64,000 bases of DNA from an uncultured Alphaproteobacteria bacterium (GTDB lineage Bacteria; Pseudomonadota; Alphaproteobacteria; HIMB59; GCA-002718135). Both the position numbers and the translations under genes were made by a program. The stretch is taken from assembly GCA_902602515.1 (NCBI GenBank), contig CACKRG010000001.1:1-64000 (forward strand), written 5' to 3'. Position 1 is the first letter of the stretch, and every line of letters starts with the position of its first letter. Under the pieces are notes generated by a model, which was given only the letters and a program-made list of their open reading frames with translations, ran no database searches and had not been told where the DNA came from. Of the stretch, positions 1 through 64,000 are shown piece by piece.

Positions 1-2
1 AT

Positions 3-371
3 ATTGATAAAAATTATTTATTTAAGAATATTAATACTCTAGAAAAAAAATTTGATAATAATTATACATGGCGTAAGTTTTATAATAATAAATTAAAAAA
101 TGAGTATAAATCTCTTTTTAATTTATTTGATGAAACAATTTTCTTAAAAGCTCCTAGCTTTAAATATATTTTGGGATGGAGAATAAAGCAGGAAAAAAAT
201 AATTATTCTAATTTCAATAATTCTAAAAAAATGAAAACTAAAGAAATAAAATTATTTATTCAGCATTATGAAAAAATTACAAAATGGATGTTAAAAAACT
301 ATCCTAAATTTGCTAATATTGTTTTAAAAATAAATAAAGATCAAAAAATTACTTCAATTATAAAATATTAG
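3..371 (+). CDS. D-glycerate 3-kinase-like protein, C-terminal part (cut by window start)
   Basis: The frame is open from the first bases of the window to a TAA at 371 (122 residues visible), so the gene begins upstream. An internal ATG at 171 is not the real start, because the in-frame residues before it belong to the same family pattern. Visible marks are a LKAPSF segment, then LGWRIKQE, then IQHYEKITKWML and a closing KINKDQKI. This is the C-terminal pattern of P-loop D-glycerate 3-kinases (the GlxK-unrelated kinase family with QxxE and QHYERxT motifs). The ATP-binding loop would lie outside the window. The family assignment rests on recalled pattern. Its end overlaps the convergent methyltransferase-like gene by 4 bp. 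Confidence 0.6.
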   Translation: MDKNYLFKNINTLEKKFDNNYTWRKFYNNKLKNEYKSLFNLFDETIFLKAPSFKYILGWRIKQEKNNYSNFNNSKKMKTKEIKLFIQHYEKITKWMLKNYPKFANIVLKINKDQKITSIIKY

Positions 372-826
372 AATAAAATCCATTTTTTTACTGATTGACG
401 ATATCTATTAAATTCATCTTTAAACTTGTTCTCCAAGAACAACTCTTCTTCTAAAATAACTTTATAATTTAGCCAAATAAATAAACCTATTGAAGATAAG
501 AAATACATTACATTTTCGAAGGTTAGAAACATTCCAAAATGAAACATTATAAAAGATAAGTATATTGGATTACGTGAGTAAGCATATATTCCAGTTTTTA
601 TAAGTTTCGATGTATCAGTTTGAGGTATCGGATTTTCATCATGAGCATAAAATGCATTTCTAGATGAAAAAAATATTAATGGTGCTACAATTATAAAGAA
701 TACACCTAATAAATTAATGATATAAACAAGTGGATATTTTGGAAAAATAAATTCTCCAATTATATAAGATCCAATAAGTAAATAAACTGATATATATAAG
801 GGATTACCTCTAATTTCTGGGCCCAT
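368..826 (-). CDS. ICMT/PEMT-type membrane methyltransferase
   Basis: A 152-residue membrane protein of the isoprenylcysteine carboxyl methyltransferase-like family. Hydrophobic helices lie at about 10-30, 33-55, 86-104 and 106-122. The SAM-binding signature is present: KTGIYAYSRNP at 77-87, then paired glutamates EEEL at 126-129 and FNRYRQSVKKWI at the C-terminus. Bacterial members methylate small molecules or lipids; the substrate is unknown. It is the last gene of the long minus-strand run and follows the HAD phosphatase after 1 bp, so it is probably co-transcribed. Nothing in the sequence links it to amino-sugar metabolism. Confidence 0.75.
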   Translation of the reverse strand: MGPEIRGNPLYISVYLLIGSYIIGEFIFPKYPLVYIINLLGVFFIIVAPLIFFSSRNAFYAHDENPIPQTDTSKLIKTGIYAYSRNPIYLSFIMFHFGMFLTFENVMYFLSSIGLFIWLNYKVILEEELFLENKFKDEFNRYRQSVKKWILF

Positions 827-827
827 A

Positions 828-1487
828 TTACAAACTTTCTATTGCACTAGCTAAATCTTCATAATTTGAAAAAACTTCTAATGCACCATTATCATATAAT
901 TCATTTTTATCTCTATTTGAATGCCAATGTTTACCTGCAGTTAATCCAAAAACTCTTAATCCCGCTTGAGTACCTGCTTTTACTCCTACTCCGCTATCTT
1001 CAACTATTATTGTTTCGTTTGAAATTAAAGAATTATCATTTAATGCCTTTAAGTAAATATCAGGATGAGGTTTTGGATATTTAACCATATCAAAAGAATA
1101 GATTTTATCTTTAACAAAAAAACTCGACAAACCGACTGTCTTCAATCCATCAATAATTCTATCCTTGTTGCTATTAGAACCAATAAATTGATTTCTTTTT
1201 GAATTGCAAATATAATCTCTTGCACCTTGTACTAAATTTAAATTAAATAAGTAATTATTTGATATAATTTTAAAAATATCGTCAGAAAATTTAACTTTAT
1301 CCTTAATTTGATATTTTTGAATTAATATATCAATGACTTCTATTGTTTTCATACCAGCATAATCATAAAATTCTTCTTCTTTTAAAGAATAGCCTAAATC
1401 ATTAAAATATTTTGCATACGCTTTTGATGCCAAAATTTCACTATCTACTATTACACCATCAAAATCATAAATTATATTTTTAATCAT
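828..1487 (-). CDS. HAD-superfamily phosphatase (beta-phosphoglucomutase-like subfamily)
   Basis: A cytoplasmic HAD hydrolase of 219 residues, normal for the family. All four HAD motifs are present: nucleophile DFDG with D8 and D10, motif II FIGSNSN (S104), motif III lysine in YPKPHPD (137-143), and motif IV VEDSGVGVKAG (162-172). The helical cap lies between residues 15 and 90, which places it in subclass IA with beta-phosphoglucomutase, phosphoglycolate phosphatase and 2-deoxyglucose-6-phosphatase-like enzymes. The start ATG overlaps the stop of the upstream enolase-superfamily gene (ATGA), a sign of translational coupling. It probably removes phosphate from a sugar phosphate made by this operon; the exact substrate cannot be told. 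Confidence 0.85.
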   Translation of the reverse strand: MIKNIIYDFDGVIVDSEILASKAYAKYFNDLGYSLKEEEFYDYAGMKTIEVIDILIQKYQIKDKVKFSDDIFKIISNNYLFNLNLVQGARDYICNSKRNQFIGSNSNKDRIIDGLKTVGLSSFFVKDKIYSFDMVKYPKPHPDIYLKALNDNSLISNETIIVEDSGVGVKAGTQAGLRVFGLTAGKHWHSNRDKNELYDNGALEVFSNYEDLASAIESL

Positions 1488-2584
1488 ATTTCTGAAATTT
1501 TATATTCTGAACTTTTAAGCCAATCAGGATTAATTTCAATCCCCCATCCAGGAATATCTTTAATTTCTATATTCCCATTTTCGATTTTAAAAGGATCATT
1601 TAAAAAAAGATTCTGTTGCCAGGGATAATAATCTTTTCCCTCTATAGAAAATTCCAAGTATGGACCTGCATTATCAATTGCTTTTAGAAAATGCATAGTA
1701 CATATCGTTACCAAGGATAAATTTGCAGTATGAGGCGTACATATAAATCCACCGTCTTTAATAATGTTTGATACTTTAAGTGCTTTTGTTAATCCTCCTA
1801 AGTACATCACATCGGGCTGGAAAACATTTACAATTTTTCTATTTACCATATCTTTCCAAATTCTTAAATCGCAGTCCTGCTCTCCTCCAGTAACATCAAT
1901 ACCTAAAGCATCTGTAACTATTTTGGTTTGATCTGGTTTCCAATATGGGCAAGGTTCCTCAAAATGTGATATATTATTATCTTCTAAAAGTTTTCCAATT
2001 TCAATTGCTTGAATTGGGTTGTAACAACTATTTGCATCTACCATTTTTACAATACTTTTATCTAAAGATTGATTTATGGTTTTTACAATATCTTCAGTTC
2101 TCCCCTCCCATTCATCTTTACCTCTTCCACATTCTGATCCAACCCTGAATTTAAAAGCGTTTATTCCCTTTTCATTAAAAAGTTTATTAAAGCGTTCAGC
2201 TTCATCTTTTGGTTTAATATCTCTTTTCATTGAAGAGCCATAAATTCTTAGCTTACCTGGACTTCCTCCAATTAATGAAACCACTGGTTTTTTTTCAGTC
2301 TTACCTTTTAAATCCCAAAGAGCAGTATCTAAGCCTGCTAAAGCTCTTAAGAGATAAGAGCCAGGAAATTTATGCTCTCTTTCAAAAACAAAATCTGCTA
2401 AATCATCAAAGTCTAGATAATCTTTTCCTAAGACCCATGGCGCAACTTGTTTGTGAAAAATTTGATTTGTTATATCAGCATGGTAAGTTGACATTTGACC
2501 AAATCCAAATGATCCATCTTCAATAGTCACTTTAACAAAGCTAACATAAGATTTTGTAAAAGTTTCCAGTTTAGTTATTTTCAT
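1484..2584 (-). CDS. Enolase-superfamily (mandelate racemase/muconate lactonizing) enzyme
   Basis: A 366-residue enzyme of the MR/MLE group. The capping domain is at 1-115 and the barrel follows. Catalytic and metal residues are visible: lysine at about 145 in AFKFRVG, metal ligands D183 (VDANSCY), E209 (HFEEPCPYW) and E235 (TGGEQD), then D258 in QPDVMYLGG and H285 in TPHTANLS. Such proteins are commonly sugar-acid dehydratases (for example galactonate, gluconate or mannonate). With a GMC oxidoreductase directly upstream, dehydration of an oxidised sugar is a reasonable inference. Its start and the stop of the GMC gene share one base (TAATG), and its stop overlaps the HAD start. Confidence 0.85.
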   Translation of the reverse strand: MKITKLETFTKSYVSFVKVTIEDGSFGFGQMSTYHADITNQIFHKQVAPWVLGKDYLDFDDLADFVFEREHKFPGSYLLRALAGLDTALWDLKGKTEKKPVVSLIGGSPGKLRIYGSSMKRDIKPKDEAERFNKLFNEKGINAFKFRVGSECGRGKDEWEGRTEDIVKTINQSLDKSIVKMVDANSCYNPIQAIEIGKLLEDNNISHFEEPCPYWKPDQTKIVTDALGIDVTGGEQDCDLRIWKDMVNRKIVNVFQPDVMYLGGLTKALKVSNIIKDGGFICTPHTANLSLVTICTMHFLKAIDNAGPYLEFSIEGKDYYPWQQNLFLNDPFKIENGNIEIKDIPGWGIEINPDWLKSSEYKISEI

Positions 2585-4203
2585 TATTGTACTTGTTTTT
2601 TTAAATCTTCTATAATGATTTTGCTACCTATATTAGAAAGCATCATAACAGGTGCATTAATGTTTCCTGAGGTTATATTTGGAAAAACTGAAGCATCTAA
2701 AACCCATAAATTATTCAATCCATGTACTTTAAAGCGTTCAGAAACAACTCCTTTAGATTTTTCTTTATCCATTCTACAGGTTCCACATGGATGATAAACA
2801 GAGACTGCATTTTCTTTAAAATGTTCAAACATTTCCTGCTCACTGCCATCTATTAAATTATTATTTATATTATCAACTCTTATATCTTTAATAGAACTAG
2901 TATTTGCTAATGTTTTTGAAAAATTTATAGCACATTTTACATCATAAACATCATCTTCATTACTTAAGAAATTTGGGTCAATAATTGGGTTATCTTCTAC
3001 ATAAGGACTTGCAAGATATACTTGACCTAAACTTTTAGGACGACATGAATTATATCCGATAATAAAACCATCAAATTTATCTGTTTTTAAAAGCGGTCTT
3101 TTGTTTTTATGTGAGATGGAATAAGTTATGGGATTAAAATAAATTTGTAGATTAGGATATTTATTAATAGAATTCCAATTTACATATCCTCCTGATTGAT
3201 TCAAACTTAAACCAAAAGATCCCTTTCTATAAAATATATATTTATAAATTTCATTCATTCTTCCTAACCATGTTCCTAAAGCGCTGTTTAAAGTAGGATG
3301 ATATGTTTTAAATAAATAATCTATACCCAAGTGATCTTGAAAATTTTTTCCGACATTTCCATTATCTATGATTATCTCCTTATTCATTTTTTTTAGATCT
3401 TCCACATTACCAATACCAGAGTGCATTAAGATAAATGGTGTCATGATTGCACCAGCGCATAATACAGTTCCTAAATTAGGTTTAATTTTAATTTTCTTTT
3501 TTTTATTAATAAACTCTACAGCTTCTATTTTATTATTCTTAATTATTAATTTATTTACATAAGTATTTGTCATTAATTTTAATCTTTTACTTTTTAGAAT
3601 AGGATTTAAGAAAGCCTTTGAAGATGAGTATCTTCTTCCTTTAAAAGTAGTGATGTTATAATGTCCTATTTGATCATTTAATTCAGTATTTAAATTTTTG
3701 TTAAATTGTATACCCATCTCATCACAGCCTTCAAAAAAATATTTTAAAATTGGATGATGTTGCTCACTAACATCATTAACGGGTATTTTGTCAAAACTTA
3801 ATGATGATTTACTTGAATCAACTGGCTGCTCAATTTCTTTAAAACTATTTATTATATTTTCTAATGATAATTCAGAGCTCATATGCCAATTTTCATAATC
3901 AGATTTTACCCCTCTTGCATAGACCATGCCATTAATAGAGCTAGATCCTCCCAATACTTTACCTCTTGGATAATAAATTTCTCTATTGTTAAGCTTATTT
4001 TGTTTTTCAGAATAAAAATTCCAATTTATTTTTTTATTATAAAAGGTCATTCCATATCCCAAGGGCACATGAACAATAGGACTGCTATCCTTTGGGCCAG
4101 CCTCTATCAAAAGAATATTATAATTAGTATTATTTATTAACTTATTGGCCAATATACAGCCAGCTGACCCAGCACCTACAATTACTATATCAATATTATT
4201 CAA
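2584..4203 (-). CDS. GMC-family flavin oxidoreductase (alcohol/sugar dehydrogenase)
   Basis: A 539-residue flavoprotein of the glucose-methanol-choline family. The N-terminal Rossmann motif VGAGSAG is at 9-15, the second GMC signature PRGKVLGGSSSING is at 79-92, and the active-site histidine H471 (YHPCGTCRMD) and N514 (TSGNINAP) are near the C-terminus. The gene begins with TTG at 4203; no nearer ATG leaves the dinucleotide-binding fold intact, and the preceding gene stops only 4 bp upstream. No signal peptide is seen, so it acts in the cytoplasm. Choline dehydrogenase is the best-known relative, but the setting in an amino-sugar operon with a dehydratase-like enzyme suggests oxidation of a sugar or sugar alcohol. 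Confidence 0.85.
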   Translation of the reverse strand: MNNIDIVIVGAGSAGCILANKLINNTNYNILLIEAGPKDSSPIVHVPLGYGMTFYNKKINWNFYSEKQNKLNNREIYYPRGKVLGGSSSINGMVYARGVKSDYENWHMSSELSLENIINSFKEIEQPVDSSKSSLSFDKIPVNDVSEQHHPILKYFFEGCDEMGIQFNKNLNTELNDQIGHYNITTFKGRRYSSSKAFLNPILKSKRLKLMTNTYVNKLIIKNNKIEAVEFINKKKKIKIKPNLGTVLCAGAIMTPFILMHSGIGNVEDLKKMNKEIIIDNGNVGKNFQDHLGIDYLFKTYHPTLNSALGTWLGRMNEIYKYIFYRKGSFGLSLNQSGGYVNWNSINKYPNLQIYFNPITYSISHKNKRPLLKTDKFDGFIIGYNSCRPKSLGQVYLASPYVEDNPIIDPNFLSNEDDVYDVKCAINFSKTLANTSSIKDIRVDNINNNLIDGSEQEMFEHFKENAVSVYHPCGTCRMDKEKSKGVVSERFKVHGLNNLWVLDASVFPNITSGNINAPVMMLSNIGSKIIIEDLKKQVQ

Positions 4204-4207
4204 TTTG

Positions 4208-5227
4208 TTAAAAAGTTTTAGTTACCTTTGTTAGGTATCTTGGTTTATCGGGATCTAAGCCTTTTTCAATAGAATATTTAACTATCCATGGATAAAATTT
4301 AGATAAGATTATGATTGGATCTAATTCAAAAAATTTGTAAGAATTGTAAAAAAGATTTTTATTATTTTTATCTTCAAAAGATATTGCATAATGCAAATTA
4401 GTTAATTGTGTGATTTCTTGTGAGTCTTTTTGAACGATTTTACCACTATTATCTTTTAACGACATTGTAAAAACTTTAAAAGAATTTTGAATTAAACTCT
4501 TTGGTCCATGCATCACTTCAGCACTACTAAAGGGCTCAATCATTTCTTGGCATAATTCTTTAAATTTTAAAGAAATTTCATTTGCAATAGCATATCCCAC
4601 TCCTCTACCAATGATAAAGCCTACATCTACCGATTTGTCTATAATTTTAGTATCCCATTGATTATTTGAATCTTTGATTAATTCTTCACTAATATTTTTG
4701 ATATGATTATTAATATTTTTATTCAAAGTATTAAAAATTATTTTTTGTATTATCAACAAAGATAAAACAAAAGTTTTAGTTGCAGCAACACTTTTTTCTT
4801 CACCAGCATTAATATAATAAAAAAAATTAGATGTATTAACCATAGGACTTTTTTGATTGTTAGATATTAAAATAGTAGTTGCTCCCATTAGCTTAGTTTT
4901 TTTTTCACATTCAATTAAATCTACACTTAAGCCTGACTGAGATATAATAATTACCAAAGCTTTAGAAAAATCAAATTTAGAATTCTCCAATGTAATAATT
5001 GATGGAGGCATACTGTAAGTTGGCAAACCAAGATATTTAGCAAACATATATGATGCATATAAAGCTACACAATCGGAAGTCCCTCTTGCTACAGTAACAA
5101 TGTATTGAATTTTTTTTCCATTAATTAATTTAGTAACATCTGCATAATTATTTTTATCATTTATAATAAATTTATTTATTTTTTCTGGAATAGATAATGC
5201 TTCTTTTAATACTATAGAACTATCCAT
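4208..5227 (-). CDS. SIS-domain amino-sugar-phosphate deaminase/isomerase (NagB-II/AgaS-like)
   Basis: A 339-residue protein with two sugar-isomerase domains. The first has VARGTSDC at 46-53 and SQSGLSVD at 96-103. The second begins near GRGVGYAIANE (about 207) and carries the conserved SSAEVMHGPKSL segment. There is no N-terminal glutaminase domain, so it is not a full GlmS. That architecture and length match the NagB-II/AgaS group, which converts glucosamine-6-phosphate (or galactosamine-6-phosphate) to the ketose phosphate plus ammonia. It overlaps the nagA-like gene by 8 bp, as expected for the two successive steps of N-acetylamino-sugar-6-phosphate breakdown. GlcN versus GalN specificity cannot be read from sequence. 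Confidence 0.85.
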   Translation of the reverse strand: MDSSIVLKEALSIPEKINKFIINDKNNYADVTKLINGKKIQYIVTVARGTSDCVALYASYMFAKYLGLPTYSMPPSIITLENSKFDFSKALVIIISQSGLSVDLIECEKKTKLMGATTILISNNQKSPMVNTSNFFYYINAGEEKSVAATKTFVLSLLIIQKIIFNTLNKNINNHIKNISEELIKDSNNQWDTKIIDKSVDVGFIIGRGVGYAIANEISLKFKELCQEMIEPFSSAEVMHGPKSLIQNSFKVFTMSLKDNSGKIVQKDSQEITQLTNLHYAISFEDKNNKNLFYNSYKFFELDPIIILSKFYPWIVKYSIEKGLDPDKPRYLTKVTKTF

Positions 5228-6311
5228 TTACTTTATTTCCCTCTAAGTAAATATCTACAATATTAAGATTATTATCTAAAACTAATAAATTGCTTAAACA
5301 TCCTTTTTCTATTTTTCCAATTTTTTGAATATTTAAATATTTTGATGCATTATAACTTGTTAGTTCTACAGCTTCTTCTAAAGAAAAATTCATATTCACT
5401 AAATTTTTGAATGTCTGATCCATTGTAACTATACTTCCTGCTAGAGTTCCATCTTTTTTTATATTTACAGATTTATTTTCTTTTATTATATTATTTTTCG
5501 CAAAAATATATTCACCATCAACTAACCCACTTGCGTTAATTGAGTCTGTTATAGCATATAATCCTTTAATACACTTTTTGGCAATTTTTATAGATTGTTC
5601 ACTTACATGAATATTATCACAAATGATTTCAGCAAAGTTACTTTTTTCTAAGGCCGCAGATAACACTCCTGGTTCTCTATGATTATTACCAGACATTGCA
5701 TTATACAAATGAGTAAAACCAATATCGTATTTGTCCATATATACCTTACAAATATTATAATTAGCAAGAGAATGTCCAAATTGAATTTTAATATTTAAAT
5801 CAGATAGAAAATTAATAAATTCATTCATTCCCTTTATTTCAGGAGCTAATGTAATAATTTTTATTTTAGCTACTGCTAATAGTTTCATTATAAATTCTTG
5901 AGATGGTATTTGAGTTAAATTTGGTTGAGCGCCTAATTTTTCTGGATTTATAAAAGGTCCTTCAAGATGAATACCTAATATATTTGAATTTTTATTATAA
6001 ATATCTTTAAAACCTTCTAGAGCTTTATGGGTTTCTTCAAATGTATTTGTCCAAGTTGTAGGCATTATTGAGGTAGTTCCATGACCCAAATGATATTTTG
6101 ACATTTTTTCAATTGAGTGGGAACCTTCCATTACATCAAAGCCATTACCACCATGACAATGCAAATCTATAAATCCAGGTATAATAATATTGTTAGATTG
6201 AATATCAGTATTGCTTTCAATTCTTTGAATTTCATTATCAAAAAATATTGCACCATTAAATGAGGAGTTATAATTTACTATTTTTCCTGTAATTTTTTTA
6301 ATATCAGACAT
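5220..6311 (-). CDS. nagA: N-acetylglucosamine-6-phosphate deacetylase (NagA/AgaA family)
   Basis: A 363-residue amidohydrolase with the NagA pattern: DLHCHGGNGFDVMEG with H51 and H53, HLEGPFINPEKLGAQ with E117, FGHS with H180, FTHLYNAMSG with H201, CDNIHV at 231-236 and the catalytic aspartate in AITDS (D256). It removes acetate from GlcNAc-6-phosphate (or GalNAc-6-phosphate) in the cytoplasm. Its product feeds the overlapping deaminase gene downstream. The operon also encodes a GH20 hexosaminidase and a sugar importer, which supports a catabolic rather than a cell-wall-recycling role. GalNAc-6-phosphate specificity (AgaA) remains possible. Confidence 0.9.
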   Translation of the reverse strand: MSDIKKITGKIVNYNSSFNGAIFFDNEIQRIESNTDIQSNNIIIPGFIDLHCHGGNGFDVMEGSHSIEKMSKYHLGHGTTSIMPTTWTNTFEETHKALEGFKDIYNKNSNILGIHLEGPFINPEKLGAQPNLTQIPSQEFIMKLLAVAKIKIITLAPEIKGMNEFINFLSDLNIKIQFGHSLANYNICKVYMDKYDIGFTHLYNAMSGNNHREPGVLSAALEKSNFAEIICDNIHVSEQSIKIAKKCIKGLYAITDSINASGLVDGEYIFAKNNIIKENKSVNIKKDGTLAGSIVTMDQTFKNLVNMNFSLEEAVELTSYNASKYLNIQKIGKIEKGCLSNLLVLDNNLNIVDIYLEGNKVNG

Positions 6312-6363
6312 AAAAGTTAATAAATGTTATATAGATATTTAATTTTTTAAAATAAAACAACTA

Positions 6364-7095
6364 CTATAGGTGAGGGTTAGATTTTTTATATTTTTTAACT
6401 AATTTGTCATTATTTTCTTTTGCACCAGGCATATTTACACTGATATAAAAAGGAAAAATTTTTTCATTTTTTAATAAATTAGCAACTTCAACAAGAATTG
6501 AATTTAAAATAAATGCTCCGGTAATAGAAGATGCTGGACCTACCATCATTTTTTTAATTTCAACAACTGCATCACCTGGCGGTATTTTGTTATCAATATA
6601 AATATCACAGATCTCATACAATCTTTTCTTTAGCTTTGAGAGGGGTGCTTGTTTAGAAAATTTATATGAAGTTAAAGCTATTGTTTTTATTTTCTTTTTT
6701 TTAGCTATTAATGCAGCCTCAACTGGTGCATGATTAACTCCTGAGTTAGATACTATCATTAAAACATCTTTTGACGATAATTTATATTTTTCTAATGCTC
6801 TTTTTGCTACATTCGCTGTTCTTTCTAGTTCAGTAGCTTTATCAGTTCCTTTTGAAAAATTTATTTCATCACTTCTTACTGGGCAAGCAGCAGCGTAGCC
6901 TCCTGCTCTATGAAAAGACTCTTCGGCAAGTAATTTTGAATGACCAGTACCAAAAATAAATAATTGACCACCTTTTTTATATGAATTTTTAATTAATTTA
7001 GCACATTTGACAAATTTTTTATGTTCCTCTTTAGAAATTTTTTTTAATATTGAATTTATTTTAGAGGCGTAATCAGTACTTGGTTTTTTTTTCAT
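6364..7095 (-). CDS. Single-SIS-domain sugar isomerase-like protein
   Basis: A 243-residue protein with one SIS fold: IFGTGHSKLLAEE at about 47-59 binds the phosphosugar, and SNSGVNHAPVEAALIA is the second SIS signature. A basic C-terminal tail (KLVKKYKKSNPHL) follows. It resembles the uncharacterised UPF0309/sugar isomerase group and, more remotely, GmhA and MurQ. It sits between the binding-protein gene and nagA, so it probably acts on an imported amino-sugar phosphate, perhaps as isomerase, epimerase or etherase, or as a sugar-phosphate sensor. This is the second SIS protein in the operon, and the two are not close copies. Confidence 0.8.
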   Translation of the reverse strand: MKKKPSTDYASKINSILKKISKEEHKKFVKCAKLIKNSYKKGGQLFIFGTGHSKLLAEESFHRAGGYAAACPVRSDEINFSKGTDKATELERTANVAKRALEKYKLSSKDVLMIVSNSGVNHAPVEAALIAKKKKIKTIALTSYKFSKQAPLSKLKKRLYEICDIYIDNKIPPGDAVVEIKKMMVGPASSITGAFILNSILVEVANLLKNEKIFPFYISVNMPGAKENNDKLVKKYKKSNPHL

Positions 7096-7103
7096 GATTA
7101 TTT

Positions 7104-7127
7104 AACTGGGGCATTAATGCCCCAGTT
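7104..7127 (-). terminator. Perfect 24-base palindrome between sugar-binding protein and SIS gene
   Basis: A 12-bp inverted repeat with no loop spacer (AACTGGGGCATT and its complement) lies in the 42-bp gap after the sugar-binding-protein gene and before the SIS gene. The transcript would fold into a GC-rich hairpin. No long uridine run follows, so it is more likely an attenuator or an mRNA 3' end stabiliser than a full terminator. That would give more binding protein than downstream enzymes. Confidence 0.7.
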
Positions 7128-7137
7128 TATAGAAATA

Positions 7138-8349
7138 TTATTTATATTCTTCCAATTCTTCAGCTGCTTCTGCAACTAAATCAACAGGGTCACCTTCACC
7201 AAGAATTGCCCCTTGGATCATGTTATTCATTACTGATTGGAAAGCTTTATAGTCAACAAGTAAAGGCTCTGGTCCACCATCACCAATTGCATCTATAAAC
7301 ATCATCCAATAATCATCGTTGTATGGTGCTTCACTGCCTATAGCATCATATTGCATAATTGGAGTTAATCCCCACTCAGTATCTAATTTATACTGCCATT
7401 CTGGAGAGGTAACCATAGCAGCAAACTTGTTTGCCATTTCCTCATTGCCAGTATTATTAAAAACAGCGATACTATCAGTAATTAATAGAGTTCCTTGTTT
7501 TCCTTGTGGGCCAGCGGGTATTCTAACAGTCTTCATATTAAGATCTTCATTATGAGTACCTCGTCCCCATGGTCCATCAATATACATTGCTATTTTTTTA
7601 TCGTTCAAAAGATCTCTTAGCTGTGATCTCTCGTATGCTAGAGGACCTTCTTGAGCTACATTAGCTAATTTTCCATAAAAAGCTAGAGCTTCAACTGTAT
7701 TTGAACTGTTTAAAGTAATAGTATTGGTATCAGGGTCAATTACTTGACCACCATTACTATACAAATAATTTAAAAATTGATGCATAGTGTTATCAAAATC
7801 TTTACCAGTTAAGCCTATTCCAGCAACACCTGGAACATTATTAGTTACAGCTTCAGCCATAGAATATAATTCATCCCATGTTTCAGGACCTTCACATGCA
7901 ACGCCAGCTTGATCTAATAAATCACAATTCATAAATAAAGCTTTAGTTGAAAATGCTCTTGGATATCCCCATACTTTACCTAAGTGTGAAACAGTATTTA
8001 AAATACCTGGTTGATACATATCAATTTGTGATTGAGGAATATCAACGTTAATTATATGACCATTTTCTGCAAGACCCTTTAACGTTCTTGAACCAACATA
8101 TGCTAGGTCAACTGGATCTCCGGCAATAGCCAGATTTATAACTTTATCCTGACATGTTCCCCAAGGAACCGCTTCCCATTTTATAGTAACACCTGGGTTA
8201 GCACTTTCAAATTCAGCTGCTACATCCATATCTGCTTGTCTAATTTCACCACCACATAGAATTCCATGTAATTCTTGTGAGTTTGCACTGAAACCAAAAG
8301 ACAGAAAAAAAATGAAAGAAGCAATAGAAGTAATTTTTAAAAATTTCAT
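7138..8349 (-). CDS. ABC sugar-binding protein (extracellular family 1)
   Basis: Periplasmic binding protein for a carbohydrate importer. The ORF is open further upstream, but the start at 8349 is chosen because a GGAGGAAA ribosome site lies just before it and the following residues (MKFLKITSIASFIFFLSFG) form a Sec signal peptide cut near ANSQE. The mature part shows the family 1 pattern: FESANPGVTIKWEAVPWG, then AYVGSRTLKGLAENG, WGYPRAFSTKALFMN, and SIAVFNN late in the protein. It is followed by two matching permease partners upstream in the operon. The likely ligand is a GlcNAc- or GalNAc-containing mono- or disaccharide, inferred from GH20, NagA and the deaminase. Confidence 0.9.
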   Translation of the reverse strand: MKFLKITSIASFIFFLSFGFSANSQELHGILCGGEIRQADMDVAAEFESANPGVTIKWEAVPWGTCQDKVINLAIAGDPVDLAYVGSRTLKGLAENGHIINVDIPQSQIDMYQPGILNTVSHLGKVWGYPRAFSTKALFMNCDLLDQAGVACEGPETWDELYSMAEAVTNNVPGVAGIGLTGKDFDNTMHQFLNYLYSNGGQVIDPDTNTITLNSSNTVEALAFYGKLANVAQEGPLAYERSQLRDLLNDKKIAMYIDGPWGRGTHNEDLNMKTVRIPAGPQGKQGTLLITDSIAVFNNTGNEEMANKFAAMVTSPEWQYKLDTEWGLTPIMQYDAIGSEAPYNDDYWMMFIDAIGDGGPEPLLVDYKAFQSVMNNMIQGAILGEGDPVDLVAEAAEELEEYK

Positions 8350-8420
8350 GTTTCCTCCGAAAATATAGAAGACCGTAACATTATTAGGTGGCGACAAGCA
8401 AGAGAGTTTTTACAAGATTT

Positions 8421-9260
8421 CTAGTTTTTTACAGCTCCAGCGGTTAATCCTTCAACAATATATTTTTGTAAAAAAACAAATACTATTAATACAGGAAATA
8501 CTCCAACTATTGATGCTGCCATCATTTCGTTCCATTTTACAGATTGATATCCTATAAACTCAGTTAATCCTGAAACTATTGGCATATACTCTCTTATTGA
8601 ATTAAATGTAATGGCAAAAAGAAATTGCTGAGCATAGGCTTGAATAAAAGCATATATGGCAGTAACAACTATCCCTGGAGTACTTAAGGGCGCTATAATT
8701 TTTGTTAGAATATCTATTCTTGAAGCTCCGTCAACATAAGCAGCTTCTTCTAACTCAACAGGTATTTTTTCAAAATATGCTTTAAGTAACCAAATTGAAG
8801 TAGGAATACAAAAAGCAATACCAGGTACAATCATAGCAAAATACGTATTTAATAAATCAAAAGTTCTTAATAATTTAAATAATGGAATTAGAAGTACAGC
8901 TCCAGAAAACATATTAACTGCAAGTAGAACCCAAAGGCTTCCCTGTTTAAAAGGAAAATTAAATCTTGCATAAGAATATGCAGCAGGAATTACAAATACA
9001 AGTGTAAAAAAAGTTACAGTTATAGCCATAAAAAAACTATTGAAGATGTATCTGCCTAAAAGAGGTACAGTATTCCACATCTCTCTATAGGCCCAAAAAG
9101 ACAAATCATCTGAATAAAATTGATAAGGAGATCTAAATAAATGTTTTAATGGTCGTAATGATGCGTAAAACATTTCTACAAATGGGAGTAGAATAAATAT
9201 AAAAAATAAAAAAATAGAAAAATATAAAAAAATTTTTAACTGCAGGCTATATTTATCCAT
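8421..9260 (-). CDS. Sugar ABC transporter permease, MalG type
   Basis: A 279-residue inner-membrane permease with about six hydrophobic helices. The conserved cytoplasmic EAA loop is at 171-196 (EEAAYVDGASRIDILTKIIA, then PLSTPG), where the ATPase would dock. The C-terminal EGLTAGAVKN is typical of MalG/LacG/UgpE proteins. It overlaps the MalF-type gene by 8 bp. A 71-bp gap separates it from the binding-protein gene downstream. No ATPase gene occurs anywhere in this operon. Confidence 0.92.
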   Translation of the reverse strand: MDKYSLQLKIFLYFSIFLFFIFILLPFVEMFYASLRPLKHLFRSPYQFYSDDLSFWAYREMWNTVPLLGRYIFNSFFMAITVTFFTLVFVIPAAYSYARFNFPFKQGSLWVLLAVNMFSGAVLLIPLFKLLRTFDLLNTYFAMIVPGIAFCIPTSIWLLKAYFEKIPVELEEAAYVDGASRIDILTKIIAPLSTPGIVVTAIYAFIQAYAQQFLFAITFNSIREYMPIVSGLTEFIGYQSVKWNEMMAASIVGVFPVLIVFVFLQKYIVEGLTAGAVKN

Positions 9261-10158
9261 GAGATACCTTTTTATTTATTTTCGATAGCAAGTAGAAGTA
9301 AAGTACGGCAAAAGTTGTTATCATTAAAACAATCATTACTGCTCTTGCTGACCCTCTGCCAAATTTATAATTTCCTAAAGCCATCTTATAAGTATCAATA
9401 ATTAATGTTGTTGTAGCACCTCTTGGCCCACCTTCAGTCATGATAAAAATAATATCAAATGAAACAAAAGTAGCTACAGCGGAAATAAGTGACATGGAAA
9501 TTATGACTGGAGTAATTTGAGGTAGAGTTATATGGTAAAAACGTCTAAATCTTCCTGCTCCATCACAATATGCTGCTTCATAAAGATCTTTTGGAACTGC
9601 TTGCATACCAGCTAAAAAAAATAATGTTACAAATGGTGTTCCTACCCAAACATCTGTAACCATTGTAGCAATAAAAGCACTTTGCTTATAAGCTAAAAAA
9701 CTAAATGGGCCATCTAGTATACCAAGCCTAATGCCTATTCCTGATAAAATTCCAAAATGACCATTATAAACCCACATCCATCCTAGTGCACCAATAGCGA
9801 TCGGAACTACCCAAGGAGGTAAAACTAAAATTCTAAAAAATGTTCTTCCTCTTAGACTTGCATTTAGTAGTACTGCACCTATCATTCCAAGAATTAATTT
9901 GAGTAAAACTGAAAAGAAAGTCCAAACAAATGTCCTTATTGCTATTTTACTAAATTTTGAACTAGAAAGAAGTTTTTCATAATTTTCAAAACCAACATAT
10001 TCTTCTCCAGCAATACTGGCATTAGTAAATGATAGCCTAAATGTTTCAAAAAGAGGCCACCCCACAATACCTAAAAGATAAATAACTGCTGGTGCTATTA
10101 AAACATATGCTAAAAATGTTGGTGAATTAAAAGATACAAGTTTAGATGTTTTTTTCAT
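9253..10158 (-). CDS. Sugar ABC transporter permease, MalF type
   Basis: A 301-residue inner-membrane permease with about six helices. The EAA loop is YEAAYCDGAGRFRRFYHITL followed by PQITP at 193-217. The FRLSFTNASI segment after the first helix and the FIMTEGGPRGATTTL segment at about 237-253 are typical of MalF/UgpA-type sugar permeases. It pairs with the overlapping MalG-type gene. The gene starts immediately after the stop of the Gfo/Idh/MocA gene (no gap), which supports one transcript. Confidence 0.92.
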   Translation of the reverse strand: MKKTSKLVSFNSPTFLAYVLIAPAVIYLLGIVGWPLFETFRLSFTNASIAGEEYVGFENYEKLLSSSKFSKIAIRTFVWTFFSVLLKLILGMIGAVLLNASLRGRTFFRILVLPPWVVPIAIGALGWMWVYNGHFGILSGIGIRLGILDGPFSFLAYKQSAFIATMVTDVWVGTPFVTLFFLAGMQAVPKDLYEAAYCDGAGRFRRFYHITLPQITPVIISMSLISAVATFVSFDIIFIMTEGGPRGATTTLIIDTYKMALGNYKFGRGSARAVMIVLMITTFAVLYFYLLSKINKKVSHG

Positions 10159-11304
10159 TTATTTTAATAAGTTGTCTAATTCATTCCATGTGCTAGTCAA
10201 ATCAATAATTGAATTAGTTTTTATTGATTCATCTAATTTCATAGCTACAATTCCTGCCTCCATACACTCAATTACTCCGACAGGTAAATTAAAATTATCA
10301 CTAATTAAATGTGAATTAATATCTCTTGCCATCATACTGTCTGCACCATAATGTCCTTTAATTTCTTGACCAAATGCTGATCCATAATTTTCATCTAAAA
10401 TTAAATCATTATTTTCATCATGTGCCTTTAAAAATCCTCTTACAAAGTCTCCCTCTATCATTCCTTTAGAGCCCATAATTGCAAATCTTCTATATTCATC
10501 AGGAACTTTCATATTTGTATGAAAAGATAAAACTGCTTTATTTTCATACTCAATTATTGCAACTTGATGGTCAACAATATCAGCATCACTATCAAATACA
10601 TTAGTTTTCGACTCCCAACCTCTTAATCTATCTTTAGTATATTCATCAACAGATCCATTAGGTAAATTTTTTGGAATAAAAGATCTGCGTGATCCAAAAC
10701 TTGCTAACTTTATTGGTCTGCTATTTGTAATCATAGAATAAAAATCAATATCATGGCAACATTTCTCTAAAATAAATCCGCCTGAAAATTTTTTTTTTCT
10801 CCTCCAATTTCTCATAAAGAAAGCACCGTGAGAAGGCACAATATGTTCAGAGCCTTCAATAGAAATTACTTCACCTATTTTATTTTTTTCAAGTAAATCT
10901 CTCACCGTTCTTGCCTGCTGGGAGTATCTTAAAACTAAACCAACAATAATCTTATCTTTTCCAAATTTTTTAATTAATTTTGCCAGTTCAAAAGTTTGAT
11001 CCTCATTAATTACAATAGGTTTTTCTGCAAAAATTTTTAATCCAGATTCTAAGCCTTCTTTTATGTGCTCTAAGTGCAAATGGTTAGGAGATCCCACCAT
11101 TAATAAATCTAATTTTTCATTGTTAAGCATATCTTTCAAACTAGAATAGTTGGTGTTAGGAAAAAAATTATACTTATCTGCATAATCCTTTCCTATAGGA
11201 TCAGGATCAACATATGCTACCATTTGACAATTAGAATTTACTTTCGAGAACTCATGATAAACATGAGCAGTTCTACTCCCAAAACCAATTGCACCAATTT
11301 TCAT
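10159..11304 (-). CDS. Gfo/Idh/MocA-family NAD(P)-dependent oxidoreductase
   Basis: A 381-residue cytoplasmic oxidoreductase. The N-terminal Rossmann fold has GAIGFGSR at 4-11 and the hallmark AEKP at 93-96. The substrate domain carries EKCCHDIDF (K181, H184, D185), the usual lysine-HxxD type active site. The family oxidises sugars or inositol, and some members are NAD-dependent glycosidases (GH109), so a role in opening a glycosidic bond is a weaker alternative. It lies between the GH20 hexosaminidase and the permease genes. No signal peptide is seen. Confidence 0.85.
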   Translation of the reverse strand: MKIGAIGFGSRTAHVYHEFSKVNSNCQMVAYVDPDPIGKDYADKYNFFPNTNYSSLKDMLNNEKLDLLMVGSPNHLHLEHIKEGLESGLKIFAEKPIVINEDQTFELAKLIKKFGKDKIIVGLVLRYSQQARTVRDLLEKNKIGEVISIEGSEHIVPSHGAFFMRNWRRKKKFSGGFILEKCCHDIDFYSMITNSRPIKLASFGSRRSFIPKNLPNGSVDEYTKDRLRGWESKTNVFDSDADIVDHQVAIIEYENKAVLSFHTNMKVPDEYRRFAIMGSKGMIEGDFVRGFLKAHDENNDLILDENYGSAFGQEIKGHYGADSMMARDINSHLISDNFNLPVGVIECMEAGIVAMKLDESIKTNSIIDLTSTWNELDNLLK

Positions 11305-11328
11305 TTTATTTACTTTTATTTATTAACA

Positions 11329-13185
11329 TTAAAATTTATGATGACTCCAGCCTAATTTTGTTAAAAGATTCACTGTATTCAGTAGGGTTGATCGAAAATG
11401 TATCCAATTACGTGATATTTTTCCTCGCCATGCAATCTCAGATAAGGTTGCTAAACGTGGATTGATCATTTTATCAATAAATTTTTTCTCAGTTATTGTT
11501 TCAGACCATAATTGACCTTGAATACCTTTTATAAATTTTTTGTTCTCTATATTATGGTCAGGTTCCCATTCAAATATATCTTTTACCTCTATCGTCGCTG
11601 CCCAACAGATTCCCCTTTCACTAGTAGAATTATTGTAAGCCATATCAAAGTATGTTTTTTGACCAGGACAAAGTATTGTATCAAATCTTTTACTTGTAGT
11701 TTCTTTTGCTACATCTGAGTGTTCCCAAGAAAATATTAAACATGATTTATCTAAATTTCCTGCACTACCTCCTACTCCATGATCTATATGAGGTGTCACA
11801 GCTGCTTCATTCCATGCTGCTGTTCTTTTATTTTTTGATTTAATTATATTAATTAAATAATTCATATAATAATCCTGATATTCAGCCTGGGACTTTATAT
11901 TATTATTATTCATAAATTCTTTAATAGATTGAGATCCTTCCCATGAATTATTAGGTCTCTCATCTAATCCTACATGAATTACATTAAATGTAAAAATTTC
12001 ACATATTTCTTCAAGCATTGATTTTAAAAATTGTTTTGTTTGTTCGAGTGAGGGATCAATTGTATTGTTTTTATAAGATCCAACATCTTCAGAAATTATA
12101 TTTGATTTCTGATCTCTTAATTCTGGCATTACCTGCAATAAAGCCCATGAATGTGCAGGTAAGTCAATCTCTGGCATAATTTCAATGTTAAGATTTTTGG
12201 CGTATAAAATTAAATTTTTTATATCTTCATGAGAATAGTAGCCACCATACTTTTCATAACCACTACCATAAAAAGGAGGGACGGCCATATTGTATCCTCT
12301 ATATGATCCAAATTTTGTAAGATTGGGAAAGCTTTTTATTTCAATTCTCCAAGCTTCATTATCTGTTAGATGCCAATGAAAACGATTGATTTTAAATAAA
12401 GCCATGTAATCTAATATTCTCTTGATTTCATCAATAGAATAAAATTGTCTTGCACAATCTAAATGCATGCCTCTCCATGGGTATTTAGGTTTGTCATCAA
12501 TTTTACAAATAGGAAGTTTATTTTTATAAAAATCTATTAATTGAATTAATGTAATAATTCCATAAAGCTTACCACCATAATTTTTATGGAATATTTGTAT
12601 TTTATCTTTAGATATTTCTAGAGAGTATTCATCTTCTTTATAATCACTATCAATAAAATGAATTGGAAAACCATTATTACTAGAAAAAATTATTCCTAGC
12701 TTATCAGTATATTGAATTGTACTTTTAATAATATTGCTATCATTTACTAATTTGAAAGTTTTATCATTAATTTCTACAAAATCTTTCTTGGATATAAATT
12801 TTATAGGCTCAGGAATTATTGGTTTAAATTGATCTATAGTTAATTGATCATATTTAACTTCTTCTATTTCATTTTCAAATTTTAAATCAGCTACCTCCAC
12901 TGTAATATGATTATTTTTATTATCTATAATAAAAGTACCTTCTGGACCACATGACATGTTATAGGAACCAATCCGAGGTATTTGTAAATCAATCAATACT
13001 GTATTTTTTTTGATAATAAGTTCATAGTACCGTCCAGTTTGATTTATAATTTCAGCACCGTCTATTGATTGAATAGAATAAACTAGAGAAAAACATAATT
13101 TAAAATTTTGATTAACAAAATTTTTACTTAAATTTAATTTAAGTTGATTTTTTTTTGTAAATGAAGGATTTATCTGAAATAACAT
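11329..13185 (-). CDS. Cytoplasmic GH20 beta-N-acetylhexosaminidase
   Basis: A 618-residue glycoside hydrolase. An N-terminal beta-sandwich region (1-120) and a GH20b-like domain (about 125-230) precede the catalytic barrel. It has WRGMHLDCARQFYS at 237-250, FHWHLTDNEAWRIE at 269-282, MPEIDLPAHSWALL at 337-350 and the acid/base pair D408-E409 in VIHVGLDERPN. The common HxGGDE is here HVGLDE, but the catalytic aspartate and glutamate are kept. There is no signal peptide or lipobox, so cleavage would occur inside the cell after uptake of a disaccharide or short glycan. It is the first gene of the minus-strand operon; its start is only 11 bp from the divergent kinase. Confidence 0.9.
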   Translation of the reverse strand: MLFQINPSFTKKNQLKLNLSKNFVNQNFKLCFSLVYSIQSIDGAEIINQTGRYYELIIKKNTVLIDLQIPRIGSYNMSCGPEGTFIIDNKNNHITVEVADLKFENEIEEVKYDQLTIDQFKPIIPEPIKFISKKDFVEINDKTFKLVNDSNIIKSTIQYTDKLGIIFSSNNGFPIHFIDSDYKEDEYSLEISKDKIQIFHKNYGGKLYGIITLIQLIDFYKNKLPICKIDDKPKYPWRGMHLDCARQFYSIDEIKRILDYMALFKINRFHWHLTDNEAWRIEIKSFPNLTKFGSYRGYNMAVPPFYGSGYEKYGGYYSHEDIKNLILYAKNLNIEIMPEIDLPAHSWALLQVMPELRDQKSNIISEDVGSYKNNTIDPSLEQTKQFLKSMLEEICEIFTFNVIHVGLDERPNNSWEGSQSIKEFMNNNNIKSQAEYQDYYMNYLINIIKSKNKRTAAWNEAAVTPHIDHGVGGSAGNLDKSCLIFSWEHSDVAKETTSKRFDTILCPGQKTYFDMAYNNSTSERGICWAATIEVKDIFEWEPDHNIENKKFIKGIQGQLWSETITEKKFIDKMINPRLATLSEIAWRGKISRNWIHFRSTLLNTVNLLTKLGWSHHKF

Positions 13186-13196
13186 ATTTATAATTT

Positions 13197-14264
13197 ATGG
13201 GATTTGAGAATATATATAATCATAAAGCCATTGTAAAAGAAAGTGCTAATGCACGTGTAAATTTAATTGGTGAACACACAGATTATACAGGGGGGTATGT
13301 AATGCCAACTCTACTTAGTTTTAAAAATACTATTGAATTATCAAGAAATGCAGAGAAAACATTTGTAGTATTTTCGGAACATTTTAATGAAAAAAAAATA
13401 TTTAATGATTTTATAAAGTCTAAGAGCAACGATTGGTCTGATTATATAAAAGGTTGTCTATTTATATTTTTTGATGAATACAAAAAAATAAAATTAGAAC
13501 ACTTAAATATTCATATATCATCCACAATACCTCTAGAGAGGGGGATATCCTCTTCATCTGCATTGTGTGTTTCTACTTTAAAAGCACTAAATTCTTATTT
13601 TAATACTCAAATTAGTGAAAAGCACATTGCAATTTTAGCTAAAAAAGTTGAGCATGATTATATAGGTGTTTCAGGAGGAATAATGGATCAAATGGTATCC
13701 TCGATTGGAATTCACGGGAAAGCATTTTTTTTAGATTGTCTCAATTTAAAATATGAACTTATAAATTTTCCATCAAATTGGAAATTTTGCCTTATTGATT
13801 CTGAGGTACAAAGAAATTTACGAAGTAGCTCATACAACGATCGTTTTAATGAATTAAAGATAGCGGAAAAAGAACTTGATGTTGAATATTTAGGTGGAGT
13901 TGATTTAAATAAATTTGATTCAGATAAAATTTCAGATCCAACAGTTATAAAACGAGCAAGGCATGTTGTGAGTGAAAACAACAGAGTCTTGAAAGCCAAA
14001 GAATGTTTGTTAAAAGATGATATCAATCAATTTGGTAAATTAATGATTGAAAGTCATAATTCGTACTCAAAGGATTTTGAAGCATCTACTGTAGATGTTG
14101 ATGAAATTGTTGAAAGATCATTTCAATGTGGAGCTTTAGGAGCAAGATTAACAGGTGGTGGATTTGGAGGTTTTACTGTTTCTCTAATAGAAAAAGAAAA
14201 ATTTTCAGATTGGTATAAAAAAATTAATAAATATTACCCTCAAGAAAAAATATTTGAAGTATAA
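13197..14264 (+). CDS. GHMP kinase, galactokinase family
   Basis: A 355-residue sugar-1-kinase-like protein. All three motifs are present: ARVNLIGEHTDYTGG at 19-33, PLERGISSSSALC at 112-124 (ATP loop) and GARLTGGGFGGF near 311. The catalytic aspartate is D164 in SGGIMDQMVSS. Galactokinases phosphorylate C1 of galactose; eukaryotic relatives act on GalNAc. It is the only sugar kinase seen near the amino-sugar operon, from which it diverges. NagA and the deaminase need a 6-phosphate, which this family does not normally make, so its substrate is uncertain. It ends 1 bp before the convergent dioxygenase gene. Confidence 0.85.
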   Translation: MGFENIYNHKAIVKESANARVNLIGEHTDYTGGYVMPTLLSFKNTIELSRNAEKTFVVFSEHFNEKKIFNDFIKSKSNDWSDYIKGCLFIFFDEYKKIKLEHLNIHISSTIPLERGISSSSALCVSTLKALNSYFNTQISEKHIAILAKKVEHDYIGVSGGIMDQMVSSIGIHGKAFFLDCLNLKYELINFPSNWKFCLIDSEVQRNLRSSSYNDRFNELKIAEKELDVEYLGGVDLNKFDSDKISDPTVIKRARHVVSENNRVLKAKECLLKDDINQFGKLMIESHNSYSKDFEASTVDVDEIVERSFQCGALGARLTGGGFGGFTVSLIEKEKFSDWYKKINKYYPQEKIFEV

Positions 14265-14265
14265 G

Positions 14266-15336
14266 TTATTTTAATAACCTTCTTAATTTACCTTCTGTAG
14301 AATCATGATCAATATAACATCCTTGTAAATGTCTAAATCCAGTATTCGGATCAAATTTTGTTCTTCCGTGTAATGTACGTAAATTATCAAACATAGCAAT
14401 CATACCTTTAGATAATCTAAATTTAATTTTAAATTGATCAGAATTACAAAGTTCATACATACATTTTCTAGCTCTATAAAAAGTTTTTAATTTTTCTTGA
14501 TTTAGAAGCGGGACATAATCCAATCTTCCACTAAAACTAATTTGCTTAAACTCACCATCATCATCTAGCTCAATAAGTTTGGATTTATTTTCTAATATAA
14601 CATCAACATCAGTAAACTTAAAATTTACACTGGTGTTAGTCAGAATTTGATAAAATTCTTTATTGTTATTTCTTAAAAATTCAGCAACACTAAAACCATC
14701 AACTAAACTTGAATCACCCCCTATTGATTCATTTGCTATACAATGTAAGAGTTGAATACCAGGTACAGGCTTACGATATGGATTATCAGAATGTGATTTT
14801 AATTCTAGAGCAGTATATGCTAGATCATTAGGATTAGGTTTTGAAACTACATTAAATAATTTTCCCCAATTAGTGGTTCGAACAGGCCCAATTTTTTCTG
14901 CAAAATTTAATACTTCATTTTCTACAGCTTGCGTATTTTCTATTATTACATATCCATACTTGTAAAAAGATTCTAACATTTGAATTAAGCTTTCTGAATT
15001 TTCAAAAATCTTATTATTATCGAATATTTGTAAAGAGTCGTTTTTTTCCCAAATTTTTTTTTTAGGAATAGCATCAATAGAATTTATTTCTTGATATAAT
15101 TCATCAACACTGATGTTTCCTTCTACACCATCAGAAAATTTAATACTTAAAAAATTATCTTTAATTGAAAAACTATCTATCAATAGGTTCTCATCTAGCA
15201 ATGAAGGCTCATATAATCTTTGAAGATTATTAGGATCAACAAATTCATCGCCTGATAGTCTTTCTCTAAGCCATAAACTGTGTAAAATAGCACCTTTCAA
15301 TACCCCTTCCTTTATAATAATTTCTTGTGAACTCAT
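14266..15336 (-). CDS. Fe(II)/2-oxoglutarate dioxygenase, gamma-butyrobetaine hydroxylase-like (TauD superfamily)
   Basis: A 356-residue protein. An N-terminal DUF971-like region (about 10-90, including LHSLWLRERLS) precedes the TauD-type dioxygenase fold. Iron ligands are H182 and D184 in SHSDNPYR and H323 in TLHGRT, and the 2-oxoglutarate arginine is R335 in TGFRHLQG. The cysteines that bind zinc in the N-terminal domain of true gamma-butyrobetaine hydroxylases are absent. The substrate is therefore open: a betaine such as gamma-butyrobetaine or trimethyllysine is plausible in a genome that uses methylated amines. It is monocistronic and is followed by the convergent kinase. Confidence 0.8.
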   Translation of the reverse strand: MSSQEIIIKEGVLKGAILHSLWLRERLSGDEFVDPNNLQRLYEPSLLDENLLIDSFSIKDNFLSIKFSDGVEGNISVDELYQEINSIDAIPKKKIWEKNDSLQIFDNNKIFENSESLIQMLESFYKYGYVIIENTQAVENEVLNFAEKIGPVRTTNWGKLFNVVSKPNPNDLAYTALELKSHSDNPYRKPVPGIQLLHCIANESIGGDSSLVDGFSVAEFLRNNNKEFYQILTNTSVNFKFTDVDVILENKSKLIELDDDGEFKQISFSGRLDYVPLLNQEKLKTFYRARKCMYELCNSDQFKIKFRLSKGMIAMFDNLRTLHGRTKFDPNTGFRHLQGCYIDHDSTEGKLRRLLK

Positions 15337-15385
15337 TTAATTAATTTCTTAAATAATTTTTAAAATTGTGTAAAATAAATTTTTT

Positions 15386-15631
15386 ATGAATTTTAAGTTA
15401 TTTGGAGATAAGTGGACGCAGTACTACAAAAGAGGATTTTTGGTATCTTTTTTTATAATCAGTTTTATGTGTGTAGTTGACCAAATATTAAATACACCAC
15501 TTTTCTTTTCTAAGATTAATAATTTATCTATTTTTTTGTTTACACTATCTACGATCTTCTTTGCTTCGGTTTTTTGTGGTTTATTGGGGATGATCTATCT
15601 ACTATTTGTATCTATCGTTAGTAAAAAATAA
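15386..15631 (+). CDS. Small two-helix membrane protein, unknown function
   Basis: An 81-residue protein. Two hydrophobic segments lie at about 17-37 and 47-76, with a basic N-terminus (FKLFGDKWTQYYKRG) and a KK end, so it is an inner-membrane protein. I do not recognise the family. It starts 49 bp from the divergent dioxygenase gene and runs toward a small convergent reading frame. Codon use and AT content match the neighbours. Confidence 0.55.
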   Translation: MNFKLFGDKWTQYYKRGFLVSFFIISFMCVVDQILNTPLFFSKINNLSIFLFTLSTIFFASVFCGLLGMIYLLFVSIVSKK

Positions 15632-15634
15632 ATT

Positions 15635-15754
15635 TTATTTTCTTTTAAAGATATTTTTTAGCACAAAATCATTATCTTTTTTTGATAATCTCCATAAGCA
15701 ATAGCCTAGGAAAATAATCCATAATACTGCAAATAAAAAAATGTTATCCATCAT
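15635..15754 (-). CDS. Possible 39-residue membrane peptide
   Basis: A short frame that starts with two ATG codons and reads MMDNIFLFAVLWIIFLGYC followed by a basic tail (LWRLSKKDNDFVLKNIFKRK). One hydrophobic helix with positive charges after it is typical of small bacterial membrane peptides. It ends 3 bp after the convergent 81-residue protein. No strong ribosome site is visible. It may be real but could be chance in AT-rich DNA. Confidence 0.35.
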   Translation of the reverse strand: MMDNIFLFAVLWIIFLGYCLWRLSKKDNDFVLKNIFKRK

Positions 15755-15808
15755 GAATAAGTAGATTGATTGAAAGTAATTTTGAACAGTAAGATAATTC
15801 ATAATGAT

Positions 15809-15832
15809 TAAGGGCAGATTACTCTGCCCTTA
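15809..15832 (-). terminator. Hairpin after the amt / small membrane protein genes
   Basis: A 9-bp stem (TAAGGGCAG with CTGCCCTTA) and a 6-base loop lie 15 bp past the stop of the 57-residue peptide gene. The GC-rich core stands out in this AT-rich sequence. A strong uridine run is lacking, so termination may be partial or the hairpin may protect the mRNA end. Confidence 0.6.
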
Positions 15833-15847
15833 TCAAATATTCAAATA

Positions 15848-16021
15848 TTATTTGTGCTTATCAGCAACTTCACTCTCATGTCTTGCAGCTGACCAAATAA
15901 TGCCTACGCATATTGCGGCTACAATTAAGGTGAGGAATACTAATATTCCAGGAGAATCTGCCCATGTAAAGTAAGCATCAACACCTTCCCAACTATTTTC
16001 TGGTCCGGGAAATGAATTCAT
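15848..16021 (-). CDS. 57-residue membrane peptide co-oriented with amt
   Basis: A frame of 57 codons beginning MNSFPGPENSWEGVDAYFTW, then one hydrophobic helix (about 25-45, GILVFLTLIVAAICVGII) and a charged end (SAARHESEVADKHK). A ribosome-site-like AAAGGAAC lies just before the ATG. It starts 15 bp after the ammonium-transporter stop on the same strand and is followed by a hairpin, so amt and this gene look like one transcript. The biased composition (W, G, P outside the helix) and clean boundaries suggest a real protein. I do not recognise a family; an Amt-associated accessory subunit is a guess from position. Confidence 0.65.
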   Translation of the reverse strand: MNSFPGPENSWEGVDAYFTWADSPGILVFLTLIVAAICVGIIWSAARHESEVADKHK

Positions 16022-16036
16022 ATTTAGTTCCTTTCT

Positions 16037-17320
16037 CTATTGCTTTTGATAAGCTTCAAGACCAAGTTCAGCTTTGTCAATTCCAGCCATTTGAACTTCA
16101 TCAGGTACTCTCAGCCAACCCATAGATTTCATTACTAGTGAAATAACATAGCCAGGAATAAACCCTGTTGCTATCATAGTTATTGCACCAACCAACTGTC
16201 CAACAAAAGATGTCGGTGGAATATCTCCAGATGCAGGATATCCTGAAGCAAATATACCAACCACTAAAACACCTAAAATACCTGATACACCGTGTACTGA
16301 AACAGCACCGACACAGTCATCGATTTTAAATGTATTATGTAACCAATTGTTTGCTGGTATAATTACTATGCCTGCTACAACACCCATAATAAATGCGAAA
16401 CCAGGATACCAAATATCTAAACCACCTGCGCAAATAAATATACCTGCTAGACCTCCAGACATCATCCAGAACGGATTTCCTTTACTGTACCAAAATGCTC
16501 CAATCATTCCACCTGATAAACCCATTAGGGTATTAAATGCGAATGAAGAAAGAGTAGCCGGTGCACCATAAATGTTAATCCAACCACCTAAGTCTGAACC
16601 TGCCCAAATTAAACAGCCTCCAAGGAAACCAAAGAAACCAACTATAAGCATTAATAAACCTATAAATGATGAGACTAAGCTGTGACCTTCAATTTCATTT
16701 GCGGTACCATCTTCATTATATTTTCCAATACGAGGGCCAAGGTTTAAAAGAACTCCAAATGCGAACCAACCTGCAATTGTATGTACAACACCAGCTGCTC
16801 CAACATCGTGATATCCAAAACCTGTAACTAACCATCCATCAGGATGCCATCCCCAAGATGCTCCAATAATCCAAACTACTGAACCAAGTATTACAGCTAA
16901 GAAAGTAAAAGCACTTAATCTAATTCTTTCAATAACTGCTCCTGAAAAAATTGAAGCTGTTGTACAAGCAAATAAAGTAAATGCTGCCCAGAAAACACCT
17001 GTCGCCTGGTCACTTAACATTGGTCCCATAGAAACATTCCAAGGTGTTCCATATCCTTCTAAATCAATAGGTACGAAACCTGCAGGGAATGCTAAATAAA
17101 TGTACCATCCAAATAACCAAAAAGTTGGTATCATAAATGCAAAGGCTAAAAGGTTTTTTACACCTGAAGAAACAGCGTTCTTCATACGTGTTGCACCTAC
17201 CTCATACATTAAGAAACCTACATGGATGATAACCATAAATGCAGTACACCACCAATAATAGGCTTCCATTGAAACGTTAGCCTGGGTGGTGACAAAGGTA
17301 TTTAACTCCTCTAAAGTCAT
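16037..17320 (-). CDS. amt: Ammonium transporter (Amt family)
   Basis: A 427-residue inner-membrane channel with about eleven helices. The twin pore histidines are H180 (GVVHTIAGW) and H343 (SVHGVSGILG), and D172 in HDVGAAG is the conserved acidic residue before the first. It has no cleavable signal peptide, unlike E. coli AmtB, and begins with a periplasmic-type N-terminus (TLEELNTFVTTQANVS) before the first helix. It carries NH4+/NH3, possibly methylammonium. Its leader contains a glutamine-riboswitch-like element and a GGAAGGAG ribosome site, so expression is probably tied to internal glutamine. It is divergent from a glutamine-synthetase-family gene and lies next to methylated-amine genes. 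Confidence 0.93.
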   Translation of the reverse strand: MTLEELNTFVTTQANVSMEAYYWWCTAFMVIIHVGFLMYEVGATRMKNAVSSGVKNLLAFAFMIPTFWLFGWYIYLAFPAGFVPIDLEGYGTPWNVSMGPMLSDQATGVFWAAFTLFACTTASIFSGAVIERIRLSAFTFLAVILGSVVWIIGASWGWHPDGWLVTGFGYHDVGAAGVVHTIAGWFAFGVLLNLGPRIGKYNEDGTANEIEGHSLVSSFIGLLMLIVGFFGFLGGCLIWAGSDLGGWINIYGAPATLSSFAFNTLMGLSGGMIGAFWYSKGNPFWMMSGGLAGIFICAGGLDIWYPGFAFIMGVVAGIVIIPANNWLHNTFKIDDCVGAVSVHGVSGILGVLVVGIFASGYPASGDIPPTSFVGQLVGAITMIATGFIPGYVISLVMKSMGWLRVPDEVQMAGIDKAELGLEAYQKQ

Positions 17321-17400
17321 ATTATCTCCTTCCGAGTATATAAAAATACCGTTTGACTCATTTAATTATCAATATGGAAGTTTTAGAAATGCTAGATCAG

Positions 17401-17456
17401 ATCTGCGTTCCTTCAGTTCAAAACTTACTTCCGTCTCAATAAGTGAGATGAACGAT
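17401..17456 (-). promoter_or_regulatory. Glutamine riboswitch (glnA RNA-type) in the amt leader
   Basis: Read on the minus strand, the segment shows the glnA-RNA layout. A CGTTC/GAACG stem encloses a TCTCA...TGAGA hairpin, the conserved GACGGAAGTAAG strand, an AGTT...AACT hairpin and the conserved CTGAAGGAACGC strand. These are the consensus pieces known for glutamine aptamers in cyanobacteria and marine metagenomes. It lies about 80 bases before the amt start. An ACTTCC at 17381-17376 could pair with the aptamer GGAAGT (17432-17427) or with the amt ribosome site GGAAGG (17333-17328), which suggests control of translation. The pairing switch is inference. Confidence 0.85.
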
Positions 17457-17573
17457 AATTCTTATTTTTTTATATTTTTTTTACTGAGATTCAACAAGCT
17501 CAAAAGATATTTAAATTTATTGATAATTGCTTTTTTTTCTTGTAATTTCGCGATTTTAATGAGGTAGAATAAT

Positions 17574-18899
17574 ATGTCACAGGATCTTTCAAAAATTGCA
17601 AAACAAAAAAATATAAAATACTTTCTTATAAGCTACGTTGACTTTTTTGGAGTACTTCGCTCAAAATTAGTACCTTCTCAAGTAATAAAAGATATGCAAA
17701 AAGAAGGGGCTGGATTTGCTGGGTTTGCTACTTACCTAGATATGTCGCCTGCTGATCCTGATATGGTATCAATACCGGATCCCTCAAGTTTAATACAATT
17801 ACCATGGCAACCTGAAGTTGGATGGCTTGCAGGTGATTTATGGATGGATGGAAAGCCAGTTCAATCATCACCAAGGGTAATGCTAAAAAATCAAATTAGT
17901 GAACTAAAGAAAAAGAATATGTTTTTAAAATCTGGCGTCGAATGTGAATATTTTTTAATTTCACAAGATGGTAATTCTATTGCTGATGAAAAAGACCAAG
18001 CTTTTAAACCTTGTTATGATCAATCTGCTTTAATGAGGCAATATGATTTAATTAAAGAAATTTGTGACTGTATGATTAAACTTGGCTGGGGTCCTTATCA
18101 AAATGACCATGAAGATGCAAATGGCCAGTTTGAAATGAATTGGGATTTTTCTGACTGTTTAACAACTGCTGATAGACATGTTTTTTTTAAATTCATGGTC
18201 AAAGCACTTGCAGAGAAAAGAGGTTTAAGAGCAACATTTATGCCAAAACCATTTTCAAATAAAACAGGAAATGGTTGTCACGCGCATGTATCCTTATGGG
18301 ATAAAAAAGGTAGAAATATTTTTTTAGATAAAAAAGATAAATTAGGTTTATCTAAAAATGCTTATAATTTTATTGGTGGAGTTATGCATTCAGCAGAAGC
18401 TTTAACAGCTTGGTTTAATCCAACAATAAATAGTTTTAAAAGAATAAACGCACCTGTAACAGACTCAGGGGCAACTTGGTCTCCAAATACAATTACATAT
18501 TCAGGTAATAATAGAACACATATGATAAGAGTTCCAGGCTCAGGAAGATTTGAATTAAGATTAATGGACGGAGCAGTTAATCCTTACCTTCTTCAAGCGG
18601 GAATTATTGCGGCTGGGATGGATGGAATAAAAAATAAAAGAAATCCAGGTAAGCCAATCCATATCAATATGTATGAAGAAGCTAATAAAGTTAAGAATGC
18701 AAAAAAACTTCCAAAAAATCTTGATATAGCTCTTACGAATTTATCAAAAAGTAAAGTAATGCAAAAAGCTTTTAGTCCAAAAACTATTAATTCTTATGTT
18801 AAATTACGTACAACGGAAATTAAACAATTCAAAAAATCCGGTGATAGCAAAAAGAAGGGTATTACCAATTGGGAAAAAACAAACACCCTTGATTGTTAA
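17574..18899 (+). CDS. gmaS: Glutamine-synthetase-family ligase, GmaS/GlnT (type III) group
   Basis: A 441-residue ATP-dependent gamma-glutamyl ligase. The glutamate/metal sites are visible: GVECEYFL (E123, E125), QNDHEDANGQFEMNW (E180, E187), GNGCHAHVS (H236) and the C-terminal RFELRLMDGAVNPY. Length and pattern match gamma-glutamylmethylamide synthetase (GmaS) and rhizobial GlnT, which are close relatives and are often confused. GmaS joins methylamine to glutamate. With tmm, tdm, tmoXWV and mgsABC-like genes within 15 kb, GmaS is the better reading. It diverges from the riboswitch-controlled amt and is followed after 9 bp by an unknown gene. Confidence 0.7.
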   Translation: MSQDLSKIAKQKNIKYFLISYVDFFGVLRSKLVPSQVIKDMQKEGAGFAGFATYLDMSPADPDMVSIPDPSSLIQLPWQPEVGWLAGDLWMDGKPVQSSPRVMLKNQISELKKKNMFLKSGVECEYFLISQDGNSIADEKDQAFKPCYDQSALMRQYDLIKEICDCMIKLGWGPYQNDHEDANGQFEMNWDFSDCLTTADRHVFFKFMVKALAEKRGLRATFMPKPFSNKTGNGCHAHVSLWDKKGRNIFLDKKDKLGLSKNAYNFIGGVMHSAEALTAWFNPTINSFKRINAPVTDSGATWSPNTITYSGNNRTHMIRVPGSGRFELRLMDGAVNPYLLQAGIIAAGMDGIKNKRNPGKPIHINMYEEANKVKNAKKLPKNLDIALTNLSKSKVMQKAFSPKTINSYVKLRTTEIKQFKKSGDSKKKGITNWEKTNTLDC

Positions 18900-18908
18900 T
18901 AACAATGT

Positions 18909-19454
18909 ATGACTAAAGTAGGCTGGAGAGATTTTATTGTATGGCAATGTAGCCTACGTCAACGAAACTTTAGAATGTTTCAAGGCAAACCCTCTGAGGG
19001 TATAATATGTAAAATCTATGATAAGAAAAATAATAAAGATATAAAAAACTTTGTTAGTGTTTTATTAGAGAATAAAGTTAAAGAAGCTTCAAAAATGTTT
19101 GAGTATATGAATAAAAGAACTCACGACCCAGAAGAAAGATATTCAAAAGCTGTAAAACTATTTTCATCAGAATATTTTAATACACCAGAAAACTTTGATG
19201 GACGATTTACTGCCACTTTTGCAGATAATGACACATTTGTTAAAAAAATAAAAACATCAATTAAATATCAAGCACAATTTTTTGAAAGAGATAGCGGATT
19301 TGATTTTCCAGTAAAAATAAAAAAACTAAAAAAAACTGACTATGAGTGGCAATGTACTTTTTGGCACAATTTAATGTTTAATCCTGGTTTAAACGAAAAT
19401 ATAGAAGTACTACTTTTCACTCCTATTACAACTGGAGTGAAAAGAAGTAATTAA
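18909..19454 (+). CDS. Conserved-looking protein of unknown function next to gmaS
   Basis: A 181-residue soluble protein that I do not assign to a family. It is rich in aromatic and basic residues, with a striking start (VGWRDFIVWQCSLRQRNFR) and a second WQC motif near residue 150 (YEWQCTFWHNLMF). The middle is helical (NKVKEASKMFEYMNKRTHD). No signal peptide or membrane helix is seen. It follows gmaS by 9 bp on the same strand, so it is probably co-transcribed with it, and overlaps the convergent 137-residue gene by 4 bp. The tandem WQC segments and its place suggest a role with the ligase, perhaps as partner or regulator; this is inference. Confidence 0.7.
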   Translation: MTKVGWRDFIVWQCSLRQRNFRMFQGKPSEGIICKIYDKKNNKDIKNFVSVLLENKVKEASKMFEYMNKRTHDPEERYSKAVKLFSSEYFNTPENFDGRFTATFADNDTFVKKIKTSIKYQAQFFERDSGFDFPVKIKKLKKTDYEWQCTFWHNLMFNPGLNENIEVLLFTPITTGVKRSN

Positions 19455-19864
19455 TTTTTTTTGTAAGCTTTTTTTAATGTTACAAGAGGATGATTTGAAG
19501 ACATTTGAAATTTAATTAATAGTTCTCTTGCAATCATATCTCTGTCTTGTTGATCTTTTGGTAATTTTAAATTTGACGGGGTTGTTACCCAGCCGTTAAT
19601 ATTTCTATCAAAAACTGCAGGCTTACCATCTTCATAACCCATATGAACATCTTCCAACCAGTTTAAATCGTCCCAACCCATGTGCTCAATATATTTTTTT
19701 AGGAAAGGAGTAATTCTTGAATAGTCAGGTAAAAGATTCACATCATAACGATATCCAATATGTTGACCAATCATTTTTTCTCGAGCTGTTTTAATTCCTT
19801 TATCTTTGGATTTCGCTGAAGAAGTTTTTTTCTTAACAGTTTTTTTTGTTTTCTTTTTTGCCAT
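19451..19864 (-). CDS. Basic-tailed small protein of unknown function, last gene of the mgs-like operon
   Basis: A 137-residue protein. Residues 1-27 are almost only K, T and S with A (MAKKKTKKTVKKKTSSAKSK), a disordered cationic tail. The rest is an ordered domain with YRYDVNLLPDYSRITPFLKK, HMGWDDLNWLEDVHMGYEDG and ARELLIKFQMSSNHP. I do not recognise it. It starts 8 bp after the FMN glutamate-synthase-like gene and closes this minus-strand operon. The FMN protein itself also begins with a short lysine-rich tail (MASKKKKKQDK), so the two may interact or share localisation. Confidence 0.7.
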   Translation of the reverse strand: MAKKKTKKTVKKKTSSAKSKDKGIKTAREKMIGQHIGYRYDVNLLPDYSRITPFLKKYIEHMGWDDLNWLEDVHMGYEDGKPAVFDRNINGWVTTPSNLKLPKDQQDRDMIARELLIKFQMSSNHPLVTLKKAYKKN

Positions 19865-19872
19865 TTTTATTC

Positions 19873-21222
19873 CTAGATTGAATGAAAATTGTCTACACCA
19901 ACAGTATAATCAGTACCTGCTAAAGGAACTTTTGCAAGTGCTGACGCTTCCATTGTTAAAGCAGCTAAATCTTCTGGCTCTAATGAATGAATATTAGTTT
20001 TTCCACATGCTCTAGCTAATAACTGAGCTTCCAATGTCATTGAGTGTAAAAAATTATATACTCTTAATGCAGCATCATCAGGATTTAATCTCTTTCTTAA
20101 TTTTGGATCCTGGGTAGCTACACCTACTGGGCATCTGCCTGTATGACAGTGATAACAATCACCAGCTTCAACTCCAAGTTCTTTTTCAAAATCTGCTTCA
20201 GGAATATCTTTGTTACAATTTAAAGCAACTAATGCTGCAGTTCCTACGGAAATACAGTCAGCACCTAATGCTAGTGCTTTTGCCATATCAGCTCCGTCTC
20301 TTAAACCACCTGCAAATATTAATGTTACATCTCCAGATTTTCCAACATCATCAAGTGCCCTTCTTGCCTCTCTAACAGCAGCAATACCTGGAATACCTGT
20401 ATTAGCAGCAGCAATGTGTGGTCCAGCTCCAGTTGATCCTTCCATGCAATCTAAATAAATAGAGTCTGGATCACATTTAGCGGCCATACGAACATCGTCG
20501 TAGACTTTTGCAGCACCAAGTTTCAGTTGTATCGGAACTTGATTATCAGTTAATTCTCTTAATTCTTGAACCTTTAATGCCAAGTCATCTGGACCTAGCC
20601 AATCTGGGTGTCTAGCCGGTGAACGTTGATCAATTCCTGCTGGGAGTGATCTCATCTCAGCAACCTGATCGGTAACTTTTTGACCCATAAGGTGTCCACC
20701 CATACCAACTTTTTGACCTTGTCCAATAAATACTTCAATACCATCAGCTAGTTGTGCGTGATGAGGATTAAAACCATAACGAGATTGGATGCATTGATAG
20801 TACCACTTATGAGAATATCTTCTCTCATCAGGTATCATTCCACCTTCCCCAGAGCATGTTGCACTACCTGCCATCGTTGCTCCTCTAGCTAATGCAGTTT
20901 TCGCTTCGTAAGAAAGTGCACCAAAGCTCATTGAAGTAATATAAACAGGAATATCAAGCTCTATTGGATTTTTACATCTAGGTCCAACTACAGTTTTTGT
21001 TTCGCATTTTTCTCTATAACCCTCAATTACAAATCTAGTAAGAGTGCCTGGCAAGAAAGTAAGATCATCCCAATGTGGTATCTTTTTCATTAAAGCCATA
21101 CCACGCATACGATATCGACCTAATTCAGATTTAATATGGATATCGTTAATTACTTCAGGTGTAAATATTGCGTTACGTCCTAAAATACTTTTATCTTGTT
21201 TTTTCTTTTTTTTACTTGCCAT
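19873..21222 (-). CDS. mgsC: FMN-binding glutamate-synthase-type protein (MgsC/GlxD)
   Basis: A 449-residue protein matching the FMN and central region of the glutamate synthase large subunit as a stand-alone chain. Visible are TSMSFGALSYEAK, the GGMIPDERR segment, the QLKLGAAKVYDD region, GLRDGADMAKALALGAD at the phosphate site, and the 3Fe-4S cysteines in DCYHCHTGRCPVG. In N-methylglutamate synthase (MgsABC) or GlxBCD systems this subunit makes the final C-N bond. A GGAGGAAAT ribosome site precedes the start. Together with the next two genes it rebuilds a split GltB-like enzyme. Confidence 0.85.
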   Translation of the reverse strand: MASKKKKKQDKSILGRNAIFTPEVINDIHIKSELGRYRMRGMALMKKIPHWDDLTFLPGTLTRFVIEGYREKCETKTVVGPRCKNPIELDIPVYITSMSFGALSYEAKTALARGATMAGSATCSGEGGMIPDERRYSHKWYYQCIQSRYGFNPHHAQLADGIEVFIGQGQKVGMGGHLMGQKVTDQVAEMRSLPAGIDQRSPARHPDWLGPDDLALKVQELRELTDNQVPIQLKLGAAKVYDDVRMAAKCDPDSIYLDCMEGSTGAGPHIAAANTGIPGIAAVREARRALDDVGKSGDVTLIFAGGLRDGADMAKALALGADCISVGTAALVALNCNKDIPEADFEKELGVEAGDCYHCHTGRCPVGVATQDPKLRKRLNPDDAALRVYNFLHSMTLEAQLLARACGKTNIHSLEPEDLAALTMEASALAKVPLAGTDYTVGVDNFHSI

Positions 21223-21246
21223 TCCTAATTTCCTCCGTTTTAAAAA

Positions 21247-22089
21247 TTAAATTGCACCTTTCCTCTCAGTTGGTTCAAGATTATCGTAATTCCATAATTT
21301 TTTACCAGAAACAATTTTTGTCATTTTTTTAAAATCAACTTTTTTATCAATTTCTGCGACTTTTAATTTTCTTTTTAACCAATCAACATCAAGTTCTGTC
21401 ATTTCAGCTTCAACAGCATCTGCTCCAAGAGATTTAATATTGCCCCCAACAAAAATGGTTCCATCATAAAGTGAATCAGCTAGGTTCGGACCAACATCTC
21501 CAAGAATTACTATTCTACCTCTTTGCATCATAAAACCAGTGAATGCGCCAGCATCACCACCGACAATAATTGTTCCACCTTTCATATCTATTCCAGATCT
21601 GGCGCCAACACTTCCTTTACATATTAGGTCACCACCTCTAATTGCAGCTCCAAAGCAAGAACCAGCATTTTTTTCTACAACGACTTTTCCAGCCATCATA
21701 TTTTCAGCACATGACCATCCAACTCTTCCGGATATTCTAACGTTAGGGCCATCAACAGAACCAATTCCAAAATAACCAAGACTTCCCTCAACAATAAGAT
21801 TTAGTTTGTTAAGAATACCAACGCCTATACTGTGTTTTGAGCCAGGATTTTTAATAACTATTGTTCCATATCCTTGAGACATTAATTCCTTAATTTTTCT
21901 ATTTATATCTAAACATTCAATATCTTTTGCATCTATTTCTGTTCGTTTATTAAAATCAACATCATAGGCATCATGGTAGAAAAAGTTTTCTGATTCTTCA
22001 GGATTAAAAAAAACTTGCTGAGTGCGGCCTGTTAGAACTTCTTCATGAAGTCCCATTTCTGTCGATTTATGTCCTTTTATGCTTGCCAT
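21247..22089 (-). CDS. mgsB: GXGXG-domain glutamate-synthase-type subunit (MgsB/GlxC)
   Basis: A 280-residue protein equal to the C-terminal beta-helix domain of glutamate synthase. Repeated glycine-rich strands show this: YGTIVIKNPGSKHSIGVG, GKVVVEKNAGSCFGAAIRGG, GTIIVGGDAGAFTGF and GTIFVGGNIKSLGADA. The domain is structural and shapes the ammonia channel between the amidotransferase and FMN parts. Its start overlaps the end of the amidotransferase gene by 13 bp, and the FMN-subunit gene follows 24 bp later. Confidence 0.85.
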   Translation of the reverse strand: MASIKGHKSTEMGLHEEVLTGRTQQVFFNPEESENFFYHDAYDVDFNKRTEIDAKDIECLDINRKIKELMSQGYGTIVIKNPGSKHSIGVGILNKLNLIVEGSLGYFGIGSVDGPNVRISGRVGWSCAENMMAGKVVVEKNAGSCFGAAIRGGDLICKGSVGARSGIDMKGGTIIVGGDAGAFTGFMMQRGRIVILGDVGPNLADSLYDGTIFVGGNIKSLGADAVEAEMTELDVDWLKRKLKVAEIDKKVDFKKMTKIVSGKKLWNYDNLEPTERKGAI

Positions 22090-23018
22090 ACCTTAACCTC
22101 ACCTTCATAAGGGTCATAAGTGTCAATTTCAGTTGGCATGACACTACGAATTGCGACTTCTTCAGAAGCTAATGCAACTAAATCATCGCTTTCATAAAGA
22201 ACCATAGGTTTAGCGGCCATAGTATCTTTGGCCATACCCAGTTTATCTTTTGTTGCAACTAAGTAAGTAAAAACTCCGTCCAAGTGTTCTAAAGATCCTT
22301 TCATTGCCTCTTCTAAATCCATTCCTTCTCTAATTTTATCTGCTAGATATACTGCAATTAGTTCAGAATCACAGGAAGACAAGAAACGCATTCCCTTTGC
22401 TTCAAGCGCTCTTCTATTGTTCCAATAATTTGTTAGCTGACCGTTATGAACAACAGAAACATCACTAAAAGGATAAGCCCAATATGGATGCGCAGATCTT
22501 ATATCTACTCCTGACTCAGTTGCCATTCTAGTGTGACCAATTCCATGAGTCCCTGAAAATTGATTCAAACTATATTGATCTGCTACAACTGATGCATCCC
22601 CAATATCCTTAATTAGCTCTAAAGATTTTCCTAAAGATTGTATTTCAGTTTCCTCAACTGATTCAATTTTTTTTGCTAAATCTAATAAATCACCATCATA
22701 AGAAATTACATATCTGAATGAATAGTCAGTAATTTTCTCATCATCATGTATAGTAGCACCTACCTCATTTATTTTTTTATCAACTTCTTTTCTTCTGGCA
22801 GCATAAACACTTGGATCCTCTTTAACAGCAGTGGTACCTTCTTTAACATTTTCTCCTACCTTATATCTTAAAATATAATTGTTAGACTCTCCTTCTCCAT
22901 ATAAAGCATAGCCTGTAGAGTCTGGTCCACGATGCTTCAGGGATTGAAGCATTTTTTGCATTTCGCCACCTACATTGTTTGACTTTCCTCTATGAATAAT
23001 ACCTGCTATTCCACACAT
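22077..23018 (-). CDS. mgsA: Class II glutamine amidotransferase subunit (MgsA/GlxB)
   Basis: A 313-residue protein starting MCGIAGIIHRG; after removal of methionine, the cysteine is the Ntn nucleophile. The glutaminase pattern continues with LKHRGPDSTG, GIGHTRMATESGVD and SVVHNGQLTNYWNNRR. It splits glutamine (or gamma-glutamylmethylamide) and passes the amine to the FMN subunit. An insertion at about 85-150 is typical of GlxB/MgsA rather than full glutamate synthase. The three subunit genes appear in the order A, B, C. Confidence 0.85.
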   Translation of the reverse strand: MCGIAGIIHRGKSNNVGGEMQKMLQSLKHRGPDSTGYALYGEGESNNYILRYKVGENVKEGTTAVKEDPSVYAARRKEVDKKINEVGATIHDDEKITDYSFRYVISYDGDLLDLAKKIESVEETEIQSLGKSLELIKDIGDASVVADQYSLNQFSGTHGIGHTRMATESGVDIRSAHPYWAYPFSDVSVVHNGQLTNYWNNRRALEAKGMRFLSSCDSELIAVYLADKIREGMDLEEAMKGSLEHLDGVFTYLVATKDKLGMAKDTMAAKPMVLYESDDLVALASEEVAIRSVMPTEIDTYDPYEGEVKVWQA

Positions 23019-23034
23019 CTTTTATTCCTCTCTA

Positions 23035-24507
23035 CTATGGTAAAATATCTAAATAAGTATCAACATCCCACTGCGTTACAGCAGATAGGAATTTTTCCCA
23101 TTCATCTTTTTTATAATGCATAAATACTCTGAGCATTTCATCAGGAAGTGCAGATTTAATAATCTCATCACTATCTAATCTATCTATAGCTTCACCTAAA
23201 GTTAATGGAAGTTTATCTACTTTTTTACCAGCCTTCATTGCTTCATAGATATTTTGTTTTTCAGGTTCCCCTGGATCCATGTTCTTATCTAAACCATCAT
23301 CGAATGCTTTTAATATACCACCTCCAAGTAAATAAGGATTATGAGATGAATCTACTGATCTGTATTCTACTCTTCCAGGGGCAGAAACACGAACACTACA
23401 CGTTCTATTTTGATAACCCCAGTCTGCATAAACTGGAGCCCAAAAACCTGTGTCCCATAATCTTCTGTAGGAATTAACCGTTGGTGATCCAAGGCAAGTT
23501 AATGCTGGTAAATGATTTAACATTCCAGCTATACTATTTAATCCCACAGGGCCTGGCTTTACTGCATCAATTTTTGGATCAGGCATAAACATATTTTCTC
23601 CACCTGATATATGAGTAAATACTTGCTCCATACCGGGTAGTGGATCATTACCTATAGGAGTGGATTTAAATTCTCCACCTTTCCAAAGTGACACATTAGT
23701 ATGACATCCATTCGCGGATACTCCCATGAATGGTTTACTCATGAAGCATGCTATTAAATTAAATTCTCTTGCAACTTGTGCACAAATTTGTCTGTAAGTT
23801 GAGAGCCTATCTGCATTTCGAAGGACTTCATCATACATAAAGTTAAGCTCTAATTGTCCCGGGGCATCCTCGTGATCACCTTGAATAACATCTAATCCCA
23901 TCGCACGAGAATATTCTATAACTTTCATATAAACTGGTCTTAACGATTCAAATTGATCAATGTGATAACAATAAGGTCTTGAGAAACCGTCTCCAGTAGG
24001 TTCACCATTATCTTTTTTTGTTAACCACATCATTTCAGGTTCAGTACCAGCTCTTAAATGCATTCCATGTTTGTTTTTAAACTCATCTTGAAAAATTTTT
24101 AAATTACCACGACAGTCTGATGTAAGGTGTCCTCCTGGATTGTCATCTTCTTCTCTATTTCTAAAGCACGTTACAAAGACTCTTGCTATTCTTTTATCCC
24201 ATGGTAGTTGAACAAAAGTTTCAGGTTCAGGAATACCAACAAGTTCGGAAGCTTCTGGACCATAACCTATATAATCGCCATGCCTGTCTATGAATAGATT
24301 TGCTGTAGCACCATAAACTAATTGAAAACCTTTTTCAGCAATTGATTCCCAGTGATCAGCTGGAACACCTTTACCAACAATTCTTCCTGTTACAGAAATA
24401 AATTGGTAATAAATGTATTCAATTTTTAAATCATTAATTTTTTTCCTAACATCTTTAACAAGCTTGTCTCTACCAGGCTGGCTAACAAATTTTTCTAAAT
24501 CAGTCAT
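23035..24507 (-). CDS. Glutamine-synthetase-family protein, long form
   Basis: A 490-residue member of the glutamine synthetase family, longer than the 441-residue homologue at 17.6 kb and not a close copy. Active-site segments are present: RAGTEPEMMWL, VIQGDHEDAPGQLELNF, ANGCHTNVSLW and RVEYRSVDSSHNPY. It has an N-terminal beta-grasp region (FISVTGRIVGKGVPADHW). Its substrate amine is not known. Its place between the FAD oxidoreductase and the mgsA-like gene suggests gamma-glutamylation of an amine in the same pathway. It is the second gene of the operon that starts behind the 25.94 kb palindrome. Confidence 0.8.
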   Translation of the reverse strand: MTDLEKFVSQPGRDKLVKDVRKKINDLKIEYIYYQFISVTGRIVGKGVPADHWESIAEKGFQLVYGATANLFIDRHGDYIGYGPEASELVGIPEPETFVQLPWDKRIARVFVTCFRNREEDDNPGGHLTSDCRGNLKIFQDEFKNKHGMHLRAGTEPEMMWLTKKDNGEPTGDGFSRPYCYHIDQFESLRPVYMKVIEYSRAMGLDVIQGDHEDAPGQLELNFMYDEVLRNADRLSTYRQICAQVAREFNLIACFMSKPFMGVSANGCHTNVSLWKGGEFKSTPIGNDPLPGMEQVFTHISGGENMFMPDPKIDAVKPGPVGLNSIAGMLNHLPALTCLGSPTVNSYRRLWDTGFWAPVYADWGYQNRTCSVRVSAPGRVEYRSVDSSHNPYLLGGGILKAFDDGLDKNMDPGEPEKQNIYEAMKAGKKVDKLPLTLGEAIDRLDSDEIIKSALPDEMLRVFMHYKKDEWEKFLSAVTQWDVDTYLDILP

Positions 24508-24533
24508 ACTTCCTCCCTCTCAACCTATTCAAT

Positions 24534-25880
24534 CTAACTCCAAGGAAATGGACTGTTAGATGTAGGATGTAATTTTCCTTGCTCGTATCTTGAAAACCTA
24601 AAAGGTTCTAGAAGTTTACTTTTTTCCCCCAATACCTCATCAGCAACAAGCTTACCAACTCCGATCATTTTATAACCATGATTTGAGTCTGCAATCAAGT
24701 AAACATTTTCTCTAAAAGTATCAAAAATAGGGAAAGAATCAGGAGTAAAACATCCTAATCCACCAGTTGCTCCCTTTTTAAATAAATGTGATTTGCCTTC
24801 AAATCTTTTGTGGCAATGAGCTAAAGCTGAAGTCCACATATGAGCAAAATGATCATCTAAAGTGAATTCTGAAGACTTAGGTCCGTATGGATCAACTAAT
24901 ACACCTTCTCCTCCAGCCTTACCAACCTTGTAAGGTGATGAACCACCTTGAATACCATTAAAATGAAAATCAGGTTTGTAATAAATTCCCCAGAGCTCAT
25001 CAGTAATGAGTGATTTATCTACATCAGAATAAAGTGGCGCATCAGTATCTACATGAAGAACTGGTGGCATATTATCATCATCTGTTTTTAAAAAACCTGG
25101 CTCTACTCCAAGTACACCTTCTGTTAAAAACCAGTATTGCCACATTGGAACATTGTTATGCATTTCACCTTTAGAATTTTTTATTGAAATTTGATTTGGT
25201 AAATCCATCATATCCCAAAATCTTTTAACCCATGGCCCTGCTCCAACTATAACATGATCACATTTAATTAAACCTTTATCAGTCTCTATACCAGTAACTG
25301 CATTTGAATTAGACCCAAATTCAAAACCTTTAACTTCTGTACCAGTAAGAATTCTCACTCCTTCTGCTTCCGCTTTGTCGGCTAATCCATAGATAGAAGA
25401 AGTATTATTTGCATACCCTCCTCTTTTTTCGTGAAGAACACTAGTGATACCTTGAGCTTGCCAATCACTAAAATATTTTTTCATGTATTGTTCTGATTCT
25501 TTTTTTCCTTGAATAAATACAGAGTCGTAACCAATATTTTTTTGTTGAGCATAAATTTCTGCAACATCATTTTCCATACATTCTGGGCTTATTTGCATGT
25601 ATCCTACATCGTGGTAGTGAAAATTTTTTGCATCACTTTCCCAAACCTCAACACACATTGCCATTAACTCTCTCATCGCAGGCTGATAGTAATTATTTCT
25701 AATTACACCACATGCAATTCCACTTGCGCCTGCAGCAATGCTGTCTTTATCAATTACTAAAATTTTAGACCCATCACCTTTACCTTTAGCTTTCAATTTT
25801 GCAGCTAGGTGCCAAGCCGTACTTAATCCATGTATACCAGCTCCAATAATGGCATACTCAACTTTTGATGGTATCGACAT
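24534..25880 (-). CDS. FAD-dependent amine/N-methyl-amino-acid oxidoreductase (DAO family)
   Basis: A 448-residue flavoprotein of the D-amino-acid-oxidase/SoxB-like family. The start at 25880 is preferred over an in-frame ATG at 25904 because AAGGAAG lies 8 bases before it. The FAD motif AIIGAGIHGLSTAWHLA is at 10-26, and DKDSIAAGASGIACGVIRNN covers the flavin loop. The C-terminus has GGLGCFTPDSFPIFD and SNHGYKMIGVGK. The oxidised amine could be N-methylglutamate, sarcosine or a similar compound. It is the first gene of the operon with the second GS homologue and the mgsABC-like genes. A 19-bp palindrome lies 56 bp upstream. Confidence 0.8.
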   Translation of the reverse strand: MSIPSKVEYAIIGAGIHGLSTAWHLAAKLKAKGKGDGSKILVIDKDSIAAGASGIACGVIRNNYYQPAMRELMAMCVEVWESDAKNFHYHDVGYMQISPECMENDVAEIYAQQKNIGYDSVFIQGKKESEQYMKKYFSDWQAQGITSVLHEKRGGYANNTSSIYGLADKAEAEGVRILTGTEVKGFEFGSNSNAVTGIETDKGLIKCDHVIVGAGPWVKRFWDMMDLPNQISIKNSKGEMHNNVPMWQYWFLTEGVLGVEPGFLKTDDDNMPPVLHVDTDAPLYSDVDKSLITDELWGIYYKPDFHFNGIQGGSSPYKVGKAGGEGVLVDPYGPKSSEFTLDDHFAHMWTSALAHCHKRFEGKSHLFKKGATGGLGCFTPDSFPIFDTFRENVYLIADSNHGYKMIGVGKLVADEVLGEKSKLLEPFRFSRYEQGKLHPTSNSPFPWS

Positions 25881-25935
25881 TCTTATGCTTCCTTTTTTAA
25901 ACATTTATTTTATAGATATTGATGCTGAAAGGATT

Positions 25936-25954
25936 TGTTTCATTAAATGAAACA
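25936..25954. promoter_or_regulatory. 19-bp perfect palindrome, likely operator of the FAD oxidoreductase / mgs operon
   Basis: TGTTTCATT A AATGAAACA: both 9-base arms match fully. It lies between the IclR gene end and the FAD oxidoreductase start, the expected promoter zone for that operon. Its outer core TGTTTCA-N5-TGAAACA resembles the palindromes bound by IclR-family proteins such as KdgR and nearly repeats at 31499-31517. Confidence 0.7.
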
Positions 25955-25978
25955 ATTTAAAGATAAGCCTTTTAATCT

Positions 25979-26740
25979 CTAATTATTAATAAGCCTTTTA
26001 GAAATTTGTTTTGCGGTATTCATTACCTTGATTGACAAATCTGGAATTGTTTTTAAGTTAATTGTGCTTTTTGTTCCTGATATTGAGATTCCAGCTATTG
26101 CCCTTCCTTGTGAGTCAAGTATTGCAGAACCTATACCATGGATATAATCAAATGTTTCAGCTTCATTAATACTGAAACCTGACTTCCGTGATTTATTTAA
26201 TTCTAAAATAAGTTTATCTAGAGAAGTAATTGTATTTTTTGTGTGCTTGTAAAGAGAATAAGTTTTATAAATATTTTTGAGTTCATCTTTAGTTTTGAAA
26301 GATAAAATAGACTTACCCAATGCCGTACTATGAGCATCCTGCCTCATTCTAAAGGATCTTGGTGCATCATCCCCAGTTGGATCAACCTTATCACAATAAA
26401 CTATATGTGGTCCCTCTAGAACTGCAAGATATGTGATATGCTGCGTATCAAAAGCAAGTTTTTTTATGTTTTCAAAACACGTTGTAGTTAAAGTTTTTAA
26501 AAAATCTGATTTATCACCAAAATCAAATATTTTGTGACCCAAAGAATATAAATTAGTTGATACATCTTTAAAAATATAACCTAAACTTACAAGATATGTA
26601 AGAATACGAAATGCAGTTGCACGGTCTAATTTAGTTATGGAAGCTACCTGACTAGCTTTAAGAGGTTTAGGAGATTTACCAACACACTCAATTATTACTA
26701 ATGCTTTTTTAATTGATCCACTTAAATAGTTTCTTGTCAT
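25979..26740 (-). CDS. IclR-family transcriptional regulator
   Basis: A 253-residue regulator. The N-terminal winged helix-turn-helix (about 8-70) contains KALVIIECVGKSPKPLKASQ, then TKLDRATAFRILTYLVSLGY as recognition helix region. The C-terminal effector domain has MRQDAHSTALGKSILSF and the GIGSAILDSQGRAIAGISISG pattern typical of IclR. It is encoded upstream of the FAD/mgs-like operon on the same strand and divergent from the kinase-tdm genes, so it is the natural candidate for control of methylated-amine genes. Confidence 0.9.
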   Translation of the reverse strand: MTRNYLSGSIKKALVIIECVGKSPKPLKASQVASITKLDRATAFRILTYLVSLGYIFKDVSTNLYSLGHKIFDFGDKSDFLKTLTTTCFENIKKLAFDTQHITYLAVLEGPHIVYCDKVDPTGDDAPRSFRMRQDAHSTALGKSILSFKTKDELKNIYKTYSLYKHTKNTITSLDKLILELNKSRKSGFSINEAETFDYIHGIGSAILDSQGRAIAGISISGTKSTINLKTIPDLSIKVMNTAKQISKRLINN

Positions 26741-26809
26741 AATTAATAAAATTTTTTAATTGTTAATAAACTATCTTTTAATTAAATTAAATCATGGAAT
26801 AATTTGGAT

Positions 26810-27682
26810 ATGCAAAAGAGAGAATTAAAAATAATACAAAAAGTACCATTTTTTAAAAAAATAAAAAAAATTGACAAAATTACAGGGGGTATCACCAACC
26901 AAAATTATAAAGTTACACTAAAAAATAATAAAAACTACTTTGTTAGAATTTGTAATGAAATTCCAGAACATTTAATTAAGAGGGAAAATGAAATTAATGC
27001 TAGTAATGCAGCTTCTAATATAGGCGCATCTCCTAAATTAATTTATTCTAATAATAAGTTATTAGTCTTTGATTTTATTCAAGGTAAAACCTTAAGTGAA
27101 AGAGATGTTCAAGAAAATGTAATTGAACTTGTAAAGCTATTAAAAAAAGTTCACACTGATATTCCAAAAAAACTAAAGGGTGTATCTCAAATATTTTGGG
27201 TTTTTCATGTAATCAGACATTACAATAATTTTTTAAATAATAATGAAAGTAAGTATAAAAAAATACTTAAAGATCTTCTAATTAAATCTGAAGAAATAGA
27301 AAATCAATCTTCACCATTTGAAATAGTTTACGGTCACAATGATTTATTAGCTGCAAATTTTATTAGAAAAAATAAAAAATTCTATTTAGTTGATTGGGAA
27401 TATGCTGGATATAACACACCGCTATTTGATTTAGGGGGCTTAAGCTCAAATAATAATTTTGATAAACAGCAAGAAAAAATAATGTTAGAAAATTATTTTG
27501 AAAAAAAAGTTGGTAATTCCTTAATACATAAATTCAATTGTATTAAAGCAGCATCTCTTCTGCGTGAAACAATGTGGAGTATGGTTGCTGAGATTGTATC
27601 CAAAATTGATTTTGATTATAAAAATTATACTGAGCAGAATTTAGAGAATTTTTATCTAGCTTATAAAAAGCTTAAATTTTAA
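26810..27682 (+). CDS. Choline/ethanolamine-kinase-like phosphotransferase (APH fold)
   Basis: About 290 residues. The start is placed at the ATG at 26810; an in-frame TTG at 26804 would add two residues. The kinase pattern includes GGITNQNYKV in the ATP loop, LVFDFIQGKTLS in the hinge, the catalytic loop VYGHNDLLAANFI and the metal motif LVDWEYAGYNTPLFDLG. This is the LicA/choline-kinase type. It could phosphorylate choline, an amino alcohol or another small amine. It lies 61 bp before tdm on the same strand and is divergent from the iclR gene, so a link with methylated amines is suggested by place only. Confidence 0.75.
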   Translation: MQKRELKIIQKVPFFKKIKKIDKITGGITNQNYKVTLKNNKNYFVRICNEIPEHLIKRENEINASNAASNIGASPKLIYSNNKLLVFDFIQGKTLSERDVQENVIELVKLLKKVHTDIPKKLKGVSQIFWVFHVIRHYNNFLNNNESKYKKILKDLLIKSEEIENQSSPFEIVYGHNDLLAANFIRKNKKFYLVDWEYAGYNTPLFDLGGLSSNNNFDKQQEKIMLENYFEKKVGNSLIHKFNCIKAASLLRETMWSMVAEIVSKIDFDYKNYTEQNLENFYLAYKKLKF

Positions 27683-27743
27683 ATAATAACGATTTAATCT
27701 ATTAAGATTTTATTATTCAATATATAATAAATAAAGTAAATAT

Positions 27744-30095
27744 ATGGAACTCAATTTAGAAAATTTTAATATAAGAAATAGTAAACCAATTATTCTTGGT
27801 AATGCTGGCTTACCAAAAAATACTGAAAGATATCATTTAAATGGAATGGGTATTATTGGTATTGATATATATAAAGATGATAAAATCAAAATAATTAATA
27901 TTGAAGGATCACAAGTTTGTGAAATTACCTTTTTTGATAAGAATGGTAAATGTATTTCCCTTACATCAAAAACTTTTAACAATGAAGCAAACTTTATTAA
28001 AAATAAAATTAAAGAAAAAAATTATATTAATTTTTTAGAAAAACTTAAAAAGAAAAAATTTGATTTAAGTAATTTAAAATCTTTAAATATTTTTAATGAA
28101 GATAGTTTGAGCAATGATTCAGTTAATTTAAGTATTGAAAACGATGGATTTGCAATCTTTGCAGCACCTGGAAAAGATATGGAAATTGATTCTAATGATG
28201 CCCCTTCTGATTTTTATATTTTTATTGAAAGAAAAAATAAAAAAAACCAAAAAGATGAAGCTTTTTTACCTGAACCATTAGCTGATGTAAAAAATGAGAT
28301 TTTAGTAAAAAGAAGTTCTGCAATTTCTTACGAGGTTAAGAAAGGTGATTTTATTCAAATAATCGATATGTATGGAAGGCAGTGTTCAGATTTTAATGCA
28401 TTTGATAGTGATGCATTACAAAAAGGAAGGGAGTATTCAATTGATCCAACTGCTACAAGGTCTTTAATTGGTAATTCATATCCTATGCCTGGTCTTTCTT
28501 CTAAATTTTTCGATAGAAACCAAGATCCACTTATAGAAGTGATGCAAGATAGTATTGGAAGGCATGATACTTTTGGAACTGCATGTTCTCTAAAAACATA
28601 TGAAGACCAAGGATATTTTGGTCACATAAATTGCTCAGATAATTTTAATTATTCTTTAGATTCATTTGGAATTGAAAAAAGAAATGCATGGCAGGCTGTA
28701 AATTTATTTTGGAATACCGGAATAGATGATGCAAACGTATTTACTTCTGAAATGCCTTGGTCAAGACCAGGCGATTATGTATTATTTCAAGCACAAAAAG
28801 ATTTAGTATGTGTTTCATCTGGTTGTCCTGATGACATTGATCCAGCAAATGACTGGAACCCAACAGATATTTTTGTTAGAATATATAGTGAAAAAAATAA
28901 ATTTTCTAAATCTATTGGGTATAGGAAAAATGCTGATGCTGATTTTATGTTAACAAAAGAAACTGGTTTTCATTCAAGAACTTCTAAACTTACAAAAGAC
29001 ATGATGGAAAGTGCGGGTTATTGGATACCAGCAAAATATAATAACCACGGTACCATATCTGAATATACAGCATGTAGAGAAAATGTTGTGATGATGGATT
29101 TATCTTCTTTAAAAAAATTTGAAATTGTTGGTCCTGATGCTGAAGAATTAATGAATATTGCATTAACAAGAAATGTAAAGAAACTATCTATTGGACAAGT
29201 TGTCTATTCTGCAATGTGTTATGAAAATGGAACTATGATTGATGATGGAACGCTTTACCGAATGACTGAACATAATTTTAGATGGATATGTGGTAGTGAT
29301 TATTCAGGTGAATGGTTGAGAGAGCTTTCTAAAAAATTAGATTTGAGAGCTTGGGTTAAATCTTCATCAGATCAACTGCATAATATTTCAGTTCAAGGTC
29401 CAAATAGTAGAAAAGTATTAAATAAAATTATTTGGACTGCTCCAAATCAGCCCGAAATAAATGATTTACAGTGGTTTCATTTTTCAATTAGTAGAATTGG
29501 AGATCATAAAGGTGTACCCCTAATGGTCTCTCGAACTGGTTATACAGGTGAATTGGGATATGAATTATATTGTCACCCAAAGAATGCTGTAGATGTCTGG
29601 GATGCTGTTTGGGAAGCAGGGAAAGAATTTGGAATTGTTCCAATGGGATTTGAAGCATTAGATAAATTAAGAATTGAAGCCGGTCTAATTTTAGCAGGAC
29701 ATGAGTTTAGTGATCAAACTGATCCATTTGAAGCCGGAATAGGTTTCACCGTTCCACTTAAATCTAAAGAAACAAATTTTATTGGTAAAGATGAGCTAAT
29801 AAAAAGAAAAAATAATCCTCAAAAAAAATTAGTAGGCTTAGAAATAAATGGTAATGAAATAGCTCAACATGGAGACTGTGTTCATATTGGCAGAGGTCAA
29901 GTAGGTATTATAACAAGTGGCACATTATCTCCTGTATTAGATAAAAATATTGCATTGTGTAGAATTGACTCGAAATATTCTGAATTAAATACAGAAGTAG
30001 AAGTAGGCAAATTAGACGGTCATCAGAAAAGAATAGCAGCTAAAGTCGTCAATTTTCCTTTTTATGATCCAAGCAAATCAAGAGTTAAAGCATAA
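27744..30095 (+). CDS. tdm: Trimethylamine N-oxide demethylase (Tdm)
   Basis: A 783-residue fusion. The N-terminal half carries a DUF1989 domain (about 190-385: GDFIQIIDMYGRQCSDFNAF, GRHDTFGTACSLKTYED, YFGHINCSDNF, CVSSGCPDDID). The C-terminal half (about 405-780) is a GcvT-like tetrahydrofolate aminomethyltransferase (VPLMVSRTGYTGELGYELYC, GFEALDKLRIEAGLILAGHE). This domain pair defines TMAO demethylase, which yields dimethylamine and formaldehyde, with tetrahydrofolate accepting the carbon. Cysteines 281, 297 and 361 agree with the three-cysteine zinc site I recall for Methylocella Tdm. It ends 1 bp before the convergent tmm. Confidence 0.88.
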   Translation: MELNLENFNIRNSKPIILGNAGLPKNTERYHLNGMGIIGIDIYKDDKIKIINIEGSQVCEITFFDKNGKCISLTSKTFNNEANFIKNKIKEKNYINFLEKLKKKKFDLSNLKSLNIFNEDSLSNDSVNLSIENDGFAIFAAPGKDMEIDSNDAPSDFYIFIERKNKKNQKDEAFLPEPLADVKNEILVKRSSAISYEVKKGDFIQIIDMYGRQCSDFNAFDSDALQKGREYSIDPTATRSLIGNSYPMPGLSSKFFDRNQDPLIEVMQDSIGRHDTFGTACSLKTYEDQGYFGHINCSDNFNYSLDSFGIEKRNAWQAVNLFWNTGIDDANVFTSEMPWSRPGDYVLFQAQKDLVCVSSGCPDDIDPANDWNPTDIFVRIYSEKNKFSKSIGYRKNADADFMLTKETGFHSRTSKLTKDMMESAGYWIPAKYNNHGTISEYTACRENVVMMDLSSLKKFEIVGPDAEELMNIALTRNVKKLSIGQVVYSAMCYENGTMIDDGTLYRMTEHNFRWICGSDYSGEWLRELSKKLDLRAWVKSSSDQLHNISVQGPNSRKVLNKIIWTAPNQPEINDLQWFHFSISRIGDHKGVPLMVSRTGYTGELGYELYCHPKNAVDVWDAVWEAGKEFGIVPMGFEALDKLRIEAGLILAGHEFSDQTDPFEAGIGFTVPLKSKETNFIGKDELIKRKNNPQKKLVGLEINGNEIAQHGDCVHIGRGQVGIITSGTLSPVLDKNIALCRIDSKYSELNTEVEVGKLDGHQKRIAAKVVNFPFYDPSKSRVKA

Positions 30096-30096
30096 A

Positions 30097-31431
30097 TTAC
30101 TTAGTTGATAAATAAGTCTTCATTGAATCATCCATTGCCTTGAGCCATGTTGTATGATGGCTTGGGCCAACTGAGCCAGTAACTGGTGATGAAAAAGACT
30201 TATCTCTATATGTTAAAATATTATCTTCTTTATCGTGCTCCCAATCGTAAAAATGTTTTTTAATTAATTCAAAATCAATTTTTGGATAATCAGTATCCTT
30301 TACAAGATCAACACAATAGTCAGTTTGAAAATCAATCATTTGATAGGGATCTTCAAGAGATTCTTCTCTTTTGACCCATTTATCAATATCTTGTGATATT
30401 TTTTCGCTTGAAGGAAGATTAATTTTATTCAAAATAACATCTCTGACAAACCAAGCTTGAGCATCAAACATATTAAAAGTATGAAACTGATCCTGCATAC
30501 CTAAATAAAATAAATTGTTATTATTTTCCCAGACAACACCTTTATATAAACTAGGCGGATATAGCCTATTATGTGTTTTTAACTTTAAGTCTTCTTCTAA
30601 AAAAGGAAAATGATGAAGATACCCTGAGCACAAAATTAAAACGTCCATCTCTTGAACTGTTCCATCTTTAAAAAGTGCTTTATTTCCATCTATTCTATCT
30701 AGATAATGTACTTCTTTCATTCCTTCAGGCCAATTAAATCCCATTGGATTATTTCTATATCCAATCGTAACTGTTTTTGCTCCATACTTATAGCATTGAA
30801 GAGAAACATCTTCCGCCGAGTAACTACTACCTAGTATTACTACATTTTTATCTCTAAACTCTTCAGCATCCCTAAAATCATGTGAATGCATTATGCGACC
30901 GGGAAAACTGTCCATGCCTTCATACTCAGGAACAAATGGTACCGAAAAGTGTCCATTAGCAACAATTACTTTATCAAAGTAATTATTTTCATATGTATTA
31001 TTTTTCTTATTTCTTGCCATTAAATTAAAACCCTCTCCACTAGCCTCAACATATTCAACCGTTGTGTTAAATTTAACATATTTTTTTACATCTGATCTTT
31101 CAACTCTTCCTAAAATATAATCTCTTAATACTTCTCTAGGTGGGAAAGATGGTATTGGCTTTCCAAAATGTTCATCAAATGAATAGTCTGCAAATTCTAA
31201 ACATTCTTTTGGGCCATTAGACCACAAATATCTATACATACTATTATGAACTGTATCGCCGTATTGATCGGTTCCAGTTCGCCAATTATAATTCCATAAA
31301 CCACCCCATGTATCTTGTTTTTCATAGCATGTAATTTCTGGTATTTTTTTTCCTTTTACTTCTGCTTGCTGGAACGCCCTTAGCATTGAAAGACCGCATG
31401 GTCCTGAACCAATTATCGCTACTTTAGTCAT
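30097..31431 (-). CDS. tmm: Trimethylamine monooxygenase (Tmm), flavin-containing
   Basis: A 444-residue FAD/NADPH monooxygenase, the usual length for bacterial Tmm. The FAD motif IIGSGPCGLS is at 6-15, the FMO signature FPGRIMHSHDF at 176-186 and the NADPH loop ILGSSYSAED at 199-208. Segments KQDTWGGLWNYNWRTG and VHNSMYRYLWSNGPKECLEF are typical of the marine Tmm group. It converts trimethylamine to TMAO, the substrate of Tdm. It diverges from tmoX across a 160-bp gap with a palindromic site. Confidence 0.92.
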   Translation of the reverse strand: MTKVAIIGSGPCGLSMLRAFQQAEVKGKKIPEITCYEKQDTWGGLWNYNWRTGTDQYGDTVHNSMYRYLWSNGPKECLEFADYSFDEHFGKPIPSFPPREVLRDYILGRVERSDVKKYVKFNTTVEYVEASGEGFNLMARNKKNNTYENNYFDKVIVANGHFSVPFVPEYEGMDSFPGRIMHSHDFRDAEEFRDKNVVILGSSYSAEDVSLQCYKYGAKTVTIGYRNNPMGFNWPEGMKEVHYLDRIDGNKALFKDGTVQEMDVLILCSGYLHHFPFLEEDLKLKTHNRLYPPSLYKGVVWENNNNLFYLGMQDQFHTFNMFDAQAWFVRDVILNKINLPSSEKISQDIDKWVKREESLEDPYQMIDFQTDYCVDLVKDTDYPKIDFELIKKHFYDWEHDKEDNILTYRDKSFSSPVTGSVGPSHHTTWLKAMDDSMKTYLSTK

Positions 31432-31498
31432 ATTTTTTCAAAATAAAGATAATTCTTCATATATTTAATAAAAATTCAATAATTTTTAAGAAAAAAGT

Positions 31499-31517
31499 TG
31501 TTTCACATTGTGAAATA
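31499..31517. promoter_or_regulatory. Near-perfect palindrome in the tmm/tmoX divergent gap
   Basis: TGTTTCACA T TGTGAAATA: the inner 15 bases (31501-31515) are a perfect inverted repeat and the arms differ at one outer position. It shares TGTTTCA-N5-TGAAAYA with the palindrome at 25936-25954. It lies 67 bp upstream of tmm and 74 bp upstream of tmoX, well placed to control both directions. Confidence 0.7.
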
Positions 31518-31591
31518 AATTAATTCCTACACTGTTTTTACGAGTTAGATTAAATAATAATTTACGTAAATAATATTTAACTGGAGGAAAT

Positions 31592-32551
31592 ATGTTTAAA
31601 TATTTGAACAAAATAATTGTAACAATTTCTGTAATGGTTTCATTAAGTATTTCTGGAGTTGCTAATGCAAACTCAAGTGGTACTATTATGATACCAACTC
31701 ACAACTGGTCAAGTCAATTAGTTGGAGCAGAAGTTGTAGGAAAAATTTTTGAGATGGCTGGAGAAAAAGTAGAGTATGTTCCTTTTGATAGCCAAACAGT
31801 TTACCAAGCAATGGCTGATGGTGACATTGACATTGTCCATGAAGTTTGGGAAGGTGCTTTTGGTGCATCTTTTGATGCTTCAGTAGCTACTGGTGGCGTA
31901 ATAGATCTTCTTACTCATGATGCAGTAACTCGTGAAGAGTGGTGGTATCCAGTTTATATTGAAGAAACTTGTCCTGGTCTTCCAGATTGGGAAGCATTAA
32001 ATGCTTGCGCTGATCAATTTGCTAGAGCTGACTCTGGAGGAAAAGGTGTATTCATTGGTGGACCAGTTGACTGGTTAAAGCACGATGCTGAAAAGGTTGA
32101 AGCACTTGGTATGAACTTTATGGTTAAAAATGCTGGTTCTGCTGGAGCAATTTGGGCTGAATTAGATGCAGCAGTTGCTCAAAATAAACCTGTTGTAATT
32201 TTTAACTGGAGTCCTAACTTTATTGGTGCAAAGTATGAGGGTAAATTCATTGAGTTTCCAACTCATGACCCTGCTTGTACAAAAGATGCTTCTTGGGGAA
32301 TCAATCCGAATGCACTTTATGACTGTGGAAACCCAGCTAATGGTTATTTAAAAACAGGAGTAAACGTTGATTTTGAAAAAAATCATCCAAAAGCATTTGC
32401 AATTGCAAGTGTTATGAATTTTTCCGGACCAATGATAGACAAAATGGCAAATTATGTTGATACAGATGGAATGGAAATTTCAGCTGCTGCTGATAGATTT
32501 ATTGAGGAGCACCAAGACTCAGTAAATTCTTGGCTAGCTGCTGCTAATTAA
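31592..32551 (+). CDS. tmoX: TMAO ABC transporter substrate-binding protein (TmoX)
   Basis: A 319-residue periplasmic protein of the glycine-betaine-binding (OpuAC) family. The signal peptide is at 1-26 (IIVTISVMVSLSISGVANA). Aromatic residues expected to cage a methylated nitrogen are visible in PTHNWSSQL, VHEVWEGAF, VTREEWWYP and FNWSPNF. A GGAGG ribosome site precedes the start. The order X-W-V beside tmm and tdm identifies the TMAO importer rather than a general betaine system. A terminator-like hairpin follows, so binding protein is probably made in excess of the other subunits. Confidence 0.88.
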   Translation: MFKYLNKIIVTISVMVSLSISGVANANSSGTIMIPTHNWSSQLVGAEVVGKIFEMAGEKVEYVPFDSQTVYQAMADGDIDIVHEVWEGAFGASFDASVATGGVIDLLTHDAVTREEWWYPVYIEETCPGLPDWEALNACADQFARADSGGKGVFIGGPVDWLKHDAEKVEALGMNFMVKNAGSAGAIWAELDAAVAQNKPVVIFNWSPNFIGAKYEGKFIEFPTHDPACTKDASWGINPNALYDCGNPANGYLKTGVNVDFEKNHPKAFAIASVMNFSGPMIDKMANYVDTDGMEISAAADRFIEEHQDSVNSWLAAAN

Positions 32552-32570
32552 CAAATAAATAAATATATTA

Positions 32571-32602
32571 AACTGGCTGTTGTTTACAGCCAGTTTTTTT
32601 TT
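32571..32602 (+). terminator. Intrinsic terminator between tmoX and tmoW
   Basis: A 9-bp stem (AACTGGCTG with CAGCCAGTT) and 7-base loop are followed at once by a run of nine T. This is a textbook rho-independent terminator. It lies inside the tmoXWV operon, 19 bp after tmoX, and so should act as an attenuator that lets part of the transcripts continue into tmoW and tmoV. Confidence 0.88.
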
Positions 32603-32622
32603 ATAATATTAATTATATTAAT

Positions 32623-33636
32623 ATGAATTCAGAAAAAATTATTAATTGTCAAAATGTATGGAAATTATATGGCAATAATCCAGAAAAATTTATTAATTCT
32701 AGTGAAGACAAATCACTTGAAAATATAAAAAAAAATAATTTTATTCCAGCTGTAAGAGATGCAAACATAGATGTTTATAAAGGTGAAATATTGGTAATAA
32801 TGGGTTTAAGTGGATCAGGAAAATCCACGTTGCTTAGATGCATGTCTAAATTAATTGATCCAACAGAAGGAAAGGTTTTTTTTCAAGGTAAAAGTTTAAC
32901 AGACTTATCACAAAAAGAACTTATTGAAATTAGAAGACACAAGATGGGAATGGTTTTTCAACATTTTGCACTTTTACCTCATAGATCAGTAATTCAAAAT
33001 GTTGCATTTCCACTAGAAGTTCAAGGAATTGACCGTGAAACTCGTGAGGAAAGAGCATCAAAAGTAATAAAATTGGTTGGTTTAGAGGGAAGAGAAAAAT
33101 ATTACCCAAGAGAATTATCTGGTGGACAACAGCAAAGAGTTGGTCTTGCACGATCATTAGCTGTTGAACCTGAGGTTTGGTTTTTAGATGAACCTTTTTC
33201 TGCCTTAGACCCTCTTATAAGAAAGGAAATGCAAAATGAGTTTTTAAAATTACAATCAATGTTACATAAAACCATAGTTTTTATAACTCATGACTTTGAT
33301 GAAGCCATTAGACTTGCAGACAGAATTGCAATAATGTACGAAGGAGGTATTGTTCAAGTGGGAACTGCAGAACAATTAATTACAAATCCAGCAACAGATT
33401 ATGTTGCAGAATTTACAAAAGATATTCCAAGAGCAAAGTTATTAACACTAAATAGTTTAGCAGACAAGTCCGATGTAAACGAATACTCTATGAGATTATC
33501 TGGTAGTGAAAAAATTATTAATGTATCAGCAAAAATTTTAAAAAGTGAAAGTAATATTAGTATTACTGACAGTAATAATAATATCATTGGTAGTATTAAT
33601 AAGGATAAAATTATTAAAATCTTATTTGAAAAATAA
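32623..33636 (+). CDS. tmoW: TMAO ABC transporter ATPase (TmoW)
   Basis: A 337-residue ATP-binding subunit of the OpuAA/ProV type. Walker A is GLSGSGKST at 61-69, the signature LSGGQQQRVGLARSL lies near 165, Walker B is VWFLDEPFSALD and the switch histidine is in FITHDFDEA. An acidic N-terminal stretch (20-40) precedes the first strand. The C-terminal 50 residues are rich in S, N and I and lack a full CBS pair. The stop and the tmoV start share one base (TAATG). Confidence 0.9.
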   Translation: MNSEKIINCQNVWKLYGNNPEKFINSSEDKSLENIKKNNFIPAVRDANIDVYKGEILVIMGLSGSGKSTLLRCMSKLIDPTEGKVFFQGKSLTDLSQKELIEIRRHKMGMVFQHFALLPHRSVIQNVAFPLEVQGIDRETREERASKVIKLVGLEGREKYYPRELSGGQQQRVGLARSLAVEPEVWFLDEPFSALDPLIRKEMQNEFLKLQSMLHKTIVFITHDFDEAIRLADRIAIMYEGGIVQVGTAEQLITNPATDYVAEFTKDIPRAKLLTLNSLADKSDVNEYSMRLSGSEKIINVSAKILKSESNISITDSNNNIIGSINKDKIIKILFEK

Positions 33637-35621
33637 TGCCTAGATTTTTTTCTAAATACAAAAATTTTCTTTTTGTTTTAGTGCCTTTTGGTTTTTTATG
33701 GGCAATAAAGCCATTAATGCCTTCATGGTTTTTTATTCCCCCTAAAAGCTGCCTTGGAGGTTGTGGATCTATTGAAGGAATGATTCCTTTTGTTGGATGG
33801 ATTAATACTGGAATTAAATTTCTTAAAAGTTATGAAATATTTGGCTTGTTTACATTTAGGGAATTAACAAGATCTATTTCAAAAGGAATAGACTCTGTTT
33901 TAAATTTTACTGAAGCAATATTTTATAATGGTTTTGAAAATTTAGGAATAGAACCTTTACCTTGGATAATGCTTTTTGGTCTTGCAATTGTATATGGTTT
34001 ATATCTTAGAGGATGGCGTTTAGCTTTATTAGGTGGTGCATGTTTTTTTTATTTAGCTTTATTTAGTTTAAGAGGGATTTATGAGCTTTCTATGGAAACA
34101 TTATCTGCAATTGCAGTCTCAGCTCCTTTATCAGCTCTTATTGGATTGCTTTTTGGTATTGTTGCGGCAAAAAGAAAAAGATTTCATGATGCTTTATGGC
34201 CAGTATTAAATGTTCTGCAGTCACTACCACATTTCTCTTATTTAATTATTGTAGCAATTTTTTTTGGAGTAGGATCTAAAGCAGGAGTAATAGCAACAAT
34301 AATTTTTGCTTTCCCTCCAATGACAAGATTAACCATTTTGGGCCTTAAAGGAGTATCTCAAGAAATAAAGGAGGCAGGCATCATGGCTGGATGTTCAAAA
34401 TGGCAAATGTTATTTAAAGTTGAGATACCTTCAGCAAGATCGTCTATTATGTTAGGTATAAATCAAGTTATAATGCAATGTCTCGCCATGGTTGTAATCG
34501 CTTCATTTATTGGACAAAAAGGTCTGGGTCACGATCTTTTAGCAAGATTACAAAATTTGAGACTTGGACAAGCATTTGAAATTGGAGTTGCAGTTGTATT
34601 TATAGCTATTACACTTGATAGATTTAGTCAAGCTATGGCATTAAAAGAGCCAGAAAGATTAAAAGAGGGAAATTTTTTCAAACGTCATCCTTTTATTAGC
34701 TCAAGTATATTAGTTATCCTTGGATCTGTTATACTTACTTTTATTAATCCTTTTGCTAGTAGAATACCAACCGAATATACAATCTCTATATCTGGCCAAT
34801 TAAACTCAATGATAAAGTTTATAACAACATCCCTTTTTAATCCCTTAGGTGCATTTCGAGATTTTATGCTGGTGTATATTTTAATGCCTACAAAAGCTGC
34901 ATTTCAATCACTCCCCTGGATTGCAGTTATTGCATTTGTTGGATTAATTGGTTATCGACTAGGCAAACTTAGATTAGCAATAACTGTTATGCTCTTCGTT
35001 TTTTTTATTGCAGCTTCAGGTTATTGGGTAAGAGCATTAATTACTTTATATATGGTTTGTGTTTCTTTAGTAATCTGTGCTTTAATAGGGATACCTCTTG
35101 GAATTTGGGCCTCTAAAAATGATAAAAGAACAAAAATTGTTCAAAATATTTGTGATACATTTCAAACGTTTCCATCATTTATATATTTATTGCCTGCTGT
35201 AATGCTTTTTCAAATAAGTGACGTATCAGCAATTTTTGCTATTGTTATTTATTCATCAATACCTATCACAAGATATACAATTTTTGGATTAAGGAACATT
35301 CCAAATCATATAATAGAGGCATCAATTACTTCAGGTTGCACTGAGAGACAAATGTTATGGAAAGTAAAAATGCCATTAGCATTTCCCGAAATTTTACTTG
35401 GGCTTAATCAAACACTAATGTTTGCATTATTTATGGTTATGATTGCAGGTTTTATTGGTACAGTTGATCTATCTCAGGAGATTTTTAGAGCATTAACTTT
35501 TGCTGATGGCGGAAAAGGTCTTATCATAGGGCTTTGCGTTGCTTTTATTGGTCTTACTGCAGATAGATTACTAGTAGCATGGTCTGACTTGCAAAAGAAA
35601 AAGCTTGGTTTTATTAGTTAA
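33636..35621 (+). CDS. tmoV: TMAO ABC transporter permease, duplicated (TmoV)
   Basis: A 661-residue permease with two fused BPD_transp_1 units. Each has an EAA loop: EIKEAGIMAGCSKWQMLFKV near 245 and HIIEASITSGCTERQMLWKV near 560. Fusion of two ProW-like halves is a known feature of TmoV. At least eleven hydrophobic helices are visible. It is translationally coupled to tmoW and ends the operon before the convergent SDR gene. Confidence 0.9.
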   Translation: MPRFFSKYKNFLFVLVPFGFLWAIKPLMPSWFFIPPKSCLGGCGSIEGMIPFVGWINTGIKFLKSYEIFGLFTFRELTRSISKGIDSVLNFTEAIFYNGFENLGIEPLPWIMLFGLAIVYGLYLRGWRLALLGGACFFYLALFSLRGIYELSMETLSAIAVSAPLSALIGLLFGIVAAKRKRFHDALWPVLNVLQSLPHFSYLIIVAIFFGVGSKAGVIATIIFAFPPMTRLTILGLKGVSQEIKEAGIMAGCSKWQMLFKVEIPSARSSIMLGINQVIMQCLAMVVIASFIGQKGLGHDLLARLQNLRLGQAFEIGVAVVFIAITLDRFSQAMALKEPERLKEGNFFKRHPFISSSILVILGSVILTFINPFASRIPTEYTISISGQLNSMIKFITTSLFNPLGAFRDFMLVYILMPTKAAFQSLPWIAVIAFVGLIGYRLGKLRLAITVMLFVFFIAASGYWVRALITLYMVCVSLVICALIGIPLGIWASKNDKRTKIVQNICDTFQTFPSFIYLLPAVMLFQISDVSAIFAIVIYSSIPITRYTIFGLRNIPNHIIEASITSGCTERQMLWKVKMPLAFPEILLGLNQTLMFALFMVMIAGFIGTVDLSQEIFRALTFADGGKGLIIGLCVAFIGLTADRLLVAWSDLQKKKLGFIS

Positions 35622-35644
35622 AAAATAATTAAAAATATAACTAG

Positions 35645-36502
35645 CTACTCCCCAAGTAATGAGTCGTCTAAAATATTTGTATCATAAGCAGAGTATGAGT
35701 GCCATCCAACCACAGTTTGATCAAAATCAATTAGGCTTCCAGTCATTAAACCAGATTCTTCAGAACATAGAAAAGCTAACATTTTAGCAACATCAATTGG
35801 TTTATTTAATCTTTTGAATGGAACTTTTTTTTCTATTTTTTTTAACCAATCATTTTTAGCATTATGAAATTTCTTTTGAATATAATCTTCAGATGGCGTA
35901 TCAGTCCATCCAAGGTTAATACCATTTACTCTAATTTGGTGTCCTGACACTGCATTTGCAGTATTTTTAATCATAATTCCAAGTGCAGCTTTTGATGGAC
36001 TGTATGCTGCTAAAAAAGGCATGCCACTATATGCAGCAACTGACAAAACATGAGCTATTGTACCTTTAACTTTATCTCTCATCATAATTTTAATAGTATC
36101 CTGCATTAAAAAAAAAGGAGCCCTAGTATTAATATTAAACATTTTTTCATAATTCTTTTGAGTTGTACTCAGTATTGTTCCTCTTTCAGTAAATGCAGCT
36201 GAATTAATTAAAGAATTAATTGTCCCAAATTTCTTATCGGTTCTAGAAATTATTTTTTTACAATCTTTTAAATTTTCTAAATCTGCCTTAACATAAATAC
36301 ACTCAGTACCTATTTTTTCTATTTCTTTTTTAACCTGTTTTCCTTTTTTTTCATTTCTACCACAAATAGTAATTCCTTTTGCTCCTCGTTTTGCTAACAA
36401 TCTTGCAGTCTCAGCTCCACTTCCCTGAGTGCTTCCAGTTACAACAATGATTTTATCTTTAAATTGTGAATACAAATTTTCATTATTTTTTTTATTAATC
36501 AT
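35645..36502 (-). CDS. Short-chain dehydrogenase/reductase
   Basis: A 285-residue SDR. The cofactor motif TGSTQGSG is at about 22-29, NSAA in the central sheet, and the catalytic Ser-Tyr-Lys are in SVAAYSGMPFLAAYSPSKAA. The C-terminus is extended (HSYSAYDTNILDDSLLGE). Substrate is unknown; the paired IolG-like gene overlaps its start by 8 bp, so a polyol or inositol derivative is likely. Confidence 0.85.
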   Translation of the reverse strand: MINKKNNENLYSQFKDKIIVVTGSTQGSGAETARLLAKRGAKGITICGRNEKKGKQVKKEIEKIGTECIYVKADLENLKDCKKIISRTDKKFGTINSLINSAAFTERGTILSTTQKNYEKMFNINTRAPFFLMQDTIKIMMRDKVKGTIAHVLSVAAYSGMPFLAAYSPSKAALGIMIKNTANAVSGHQIRVNGINLGWTDTPSEDYIQKKFHNAKNDWLKKIEKKVPFKRLNKPIDVAKMLAFLCSEESGLMTGSLIDFDQTVVGWHSYSAYDTNILDDSLLGE

Positions 36503-37499
36503 ATTTGATTTCTACTGTTCTTTTATTTTTGTATGACTCATAAGCAGCGTTAGCTATAATTAGAGCTTTTCTACCATCTTCAAAAGTAACTTTAGGTTTT
36601 GAATTTGTTTTTACAGTTTCAATGAAGCTATTTAACTGATCTTTATAAGCTTGTTGATATCTCTCAATAAAAAAGAAATGTATTGGATCTTTAGAGCTTG
36701 TTGTGGAGGAAGTATAACGTTCAGTAGAATTTGGAGTTTGATTATTTGAAATGACCATACCTTTGCTACCAAATACTTCAACTCTTTGATCATACCCATA
36801 AACAGCTCTTCTTGAATTATTTATATGTATTAGTACGCCTGATTTAGATTTTAAAATAAACATTGCCGTATCAAAATCTTCTGCAGTTTTTACATTAGCA
36901 TCAAATAAATTTTCACCAAATGCCGATACTTCAACAATAGGATCTTCCCCTAATATAAATCTTGAAAGATCGAAATCATGAATTGTTGTATCTCTGAAGA
37001 AGCCTCCACAAGCTTTTAAATAATCCAATCCAGGTGCTGCTGGGTCACGACTTGTAATTATAATCATCTCAAGCTCTCCAATTTCTTTTTTTAATCTTGC
37101 TTGCTGTGCTTTGCTATGACTAAGATCAAATCTTCGATTAAAGCCTATTTGAATTTGAGATTTTATACCTTTCAACTCTTCTCTACATTTATTAACTTTA
37201 ATTATATCCAAATCAATTGGTTTTTCACATAATACAGGTTTACCTGCGTTTGCCGCCATTTTAATAAATTCTATATGTGTTGGTGTAGCAGATGCAATTA
37301 AAACAGCATCTGTTGTATTTGAATTAATTGCCTCCTCTGGATTATTTACCACCTCCGCTTTAGATAGGCTTGCAACATTTATTGCAATTTCTCTATTTAA
37401 ATCATAAACAAATTTTAACTCAGTTTCAGGATTTGAATTTATAATTTCAGAATGCATTTTTCCTATTCTTCCAGCACCAATTAGAGCAAATTTTAGCAT
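36495..37499 (-). CDS. iolG: Inositol 2-dehydrogenase-like protein (IolG)
   Basis: A 334-residue Gfo/Idh/MocA protein with the IolG pattern: ALIGAGRIGKMHSE at 5-18, LCEKPIDL, IGFNRRFD, ITSRDPAAPGLDYLKACGG, IHDFDLSRF and NSRRAVYGYDQRVEVFGS. IolG oxidises myo-inositol to scyllo-inosose with NAD+. No other iol genes (iolB, C, D, E) are in the window, so the pathway may be completed elsewhere, or the enzyme may act on another cyclic polyol. Confidence 0.78.
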   Translation of the reverse strand: MLKFALIGAGRIGKMHSEIINSNPETELKFVYDLNREIAINVASLSKAEVVNNPEEAINSNTTDAVLIASATPTHIEFIKMAANAGKPVLCEKPIDLDIIKVNKCREELKGIKSQIQIGFNRRFDLSHSKAQQARLKKEIGELEMIIITSRDPAAPGLDYLKACGGFFRDTTIHDFDLSRFILGEDPIVEVSAFGENLFDANVKTAEDFDTAMFILKSKSGVLIHINNSRRAVYGYDQRVEVFGSKGMVISNNQTPNSTERYTSSTTSSKDPIHFFFIERYQQAYKDQLNSFIETVKTNSKPKVTFEDGRKALIIANAAYESYKNKRTVEIKYD

Positions 37500-37542
37500 A
37501 ACTATTTAGAGCAGTTTAGATTAATAAAATCAAGAAATAATG

Positions 37543-38739
37543 TTAGATCTTTATCCATTTTGAATTTAATTTTGAGGATTTCTTTGCTGCAAAAATAAAT
37601 TTTATCCCTTTAACACCATCATCAATTGTTGGGTAAGATGGTACAATATTTTTTTTAGATTGCATATTAATGATGTCAGCAAATTCAGTATAAATATTTG
37701 CAAATGCTTCAAAAAAACCCTCAGGGTGTCCTGCAGCGAGCCTTGATGATGTTAAAGAAAAATTAGAAACGCCTTTACTTGCTCTAGTGATTATTTTTGT
37801 GGGTTTATCTAATTCAGTAAATTTTAAATTATTTGGATCATCCTGAAACCACTCAACTGCACCTTTGGTTCCATAAACTCTTATTTTTAGTCCATTTTCT
37901 CCTCCAGTAGCAGCTGATGAAACCCAAATTGCACCTCTTGCATTGTTATTTAGTCTAAGTAAAACAAATGCATTATCATCAACAGTTAATTCTTTTGAAA
38001 GGGTGTTTACTTCTGCAGCCAATTCTTTTACCTCTAATTCTGTTACATATCTTAATAAATGATATGCGTGTGTTCCAATTTCTGATAGTATCATTGAAGG
38101 TCCTGAGATATTTTTATCTAATCGCCATTTTAAAATTTTCCTCTCATCCTTTTTTTTAATACCAGCAGTATAACCTTGAGGATATTCTACATTAACTAAG
38201 TTTACCTTGCCTATCTTACCTGAAGTTACAATTTTTTTTGCTTCACGCAACATTGGATATGCTGAATAATTATGAGTTAATGCAAAAATAATTTTATTTT
38301 TATGCACTAGTTTTTTTAATTCTTCTGCATCAGAAATAGTAGCTGTTAATGGTTTGTCACAAATAATGTGAATACCTTTTTCAATAAACGGCTTTGCTAT
38401 TTTAAGATGATCACCTGCGGGAGTCATAATACCTAAAGCCTGAATTCCATCTTTCCTTTGTGATTCTATTAAAGCCATTTTATTATAGTTCTCGTAACAT
38501 CTTTCATGATCTAAGCCTAAAGAAGAACCAAAATTTTTAGATTTTTTTATATTTTTTGAAAATATTCCTGCTTTAAATTCAAATCTATTATCAAATCTTG
38601 CTGCCAATCTATGAGTATATCCAATAAATGAGCTTGGCCCACCCCCAATAAAACCAATTCTAATTTTTTTATTGTTATTTAAGATATCATTTCGTAATAA
38701 ATTCAATTTACCAAAGGCAATTTTTTCTTTTTTTGCCAT
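37543..38739 (-). CDS. Gfo/Idh/MocA-family oxidoreductase
   Basis: A 398-residue dehydrogenase. The Rossmann start is RIGFIGGGPSSFIGYTHRLA, the family hallmark is ICDKPLT (a DKP version of EKP) and the active-site histidine segment is LSEIGTHAYHLLRY. HPEGFFEAFANIY near the end is common in sugar and inositol dehydrogenase-like members. It shares one base (TAATG) with the upstream SDR gene, so both act in the same route. Substrate unknown. Confidence 0.85.
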   Translation of the reverse strand: MAKKEKIAFGKLNLLRNDILNNNKKIRIGFIGGGPSSFIGYTHRLAARFDNRFEFKAGIFSKNIKKSKNFGSSLGLDHERCYENYNKMALIESQRKDGIQALGIMTPAGDHLKIAKPFIEKGIHIICDKPLTATISDAEELKKLVHKNKIIFALTHNYSAYPMLREAKKIVTSGKIGKVNLVNVEYPQGYTAGIKKKDERKILKWRLDKNISGPSMILSEIGTHAYHLLRYVTELEVKELAAEVNTLSKELTVDDNAFVLLRLNNNARGAIWVSSAATGGENGLKIRVYGTKGAVEWFQDDPNNLKFTELDKPTKIITRASKGVSNFSLTSSRLAAGHPEGFFEAFANIYTEFADIINMQSKKNIVPSYPTIDDGVKGIKFIFAAKKSSKLNSKWIKI

Positions 38740-39509
38740 TAATTTACTATTCCACCATCAACAATGTAATTTTGAGCAGTGCAGCCTGAACTTTGATCTG
38801 ATGCAAAGAATAAAACAGCCTTGGAAATATCATCAGGTACCAACATTCTTTTAATACATTGACGTTCTAATTGTTTCTTTTCAATTTCAGGAGTAAGCCA
38901 CATTCTTTTTTGTCTTTCAGTAATAATCCATCCTGGAACAACACAATTAACTCTTATATTAAACTCACCAAGATCTCTAGCAAGTGTTCTAGTTAGCCCC
39001 ATAATTGCAGATTTAGCTGTAGTGTAACCTGGCATTCCTCCTTGAGCCAACATCCATGAAAAACTACCTATATTTACTATAGTACCAGTACCCATTTCTT
39101 TCATATCTTTATAGACAGCTTGAGTTGCAAAAAAATAGTGTTTTAAGTTTATATTCATTCTATCATCCCAATATTCGGGCGTTACACTATCTAAATTATG
39201 TCTTTCATCATTAGCTGCATTATTGATTAGTATACTAATGGGTCCTAATTTTTCTCTTATTAATTTTATTGATTTTTTAAGTTCATCTATTTTTTTAAGA
39301 TTACATTTAATAAAAGTTGCTTTTAAATTATATTTTTTTTCTAACTTTGTGACTAAATCACTTCCTAGTTTTTCTTCAATATCCAAAAATGCTACTTTTG
39401 ACTTTTGTGTAATAAAATGTTCAACAATATTTTCTCCTATTCCTGAAGCGCCTCCTGTAATTAGAACAACTTTGTTTTCTAGTGAAGGGTAAATTGCAAA
39501 TTCTTCCAT
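38739..39509 (-). CDS. Short-chain dehydrogenase (sugar 1-dehydrogenase-like)
   Basis: A 256-residue classical SDR. Cofactor motif TGGASGIGE at about 19-27, NNAA near 92, catalytic S-Y-K in GSFSWMLAQGGMPGYTTAKSA, and GWIITERQKRMW after the active site. The C-terminal GCTAQNYIVDGGIVN is typical of proteobacterial aldose or gluconate dehydrogenases. It is the first gene of the small minus-strand set and is divergent by 27 bp from the dehydratase-like gene, which suggests a sugar to lactone to sugar-acid route. Confidence 0.85.
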   Translation of the reverse strand: MEEFAIYPSLENKVVLITGGASGIGENIVEHFITQKSKVAFLDIEEKLGSDLVTKLEKKYNLKATFIKCNLKKIDELKKSIKLIREKLGPISILINNAANDERHNLDSVTPEYWDDRMNINLKHYFFATQAVYKDMKEMGTGTIVNIGSFSWMLAQGGMPGYTTAKSAIMGLTRTLARDLGEFNIRVNCVVPGWIITERQKRMWLTPEIEKKQLERQCIKRMLVPDDISKAVLFFASDQSSGCTAQNYIVDGGIVN

Positions 39510-39536
39510 GAATAATATTATATTTATTCTAATTTT

Positions 39537-41057
39537 ATGATAATTATTAAAAGAATGTTTAACATAATAAAATTAAATGAAAAAGATAATATTGGTATTG
39601 CACCAATGGATATTCCAGAAAATGTAGATTTAAATATCGGAATAAAATCAAAAACTAAAGTTCCTTATGGTCATAAAATTTCAACAAAAAATATTAAAAA
39701 GGGAGAATTTATTTTTAGATATGGTCAAATAATAGGAATTTCTCTTACAAATATAATGCAGGGTGAGCATGTTCATTCTCATAATTTATCTTTTTCTGAA
39801 TTTGAAAGAAATTATAAAAATGATTTTGATCACCAAATATCAAATAATATTAATAATGAATTATTTTTTAATGGTTATAAAAGAGAAAATGGTGCATCAG
39901 GAACTAGAAATTATATTGGTTTAATTAGTACAGTAAATTGTTCTGCAACAGTTGTAAAAAAAATTGCTAACAAAGTAAATTTAAAACTTAAAGAATTAAA
40001 TTTTAAAAATATTGATGGTGCAGTTTGTTTAAAGCACTCTTCTGGATGTGGAATGAATACTACAAGTTATGGTATGAATGTATTTAATAGAACTATAGAA
40101 GGTTTCAAAATCCATCCTAATTTTGCTAAAGTTTATGTAATTGGCTTAGGATGTGAGTGTGCTCAGATATCATTATACAATAATGATCAAATAAATAGAA
40201 ATGTAGAATATTTAAACATTCAAGATGAAGGTGGTACAAAAGAAATAGTAAATAAAGTATCTATTAATATTATTGATCAACTTGAAAAAATTAATAAGAT
40301 AAAAAGAACTAACATACCAGTATCAGAATTAACTCTTGCTTTGCAGTGTGGTGGATCCGATTCATATTCTGGAATTACTGCAAATCCTGCACTTGGATTT
40401 GCATCTGATTTATTAATTGATTGTGGAGGATCATCAATATTATCAGAAACTCCAGAAATCTATGGTGCAGAACATTTGTTGTATGAAAGATCAACAAACA
40501 AATTAAATATTGAAAAAATTGAAAAACAAATTGATTGGTGGAAAGATCATTTAAGGAAAAGCAATAGCGCACTAGATAACAATCCCTCTCCAGGAAATAA
40601 AAAGGGTGGTTTGACTACTATACTCGAAAAAGCTCTTGGAGCAGTGTCAAAAAGTGGAACTAAAAATATGGTTGATGTCTTAGATTATGCGGAAAGAATA
40701 AAATATAAAGGTTTTAATTTTATGAATAGCCCTGGATATGATCCAGTATCAGTAACGGGACAAGTTGCATCTGGTGCCAATGTTATATGTTTTACCACTG
40801 GACGAGGCTCATGCTTTGGATTTAAACCAGCCCCTAGTATAAAGATAGCTACTAATACTAATATGTTTAATAAACTAGAGGAAGATATGGACATAAATGC
40901 TGGTACTATAATGGATAGTGAAAAATCCATAGAGGAAGTGGGAAAAGAAATATTTAATAAAGTTATATCAGTAGCTTCAGGTGAAAAGTCAAAAAGTGAA
41001 ATTAATGAATATGGTGATGACGAATTCAATCCATGGATAATTGATCCTACGTTGTAA
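39537..41057 (+). CDS. UxaA/GarD-family sugar-acid dehydratase
   Basis: A 506-residue altronate/galactarate dehydratase-type protein; the ATG at 39555 is an alternative start closer to the conserved IIKLNEKDNIGIA. An N-terminal SAF-like domain (about 1-95) is followed by the catalytic part: GTRNYIGLISTVNCSATV, LKHSSGCGMNT, LALQCGGSDSYSG, and TGRGSCFGFKPAPSIKIATN. The cysteines match the family's iron site. It removes water from a hexonate or aldarate. Divergent SDR and Gfo/Idh/MocA genes could supply the acid. Confidence 0.85.
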   Translation: MIIIKRMFNIIKLNEKDNIGIAPMDIPENVDLNIGIKSKTKVPYGHKISTKNIKKGEFIFRYGQIIGISLTNIMQGEHVHSHNLSFSEFERNYKNDFDHQISNNINNELFFNGYKRENGASGTRNYIGLISTVNCSATVVKKIANKVNLKLKELNFKNIDGAVCLKHSSGCGMNTTSYGMNVFNRTIEGFKIHPNFAKVYVIGLGCECAQISLYNNDQINRNVEYLNIQDEGGTKEIVNKVSINIIDQLEKINKIKRTNIPVSELTLALQCGGSDSYSGITANPALGFASDLLIDCGGSSILSETPEIYGAEHLLYERSTNKLNIEKIEKQIDWWKDHLRKSNSALDNNPSPGNKKGGLTTILEKALGAVSKSGTKNMVDVLDYAERIKYKGFNFMNSPGYDPVSVTGQVASGANVICFTTGRGSCFGFKPAPSIKIATNTNMFNKLEEDMDINAGTIMDSEKSIEEVGKEIFNKVISVASGEKSKSEINEYGDDEFNPWIIDPTL

Positions 41058-41074
41058 TTTTATTTATTTAAAAA

Positions 41075-42109
41075 TTAATTTCTTATTAAGTTATTTTCCT
41101 TTAAATATTCCCAGAATTCCTTATCTATTTTTTTATTGTATAATTCAATATTTTCATTGACCTGAGTCGATGAAGTCATACCGAGTAAACAAGATGATAC
41201 AATAGAATTATCATATGGAAATTGAATAGCAGCTTGTTTTAGTTCCAATGAAAATTTATTACATGCATCTCTTAATTTATATGCTTTTTGAAGCCAATAT
41301 TCAGCGGTTTCAAAATTTTTTGGCTTTCTAACTAAACTTTCAGTCAAGTTCTTGTTCCAATTATTATCTAGTTTGGAGTAATCAAAATATGTATTTGGAC
41401 TAGGATCAATTAAAATACCACTATTAAAAACACCACCTAATACTAAAGAAATATTATTTTTCTGACATACTGGAATTAGTTCATCTAAGCTTGTTTGATC
41501 TATTAAAGTATACCGGCCAGCTAATAAAAAACAATCAAAACAGCCTTCTTTTGCAAATTCAATAAGCATTTCATTTTGATTCATTCCACAACCTATTGCT
41601 TTTACAACACCTTCATCTCTTAACTGTATCATGGCTTTTACAGCGCCTTTTTTTGCATCTTCAAAATGGTCTGGATGATTATCAGGATCATGAAGATAAA
41701 GAATATCTATTTTATCTAAACCCAATCTTTTAAGACTATCTTCAATTGATTGCATAGCACCATCATAGGTAAAATTGAATACTGAGTCTTTATCTTGAGG
41801 AGAGCCAATGAATTTTTCTACAGCTTTAGATTTTTTAGTATCAACAATCAGCCTTCCTACTTTTGTTGAAATAACAAAGTCTTCTCTTTTTTGTTTTTGT
41901 AAAAAATTACCTAATCTTTTTTCAGACATTCCAGATCCATAAAGTGGTGCTGTATCAAAATACCTTATTCCTTTAATCCAAGCAGTTTCAAGAGAGAGAT
42001 TGGCGTCCTGATCACTTACAGCTACTGGCCAACCACCTAAGGGTGCGCATCCAAAACCAAGCTCAGATACTTCAATATTGGTATTGCCAATTTTTCTTTT
42101 ATTTATCAT
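41075..42109 (-). CDS. Aldo/keto reductase
   Basis: A 344-residue NAD(P)-dependent oxidoreductase. Start set at the ATG at 42109; the longer frame begins at TTG inside the preceding gene. The catalytic tetrad is visible: FDTAPLYGSG (D, Y), STKVGRL (K) and YLHDPDNH (H). Members of this branch include L-fucose dehydrogenase and D-threo-aldose dehydrogenase. It follows the iron alcohol dehydrogenase by 7 bp and is the last gene of that run, so it may reduce or oxidise an aldehyde or sugar. Confidence 0.82.
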   Translation of the reverse strand: MINKRKIGNTNIEVSELGFGCAPLGGWPVAVSDQDANLSLETAWIKGIRYFDTAPLYGSGMSEKRLGNFLQKQKREDFVISTKVGRLIVDTKKSKAVEKFIGSPQDKDSVFNFTYDGAMQSIEDSLKRLGLDKIDILYLHDPDNHPDHFEDAKKGAVKAMIQLRDEGVVKAIGCGMNQNEMLIEFAKEGCFDCFLLAGRYTLIDQTSLDELIPVCQKNNISLVLGGVFNSGILIDPSPNTYFDYSKLDNNWNKNLTESLVRKPKNFETAEYWLQKAYKLRDACNKFSLELKQAAIQFPYDNSIVSSCLLGMTSSTQVNENIELYNKKIDKEFWEYLKENNLIRN

Positions 42110-42116
42110 CGTAATT

Positions 42117-43271
42117 TTAGAGTATACCCTCAAAAGAATGTTGATAAAGTTTTAAAAAATCGTCTTGATTTAATTTTATTGGATTTGAGCCAGTAGAAGG
42201 ATCGTTTAAAGCCATAACACTCATTTTTTCAAAATTAGAATCGTCATCAATTAATTCTTTTAAAGTATGCGGAATAGATAATAACTTTCTCAAATCTAGT
42301 ATCCAATCTAAAAAAGAATTGAATGATGGATTTGATAAATTTAAATATCTCGAAAGATCTACTATCTTATTTTCAATTGCTTCTTTATTTCTAATTAGAA
42401 CATAGGGCATAAATACTGCATTTGTTAAACCGTGATGCGTATTATAAATTGCACCAATAGGATGACTGAGTGAATGTATCGCTCCTAAACCTTTTTGAAA
42501 TGCTATCGAGCCCATAGATGAACTTGCAAGCATATTTGCCCTAGCTCTTATATTATTACCATCTTTGTAAGCTGCAAATAAATTATCTTTGATTATTTTC
42601 ATTCCTTCTAAAGCTATTCCTTGTGATAATGGATGAAAAATAACAGATGAATAGGCCTCAAGACAGTGTGCCAATGCATCCATTCCAGTAAAAGCAGTTA
42701 AAGAAGGGGGTAAAGGAATAGTTAGATCAGGATCTAGTATAACAATTGAAGGAAGCATTTTAGGATGAAAAATGATTTTTTTTTCTTTTGTAACCTCATT
42801 AGTAAAAACTGAAGCTCGTCCTGTTTCTGAACCAGTTCCTGCTGTAGTAGGTACAGCTATTATCGGAAATATTACATCACTATTTGCACGAGTCCACCAG
42901 TCACCAATATCTTCAAAATCCCATAATGGTCTTTCTTGTTTAGACATAAAAGCAATACCTTTTCCAGTGTCCATCCCAGATCCACCCCCTACCGCAATAA
43001 CACCATCGTGATTATTTTGGTTGAATTGCGTAACACCATCTTCCACATTTTGACCTGTAGGATTTGATTTTACATTGCTAAATATATCTGTTGATTGATT
43101 TAAAGAATTATTAATTTTATTTATTATATCAGTTTGTAAAATACCTGGATCAGTAACTATTAAAGGATTTTTCATGTTTAAATCATTACATGCTTTTTGG
43201 ATATCTTTTATTCTGTTTAAACCAAACCACATTTTTGTTGGATAATTCCAGTTTATATTTTCAATTTCCAT
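42117..43271 (-). CDS. Iron-containing alcohol dehydrogenase
   Basis: A 384-residue group III alcohol dehydrogenase. The NAD site is GGGSGMDTGKG at 95-105 and VPTTAGTGSE at 140-149. Metal ligands are D198 and H202 (GMDALAHCLEAYSS), H266 (AIHSLSHPIGA) and H280 (HHGLTNA). It interconverts an alcohol and its aldehyde. Its start shares one base with the stop of the aldehyde dehydrogenase gene, and a GS homologue follows upstream, so the substrate may be an amino alcohol or hydroxy acid semialdehyde. Confidence 0.9.
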   Translation of the reverse strand: MEIENINWNYPTKMWFGLNRIKDIQKACNDLNMKNPLIVTDPGILQTDIINKINNSLNQSTDIFSNVKSNPTGQNVEDGVTQFNQNNHDGVIAVGGGSGMDTGKGIAFMSKQERPLWDFEDIGDWWTRANSDVIFPIIAVPTTAGTGSETGRASVFTNEVTKEKKIIFHPKMLPSIVILDPDLTIPLPPSLTAFTGMDALAHCLEAYSSVIFHPLSQGIALEGMKIIKDNLFAAYKDGNNIRARANMLASSSMGSIAFQKGLGAIHSLSHPIGAIYNTHHGLTNAVFMPYVLIRNKEAIENKIVDLSRYLNLSNPSFNSFLDWILDLRKLLSIPHTLKELIDDDSNFEKMSVMALNDPSTGSNPIKLNQDDFLKLYQHSFEGIL

Positions 43272-44650
43272 TAGATTGTCCTTATGTGATAACTTTTTGC
43301 TCTAGTTAGATGATCAAAACCTAAAACTGATAGTGTTACACCAATACCAGTATCTTTAACTCCAGTCCATGCAAGACCTGGATCAAGATAATCACATCTA
43401 TTCATAAAAAATGTTCCAGTTTCAATTTTTGACCCCATATCTTTTGCAAATTCTGTGTCTGAAGTCCAAACACTTGCAGTTAATCCATAATCACTATCAT
43501 TCATAAGTTGTATTGCTTCCTTTTCATTAGAAACTTTCATTATACCAACTGTTGGGCCAAATGTTTCTTCTTTCATAAATTCCATTGAATGATCAACATC
43601 TACCAAAGCTGAAGGCCCTACATAGCAATTGGAGCCATCATCCATTTTGAAAATTTTTTCATTAACAATATTTTTTCCCCCTAAATTAATTGCTTTTGAA
43701 ACTTGTGATCGAATATATTTTGCCGCTTTTAATTTTACAACTGGACCTAAATTAGTCTCTTTTTCTAATGGATTTCCTAAAATATATTTTTCAGTAGTGT
43801 TTTTAAATCCCTCTATAAATTGATCGTATATCTTTTCATCAACATAAATTCTTTCAATACCACAACAAGATTGACCAGAATTAAAGTATGATCCATCAAC
43901 TAAATTTTCAATAGCATGATTAATATTACAATCACTTCTCACATAAGCGGGGTCTTTTCCACCAAGTTCTAATCCAGCATTTATAAATCGTGTACCTATT
44001 GACTTTTTTATTTCTCTGCCTCCACTTACTGACCCAGTGAATAAAACATGATTTATTCTGGTATCTGATATTACTTTAGAAGTTGTTGAATGATCTAAAT
44101 GTAAAAATTGAAAAATATTATTGGGTAGATTTGCTTTTTTAGCAGCTTCAAATAACTGTTCAGCACAAAGTGGAGTCTGAGATGAATGTTTAAGTATAAC
44201 TGCATTACCTGCAAGTAAACTCGGTACTATTGAATTAACTGAAGTGTTAAATGGATAATTCCAAGGAGCAATTACAAATATTGTCCCTAAAGGTTCCTTC
44301 TTTATAAAATTATCAAATTCATTATCTTTTTTTGATGTTACATTTTCTAATGCTTTATCTGAATTATTTATCATGAACTTTGCTCTTTCTTCAAATCCAC
44401 GCATCTCACCAGGGCATTGACTTATAGGTCTGCCAATTTGTCTACATAAAGTCTCAACTACTTCTTGTTGGTTTGATAAAAAACTATCAACAAATTTTTC
44501 TATTAGAGTTTTTCTCTCAGCTAAAGAAGTATTACTCCAATCTTTTCTTGCTATTAAAGAACTTTCTAATACATTTTCTACTTCAGAATTGGATGCAAAA
44601 TTTCTTTCAACAAGTATTGAATTATCTATTGGGGTAACTGTTTTAATCAT
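43271..44650 (-). CDS. Aldehyde dehydrogenase
   Basis: A 459-residue NAD(P)-dependent enzyme. Active-site residues N131 (IAPWNYPFN), E228 (GLELGGKDP) and C262 (NSGQSCCGIERIYV) are all present. The protein is slightly shorter than usual at the N-terminus. Operon: GS homologue, this gene, iron alcohol dehydrogenase, aldo-keto reductase, all overlapping or within 8 bp. It is likely to oxidise an amino aldehyde produced from an amine. Confidence 0.9.
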   Translation of the reverse strand: MIKTVTPIDNSILVERNFASNSEVENVLESSLIARKDWSNTSLAERKTLIEKFVDSFLSNQQEVVETLCRQIGRPISQCPGEMRGFEERAKFMINNSDKALENVTSKKDNEFDNFIKKEPLGTIFVIAPWNYPFNTSVNSIVPSLLAGNAVILKHSSQTPLCAEQLFEAAKKANLPNNIFQFLHLDHSTTSKVISDTRINHVLFTGSVSGGREIKKSIGTRFINAGLELGGKDPAYVRSDCNINHAIENLVDGSYFNSGQSCCGIERIYVDEKIYDQFIEGFKNTTEKYILGNPLEKETNLGPVVKLKAAKYIRSQVSKAINLGGKNIVNEKIFKMDDGSNCYVGPSALVDVDHSMEFMKEETFGPTVGIMKVSNEKEAIQLMNDSDYGLTASVWTSDTEFAKDMGSKIETGTFFMNRCDYLDPGLAWTGVKDTGIGVTLSVLGFDHLTRAKSYHIRTI

Positions 44651-44656
44651 AAATAG

Positions 44657-46015
44657 TTAACCTCTCTCAAAATATCTTCTAAGCTGCCAATCATTTACAG
44701 AAGAATCATAATCTTTTTGTTCCCATTCAGCTGCATGAATATAATGTTCTAAAACTTCTTTACTAAATATTTCTTTCAATAATTTTGATTTTTTTGCAAG
44801 TTGAATTGCTTCATTTAGTGTGTTTGGAACTTCATTAACTTTTTTCTCATAAATATTTCCAGTATATGGATTTTCTAACTTTAGTTTATTCTTAATTCCA
44901 TATAATCCAGCACCAACTAGTGATGCAAAAGCTAAATAAGGATTTACATCTGCACCAGGCACTCTGCATTCAATTCTAATTGATGAACCGTGACCTGCCA
45001 ACCTAAAGCCAGCTGTTCTATTATCTATACCCCAAACTGATTTAGTTGGTGCAAAAGATCCCTCTTGGAATCTTTTATATGAATTAATATTTGGAGCTAA
45101 AAAAATTGAAATATCTGAAAGAAATTTAATTTGTCCAGCAACATAACTTTTGAAAATATCAGACATCCCATATTTATCTTTTGAATTATAAAAAATATTT
45201 TTTTTTGTTTTTTTATCAAAAAGTGAGTTGTGAATATGACAAGAACTTCCACAAACATCTTTGTTGTACTTTGCCATAAATGTAATTGCTTTGTTATTTT
45301 TAAATGCAATTTCTTTTGCAGCATTTTTAATAAGAATATGATTGTCGGCCATATTTAATGCATCTGTAAAAACAACATTAATTTCTTCCTGACCTGGAGC
45401 AGCTTCACCTTTAGAACACTCTACATAAATACCTGACTCTAAAAGAGAATTTCTTAACTCACGCATTACATCTTCTTCTTTAGTGGTTTGAAAAATCATA
45501 TAATCTTCTATGTACCATGATGATTCTTTAAAATTGGTATAATTTTTTTTATGTATTTCTTCATAAGTTTGATTAAATAAAAAAAACTCTAGCTCTGAGC
45601 CAACCATAGAAACAAAACCCATATCATCTGCTTTTTTTAATACATCTTTTAGTATTTGCCTTGTTGAGTGCTCAAGTGGTTTTTTGCCATTATGATCCAG
45701 ACAATCACACAAAACTATTGCTGTTTTTTCTAACCAATGAGCAATTTTAATTGTTTTTAAATCAGGTATTACAGTCATGTCGCCATAACCAGTATCCCAG
45801 GATGAAGATTTATATCCTGGTACAGTAAACATATCCATATCTACTGTGTAGAGATAGTCACACATATGTGTTTCTTTATAAATGTAATCTATAAATGCTT
45901 TTCCAGTTACTCTTTTTCCATTTAATCTACCTTGCATATCTGAAACACACACAAGTACCGTATCTATTTCTTTAGTTTGTATTTTTTTCTTTAAATTGTT
46001 AAATGTAATAGTCAT
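44657..46015 (-). CDS. Glutamine-synthetase-family gamma-glutamyl-amine ligase (PuuA-like)
   Basis: A 452-residue ligase. Active-site segments: GSELEFFLFNQ, CSKGEAAPGQEEINVVF, GSSCHIHNSLF, and RIECRVPGADVNPYLAF. The start SDMQGRLNGKRVTGKAF and GAAPGQ-type substrate loop resemble gamma-glutamylputrescine synthetase and related amine ligases rather than ammonia-using GlnA. With PotABCD-type transport, a DadA-like oxidoreductase and aldehyde dehydrogenases around it, a polyamine or aliphatic amine is the likely substrate. Third GS homologue in the window. Confidence 0.8.
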   Translation of the reverse strand: MTITFNNLKKKIQTKEIDTVLVCVSDMQGRLNGKRVTGKAFIDYIYKETHMCDYLYTVDMDMFTVPGYKSSSWDTGYGDMTVIPDLKTIKIAHWLEKTAIVLCDCLDHNGKKPLEHSTRQILKDVLKKADDMGFVSMVGSELEFFLFNQTYEEIHKKNYTNFKESSWYIEDYMIFQTTKEEDVMRELRNSLLESGIYVECSKGEAAPGQEEINVVFTDALNMADNHILIKNAAKEIAFKNNKAITFMAKYNKDVCGSSCHIHNSLFDKKTKKNIFYNSKDKYGMSDIFKSYVAGQIKFLSDISIFLAPNINSYKRFQEGSFAPTKSVWGIDNRTAGFRLAGHGSSIRIECRVPGADVNPYLAFASLVGAGLYGIKNKLKLENPYTGNIYEKKVNEVPNTLNEAIQLAKKSKLLKEIFSKEVLEHYIHAAEWEQKDYDSSVNDWQLRRYFERG

Positions 46016-46103
46016 TATTAATTATTATTGATTAAGCCTATCATTATTCTTTTCAAAGTGATAAAGAATTATACTTAAATAACTAAAATATAAAGTAAGA
46101 AAT

Positions 46104-47537
46104 ATGGATCAATACAAAAATTTTATAGATGGTAAGTGGATAGAAAGTGAATCAAAAGAAACAATCAAAGTTGATGATCCAGCTAATGGTAAGATTATTG
46201 GCGAAATAAGTTGTGCAAATAAAAATGAAGTAGATCTTGCAGTTGATGCTGCGAGAAGATCTTTTGAAAGTAGAGTGCTTGTTGACATGCCTTTGTTAGC
46301 TAGAGCAAAACTGATGCGAAGAATTGCTGATGAAACTAGAAAGATTGCTAAAGAAGGTGGTGAGCTTCTTTGTTATGAAAATGGTAAAACTTTAGGTGCA
46401 GCAGTGAAAGAATTTAATGATGTTGCAGATATGTTTGATTATTATGCTGGTCTCACTGACAAGCTTGAAGGTAAAACTATTCCAGTTTCAACAAATGTTT
46501 TTGATTATACAGTTTTAGAACCATTTGGTGTTTCAGCACATATTGTTCCATGGAATTATCCATTATCTATGATTGGAAGATCATTATCATGTTCATTTGC
46601 TACTGGTAACTCGACTATAATAAAAACAGCGGAGTTAACTCCTTTATCTGCTACAGTTTTTGCTAAAGCTTTAATAAATGCTGAAGTTCCTAATGGATTA
46701 ATAAATATAATATGTGGTTATGGAAACGAAGCTGGATCGTATTTAGTATCTCACGAAGATGTTAATCATGTTGTCTTTACCGGATCAGTAGCAACAGGTA
46801 AAAAAATTCTTCATGCATGTGCTGACAAAGCAATTCCAGCTGTAGTAGAATTAGGAGGTAAGTCAGCAGGAATTGTATACCCAGATGCAAATATCGATGA
46901 TATTCTTTACAGTGCTAGACACGGAATTTTTGGAGTAGCTGGTCAAATATGTACCGCTATGTCTAGATTAGTTGTTCACAAATCTATTAAAGATGAAGTG
47001 GTAGATAAATTAGTTGATTTAAGTAAGTCACTAAAAATTGGTCCAGGTATCGAAAAAGACACTGATCTAACTCCTGTAATATCTGAAAACCAACTTCAAA
47101 AAGTTGAAGGCTATGCTAGATCTGGAATTCAAGAAGGAGCAGTAGCAGCTCATGGTGGTAAAAGAGTTGAACGTGATGGATATTTTATGGAGCCAACAAT
47201 TCTAAATAATGTCAAACAAGATATGACAGTTGCTAGAGAAGAAATATTTGGACCAGTATTATCTGTTCTTGAATATGAGGATCAAGAGGAAGCAATAAAA
47301 ATTGCCAATGATACAGATTATGGTTTAGGGGCAGGTGTATTCACCAAAGATCTGAAAAAAGCTTCGTGGACAGCTAGCAAGTTAGAAGCTGGACAAGTTT
47401 ATGTCAATAAATGGTTTACAGGAAATCACGCGACTCCCTTTGGAGGCTATAAACAATCTGGGTATAGTCGTGAAAAAGGTATAGATGGATTAAAATCGTA
47501 TCTTCAAGTTAAGAATGTAGGTATTAGCTTAAGCTAA
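46104..47537 (+). CDS. Aldehyde dehydrogenase (betaine-aldehyde / gamma-aminobutyraldehyde type)
   Basis: A 477-residue NAD-dependent enzyme. N151 (VPWNYPLSMIGR), E249 (VVELGGKSAG) and C283 (VAGQICTAMSR) form the active site; NKWFTGNHATPFGGYKQSGY is near the end. It is encoded alone on the plus strand, divergent from the GS-homologue operon and convergent to an aldehyde dehydrogenase remnant. Aminoaldehyde oxidation in the polyamine route is likely. Its tail differs from the remnant, so the remnant is not a recent duplicate. Confidence 0.9.
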   Translation: MDQYKNFIDGKWIESESKETIKVDDPANGKIIGEISCANKNEVDLAVDAARRSFESRVLVDMPLLARAKLMRRIADETRKIAKEGGELLCYENGKTLGAAVKEFNDVADMFDYYAGLTDKLEGKTIPVSTNVFDYTVLEPFGVSAHIVPWNYPLSMIGRSLSCSFATGNSTIIKTAELTPLSATVFAKALINAEVPNGLINIICGYGNEAGSYLVSHEDVNHVVFTGSVATGKKILHACADKAIPAVVELGGKSAGIVYPDANIDDILYSARHGIFGVAGQICTAMSRLVVHKSIKDEVVDKLVDLSKSLKIGPGIEKDTDLTPVISENQLQKVEGYARSGIQEGAVAAHGGKRVERDGYFMEPTILNNVKQDMTVAREEIFGPVLSVLEYEDQEEAIKIANDTDYGLGAGVFTKDLKKASWTASKLEAGQVYVNKWFTGNHATPFGGYKQSGYSREKGIDGLKSYLQVKNVGISLS

Positions 47538-47542
47538 TATTC

Positions 47543-47845
47543 TTAGCCCATAGTAAAAGGATCACTCATTGGTTTTTGAGAAGTATTAAACCAAGTAGTC
47601 TTAACTCTTGTGTATTCTTTTATCGACTCCTGACCTGCCTCTTTGTCATATCCGCTATCTTTCATACCACCAAATGGAACCATTGGTGAAATTAATCGAT
47701 AAGTATTTACAAATACTATACCAGCCCTGATTGCTTTTGAAACTCTCATTCCTCTTCCTAAATCTTTTGTATAAACTCCAGATGATAAACCATACTTATT
47801 ATCATTCATAAGATTTATTAGTTCTTCTTCGTTTTCAAATTTCAT
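47543..47845 (-). pseudogene. Aldehyde dehydrogenase remnant (C-terminal ~100 residues)
   Basis: A 100-codon frame matches only the last fifth of an aldehyde dehydrogenase: FENEEELINLMNDNKYGL, AGIVFVNTYRLISPMVPFGG, MKDSGYDKEAG and the tail TSQKPMSDPFTMG. In-frame translation upstream meets a stop about 30 bases before the ATG, and the next 116 bp to the DadA-like gene do not code for the missing domains in any frame I tried. So the cofactor domain and catalytic cysteine are lost. It lies downstream of the DadA-like gene on the same strand, probably once its operon partner. Confidence 0.75.
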
Positions 47846-47961
47846 TATAATAAAATTTATATTAAGTTACGACCGATCCCACTTTCGTAATGACTTTACG
47901 CTGAGTTATGTATCGTTAACATATATTATCACTAATATTGCCTTAGTTGCAATAATTTAAG

Positions 47962-49191
47962 CTAGAATCTAGATGGAGAATATGCACTAATATCAATATT
48001 TGGTATATGGTCTCGCGATAAACTATCAATTATTTTCCCTGTAACCGCACCTAATGTCCAACCAATATGCTGATGACCGAAGGCATATATTACATTATTA
48101 TTTTTTTGAGATTTTCCAATTATTGGTAAAGAGTCAGGCAAAGTAGGTCTTCTACCCATCCAAGTAGATTTCACATTACCTAATTGAGGAAGTACTTTTC
48201 TTGATTGTCTTTCAATCATTTCAATTCGTGAACTATTTGGCGATTTATTTAATCCTGCTATCTCAACAGTTCCCGCTGCTCTTACACCATCATGAATTTG
48301 TATTAAATAAAATCCAGATTCTGACCAAGCAACTGGACGCTTTATTAGTTTTTCATCTGTTTCAAATAAAATATGGTAACCCCTTTCGGTATCTAATGGA
48401 AATTTATCGCCAATCATTTTCGCAATTTCATTTGACCAAGCACCTGCACAAACAATTATTTTATCAAAATTAATTCTTTGAGTTCCTAGAGATAATTCTA
48501 TACTTTTTTCTTTCTGAATAAGGTTATTTACATTTTGCTTTATATAAATACCTCCTAAATCTAAAAACTTTTCAAAAATTTTAGTACTTATCGCTAAAGG
48601 ATTTGTTGTATGCCTTGAGCCAGTAAATAATTGGCCTGCATAATAAACATCAGCAATATTTGGTTCCAATTCTTTAACTTGCTCTTTGTTTAAATTTCTA
48701 ACCTTAACTCTATTATTTTTTCTAATGATATTGGCATACTCATAATCGTCTAAAGATTTTTTAGTATCAAATAAATATAAATTCTCTTCATGGCTAATAT
48801 ACTCTTGAACATTAACTTCTTTAAATATTTCATCATAAGATATCTGAGAATGTTTTAATAAGTTTGTAAGTGAGCTAGCTATTTCATCAACTTTTTCTTT
48901 TTTACAATTCTTTAAGAAACTTAATGCCCATGGTAAATGTTTAACAATATAAAAAAAATCAACTGCCAAAGGACCATCTTTTTTTAGAAGCATTTTAGGT
49001 ATATCCCAAATCAATCCAGGATAATTCACAGGTACATTAGCGTAATCAGCAAAACTACATGCGTGACCAAAACTTGTCATTGTACCGGGATCTTCTCTAT
49101 CAATAAGAGTTACTCTTAATCCAGATTTTTTTAAAAAATAAGCACAACAGATACCTACTATTCCAGCTCCGACGACAGCAATATTTTTCAC
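47962..49191 (-). CDS. FAD-dependent amino-acid/amine dehydrogenase (DadA-like)
   Basis: A 409-residue DAO-family flavoprotein. FAD motif AVVGAGIVGICCAYFLKKSG at 5-24, DREDPGTMTSFGHACSFADY in the flavin loop, and WMGRRPTLPDSLPIIG plus FGHQHIGWTLG at the C-terminus, as in D-amino-acid dehydrogenase small subunit. The gene starts with GTG at 49191, which gives the correct position of the FAD motif. It follows the PotC-like permease gene by 5 bp, so an imported amine or D-amino acid is its likely substrate. Confidence 0.85.
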   Translation of the reverse strand: MKNIAVVGAGIVGICCAYFLKKSGLRVTLIDREDPGTMTSFGHACSFADYANVPVNYPGLIWDIPKMLLKKDGPLAVDFFYIVKHLPWALSFLKNCKKEKVDEIASSLTNLLKHSQISYDEIFKEVNVQEYISHEENLYLFDTKKSLDDYEYANIIRKNNRVKVRNLNKEQVKELEPNIADVYYAGQLFTGSRHTTNPLAISTKIFEKFLDLGGIYIKQNVNNLIQKEKSIELSLGTQRINFDKIIVCAGAWSNEIAKMIGDKFPLDTERGYHILFETDEKLIKRPVAWSESGFYLIQIHDGVRAAGTVEIAGLNKSPNSSRIEMIERQSRKVLPQLGNVKSTWMGRRPTLPDSLPIIGKSQKNNNVIYAFGHQHIGWTLGAVTGKIIDSLSRDHIPNIDISAYSPSRF

Positions 49192-49196
49192 TTTTT

Positions 49197-50093
49197 TTAT
49201 CTAGCTTTAATACCGCGTAGTCTTTCAGCTCTCCTTCTTAGTAATTCTACTGTCGTTAATAGAACAATTGAAAGTATAACTAAACATGTTGCCATACATA
49301 AAATTACTGGACTAATTTCTTGACGTATACCAGCCCACATTTGTTTTGGTATTGTAAGCTGATCAATACTTGCCATAAACATTACAATTACAACTTCATC
49401 AAAAGAGGTGATAAATGCAAATAAAGCTCCTGAAATAATTCCTGGTAAGATTAAGGGCATAATGACTTTAAAGAATGTTCTCATTGGTTTTGCGCCTAAA
49501 CTTTGAGCTGCTTTAACCATGTTCATGTCAAAGCCAACCAATGTGGCAGTTACAGTAATTACAACAAAAGGTGTTGCTAATGCTACATGAGCTAATATTA
49601 CACCGGTAAAAGTATACACGAGATTAATTCGTGCATAGAAAAAAAACATTCCAGCAGCAGTTATTATTAATGGAACAATCATTGGTGAAATTAGTATTGA
49701 CATTATAAGTGCTTTGTAAGGCATATGAGGTCTGCTTAACCCCAATGCTGCCATTGTACCAAGAACAGTTGCTATGAAAGTGGCAATAATTCCAATATAA
49801 AAACTATTAACAGTTCCCTTCATCCATTTTGTTGAACAAGGTACAGTTGAAGAAACAACTTCAGCACTGCAATCTCCAATCATATTTCTGTACCATCTTA
49901 AAGACCAGGCTTCAGGATCAGGAGGCCATGCTAACATACCTTCTGTAAATACCATGAATGGTGAGACACTGAATGATATTGGTACAATTGCTATTAGTGG
50001 TGCAACTAAAAAAAAGAACACAACAGCACAAAAAAATAAATAAGCATAATAATAAGTTCTTTGAATTGGAGTTGCGTAAGTTGGTAATGCCAT
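49197..50093 (-). CDS. ABC permease, PotC-like
   Basis: A 298-residue inner-membrane permease with six helices. The EAA loop is AAQSLGAKPMRTFFKVIMPL near 194-213. A periplasmic loop with cysteines (GDCSAEVVSSTVPCSTKW) follows the first helix. Sequence type is polyamine/2-aminoethylphosphonate/opine permeases. It pairs with the PotB-like gene 2 bp upstream. Confidence 0.9.
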   Translation of the reverse strand: MALPTYATPIQRTYYYAYLFFCAVVFFFLVAPLIAIVPISFSVSPFMVFTEGMLAWPPDPEAWSLRWYRNMIGDCSAEVVSSTVPCSTKWMKGTVNSFYIGIIATFIATVLGTMAALGLSRPHMPYKALIMSILISPMIVPLIITAAGMFFFYARINLVYTFTGVILAHVALATPFVVITVTATLVGFDMNMVKAAQSLGAKPMRTFFKVIMPLILPGIISGALFAFITSFDEVVIVMFMASIDQLTIPKQMWAGIRQEISPVILCMATCLVILSIVLLTTVELLRRRAERLRGIKAR

Positions 50094-50095
50094 AT

Positions 50096-51361
50096 TTATC
50101 CTAGTTTAATATTATCTATGCCAACAATTTTATTATAAAGCCAATAAAATATTAACATAAAGCCAAGGAGAATTGCTCCCAGTGCTGCTGTTAATCCCCA
50201 GTTAAGGGTTGTTTTAAGATGATATGCAATCCAACTGCCAATTAACTTACCATCTTTACCTCCAACTAATTCAGGAGTAATAAAATATCCAATTGCCAAA
50301 ACAAAAACCAACAATCCACCTGCACTCATACCTGGTATGGTCTGAGGAAGATAAACTCTCCAAAAAGCCATAGCTGGTTTTGCACCTAAATTTTGTGCAG
50401 CTCTCATATGGCTTTTAGGAATTACTCTCATTACACTATAAAGGGGAAGTATCATAAAAGGTAATAATATTTGAGTCATTGCTATGAGTGTTCCAGTTTC
50501 ATTATAAACCATAGCTATTCTTCCATCATCACTAAGTATTCCTAACCAAACCAAAACACCATTAATAACACCTTTTTGTTGAAGCATTACTATCCAGGCA
50601 GTTGTTCTAACAAGTAAAGAAGTCCAAAATGGAAGTAAAACAAATATCATGAGAAGATTACTATATCTTAATGGTAAATTGGCTAATAAGTGCGCAACAG
50701 GAAATCCGAGAATTAAACAAAAAACTGTTACGTAAATACTAACTTTTAATGTTTTTAACCATGTTTGAACATAAACCCTTCTATCTTCTTCTTGTTGAAC
50801 AACATTTAGTTCTTGATCAAATGTTCGATCTATTGCATTCCAATAATAGATTGATGTTTGATTATTTACCATTTGACCCATTGCATACCAATAAGTTGGA
50901 TCTGCCCATTTTTCATTGGCCTCTATTAAAAAGTCTTTATAATTGTCAGGTAATTCATCCTTTTTAACTGCTTTTTTTATTGCTCTGGATGTTTTTTTAA
51001 TTAGACTTTTCCATCCCGACTTAGAATAATTCATTCTTGTTAATGCTCTGCCAACTTGGATTTTATCACCATAAGCAAGTTCTTCGAATAAAGCTCTGTA
51101 AACTTCCTCTGGAGGTAGCTCATCTTTTTCCTTGTCCCATTTTTTATATTCTTCGAATGTATTTGGAAAAACAGTATTTATTTGACTATCATCGACACTT
51201 CTAAGAAGCATATCCCCTATAGGCATTACAAATGTAACAATAATAAAAAGCAATAGAGGAAAAACTAATAAAAAAGCTCTGATTTTATTTCTTCGCTCAG
51301 CCTTTTTTAGACTTTGTTTTAATGGAACACCATCCGTCGTTAGTAATTCTGCACTAGAAAT
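50096..51361 (-). CDS. ABC permease, PotB-like, with probable AUU start
   Basis: 421 residues if read from ATT at 51361. The shortest standard start (TTG at 51253) would cut into the first membrane helix. The in-frame upstream codons encode a basic N-terminus typical for this family (TDGVPLKQSLKKAERRNK, then the helix RAFLLVFPLLLFIIV). A perfect AGGAGG lies 4 bases before the ATT, and no ATG, GTG or TTG lies between. A loop of about 130 residues (about 60-195) separates helices 1 and 2. The EAA loop is AQNLGAKPAMAFWRVYLPQT. Confidence 0.85.
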   Translation of the reverse strand: MSSAELLTTDGVPLKQSLKKAERRNKIRAFLLVFPLLLFIIVTFVMPIGDMLLRSVDDSQINTVFPNTFEEYKKWDKEKDELPPEEVYRALFEELAYGDKIQVGRALTRMNYSKSGWKSLIKKTSRAIKKAVKKDELPDNYKDFLIEANEKWADPTYWYAMGQMVNNQTSIYYWNAIDRTFDQELNVVQQEEDRRVYVQTWLKTLKVSIYVTVFCLILGFPVAHLLANLPLRYSNLLMIFVLLPFWTSLLVRTTAWIVMLQQKGVINGVLVWLGILSDDGRIAMVYNETGTLIAMTQILLPFMILPLYSVMRVIPKSHMRAAQNLGAKPAMAFWRVYLPQTIPGMSAGGLLVFVLAIGYFITPELVGGKDGKLIGSWIAYHLKTTLNWGLTAALGAILLGFMLIFYWLYNKIVGIDNIKLG

Positions 51362-51378
51362 AAAACCTCCTAAATTAA

Positions 51379-51402
51379 AAAGGCGAGATAAATCTCGCCT
51401 TT
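51379..51402 (-). terminator. Hairpin between binding-protein and PotB-like genes
   Basis: A 10-bp stem (AAAGGCGAGA with TCTCGCCTTT) and 4-base loop (TAAA; TTTA in the transcript) lie 31 bp after the binding-protein stop and 8 bases before the AGGAGG of the PotB-like gene. On the minus strand only short T and A stretches follow. It probably attenuates or stabilises the upstream mRNA so that more binding protein than permease is made. Confidence 0.75.
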
Positions 51403-51433
51403 AAATTAAATTATTGTAGTTAATATATCAAGC

Positions 51434-52537
51434 TTAGTTACCCATCCAAGCTGCATAACGTTCATTAATTTCTGCACCGTTATCTGACCACCACTGTGGA
51501 TCACTTACGATTGAAACTGCTAAACGCTCTGGAGTGTTAGGCATATGAGGCATGATATCTACACCACCTGGTCCCCATGGTTCATTATTTACAATGATTG
51601 GAATACCAGAAGCTCTCATTGGTCCATAAGTAATATACTTTGCTTGCTCAGCTTGTGCTTCAGGAGTTGAAGCGTGCCACATGAAATCAAGAGCAGCTTC
51701 TCTGTTAGGAGCACCAGTTGTTAAACATAGATATTCTTGGTCAAGAACTTGGCCTTCCCAAATATATTCAAAGTTTTCACCTTCAGCAAGGTTAGCTGCA
51801 CCTACACGTCCGTTATAAGCAATAGCCATTACAACCTCACCACTTTTTACCAATTCAAGTGGTTTTGAACCTGAAGACCAGAATACAACATGATCTTTAA
51901 TTGTATCAAGTTTTTCAAATGCTCTATCAAGTGCACCAGTTTGTTTTTCTAAAACTGTAGGTACTGCATTTGGTTCTACACCATCTGCAACCATCGCTTT
52001 TTCAATTATACCGGTAGCCCATGTATGAATACCTCTTTTACCTGGAAATTTTTCCACATCAAAGAAATCAGCCATGCTATCAGGTTTTTCACCTGGGAAA
52101 GCATCTGGATCATAGAATACTACGTAAGTCCAGAAAATTTGTGGAACACAACAATCCCAACCTGAGTGATACTCAAGTCCGTTATTTTCCATATCCTCTG
52201 CCATTGACTCACCGTCTGGACCAGGAGCAGCATTAGCTGCAATCTCGTCAGAAATATCTTCGAATAATCCTTCGTCACAACCAGTGATTGCATCACCAGG
52301 TAATACATCAACTAGATCCCATGTTACGCTTCCACTCTCTACTTGAGCTCTAACTTCTCCTAAACCTCCGTTGTAGTTTTCGAATACAATTGAGCTAGGA
52401 TCAGAATATGTGTCAGCATATGCTTTTTGTTGACTTTCTGTATAGGCACCACCCCAAGATGCGACAGTTACAGCACTAGCTGCAAATGGCGCAAAAATTA
52501 CTGATGCGAATAAGAAGGCTTTTAAAAATTTAGACAT
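51434..52537 (-). CDS. ABC substrate-binding protein, PotD/PotF-like
   Basis: A 367-residue periplasmic protein. Signal peptide 1-22 (LKAFLFASVIFAPFAASA) cut before VTVASWGG. Family marks are SWGGAYTESQQKAYAD, WDLVDVLPGDA, KFPGKRGIHTW and VMAIAYNGRV. A GGAGGATA ribosome site precedes the ATG. The likely ligand is a polyamine or related amine, supported by downstream GS-homologue and aldehyde dehydrogenase genes. An acidic surface and two cysteine pairs (DCCVPQ) are visible. Confidence 0.9.
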   Translation of the reverse strand: MSKFLKAFLFASVIFAPFAASAVTVASWGGAYTESQQKAYADTYSDPSSIVFENYNGGLGEVRAQVESGSVTWDLVDVLPGDAITGCDEGLFEDISDEIAANAAPGPDGESMAEDMENNGLEYHSGWDCCVPQIFWTYVVFYDPDAFPGEKPDSMADFFDVEKFPGKRGIHTWATGIIEKAMVADGVEPNAVPTVLEKQTGALDRAFEKLDTIKDHVVFWSSGSKPLELVKSGEVVMAIAYNGRVGAANLAEGENFEYIWEGQVLDQEYLCLTTGAPNREAALDFMWHASTPEAQAEQAKYITYGPMRASGIPIIVNNEPWGPGGVDIMPHMPNTPERLAVSIVSDPQWWSDNGAEINERYAAWMGN

Positions 52538-52666
52538 ATATATCCTCCTATTTTTTTAGTTAACTAATCTTAAGATTATGTCTGTAATGATGCCGTAATA
52601 ACATGTAGCTTGATGAAAAAAAAGGCTTAAAAATAAAAAAAAGTCGCAGTATTCTGGGAAATAAAT

Positions 52667-53755
52667 CTAGATATCCAAAGCTCTAACATCTTCAGAGTTC
52701 CAACTTAAATTTAAAGTATCACCTTCTTTATGATTAAAGCTTCCTTCATTTGGTACTTTGACAATGAATTCATTATTGCCACAAACATCTAACCTAGCTC
52801 TTATATGGTCTCCAAGATAAATTAGTTCTTCGATTTTTCCTTCAAATGAATTTAAGCTATTATTACTTGAGTCAATTGAAACTCTCTCCGGTCTTATTGA
52901 TAATTGAGTTTTTTCTCCAACTTCACTTACGTTTACTTTAAGCGCTTTAACTGTTCCATGATTATTATCAAGATCAACTTCACAAGTGCTGTCATTAATC
53001 TCTTTAACAACACCATTTAAAGTATTGTTTTCTCCTATAAATTTTGCAACAAAAGAGTTTTCAGGTTTTTCATATAATATATCTGGCGTAGATAATTGCT
53101 GTACAACTCCATCATTAAAAACTGCAATTCTATTTGACATTGTTAAAGCTTCACTCTGATCATGTGTTACATAAACAACAGTAATTCCAATTCTATCGTG
53201 AATATGTTTTATTTCATATTGCATTTGCTCTCTTAAATTTTTGTCTAATGCACCAAGGGGTTCATCCATCAAAACAAGTCTAGGCTCAAATACTAATGCT
53301 CTCGCTAGAGCTACTCTCTGCTGTTGACCACCTGATAATTGTGCAGGAAATCTTGTTCCAAAATTTCCCAATTCTACCATATCAAGTGCTTTTTGAACTT
53401 TCTTTTGTGTTTCAGATTTAGATATCTTTCTCACTTCGAGTGGAAAGGCTAAGTTTTCTTGAACAGTCATGTGTGGAAATAAAGCATAATTTTGGAAAAC
53501 CATTCCAATTTCTCTTTCGTAAGGTGGTATTTTACTTATAGGTTTTGTATCGAGAAAAATTTCACCATTGGTTGGTGTTTCAAAACCTGCTAACATCATT
53601 AATGTTGTAGTTTTCCCAGAACCAGATGGCCCTAACATTGTTACAAATTCTCCCTTGGCAATGTCTAAGTTTAAATTTTTAACAACTAAAACTTCTCCAT
53701 CATAGCTTTTGTCAATTTTCTCAAATTTTACGAAACTTTGTGATGAGTCATTCAT
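52667..53755 (-). CDS. ABC ATPase, PotA-like
   Basis: A 362-residue ATP-binding subunit. Walker A GPSGSGKTT at 42-50, signature LSGGQQQRVALARAL near 145, Walker B LVLMDEPLGALD, and the switch histidine in YVTHDQSEA. The C-terminal TOBE domain starts near 250 (KFIGENNTLNGVV, QLSIRPERVSID). It is the first gene of the minus-strand run PotA, binding protein, PotB, PotC, DadA-like. A 129-bp gap follows before the binding-protein gene, room for a second promoter. Confidence 0.92.
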   Translation of the reverse strand: MNDSSQSFVKFEKIDKSYDGEVLVVKNLNLDIAKGEFVTMLGPSGSGKTTTLMMLAGFETPTNGEIFLDTKPISKIPPYEREIGMVFQNYALFPHMTVQENLAFPLEVRKISKSETQKKVQKALDMVELGNFGTRFPAQLSGGQQQRVALARALVFEPRLVLMDEPLGALDKNLREQMQYEIKHIHDRIGITVVYVTHDQSEALTMSNRIAVFNDGVVQQLSTPDILYEKPENSFVAKFIGENNTLNGVVKEINDSTCEVDLDNNHGTVKALKVNVSEVGEKTQLSIRPERVSIDSSNNSLNSFEGKIEELIYLGDHIRARLDVCGNNEFIVKVPNEGSFNHKEGDTLNLSWNSEDVRALDI

Positions 53756-53819
53756 ATATATTTTGTAATGGTGCTTGAATAACTGCCAGAAAACAAATAG
53801 TCAAAAGTTAATTTAAAAA

Positions 53820-54683
53820 ATGTTCATATTTGGAGTTATTTTCGCATTAGTAGCTGGGATTTTATTTGGTTTAATAGGCCCTACTACCAAAATTGCTTAC
53901 AATGCAGGTGCGTCTGTTGGATTAGCAATTTTTTTGAGATATGCGGTTGCATCTATTATTATACTGCCATTTGTTCCATTTCAAAAAAACCTTATAAGTA
54001 ATTATAAAAAAAATTTCAGATACTTTTTGTCTATTGCAGTTGGTTCAATATTTTTAACTCTTGGATTATTAACTTCAGTCATTTTTATCGAAGTAAGTTT
54101 AACCATTCTCATTTTTTGTCTTTATCCAATATATGTGCTTCTTTACTCCATAATTATTGATAAAGAAAAAATTTTATTAACCGTAAAAATTCTTTTTTTT
54201 ATAACTTTTTTAGGAATTGTTATGGTTCTTGGACCATCATTTAAAGTAATAAATATAGTGGGTATTCTTTTAGCGATTGTTGCATCTCTTGGTGCCACAA
54301 GCATGATTATAATTAATCAAAAAATGTCTTTAAAAAATATTTCACCAATACCTATCAATATTTTTATAAATATTTTTAATACTATTTTCTTTTTTATAAT
54401 ATTAAAAATTTTTTTTTCATTAAGCTTTAGTTTTTCTATGAATATTTATCTTTTAATTTTAATTCCTTCAATTTGTTATAGTTTTGCACTTTTATCACAA
54501 TTAATTGCAATTCCTAAAATAGGTCAATCTTACACTGCTTTATTTCTTTACTTAGAGCCAGTTGTGGGTGTTCTTGGTGCAGTTTTTTTATTAAATGAAA
54601 ATTTAGAAACTTATCAAATTACTGGGGCTTTTATAGTGATCGTAAGTTTATTATTAGCCTCTTATATTAGTAGTAAAAATTAG
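53820..54683 (+). CDS. DMT-superfamily transporter (EamA)
   Basis: A 287-residue protein with about ten hydrophobic helices in two EamA halves; the second repeat begins near 150 (GILLAIVASLGATSMIIINQ) and ends with the typical YLEPVVGVLGAVFLLNENL. Members export or import amino acids and small metabolites. It is divergent from potA and overlaps the convergent dipeptidase gene by 4 bp. Substrate unknown. Confidence 0.85.
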   Translation: MFIFGVIFALVAGILFGLIGPTTKIAYNAGASVGLAIFLRYAVASIIILPFVPFQKNLISNYKKNFRYFLSIAVGSIFLTLGLLTSVIFIEVSLTILIFCLYPIYVLLYSIIIDKEKILLTVKILFFITFLGIVMVLGPSFKVINIVGILLAIVASLGATSMIIINQKMSLKNISPIPINIFINIFNTIFFFIILKIFFSLSFSFSMNIYLLILIPSICYSFALLSQLIAIPKIGQSYTALFLYLEPVVGVLGAVFLLNENLETYQITGAFIVIVSLLLASYISSKN

Positions 54684-55666
54684 AATTGATTTTTCATAAA
54701 ATTAAACCAATTTTCACCAACAATTTTAGTAGCTACTTTTTCTGAAATGTTATTTTCACACATTGTTGTAAACAAATTTTTTAAATCACTTGGTTGCTTA
54801 TACCAGCTTGGTAATTTAGGCCATTTAGGATTCTTATCTTTAGACTCACCATAATCAATTTTTTTGGTCCATTTTCCATTTCTCATCCACATAACCACAT
54901 CATCTGGCCAATTTAAACAAAGATCAGATCCTATTCCGATATTATCTTCACCAATTAAATTTATTAATTCTTTAATCATTGAACAAAATTCTTCTGCTGT
55001 GCATTCACCTAAATTTTTAAGATGGTATGGATATAAGCTTAAGCCAATAAAACCATTTTTGTTTGCTAGTTGCTTTAATACATCATCATCAATATTTCTA
55101 ATTGATTTATGAAAGAATGTTGGATTTGCATGAGATATTGCTACTGGTTTATTTGAAAATTCAATAGCCTCAATACATGTTTGCTTTCCCGCATGACTAA
55201 GATCAACAATCATACCTAGACGATTCATCTCTTCAATAACTGCTTTTCCAAATCTTGAAATACCTGAGTCTTTAGGCTCAAAACATCCGCCCGCAAGTGG
55301 CGTTTGATTATTGTAAGTTAATTGCATAAATCTCAAACCTTTATCAAAAAATTTTTCAACAAGAAAAATATCGTTTGCAATTGGAGCAGAGTTTTGAAAA
55401 CCAAAAATTATAGCAACTTTTTTATCTTGTTTAGCTTTTAAAATATCATTTGATGTCTTTGCATGAACAATAATGTCATTATGCTCATTAAAAAGATTGT
55501 TCCAAATACGAATTTTTTCGAATGACTCTTCAGTATTTTCCCAATACACTAATGTCGCATGAATTGCAGTTAATCCAGCTTGGTGGGCATTATCAAACAA
55601 TTCCCTATTCCAATTACAATACTCTAAGCCGTCGATTAGAATAATATCTTCACTTATTTTTGACAT
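54680..55666 (-). CDS. Peptidase M19-family protein, betaine-cluster (PA5396-like) type
   Basis: A 328-residue amidohydrolase-fold protein. Family marks are GLQ-like GFQNSAPIANDIFLVEKFF, FMQLTYNNQTPLAGGC, VDLSHAGKQT, AISHANPTFFH, and GIGSDLC. The first metal motif HxD of true renal-type dipeptidases is missing: the strand reads IDGLEYCNWNRE. That variant is what I recall for the dipeptidase-like gene in dimethylglycine clusters of pseudomonads. Its reaction is not known. It is divergent by 54 bp from the unknown two-gene module. Confidence 0.8.
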   Translation of the reverse strand: MSKISEDIILIDGLEYCNWNRELFDNAHQAGLTAIHATLVYWENTEESFEKIRIWNNLFNEHNDIIVHAKTSNDILKAKQDKKVAIIFGFQNSAPIANDIFLVEKFFDKGLRFMQLTYNNQTPLAGGCFEPKDSGISRFGKAVIEEMNRLGMIVDLSHAGKQTCIEAIEFSNKPVAISHANPTFFHKSIRNIDDDVLKQLANKNGFIGLSLYPYHLKNLGECTAEEFCSMIKELINLIGEDNIGIGSDLCLNWPDDVVMWMRNGKWTKKIDYGESKDKNPKWPKLPSWYKQPSDLKNLFTTMCENNISEKVATKIVGENWFNFMKNQF

Positions 55667-55720
55667 AGATTAATACTTCTATTAATGAAAAAATTAAAAT
55701 TAACTATAGATATTTAATAA

Positions 55721-57385
55721 ATGTTACAAAAAGTTAGAGAAAATGACAGCTATATGAAATTAGCAAGAATGGGATCCCGTTATCCCTCAAGGCTAAGTTT
55801 TTCGAGAAGTATGTTAAGAAGATTAATTAATGATAATTGGAAGATAAATAAATCTAAATTTGATTTAGATAAAGATGGATACGGAACAGTTGTTTATGAA
55901 ATTATTATTAATGAAGAAACTTATTCACTCGTATGCTTTTCTGCTTTTTTGGATGATAAGGATAGAAGTGACCGCGTAATTGCTAGTAAGTGGGATACGG
56001 CCTATACATTACATGTAGGGAAATTATCAGATGAAGATCTTAAAAGATTAAAAAAAACAATTCCTCTTCAAGAGTCAGGAAGGAATTCTCCTAACGAGTT
56101 AATTCTGAGTAGGGCAAATAAAAGCGTTAGATTGTTTCAATATGTTGTTGATTGTCTTTCAAGTGGAAAGCAGCCCGATATTAATGAGATTAATAAAGTT
56201 GGCTATTTATTAAGAACAACTGCTGTTTACGGTAGTGGTAAATTTGGTTTATCAGATTTTACTAATACAAGAAATACAACTGTATTCAATCAACCTTTCA
56301 GAGCAGAAATGTTGTCAGTTTATTTAATTAGAGAATTTAGTGTGGAATTAGTTGAGCATGTTGCAAAACAAGCAAATCCAGAAAAGGCAGTTAAGCTAAA
56401 TAGAGAGATCAAGCAGCATTTAGGAATTGGTAATTCAACAGGCTTGGGAATGGCTCCATTTATAATTAAACATCCTAAATTAATTAATAAGTGGATGAGT
56501 CAGTATACAAAAACTTTAAAAGAAATTATTTCAATTGATTTAGAGAATATTCTTTTTGATAAGTATGAGAAGCTATTAAATAAAGCTTTAAATTATCTAG
56601 AAGAAGTAAACACAAGTGATGAATTTCAAATTAATAAAAACAATTTAACCATTGAAGATTTAAAAAAATATATTGTTTATATTAAAAATATAAATCTTTC
56701 TCAAAATTTAAAATGGTTAGATGTTTTAGACTATTGTGATTCAAATTTTAATAATGATACTCAAGAGATAGCCAGAGTACAATTAATTGAATTGTTTCCT
56801 GAAATTTCAGAAAAATTAGCAGAAGATATGGCTGATGAAGAAATAATGGATATAGATGGCAACCAATCTCTTAGTGATTTGAAAAAAATAATAAACGATA
56901 GGTACTCTTGGGCGAAAAATATTGATTTTAATAATAGAGATAGCAACTATTTATTCTGGTATATTTCTGCAGCCAAACTAGAACCTAGACTAGGTGAGAG
57001 ATATAACGAAAAAGGCAGTGAATTAGAACAAAATTTAGGTATCGCTAAAATGGTTAGCGATTTATTTAAACAAATTAAAGATTTAAATGAAAATCAATTA
57101 ATTTGTGAATTTTTATTAAATAACCCTCAATTCAGAGGCATTGTTAAAAGAATTCAATCTTTGAAAAATTATCCATATTCAGAAGTTGAAGATAATGTAC
57201 TCGATAAAAAAACAATACCAATTGATATGTTAAGATTTAAACTATCATTTTTTGGTGCAAATCGTTATGACCCCAAATCAGACAGATGGTTAAGAGTTAG
57301 TTTTTTTTCTGGAGCACCTTATTTATCCGATCTTAATAATAAAAATGTAGATGAATGGGGTTTTGCTACAATGAATTCCTATTAA
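55721..57385 (+). CDS. Large protein of unknown function, first gene of a two-gene module
   Basis: A 554-residue soluble protein that I cannot assign to a characterised family. The N-terminus has conserved-looking segments: MGSRYPSRLSFSRSMLRRL, WKINKSKFDLDKDGYGTVVY, FSAFLDDKDRSDRVIASKWD and YLLRTTAVYGSGKFGLSDF. The centre is helical (LIREFSVELVEHVAKQANPE). HLGIGNSTGLGMAPFIIKHP looks like a glycine-rich binding loop. The C-terminus ends with DRWLRVSFFSGAPYLSDL and WGFATMNSY. No signal peptide or membrane helix is seen. A DUF3726-like gene follows after 6 bp. The setting with a betaine-type M19 protein, a DoeA-like protein and sarcosine oxidase genes suggests a role in betaine or ectoine breakdown. 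Confidence 0.75.
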   Translation: MLQKVRENDSYMKLARMGSRYPSRLSFSRSMLRRLINDNWKINKSKFDLDKDGYGTVVYEIIINEETYSLVCFSAFLDDKDRSDRVIASKWDTAYTLHVGKLSDEDLKRLKKTIPLQESGRNSPNELILSRANKSVRLFQYVVDCLSSGKQPDINEINKVGYLLRTTAVYGSGKFGLSDFTNTRNTTVFNQPFRAEMLSVYLIREFSVELVEHVAKQANPEKAVKLNREIKQHLGIGNSTGLGMAPFIIKHPKLINKWMSQYTKTLKEIISIDLENILFDKYEKLLNKALNYLEEVNTSDEFQINKNNLTIEDLKKYIVYIKNINLSQNLKWLDVLDYCDSNFNNDTQEIARVQLIELFPEISEKLAEDMADEEIMDIDGNQSLSDLKKIINDRYSWAKNIDFNNRDSNYLFWYISAAKLEPRLGERYNEKGSELEQNLGIAKMVSDLFKQIKDLNENQLICEFLLNNPQFRGIVKRIQSLKNYPYSEVEDNVLDKKTIPIDMLRFKLSFFGANRYDPKSDRWLRVSFFSGAPYLSDLNNKNVDEWGFATMNSY

Positions 57386-57391
57386 AAATTT

Positions 57392-58072
57392 GTGAGTTAT
57401 TCTTACTACGAAGTTTATACTAATACTCAGCGAGCTTTTTCGGGTTTAGGTTTCAGTTATGGATCTGATGAAGATGCTGCATTTATTACAACTTGGCTTG
57501 AATTATGTGGTTTAAATGGAGTCAAATTATTAAACTTAAAAATTAAAGATCTAGATAATAGTTTTAATGCTAATATAGATCCCTCAAAAATTAGTTCTGA
57601 ATATGATTTTAATAATAAATCTACATTAATGATAGGACCTGGATTAATTGATTATTTAATATCAAAAATAGATAACAATAGTAATTTTAAAATAACTTTT
57701 AAGAATTGTAATGATCCTATATTTCTCATACCACTACTTTATAAATATGCAAAGAAAAGTATTAACTCACAAATTATTTCAAATAAAAATATTCAAGCAC
57801 AAATAACAAATAAACATATTGAAATTAACAAAGAAATTATTTCAACAGATTATCAAGAAAATTTTGACTTATTGCTCACTAAAAATATTATTAGTGAACA
57901 AAAATTAGATATTCGTATTCAATCATCAAAAATAAATGAAATGCTTTCTAATGGCATTAATCCTGATAAAAAATCTTGGGATCAAATATCTAATATCGCT
58001 TTTAGAACCTTTGTTCCTGAGTCTGAGGAATCTAGATCAAAAGGTGCTGGAGGCGGTGATGCAAATGACTAA
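57392..58072 (+). CDS. DUF3726-like protein, second gene of the module
   Basis: A 226-residue protein starting with GTG at 57392, 6 bp after the upstream stop. The N-terminal FSGLGFSYGSDEDAAFITTW followed by LELCGLNGVKLL and the C-terminal AFRTFVPESEESRSKGAGGG match the pattern I recall for DUF3726 proteins, which have no known function. The middle is divergent and N/I/K-rich. No membrane helix. It overlaps the convergent DoeA-like gene by 4 bp. Stable pairing with the 554-residue protein is inferred from spacing. Confidence 0.65.
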   Translation: MSYSYYEVYTNTQRAFSGLGFSYGSDEDAAFITTWLELCGLNGVKLLNLKIKDLDNSFNANIDPSKISSEYDFNNKSTLMIGPGLIDYLISKIDNNSNFKITFKNCNDPIFLIPLLYKYAKKSINSQIISNKNIQAQITNKHIEINKEIISTDYQENFDLLLTKNIISEQKLDIRIQSSKINEMLSNGINPDKKSWDQISNIAFRTFVPESEESRSKGAGGGDAND

Positions 58073-59244
58073 TTTACTATGTGTAAATCTCTAGGAACAC
58101 TTGTAAGAAGTTCATAACCTGATTCTGTTACCCTAACTGATTCACTTAATTCTAATCCCCAAGTATCCATCCACATTCCACACATAAGATGATATGTAAC
58201 ATTAGGCTCTAAAAGTGTCTTTTCATTTTTTCGGATACTTAGTGTATGCTCTCCCCAATCAGGGGGATAGCCAAGACCAATCGAGTAACCAGCCCTTGAC
58301 TCTTTTTCTAATCCATATTTTTCTAATACTGACCAAAAAGCTACAGCTACATCATGGCATGCATTACCTGGTTTTGTTTTTTCTAAAGCTCTTTCAATGC
58401 CCTCATTAGTAGCTTTCAAAGTATCTGATATTTTTAAATCAGGTTTACCTATGTATACTGTTCTAGATAAGGCACAGTGATAACGATGCTTTACACCACC
58501 TAATTCAATTATTGTCCCTTCATTATTTTCAAATTTTTTTTCACTAGGAGTTAAGTGAGAGGCTGATGCTGATTTTCCACTTGCTAATATCAAACCAAGA
58601 CCCGCATATTCTCCTCCCATTTGTGTTGAATCATTTCCTCCAATAAGAGTATTCTGAATTTTCCCAGCAACTGTACTTTGCTTTACACCTTCTTTTATTG
58701 AATCATATGCTGTTTGCATTCCTGCTTTAACAAGTATTCCTGCATCTTTCATGTACTTTATTTCATTCTCAGATTTTATATATCTAACCCAATTAATAAG
58801 AAGATGTGCATTGATAAATTTAGCATTTGTTAAATTATCTATTAATCGCTTGTGGTTTTCTGCTGTATAATAGTAACTATCCATTTCAACACCAATATTT
58901 TTATCTGACCATTTTTTATCTCTAAACATCTGAACAACAAAATCATATGGATGCAAAGGTGGCGATTGAATAAGATTCTCAGGATAGCCAAATATATTTT
59001 CTTCTTTTAAATGTGTGGTTATTCTTGCGCCATTAGAATCTTGTTTTCTTCCAAACCAATAAGGCTGCTCTTCATCAATAGCAACTATAACACCTTGTGG
59101 AACATAAAATGACCATCCATCATATCCAGTTAGATAATTCATATTAGAAGGATCAGTAGTTAATAAAATCTCAATACCTTTTTTATTCATAGAATCTTTT
59201 ACTTTTTTAATTCTCGAATTAAATTCTTCTTGTGAAAATATCAT
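58069..59244 (-). CDS. doeA: Ectoine hydrolase-like M24 protein (DoeA/EutD)
   Basis: A 391-residue pita-bread-fold protein. Segments TTDPSNMNYLTGYDGWSFYV, NIGVEMDSYYYTAENHKRL, INWVRYIKSENEIKYM, KHRYHCALSRTVYIGKP and YSIGLGYPPDWGEHTLSIR fit ectoine hydrolase. The usual metal ligands of M24 aminopeptidases (an Asp pair) are not kept, as in DoeA and creatinase. DoeA opens ectoine to N-acetyl-diaminobutyrate. No doeB, doeC or ectoine transporter is in the window, so a creatinase- or prolidase-like role is a weaker alternative. It is upstream of soxG on the minus strand only by order; it follows soxG with a 20-bp gap. Confidence 0.75.
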   Translation of the reverse strand: MIFSQEEFNSRIKKVKDSMNKKGIEILLTTDPSNMNYLTGYDGWSFYVPQGVIVAIDEEQPYWFGRKQDSNGARITTHLKEENIFGYPENLIQSPPLHPYDFVVQMFRDKKWSDKNIGVEMDSYYYTAENHKRLIDNLTNAKFINAHLLINWVRYIKSENEIKYMKDAGILVKAGMQTAYDSIKEGVKQSTVAGKIQNTLIGGNDSTQMGGEYAGLGLILASGKSASASHLTPSEKKFENNEGTIIELGGVKHRYHCALSRTVYIGKPDLKISDTLKATNEGIERALEKTKPGNACHDVAVAFWSVLEKYGLEKESRAGYSIGLGYPPDWGEHTLSIRKNEKTLLEPNVTYHLMCGMWMDTWGLELSESVRVTESGYELLTSVPRDLHIVN

Positions 59245-59264
59245 AACAACTTAGGTAATTTTTT

Positions 59265-59828
59265 TTATCTATCTAATACTTCATATCCAAACTGATCTGC
59301 AGTTTCAAGAAGGATCTCCCAAATTGATAGCGCAAAACCTCTTGGAATGTATAAACAGTAATTATTTAAAGATATTTTAAATAATTTAACACTGACATGA
59401 TGAATTGCAGTGCTTGCAGAAGATAGATTAGGAAAATTTTTATTTCTTAAATCTATAGGAAGATGTCTATTTAAAAATAATGTTGAGCTATCACCTTTAA
59501 TTTCAATACCTGTAAATGCATGAGACATATCTAAAGTTGTTGCAATTTCCTCACTTATTTCTATTTCTCTATTCAATAACCATAATTTCAAAGGCTCCAT
59601 TCTCCATAATGAATTGTTTTCAAAAATAATCCCTTTATTAAATGCGGGAATATTATTAATATTTAATTTTTTTATTAATAGATTATTGAGTTCATCAAGT
59701 TTTTCAGGCCAGCAAGCAATTTGTGTAATTTCTAAGTTTTTTATTTCTTTAAATGTTAATGTTTGTTTTTTACTGTTTGAAAATTTTCCAACATTGTAAT
59801 TAGCTTCTAATGCTGAGTGTCTAAGCAT
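59265..59828 (-). CDS. soxG: Sarcosine oxidase / N-methylglutamate dehydrogenase gamma subunit (SoxG type)
   Basis: 187 residues from the ATG at 59828; the longer frame to 59870 would run deep into soxA. GGAG precedes this ATG. The start MLRHSALEANYNVGKFSN and the LEITQIACWPEKL and STAIHHVSVKLFKISLNN segments match SoxG, a GcvT-fold subunit. The C-terminus shows YCLYIPRGFALSIWEILLETA. Its start overlaps the alpha-subunit stop by 8 bp, the expected order B-D-A-G. Confidence 0.88.
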   Translation of the reverse strand: MLRHSALEANYNVGKFSNSKKQTLTFKEIKNLEITQIACWPEKLDELNNLLIKKLNINNIPAFNKGIIFENNSLWRMEPLKLWLLNREIEISEEIATTLDMSHAFTGIEIKGDSSTLFLNRHLPIDLRNKNFPNLSSASTAIHHVSVKLFKISLNNYCLYIPRGFALSIWEILLETADQFGYEVLDR

Positions 59829-62778
59829 ACATTCTTTCTCCTGTTGGATCGACCATATGTGGCGAAACAACTTTTAAATTCATTTGTTTATTTCTTACAG
59901 GGTCTGCACCAATCAAGGTAATATCTTTCCACTTATCTAAACCGCCTTCAACAAAACCAATACCTATCCAATGTCCAAGCTCTGGAGAATGTGTAACAGA
60001 TGTAATCCTTCCAATTCCTTGACCTTTGATATTATTTTTTTCACAAACAATAGTTCCTGCATTAAATGTCTCTTTAAGATCAGTAGGAAAAAACCCAACT
60101 AAAGTTTCTCTGTTATCAGCACTTAATACTCCGCGTTTTCTCATAGCACTACCAATATAAGATTTTTTTATAGAAGCCATTTTGCCTAACCCAGCATCAT
60201 CGATTGTAACTCTTCCATCCAGTTCAGCACCAGTTACGTGACCTTTTTCAACTCGAAGTGCTCCTAAAGACTCTAATCCATATAAACAACCATTAAACTT
60301 TTTTGCATTTTCCCATAGTAAATCCATCATTGTATTTGCAAAATCTGATTTAATATAAACTTCAAAAGCTAATTCACCTGAAAAACTAATTCTAGCAATT
60401 CTACATGGAATATTTCCTTTTAAGAAGGTTGATATCACTCCCATAAAAGGAAAATTCTCATTTGTGATCAAAGAAGGATCTTCAACACATTCATTAAGAA
60501 CTTCCCTTGATTTAGGACCTGCTACTGCAGCACCAGCCCATTGTTCAGATACGCTGGTTACATTTACTTTTAGATTTGTCCATCTAGTTTGTAATAATTC
60601 CTCTAACCATGCCATTACTTTTGCAGCTGCAGCAGTTGATGTAGTCATAAAATATTCATTTTCTGATAAACGCCAAGACGTTCCATCATCCATGACAATA
60701 CCATCATCTCTTAGCATTATGCCATACCTAGCTTTACCAACTTGAAGTTTAGCAAAGGCATTTGAGTAAATTCTATTTAAAAATTCTGTTGCATCTGGTC
60801 CTTGTACTGCAATTTTGCCTAATGAAGTTACATCACAAATTCCTACTGTCTTTCTTACAACTGTTGCTTCTCTAATATATGAATCACTGAGCGTCTCATT
60901 TTGTTTTGGGTAATACCAAGGACGTTGATACAAACCAACTTCAATCATTTTTGCCCCATGGTCAATATTCCATTGATGCATAGGAGTAACTCTTAATGGC
61001 CTAAAATGCTTTCCAACATTCCTTCCAGTCAATGCTCCTATAGGAACAGGTGTATAAGGTGGTCTAAATACAGTCGTTCCAACCTCTGGAATTTCTTTAT
61101 TTAAAAGATCTGCCATTAAAGATAATCCAATAATATTTCCCATTTTTCCTTGATCATTAGCCATGCCAAGAGTTGTATATCTTTTGAGATGTTCTACTGA
61201 AATAAAACCTTCACGATGAGCCAATCTTACATCATCGGCTGTCACATCGTGTTGATAATCTACAAAACTTTTTGAACGCGATTTTTTATATTTGACTTCA
61301 TAAAGTGGTTTAATTGGGTTTTTCCATCCACCGGGTTTAGGAAAAAAATAATTTGTTTTAGATACACCTAAGCGATTTAAAGCATCTGTTGCACCTGCAA
61401 CTCCTGAAGCAATACAATCATCTTTATTCCATAATCCTCTTGAGGAGCCAATCATCGTAATATTTTCTTTAGTGTCGCTAGGAATAAAACACGCATTTTG
61501 TGGATCCCATTTAGGTTTTACACCCCTATGTGATAATAAATGCACCGCAGGAGACCATCCTCCAGATAATAGAACTTGGTCACAGCTAATCGTGTCAACT
61601 TTATTAATATTTTCACTTTTAGAAATATCTAAACTATCAATCTTTTTTGTTCCATTGATATTATATGGAACAAAACCTTTTCTGATTTCAAAATTTTTAT
61701 TTGAGTCAATTTCAATGTTAGTTCGTGAGTCTAAAACAGTAACATTTGCTCCAGCTTCTGATAATTCACTTGCAGTTTCATAAACAGAGTCATTATTAGT
61801 GGCTATTACAATATCTTCACCAGTTAATACTCCATACCTATTTAAATAGTGCTTTGAAGCATTTGCTGTCATAACTCCCGGTATGTCATTATTGTTAAAT
61901 GCGATGTGTCTCTCCAATGCACCAGATCCAACAATTATGTGTTTTGCTCTAATTGTCCAAAATCGCTGACGAGGAAGTGTACTGTCTGGGATTGATAAAT
62001 GATCAGTTACTCTTTCTAACAAACCAACAACACAATTATCATAGAGGCCAAAAGCAGTTGTTCTAGTCATTACCTTAATTCCCAAACTTTTAAGTTGATT
62101 AAAAATTTTAGAGGTAGAAAAATCATTTTCAGACAATTGATTTCCACCAACTAGACTGTCCTGCTCAACTAAAATAACATCTAATTTTTTCTCAGCAGCT
62201 TCTATGGCTGCTGCAACACCAGAGGGTCCAGAACCAACTACAATTACATCACAAAAATCATGAGCATGTTCGTAAGAATCAGGATCAGGCAACCGTGAAG
62301 CACTTCCCATACCAGCTGCTTTTCTAATTAATTTTTCAAAAAGCATCCAAATAGTAGTACCCTTACCCCATTCAAAAGGCGGTATACCCATGAAGGTTTT
62401 GTAATAAAAACCTGCAGCAAAGAATCTACCAATATAATTATTTATTCCACCTAGATCAAAATTTACATTTGGAAATGCATTCTGACCACTTGCCTTCAAA
62501 CCATCAAATAGCTCTTGTGTAGTTGCTCTAACATTTGGATCTCTTCTATCTTTAGAACCAATTGTAACTAATGCTCCTGATTCCTCTACACCACTAGAAA
62601 ATATTCCTCTTGGTCTATGATATTTAAAACTTCTTCCAACAATACCAATATTGTTAGCTAAAAGAGCTGATGCAAGTGAGTCGCCCTCAAAGCCACTAAG
62701 TTTTTTATTGTCCCATGTAAAATTTAGAGTTTTATCTCTGTCGATTTTGCCAAGGTTATTTAATCTCTTTGATTTCAT
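59821..62778 (-). CDS. soxA: Sarcosine oxidase / N-methylglutamate dehydrogenase alpha subunit (SoxA type)
   Basis: A 985-residue subunit. The N-terminal ferredoxin-like fold (15-110; FEGDSLASALLANNIGIVG, SFKYHRPRGIFSSG) lacks cluster cysteines, as usual. A NAD-binding domain follows from about 178 (DVIVVGSGPSGVAAAIEAAE), and a GcvT/tetrahydrofolate domain fills about 590-985 (GICDVTSLGKIAVQGPDATE, GYL-type core, GLESLGALRVEKGHVTGAEL). It channels the methyl-derived carbon to tetrahydrofolate. In the Mgd enzyme the same fold acts on N-methylglutamate, and the sequence alone does not separate the two. Confidence 0.9.
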   Translation of the reverse strand: MKSKRLNNLGKIDRDKTLNFTWDNKKLSGFEGDSLASALLANNIGIVGRSFKYHRPRGIFSSGVEESGALVTIGSKDRRDPNVRATTQELFDGLKASGQNAFPNVNFDLGGINNYIGRFFAAGFYYKTFMGIPPFEWGKGTTIWMLFEKLIRKAAGMGSASRLPDPDSYEHAHDFCDVIVVGSGPSGVAAAIEAAEKKLDVILVEQDSLVGGNQLSENDFSTSKIFNQLKSLGIKVMTRTTAFGLYDNCVVGLLERVTDHLSIPDSTLPRQRFWTIRAKHIIVGSGALERHIAFNNNDIPGVMTANASKHYLNRYGVLTGEDIVIATNNDSVYETASELSEAGANVTVLDSRTNIEIDSNKNFEIRKGFVPYNINGTKKIDSLDISKSENINKVDTISCDQVLLSGGWSPAVHLLSHRGVKPKWDPQNACFIPSDTKENITMIGSSRGLWNKDDCIASGVAGATDALNRLGVSKTNYFFPKPGGWKNPIKPLYEVKYKKSRSKSFVDYQHDVTADDVRLAHREGFISVEHLKRYTTLGMANDQGKMGNIIGLSLMADLLNKEIPEVGTTVFRPPYTPVPIGALTGRNVGKHFRPLRVTPMHQWNIDHGAKMIEVGLYQRPWYYPKQNETLSDSYIREATVVRKTVGICDVTSLGKIAVQGPDATEFLNRIYSNAFAKLQVGKARYGIMLRDDGIVMDDGTSWRLSENEYFMTTSTAAAAKVMAWLEELLQTRWTNLKVNVTSVSEQWAGAAVAGPKSREVLNECVEDPSLITNENFPFMGVISTFLKGNIPCRIARISFSGELAFEVYIKSDFANTMMDLLWENAKKFNGCLYGLESLGALRVEKGHVTGAELDGRVTIDDAGLGKMASIKKSYIGSAMRKRGVLSADNRETLVGFFPTDLKETFNAGTIVCEKNNIKGQGIGRITSVTHSPELGHWIGIGFVEGGLDKWKDITLIGADPVRNKQMNLKVVSPHMVDPTGERMYA

Positions 62779-63059
62779 TTATTATTTTCAACTACTTTCT
62801 GTAAATCTGGATGACATGGTCTAACACTTTTTATTTCATGTGTTAATGTTGAACGCTCAACTTCTAGCCACATTCTACATCCATTTGAATGATGCCATGT
62901 TTCTAGTTGAAAACCTCTAATATTTTTTCTAAAAAATATAGCTTCCGTCCATTCTTTTGCAGATGCTTCTAAAGAGGGATATTTAATTGAAGCATCTCCT
63001 CCATAGCTAAACTCACTATGATCACGTTCTCCACAATAAGGACAATTAATTCTAATCAT
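62775..63059 (-). CDS. soxD: Sarcosine oxidase / N-methylglutamate dehydrogenase delta subunit (SoxD type)
   Basis: A 94-residue zinc-binding subunit. The N-terminus INCPYCGERDHSEFSYGGDA holds the CPYCG pair; C60 and H81-region residues (NGCRMWLEVERSTLTHEI) complete the usual site. It overlaps soxA by 4 bp (ATGA) and abuts soxB, the standard B-D-A-G arrangement. Confidence 0.9.
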   Translation of the reverse strand: MIRINCPYCGERDHSEFSYGGDASIKYPSLEASAKEWTEAIFFRKNIRGFQLETWHHSNGCRMWLEVERSTLTHEIKSVRPCHPDLQKVVENNK

Positions 63060-64000
63060 TTAACCGTGCAATTTAGGATCTGGACCAGCACCGCGCTCAT
63101 CAATGTTTATGCCTTTTTCAAATCTTTCAAGATTATGGTTATGAACATAATTATGTGGATTTTCATTTGCAATTAAATCTGCAAAATACCAACCTGAAGC
63201 AGGGCTAGCTTTAAAGCCTCCATAATTCCAGCCAGCATTTAGATAAAGATTTGATATTGGTGTTTTACAAATAAAAAATGAACCATCCATAGTCATATCC
63301 ATGACTCCTGCCCAATGCCTTAGTAACCTTATTCTACCTAAGCAAGGAAGTATTGCCATGGCTGCTTCAGCTGAATCTTGAACGATAGGAAGATTCCCTC
63401 GTTGTGCGTATGACTTGTACCAATCGAGATCTCCTCCAAAAACCATACTTCCTTTGTCTGATTGAGATATATAAAAATGTGCTCCTCCCACACCATAAAC
63501 AACAACTTGATCTAAAAGAGGTTTTATTGACTCTGTAACAAATGCTTGAAGCTTATGAGATTCAATTGGTAGATTTCCTAATTCTGCCATTTGCCATAAC
63601 ACGGATGTATTACCAGCTACTGCAAATCCAACTTTTTTTCCTTTAATTGTACCTCTTGATGTTTGTATACTTTCAATACTCCCATTCTTTCTAGTGATTC
63701 CAGTTACCTCACAATTTTGAAGAATATCTACACCTAATGAATCTGCTGCTCTGGCATATCCCCAAGCGACTGCATCATGTCTTGCATTTCCAGCTCGCCT
63801 TTGAACTGCTGCACCTAAGATTGGAAATCTAGAATCATCATAATTTAAATGAGGAATTTTTTTCTTTAATGTTTTAAGATCCCAAAGTTCAGCATCAGTT
63901 CCATGAAGTCTCATAACATTATATCTTCGAGCAGCTGAATCTCTTGCACCTGGGCTATGAAATAAAGATACATGTGCTCTTTGACTAAACATTACATTAT
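63060..64000 (-). CDS. soxB: Sarcosine oxidase / N-methylglutamate dehydrogenase beta subunit (SoxB type), N-terminus outside window
   Basis: About 312 codons are visible and the frame stays open to the window end, so roughly the first 100 residues, with the FAD-binding GxGxxG, lie beyond it; the ATG at 63992 is internal. Seen are NVMFSQRAHVSLFHSPG, RLHGTDAELWD, GAAVQRRAGNARHDAVAWGY, AVAGNTSVLWQMAELGNLPIE-type core, and HFYISQSDKGSMVFGGDLDWY. The C-terminus WAGVMDMTMDGSFFICKTPI and NLYLNAGWNYGGFKASPASG is typical of the flavin subunit that binds covalent FMN and oxidises the N-methyl group. Confidence 0.9.
   Translation of the reverse strand, partial: NVMFSQRAHVSLFHSPGARDSAARRYNVMRLHGTDAELWDLKTLKKKIPHLNYDDSRFPILGAAVQRRAGNARHDAVAWGYARAADSLGVDILQNCEVTGITRKNGSIESIQTSRGTIKGKKVGFAVAGNTSVLWQMAELGNLPIESHKLQAFVTESIKPLLDQVVVYGVGGAHFYISQSDKGSMVFGGDLDWYKSYAQRGNLPIVQDSAEAAMAILPCLGRIRLLRHWAGVMDMTMDGSFFICKTPISNLYLNAGWNYGGFKASPASGWYFADLIANENPHNYVHNHNLERFEKGINIDERGAGPDPKLHG

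Follow-up and report, generated by a model that had tools for sequence, protein, structure and literature searches.

Does an RNA element in front of an ammonium transporter gene of an uncultured alphaproteobacterium sense glutamine, and does it then raise or lower production of the transporter? The gene, here called amt-A, lies on the minus strand at 16037-17320 (427 aa) of a 64,000-nt stretch of DNA (the window, meaning the whole stretch analysed), with its leader at 17456-17321. Its product matched PF00909 with 210.4 bits (cut-off 23.2) and scored 208.9 bits against TIGR00836, under the cut-off of 343.3. Among named sequences, those closest to the protein come from single cells and metagenomes labelled as uncultured Alphaproteobacteria, Pelagibacteraceae, MarineAlpha5 and HIMB59. 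The leader is flanked at its far end by a gene at 17574 (plus strand) for a type III glutamine synthetase-like protein (TIGR03105, 625.1 bits). Near amt-A, between 17574 and 25904, we noted two glutamine synthetase-like genes, a DAO oxidoreductase and a glutamate-synthase-like trio (Glu_synthase, GXGXG and GATase), a set that we take to resemble an N-methylglutamate pathway cluster.

We found that the amt-A leader contains a glutamine-I (glnA RNA) aptamer, as the original prediction had proposed. A cmscan search with RF01739 matched positions 17402-17456 (minus strand) over the full model (1-53 of 53) with 63.0 bits (E 1.5e-11; gathering score 35). RF01739 was the only Rfam family to reach gathering level in the 64,000-nt window. 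A degenerate pattern for the aptamer core had a single match in the 64,000 bases and no match in any of 100 shuffles. The conserved strands had been predicted to follow one another in the right order, and all were found on the minus strand: CGTTC (the 5' strand of P1, 17450-17454), GACGGAAGTAAG, then CTGAAGGAACGC with the closing GAACG (the 3' strand of P1, 17406-17410), ACTTCC (17376-17381), the Shine-Dalgarno sequence GGAAGGAG (17326-17333) and the start codon ATG (17318-17320). The P1 strands follow the Rfam structure line, and GAACG is invariant, at the pairs concerned, in 14 of 15 amt-A leaders. The aptamer lies 82 bases upstream of the start codon, and in the RF01739 alignment every conserved aptamer position is intact. 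The glutamine-II class (Downstream-peptide, RF01704) has the same ligand and a similar core sequence; in 8 loci scanned it gave chance-level matches only (15.7-15.9 bits; gathering score 33). The amt-A aptamers also share a GTTGAATCTCA-like sequence about 35 bases upstream of them, which is conserved and may be an operator or the -35 region of a promoter.

The aptamer recurs throughout the alphaproteobacterial family to which the window belongs (f1). It was present in 106 of 110 genomes, with 1 to 8 copies each. We rejected cyanobacterial contamination as its source, given this spread and the Alphaproteobacteria records among the carriers. Beyond the family we used stricter filters, under which weak matches may be lost: no aptamer turned up in the remaining 52 genomes of the order, 6 of 385 genomes in a sample of the class had one, belonging to two families (f1 and f10), and the single carrier in a phylum sample of 398 was the window's own genome. 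In f10, 23 of 32 genomes carry aptamers.

The window's genome has five aptamers: the single copy before amt-A and two tandem pairs, one before a second Amt gene (contig C1, 270,737-270,860) and one before an ATP-grasp gene (contig C10, 16,867-16,989). The same arrangement holds in the family, where single copies precede amt-A and tandem pairs precede amt-B (another type of Amt), glnA or an ATP-grasp operon. Among the best 30 family loci, which are the top-scoring matches and not a random draw, 20 lie before the ATP-grasp gene, 8 before glnA, and one each before amt-A and amt-B. Products were named from Pfam and NCBIfam (CP_ATPgrasp_2, Alpha-E, Bact_transglu_N, Ammonium_transp with TIGR03644 at 559.3 bits, and GlnA at 659.5 bits). 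We found amt-B in 83 of the 110 genomes, 39 of them with two matches, and a tandem pair within 300 bases of 41 of 42 amt-B copies (30 loci). Behind the gene for PII, a tandem pair was present in 20 of 20 stretches (20 of 81 PII loci), before glnA where that gene was read.

amt-A itself was found in 22 of the 110 genomes (E up to 1e-100). Its leader contains the aptamer in 15 of the 22, at 95-120 bases before the ATG, and this recurrence bears out the proposal of a glutamine aptamer before amt; the other seven leaders have no aptamer. Two of the seven (L148 and L154) begin with ATCGTTCAT, the first strand of the aptamer, in a simple hairpin and look decayed. Another four, from one genus (L139, L140, L141 and L152), have AATC-AGGTTTT-AGCC in common, possibly a different control element.

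Covariation supports the aptamer helices in part. In an alignment of the 15 amt-A leaders (A1), changes on both sides were seen at 2 of 3 pairs of P3 and at none in P1 or P2. In an alignment of 19 of the 35 unique amt-B leaders (A2), such changes were seen at 5 of 6 pairs of P2 and 1 of 2 of P3; P1 never varies there, which puts it beyond the reach of covariation. The original prediction had named two outcomes as evidence against itself, a search with the glnA RNA model that gives no significant hit and homologous leaders lacking covariation in these stems; neither was what we found. Judged from sequence, the amt-A leader is best explained as a cis-acting glutamine-I riboswitch: the aptamer is there, and binding of L-glutamine is predicted.

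How might such an aptamer reach the ribosome-binding site? One ACTTCC had been predicted to pair either with the aptamer or with the Shine-Dalgarno sequence. In the RNA, ACUUCC (17376-17381, in the linker between aptamer and gene) is the complement of GGAAGU (17427-17432), an invariant part of the aptamer core at the P2/P3 junction (alignment A1), and its CUUCC is also the complement of GGAAG in the Shine-Dalgarno sequence. Folded without constraint, the window leader pairs GGAAGU with ACUUCC in its minimum-energy structure (-25.0 kcal/mol). A second linker stretch, UUUCU (17385-17389), is the predicted partner of the 3' side of P1 in the free ensemble. We compared linkers with shuffles of themselves. 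Pairing of linker with aptamer core reached -7.34 in amt-A leaders (10 non-redundant of 15; shuffles -5.71, sd 0.48) and -9.20 in f10 leaders (11 non-redundant of 18; shuffles -6.05, sd 0.49), and in neither set was any of 500 shuffles as low. The signal was weaker for seven amt-B linkers (2 of 500 shuffles as low). In f10 the complement is spelled differently from leader to leader (CUACU-CCG, CUGCUUCGG, CUGCUUCUC) and its target does not change.

The linker also makes the folded aptamer more costly. It added 11.04 kcal/mol in amt-A leaders (n=9; shuffles 4.76, sd 0.86) and 7.18 kcal/mol in f10 leaders (n=11; shuffles 4.83, sd 0.60), with 0 of 60 shuffles as high in either set; the amt-A folding tests were run without one leader that has no GAACG (L042). 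The pairing of ACTTCC with the aptamer has therefore held up in the window's free fold as well as in its relatives. An anti-aptamer strand in the amt linker, which in the window consists of ACUUCC plus UUUCU and would compete with folding of the aptamer, is well supported. In the window the folded aptamer lies about 9 kcal/mol above the free ensemble at full length in the model, a gap so large that ligand, magnesium or co-transcriptional folding must supply the difference.

The Shine-Dalgarno half of the proposal stood only in part. When P1 was forced to form in the window leader, CUUCC paired with the Shine-Dalgarno GGAAG (-16.6 kcal/mol), so that the predicted partner of ACTTCC shifted from the aptamer to the ribosome-binding site, as had been proposed. 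However, this exchange did not stand out from shuffles in the amt-A leaders. When the aptamer-pairing bases of the linker were masked in the model, the Shine-Dalgarno sequence opened in 10 of 14 scored amt-A leaders (4 of 60 shuffles as high), and in 5 of the 9 non-redundant ones (20 of 60 shuffles as high). The four leaders that do not open under this OFF model include that of the window, where the ratio was 0.7-0.8 (0.81 in one model); in three close relatives it was 72, 1017 and 6.5. Global openness of the Shine-Dalgarno sequence with and without P1 did not exceed shuffles in amt-A (37 of 40 as high), amt-B (13 of 40) or glnA (15 of 40). Only in amt-B did overlap between the anti-aptamer site and the anti-Shine-Dalgarno site exceed that in shuffles (0 of 300); in amt-A (45 of 300) and f10 (69 of 300) it did not.

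The f10 leaders gave a clearer masking result. All 10 scored leaders opened (0 of 60 shuffles as high), as did 4 of 4 non-redundant ones (0 of 60), after 8 of the 18 leaders had been dropped because they had no recognised Shine-Dalgarno motif. Based on the shuffle tests in relatives, we regard the switch between aptamer and anti-aptamer as well supported for amt, and its sign as not.

Glutamine is the classic signal of plentiful nitrogen. We infer the following course of events. Binding of L-glutamine would keep the aptamer closed and so release the linker. The pyrimidine stretch of the freed linker would then mask the Shine-Dalgarno sequence beside a hairpin, P4 (17333-17360), in which UGAGU (17356-17360) pairs with ACUCG (17333-17337) and the 3' arm lies directly against the Shine-Dalgarno sequence. 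High glutamine would thereby lower translation of amt. At low glutamine, the strands of the aptamer would hold the linker and ribosomes could bind. P4 is paired in 94.6% of cells over the 15 amt-A leaders, and none of its pairs has changes on both sides; the latter counts against this reading, as do the modelled gap of about 9 kcal/mol in the window and the seven amt-A leaders that have no aptamer. The OFF direction fits what the cell should need, since an uptake gene would be expected to drop at high glutamine. The riboswitch probably turns amt down when glutamine is plentiful. The reading as a whole, a glutamine-I riboswitch with an anti-aptamer linker and glutamine-bound OFF control of amt translation, is in our judgement somewhat likelier to be right than wrong.

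Our results might also indicate a switch of the opposite sign, which we consider unlikely. Glutamine would then expose the Shine-Dalgarno sequence and raise amt, and in the unbound state the 5' strand of P1 or other pieces of the leader would cover it. This is the sign of the characterised cyanobacterial versions: of the glutamine riboswitches tested to date, both type 1 and type 2 are activating, according to the available part of a 2018 review (PMC6316151). The window leader has features in keeping with this: its free fold pairs the Shine-Dalgarno sequence partly with the 5' strand of P1, the mean pairing probability between the Shine-Dalgarno sequence and the aptamer region is 0.26, and it belongs to the 4 of 14 amt-A leaders that stay unopened in the OFF model. 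However, that mean probability is at most 0.31 in 12 of the 14 leaders, and the f10 leaders point to OFF. More uptake at a time of plentiful glutamine would also make little sense.

Control through transcription, by termination or RNA decay rather than ribosome access, seems less likely still. Every class of f1 leader that we saw has hairpins between the aptamer and the gene, and Rho-dependent control would be invisible in the sequence. However, the hairpin in the amt-A leader abuts the Shine-Dalgarno sequence, and we rejected an intrinsic terminator because 17200-17640 contains 0 terminator-like sites (0.2 expected in shuffles), which favours translational control. That the window aptamer is a decaying relic that has lost its switching is very improbable: the aptamer is indeed missing from 7 of 22 amt-A leaders, two of which (L148 and L154) keep just the ATCGTTCAT start, and modelled Shine-Dalgarno access in the window does not change, but all conserved aptamer positions are intact and divergent relatives retain the linker complementarity.

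The anti-aptamer mechanism that we favour for amt-A is not transferable to the tandem leaders. Pairing of linker with aptamer core gave no signal for glnA (124 of 500 shuffles as low) or for the f1 ATP-grasp leaders (167 of 500), and the tandem linkers of amt-B and ATP-grasp disturbed the aptamer less than shuffles did (59 of 60 each). Behind the tandem pairs we found instead a conserved AUUUCCAUAGCUAMGCAUGA (amt-B and most ATP-grasp leaders) or AUUUCAUAACUAGAGCAUGA (glnA), followed by a hairpin. The near-invariant part, CAUARCUARRGCAUGA, stands behind the tandem aptamers of three gene types (L002, L023, L003, L009 and others). We rejected another Rfam family as its identity, as a scan of 8 loci gave no match for the element itself.

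The tandem element may hold the Shine-Dalgarno sequence. In a consensus fold of 10 of the 35 amt-B leaders, UUUCCAUA pairs with the Shine-Dalgarno sequence UAUGGAGG around the hairpin. The hairpin has double-sided changes at 4 of 9 pairs; the helix between element and Shine-Dalgarno sequence is 89.8% paired and has none. By eye, three ATP-grasp leaders (L013, L014 and L016) contain an apparent short open frame of 17-20 codons, which lies between the element and the ATP-grasp gene and ends at the start codon of the latter.

GlnD is the glutamine sensor in Proteobacteria, as stated in the available part of one source (PMC4285133). We therefore looked at the protein side of nitrogen control in the family. 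Neither GlnD nor GlnE was found in any of the 110 genomes, including the 10 that are at least 90% complete, and the E. coli and Caulobacter controls were positive for both. Both proteins look lost in the family. The NtrC model matched in 85 of 110 genomes and exceeded its cut-off in none; the Caulobacter control likewise fell below it. Two NtrC-type matches that we tested scored higher against NtrX (377.7 and 336.7 bits) than against NtrC (227.9 and 218.7 bits) and were below the NtrX cut-off too. NtrC has probably been lost as well. PII was present in 81 of 110 genomes, and not in that of the window (86.5% complete).

The original prediction had set the riboswitch in place of the NtrC system. 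The NtrC scores speak for this, but with the Caulobacter control missed by the same cut-off and PII in 81 genomes, the protein side is better described as reduced than as absent. In the six PII sequences read (L129-L134) the T-loop is one residue longer and has no YRG stretch. Loss of the Tyr51 site was considered and rejected: in the one protein aligned to solved structures, the position of Tyr51 is matched by a tyrosine that follows an insertion of one residue. According to the portion available of another study, most genomes of the related SAR11 group have no PII and none has glnD (PMC10030771); absence of GlnD is therefore not peculiar to carriers of the riboswitch.

Much of this system has precedents. 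The aptamer has the same sequence and fold as the published glnA RNA or glutamine-I class (RF01739; Weinberg 2010 and later). Links of the class to ammonium transporters, glutamine synthetase and PII, and its tandem copies, are already in print in the literature available to us in part, which includes a count of 157 doublets and 4 triplets (PMC9481103). In the available part of the 2018 review, the class is restricted to cyanobacteria and unassigned environmental sequences, and the association with amt to environmental sequences (PMC6316151). The system described here differs from that account in its host, an uncultured alphaproteobacterial family, and in its predicted OFF output. The type 1 riboswitch of gifB in Synechocystis has an aptamer of the same class as the window, but the gene it controls encodes an inhibitor of glutamine synthetase, and its effect is to switch expression ON (same source). 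Phage glutamine riboswitches (Melnitz, pelagimyophages) share the aptamer class and have marine streamlined hosts, as far as the accessible text goes (PMC9004378); unlike the element before amt-A, they precede phage genes.

We saw the exact glutamine-I core in at least 120 viral stretches, and of 106 frames downstream in 120 such stretches none was similar to Amt, GlnA or the ATP-grasp protein. One genome (G906) has three identical copies (L231, L232 and L233) before a small protein, by eye like a viral cluster of 6 members (L300). A literature search that stopped short of the primary papers of 2011, 2013 and 2018 found no report of an alphaproteobacterial host or of an OFF type. Both the class of aptamer and its occurrence with ammonium transporters are thus already known; the alphaproteobacterial host is less expected, and the output is possibly reversed.

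These results allow a broader proposal, which we put forward tentatively and hold to be possible rather than likely. In these streamlined marine Alphaproteobacteria, which keep PII but have neither GlnD nor GlnE, RNA may have taken over the sensing of glutamine for the uptake and assimilation of nitrogen. A genome would use as many as eight glutamine-I aptamers to control glnA, ammonium transporter genes of three kinds, and an operon for ATP-grasp, alpha-E and transglutaminase proteins. Their output would be OFF, reversed relative to the cyanobacterial switches, and would use two platforms: an anti-aptamer strand behind single aptamers, and CAUARCUARRGCAUGA with its hairpin behind tandem ones. 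The occurrence in Alphaproteobacteria widens a class that the available part of the review describes as restricted to cyanobacteria (PMC6316151). For this family, a set of glutamine riboswitches in genomes without GlnD would be a concrete answer to how streamlined ocean bacteria sense nitrogen.
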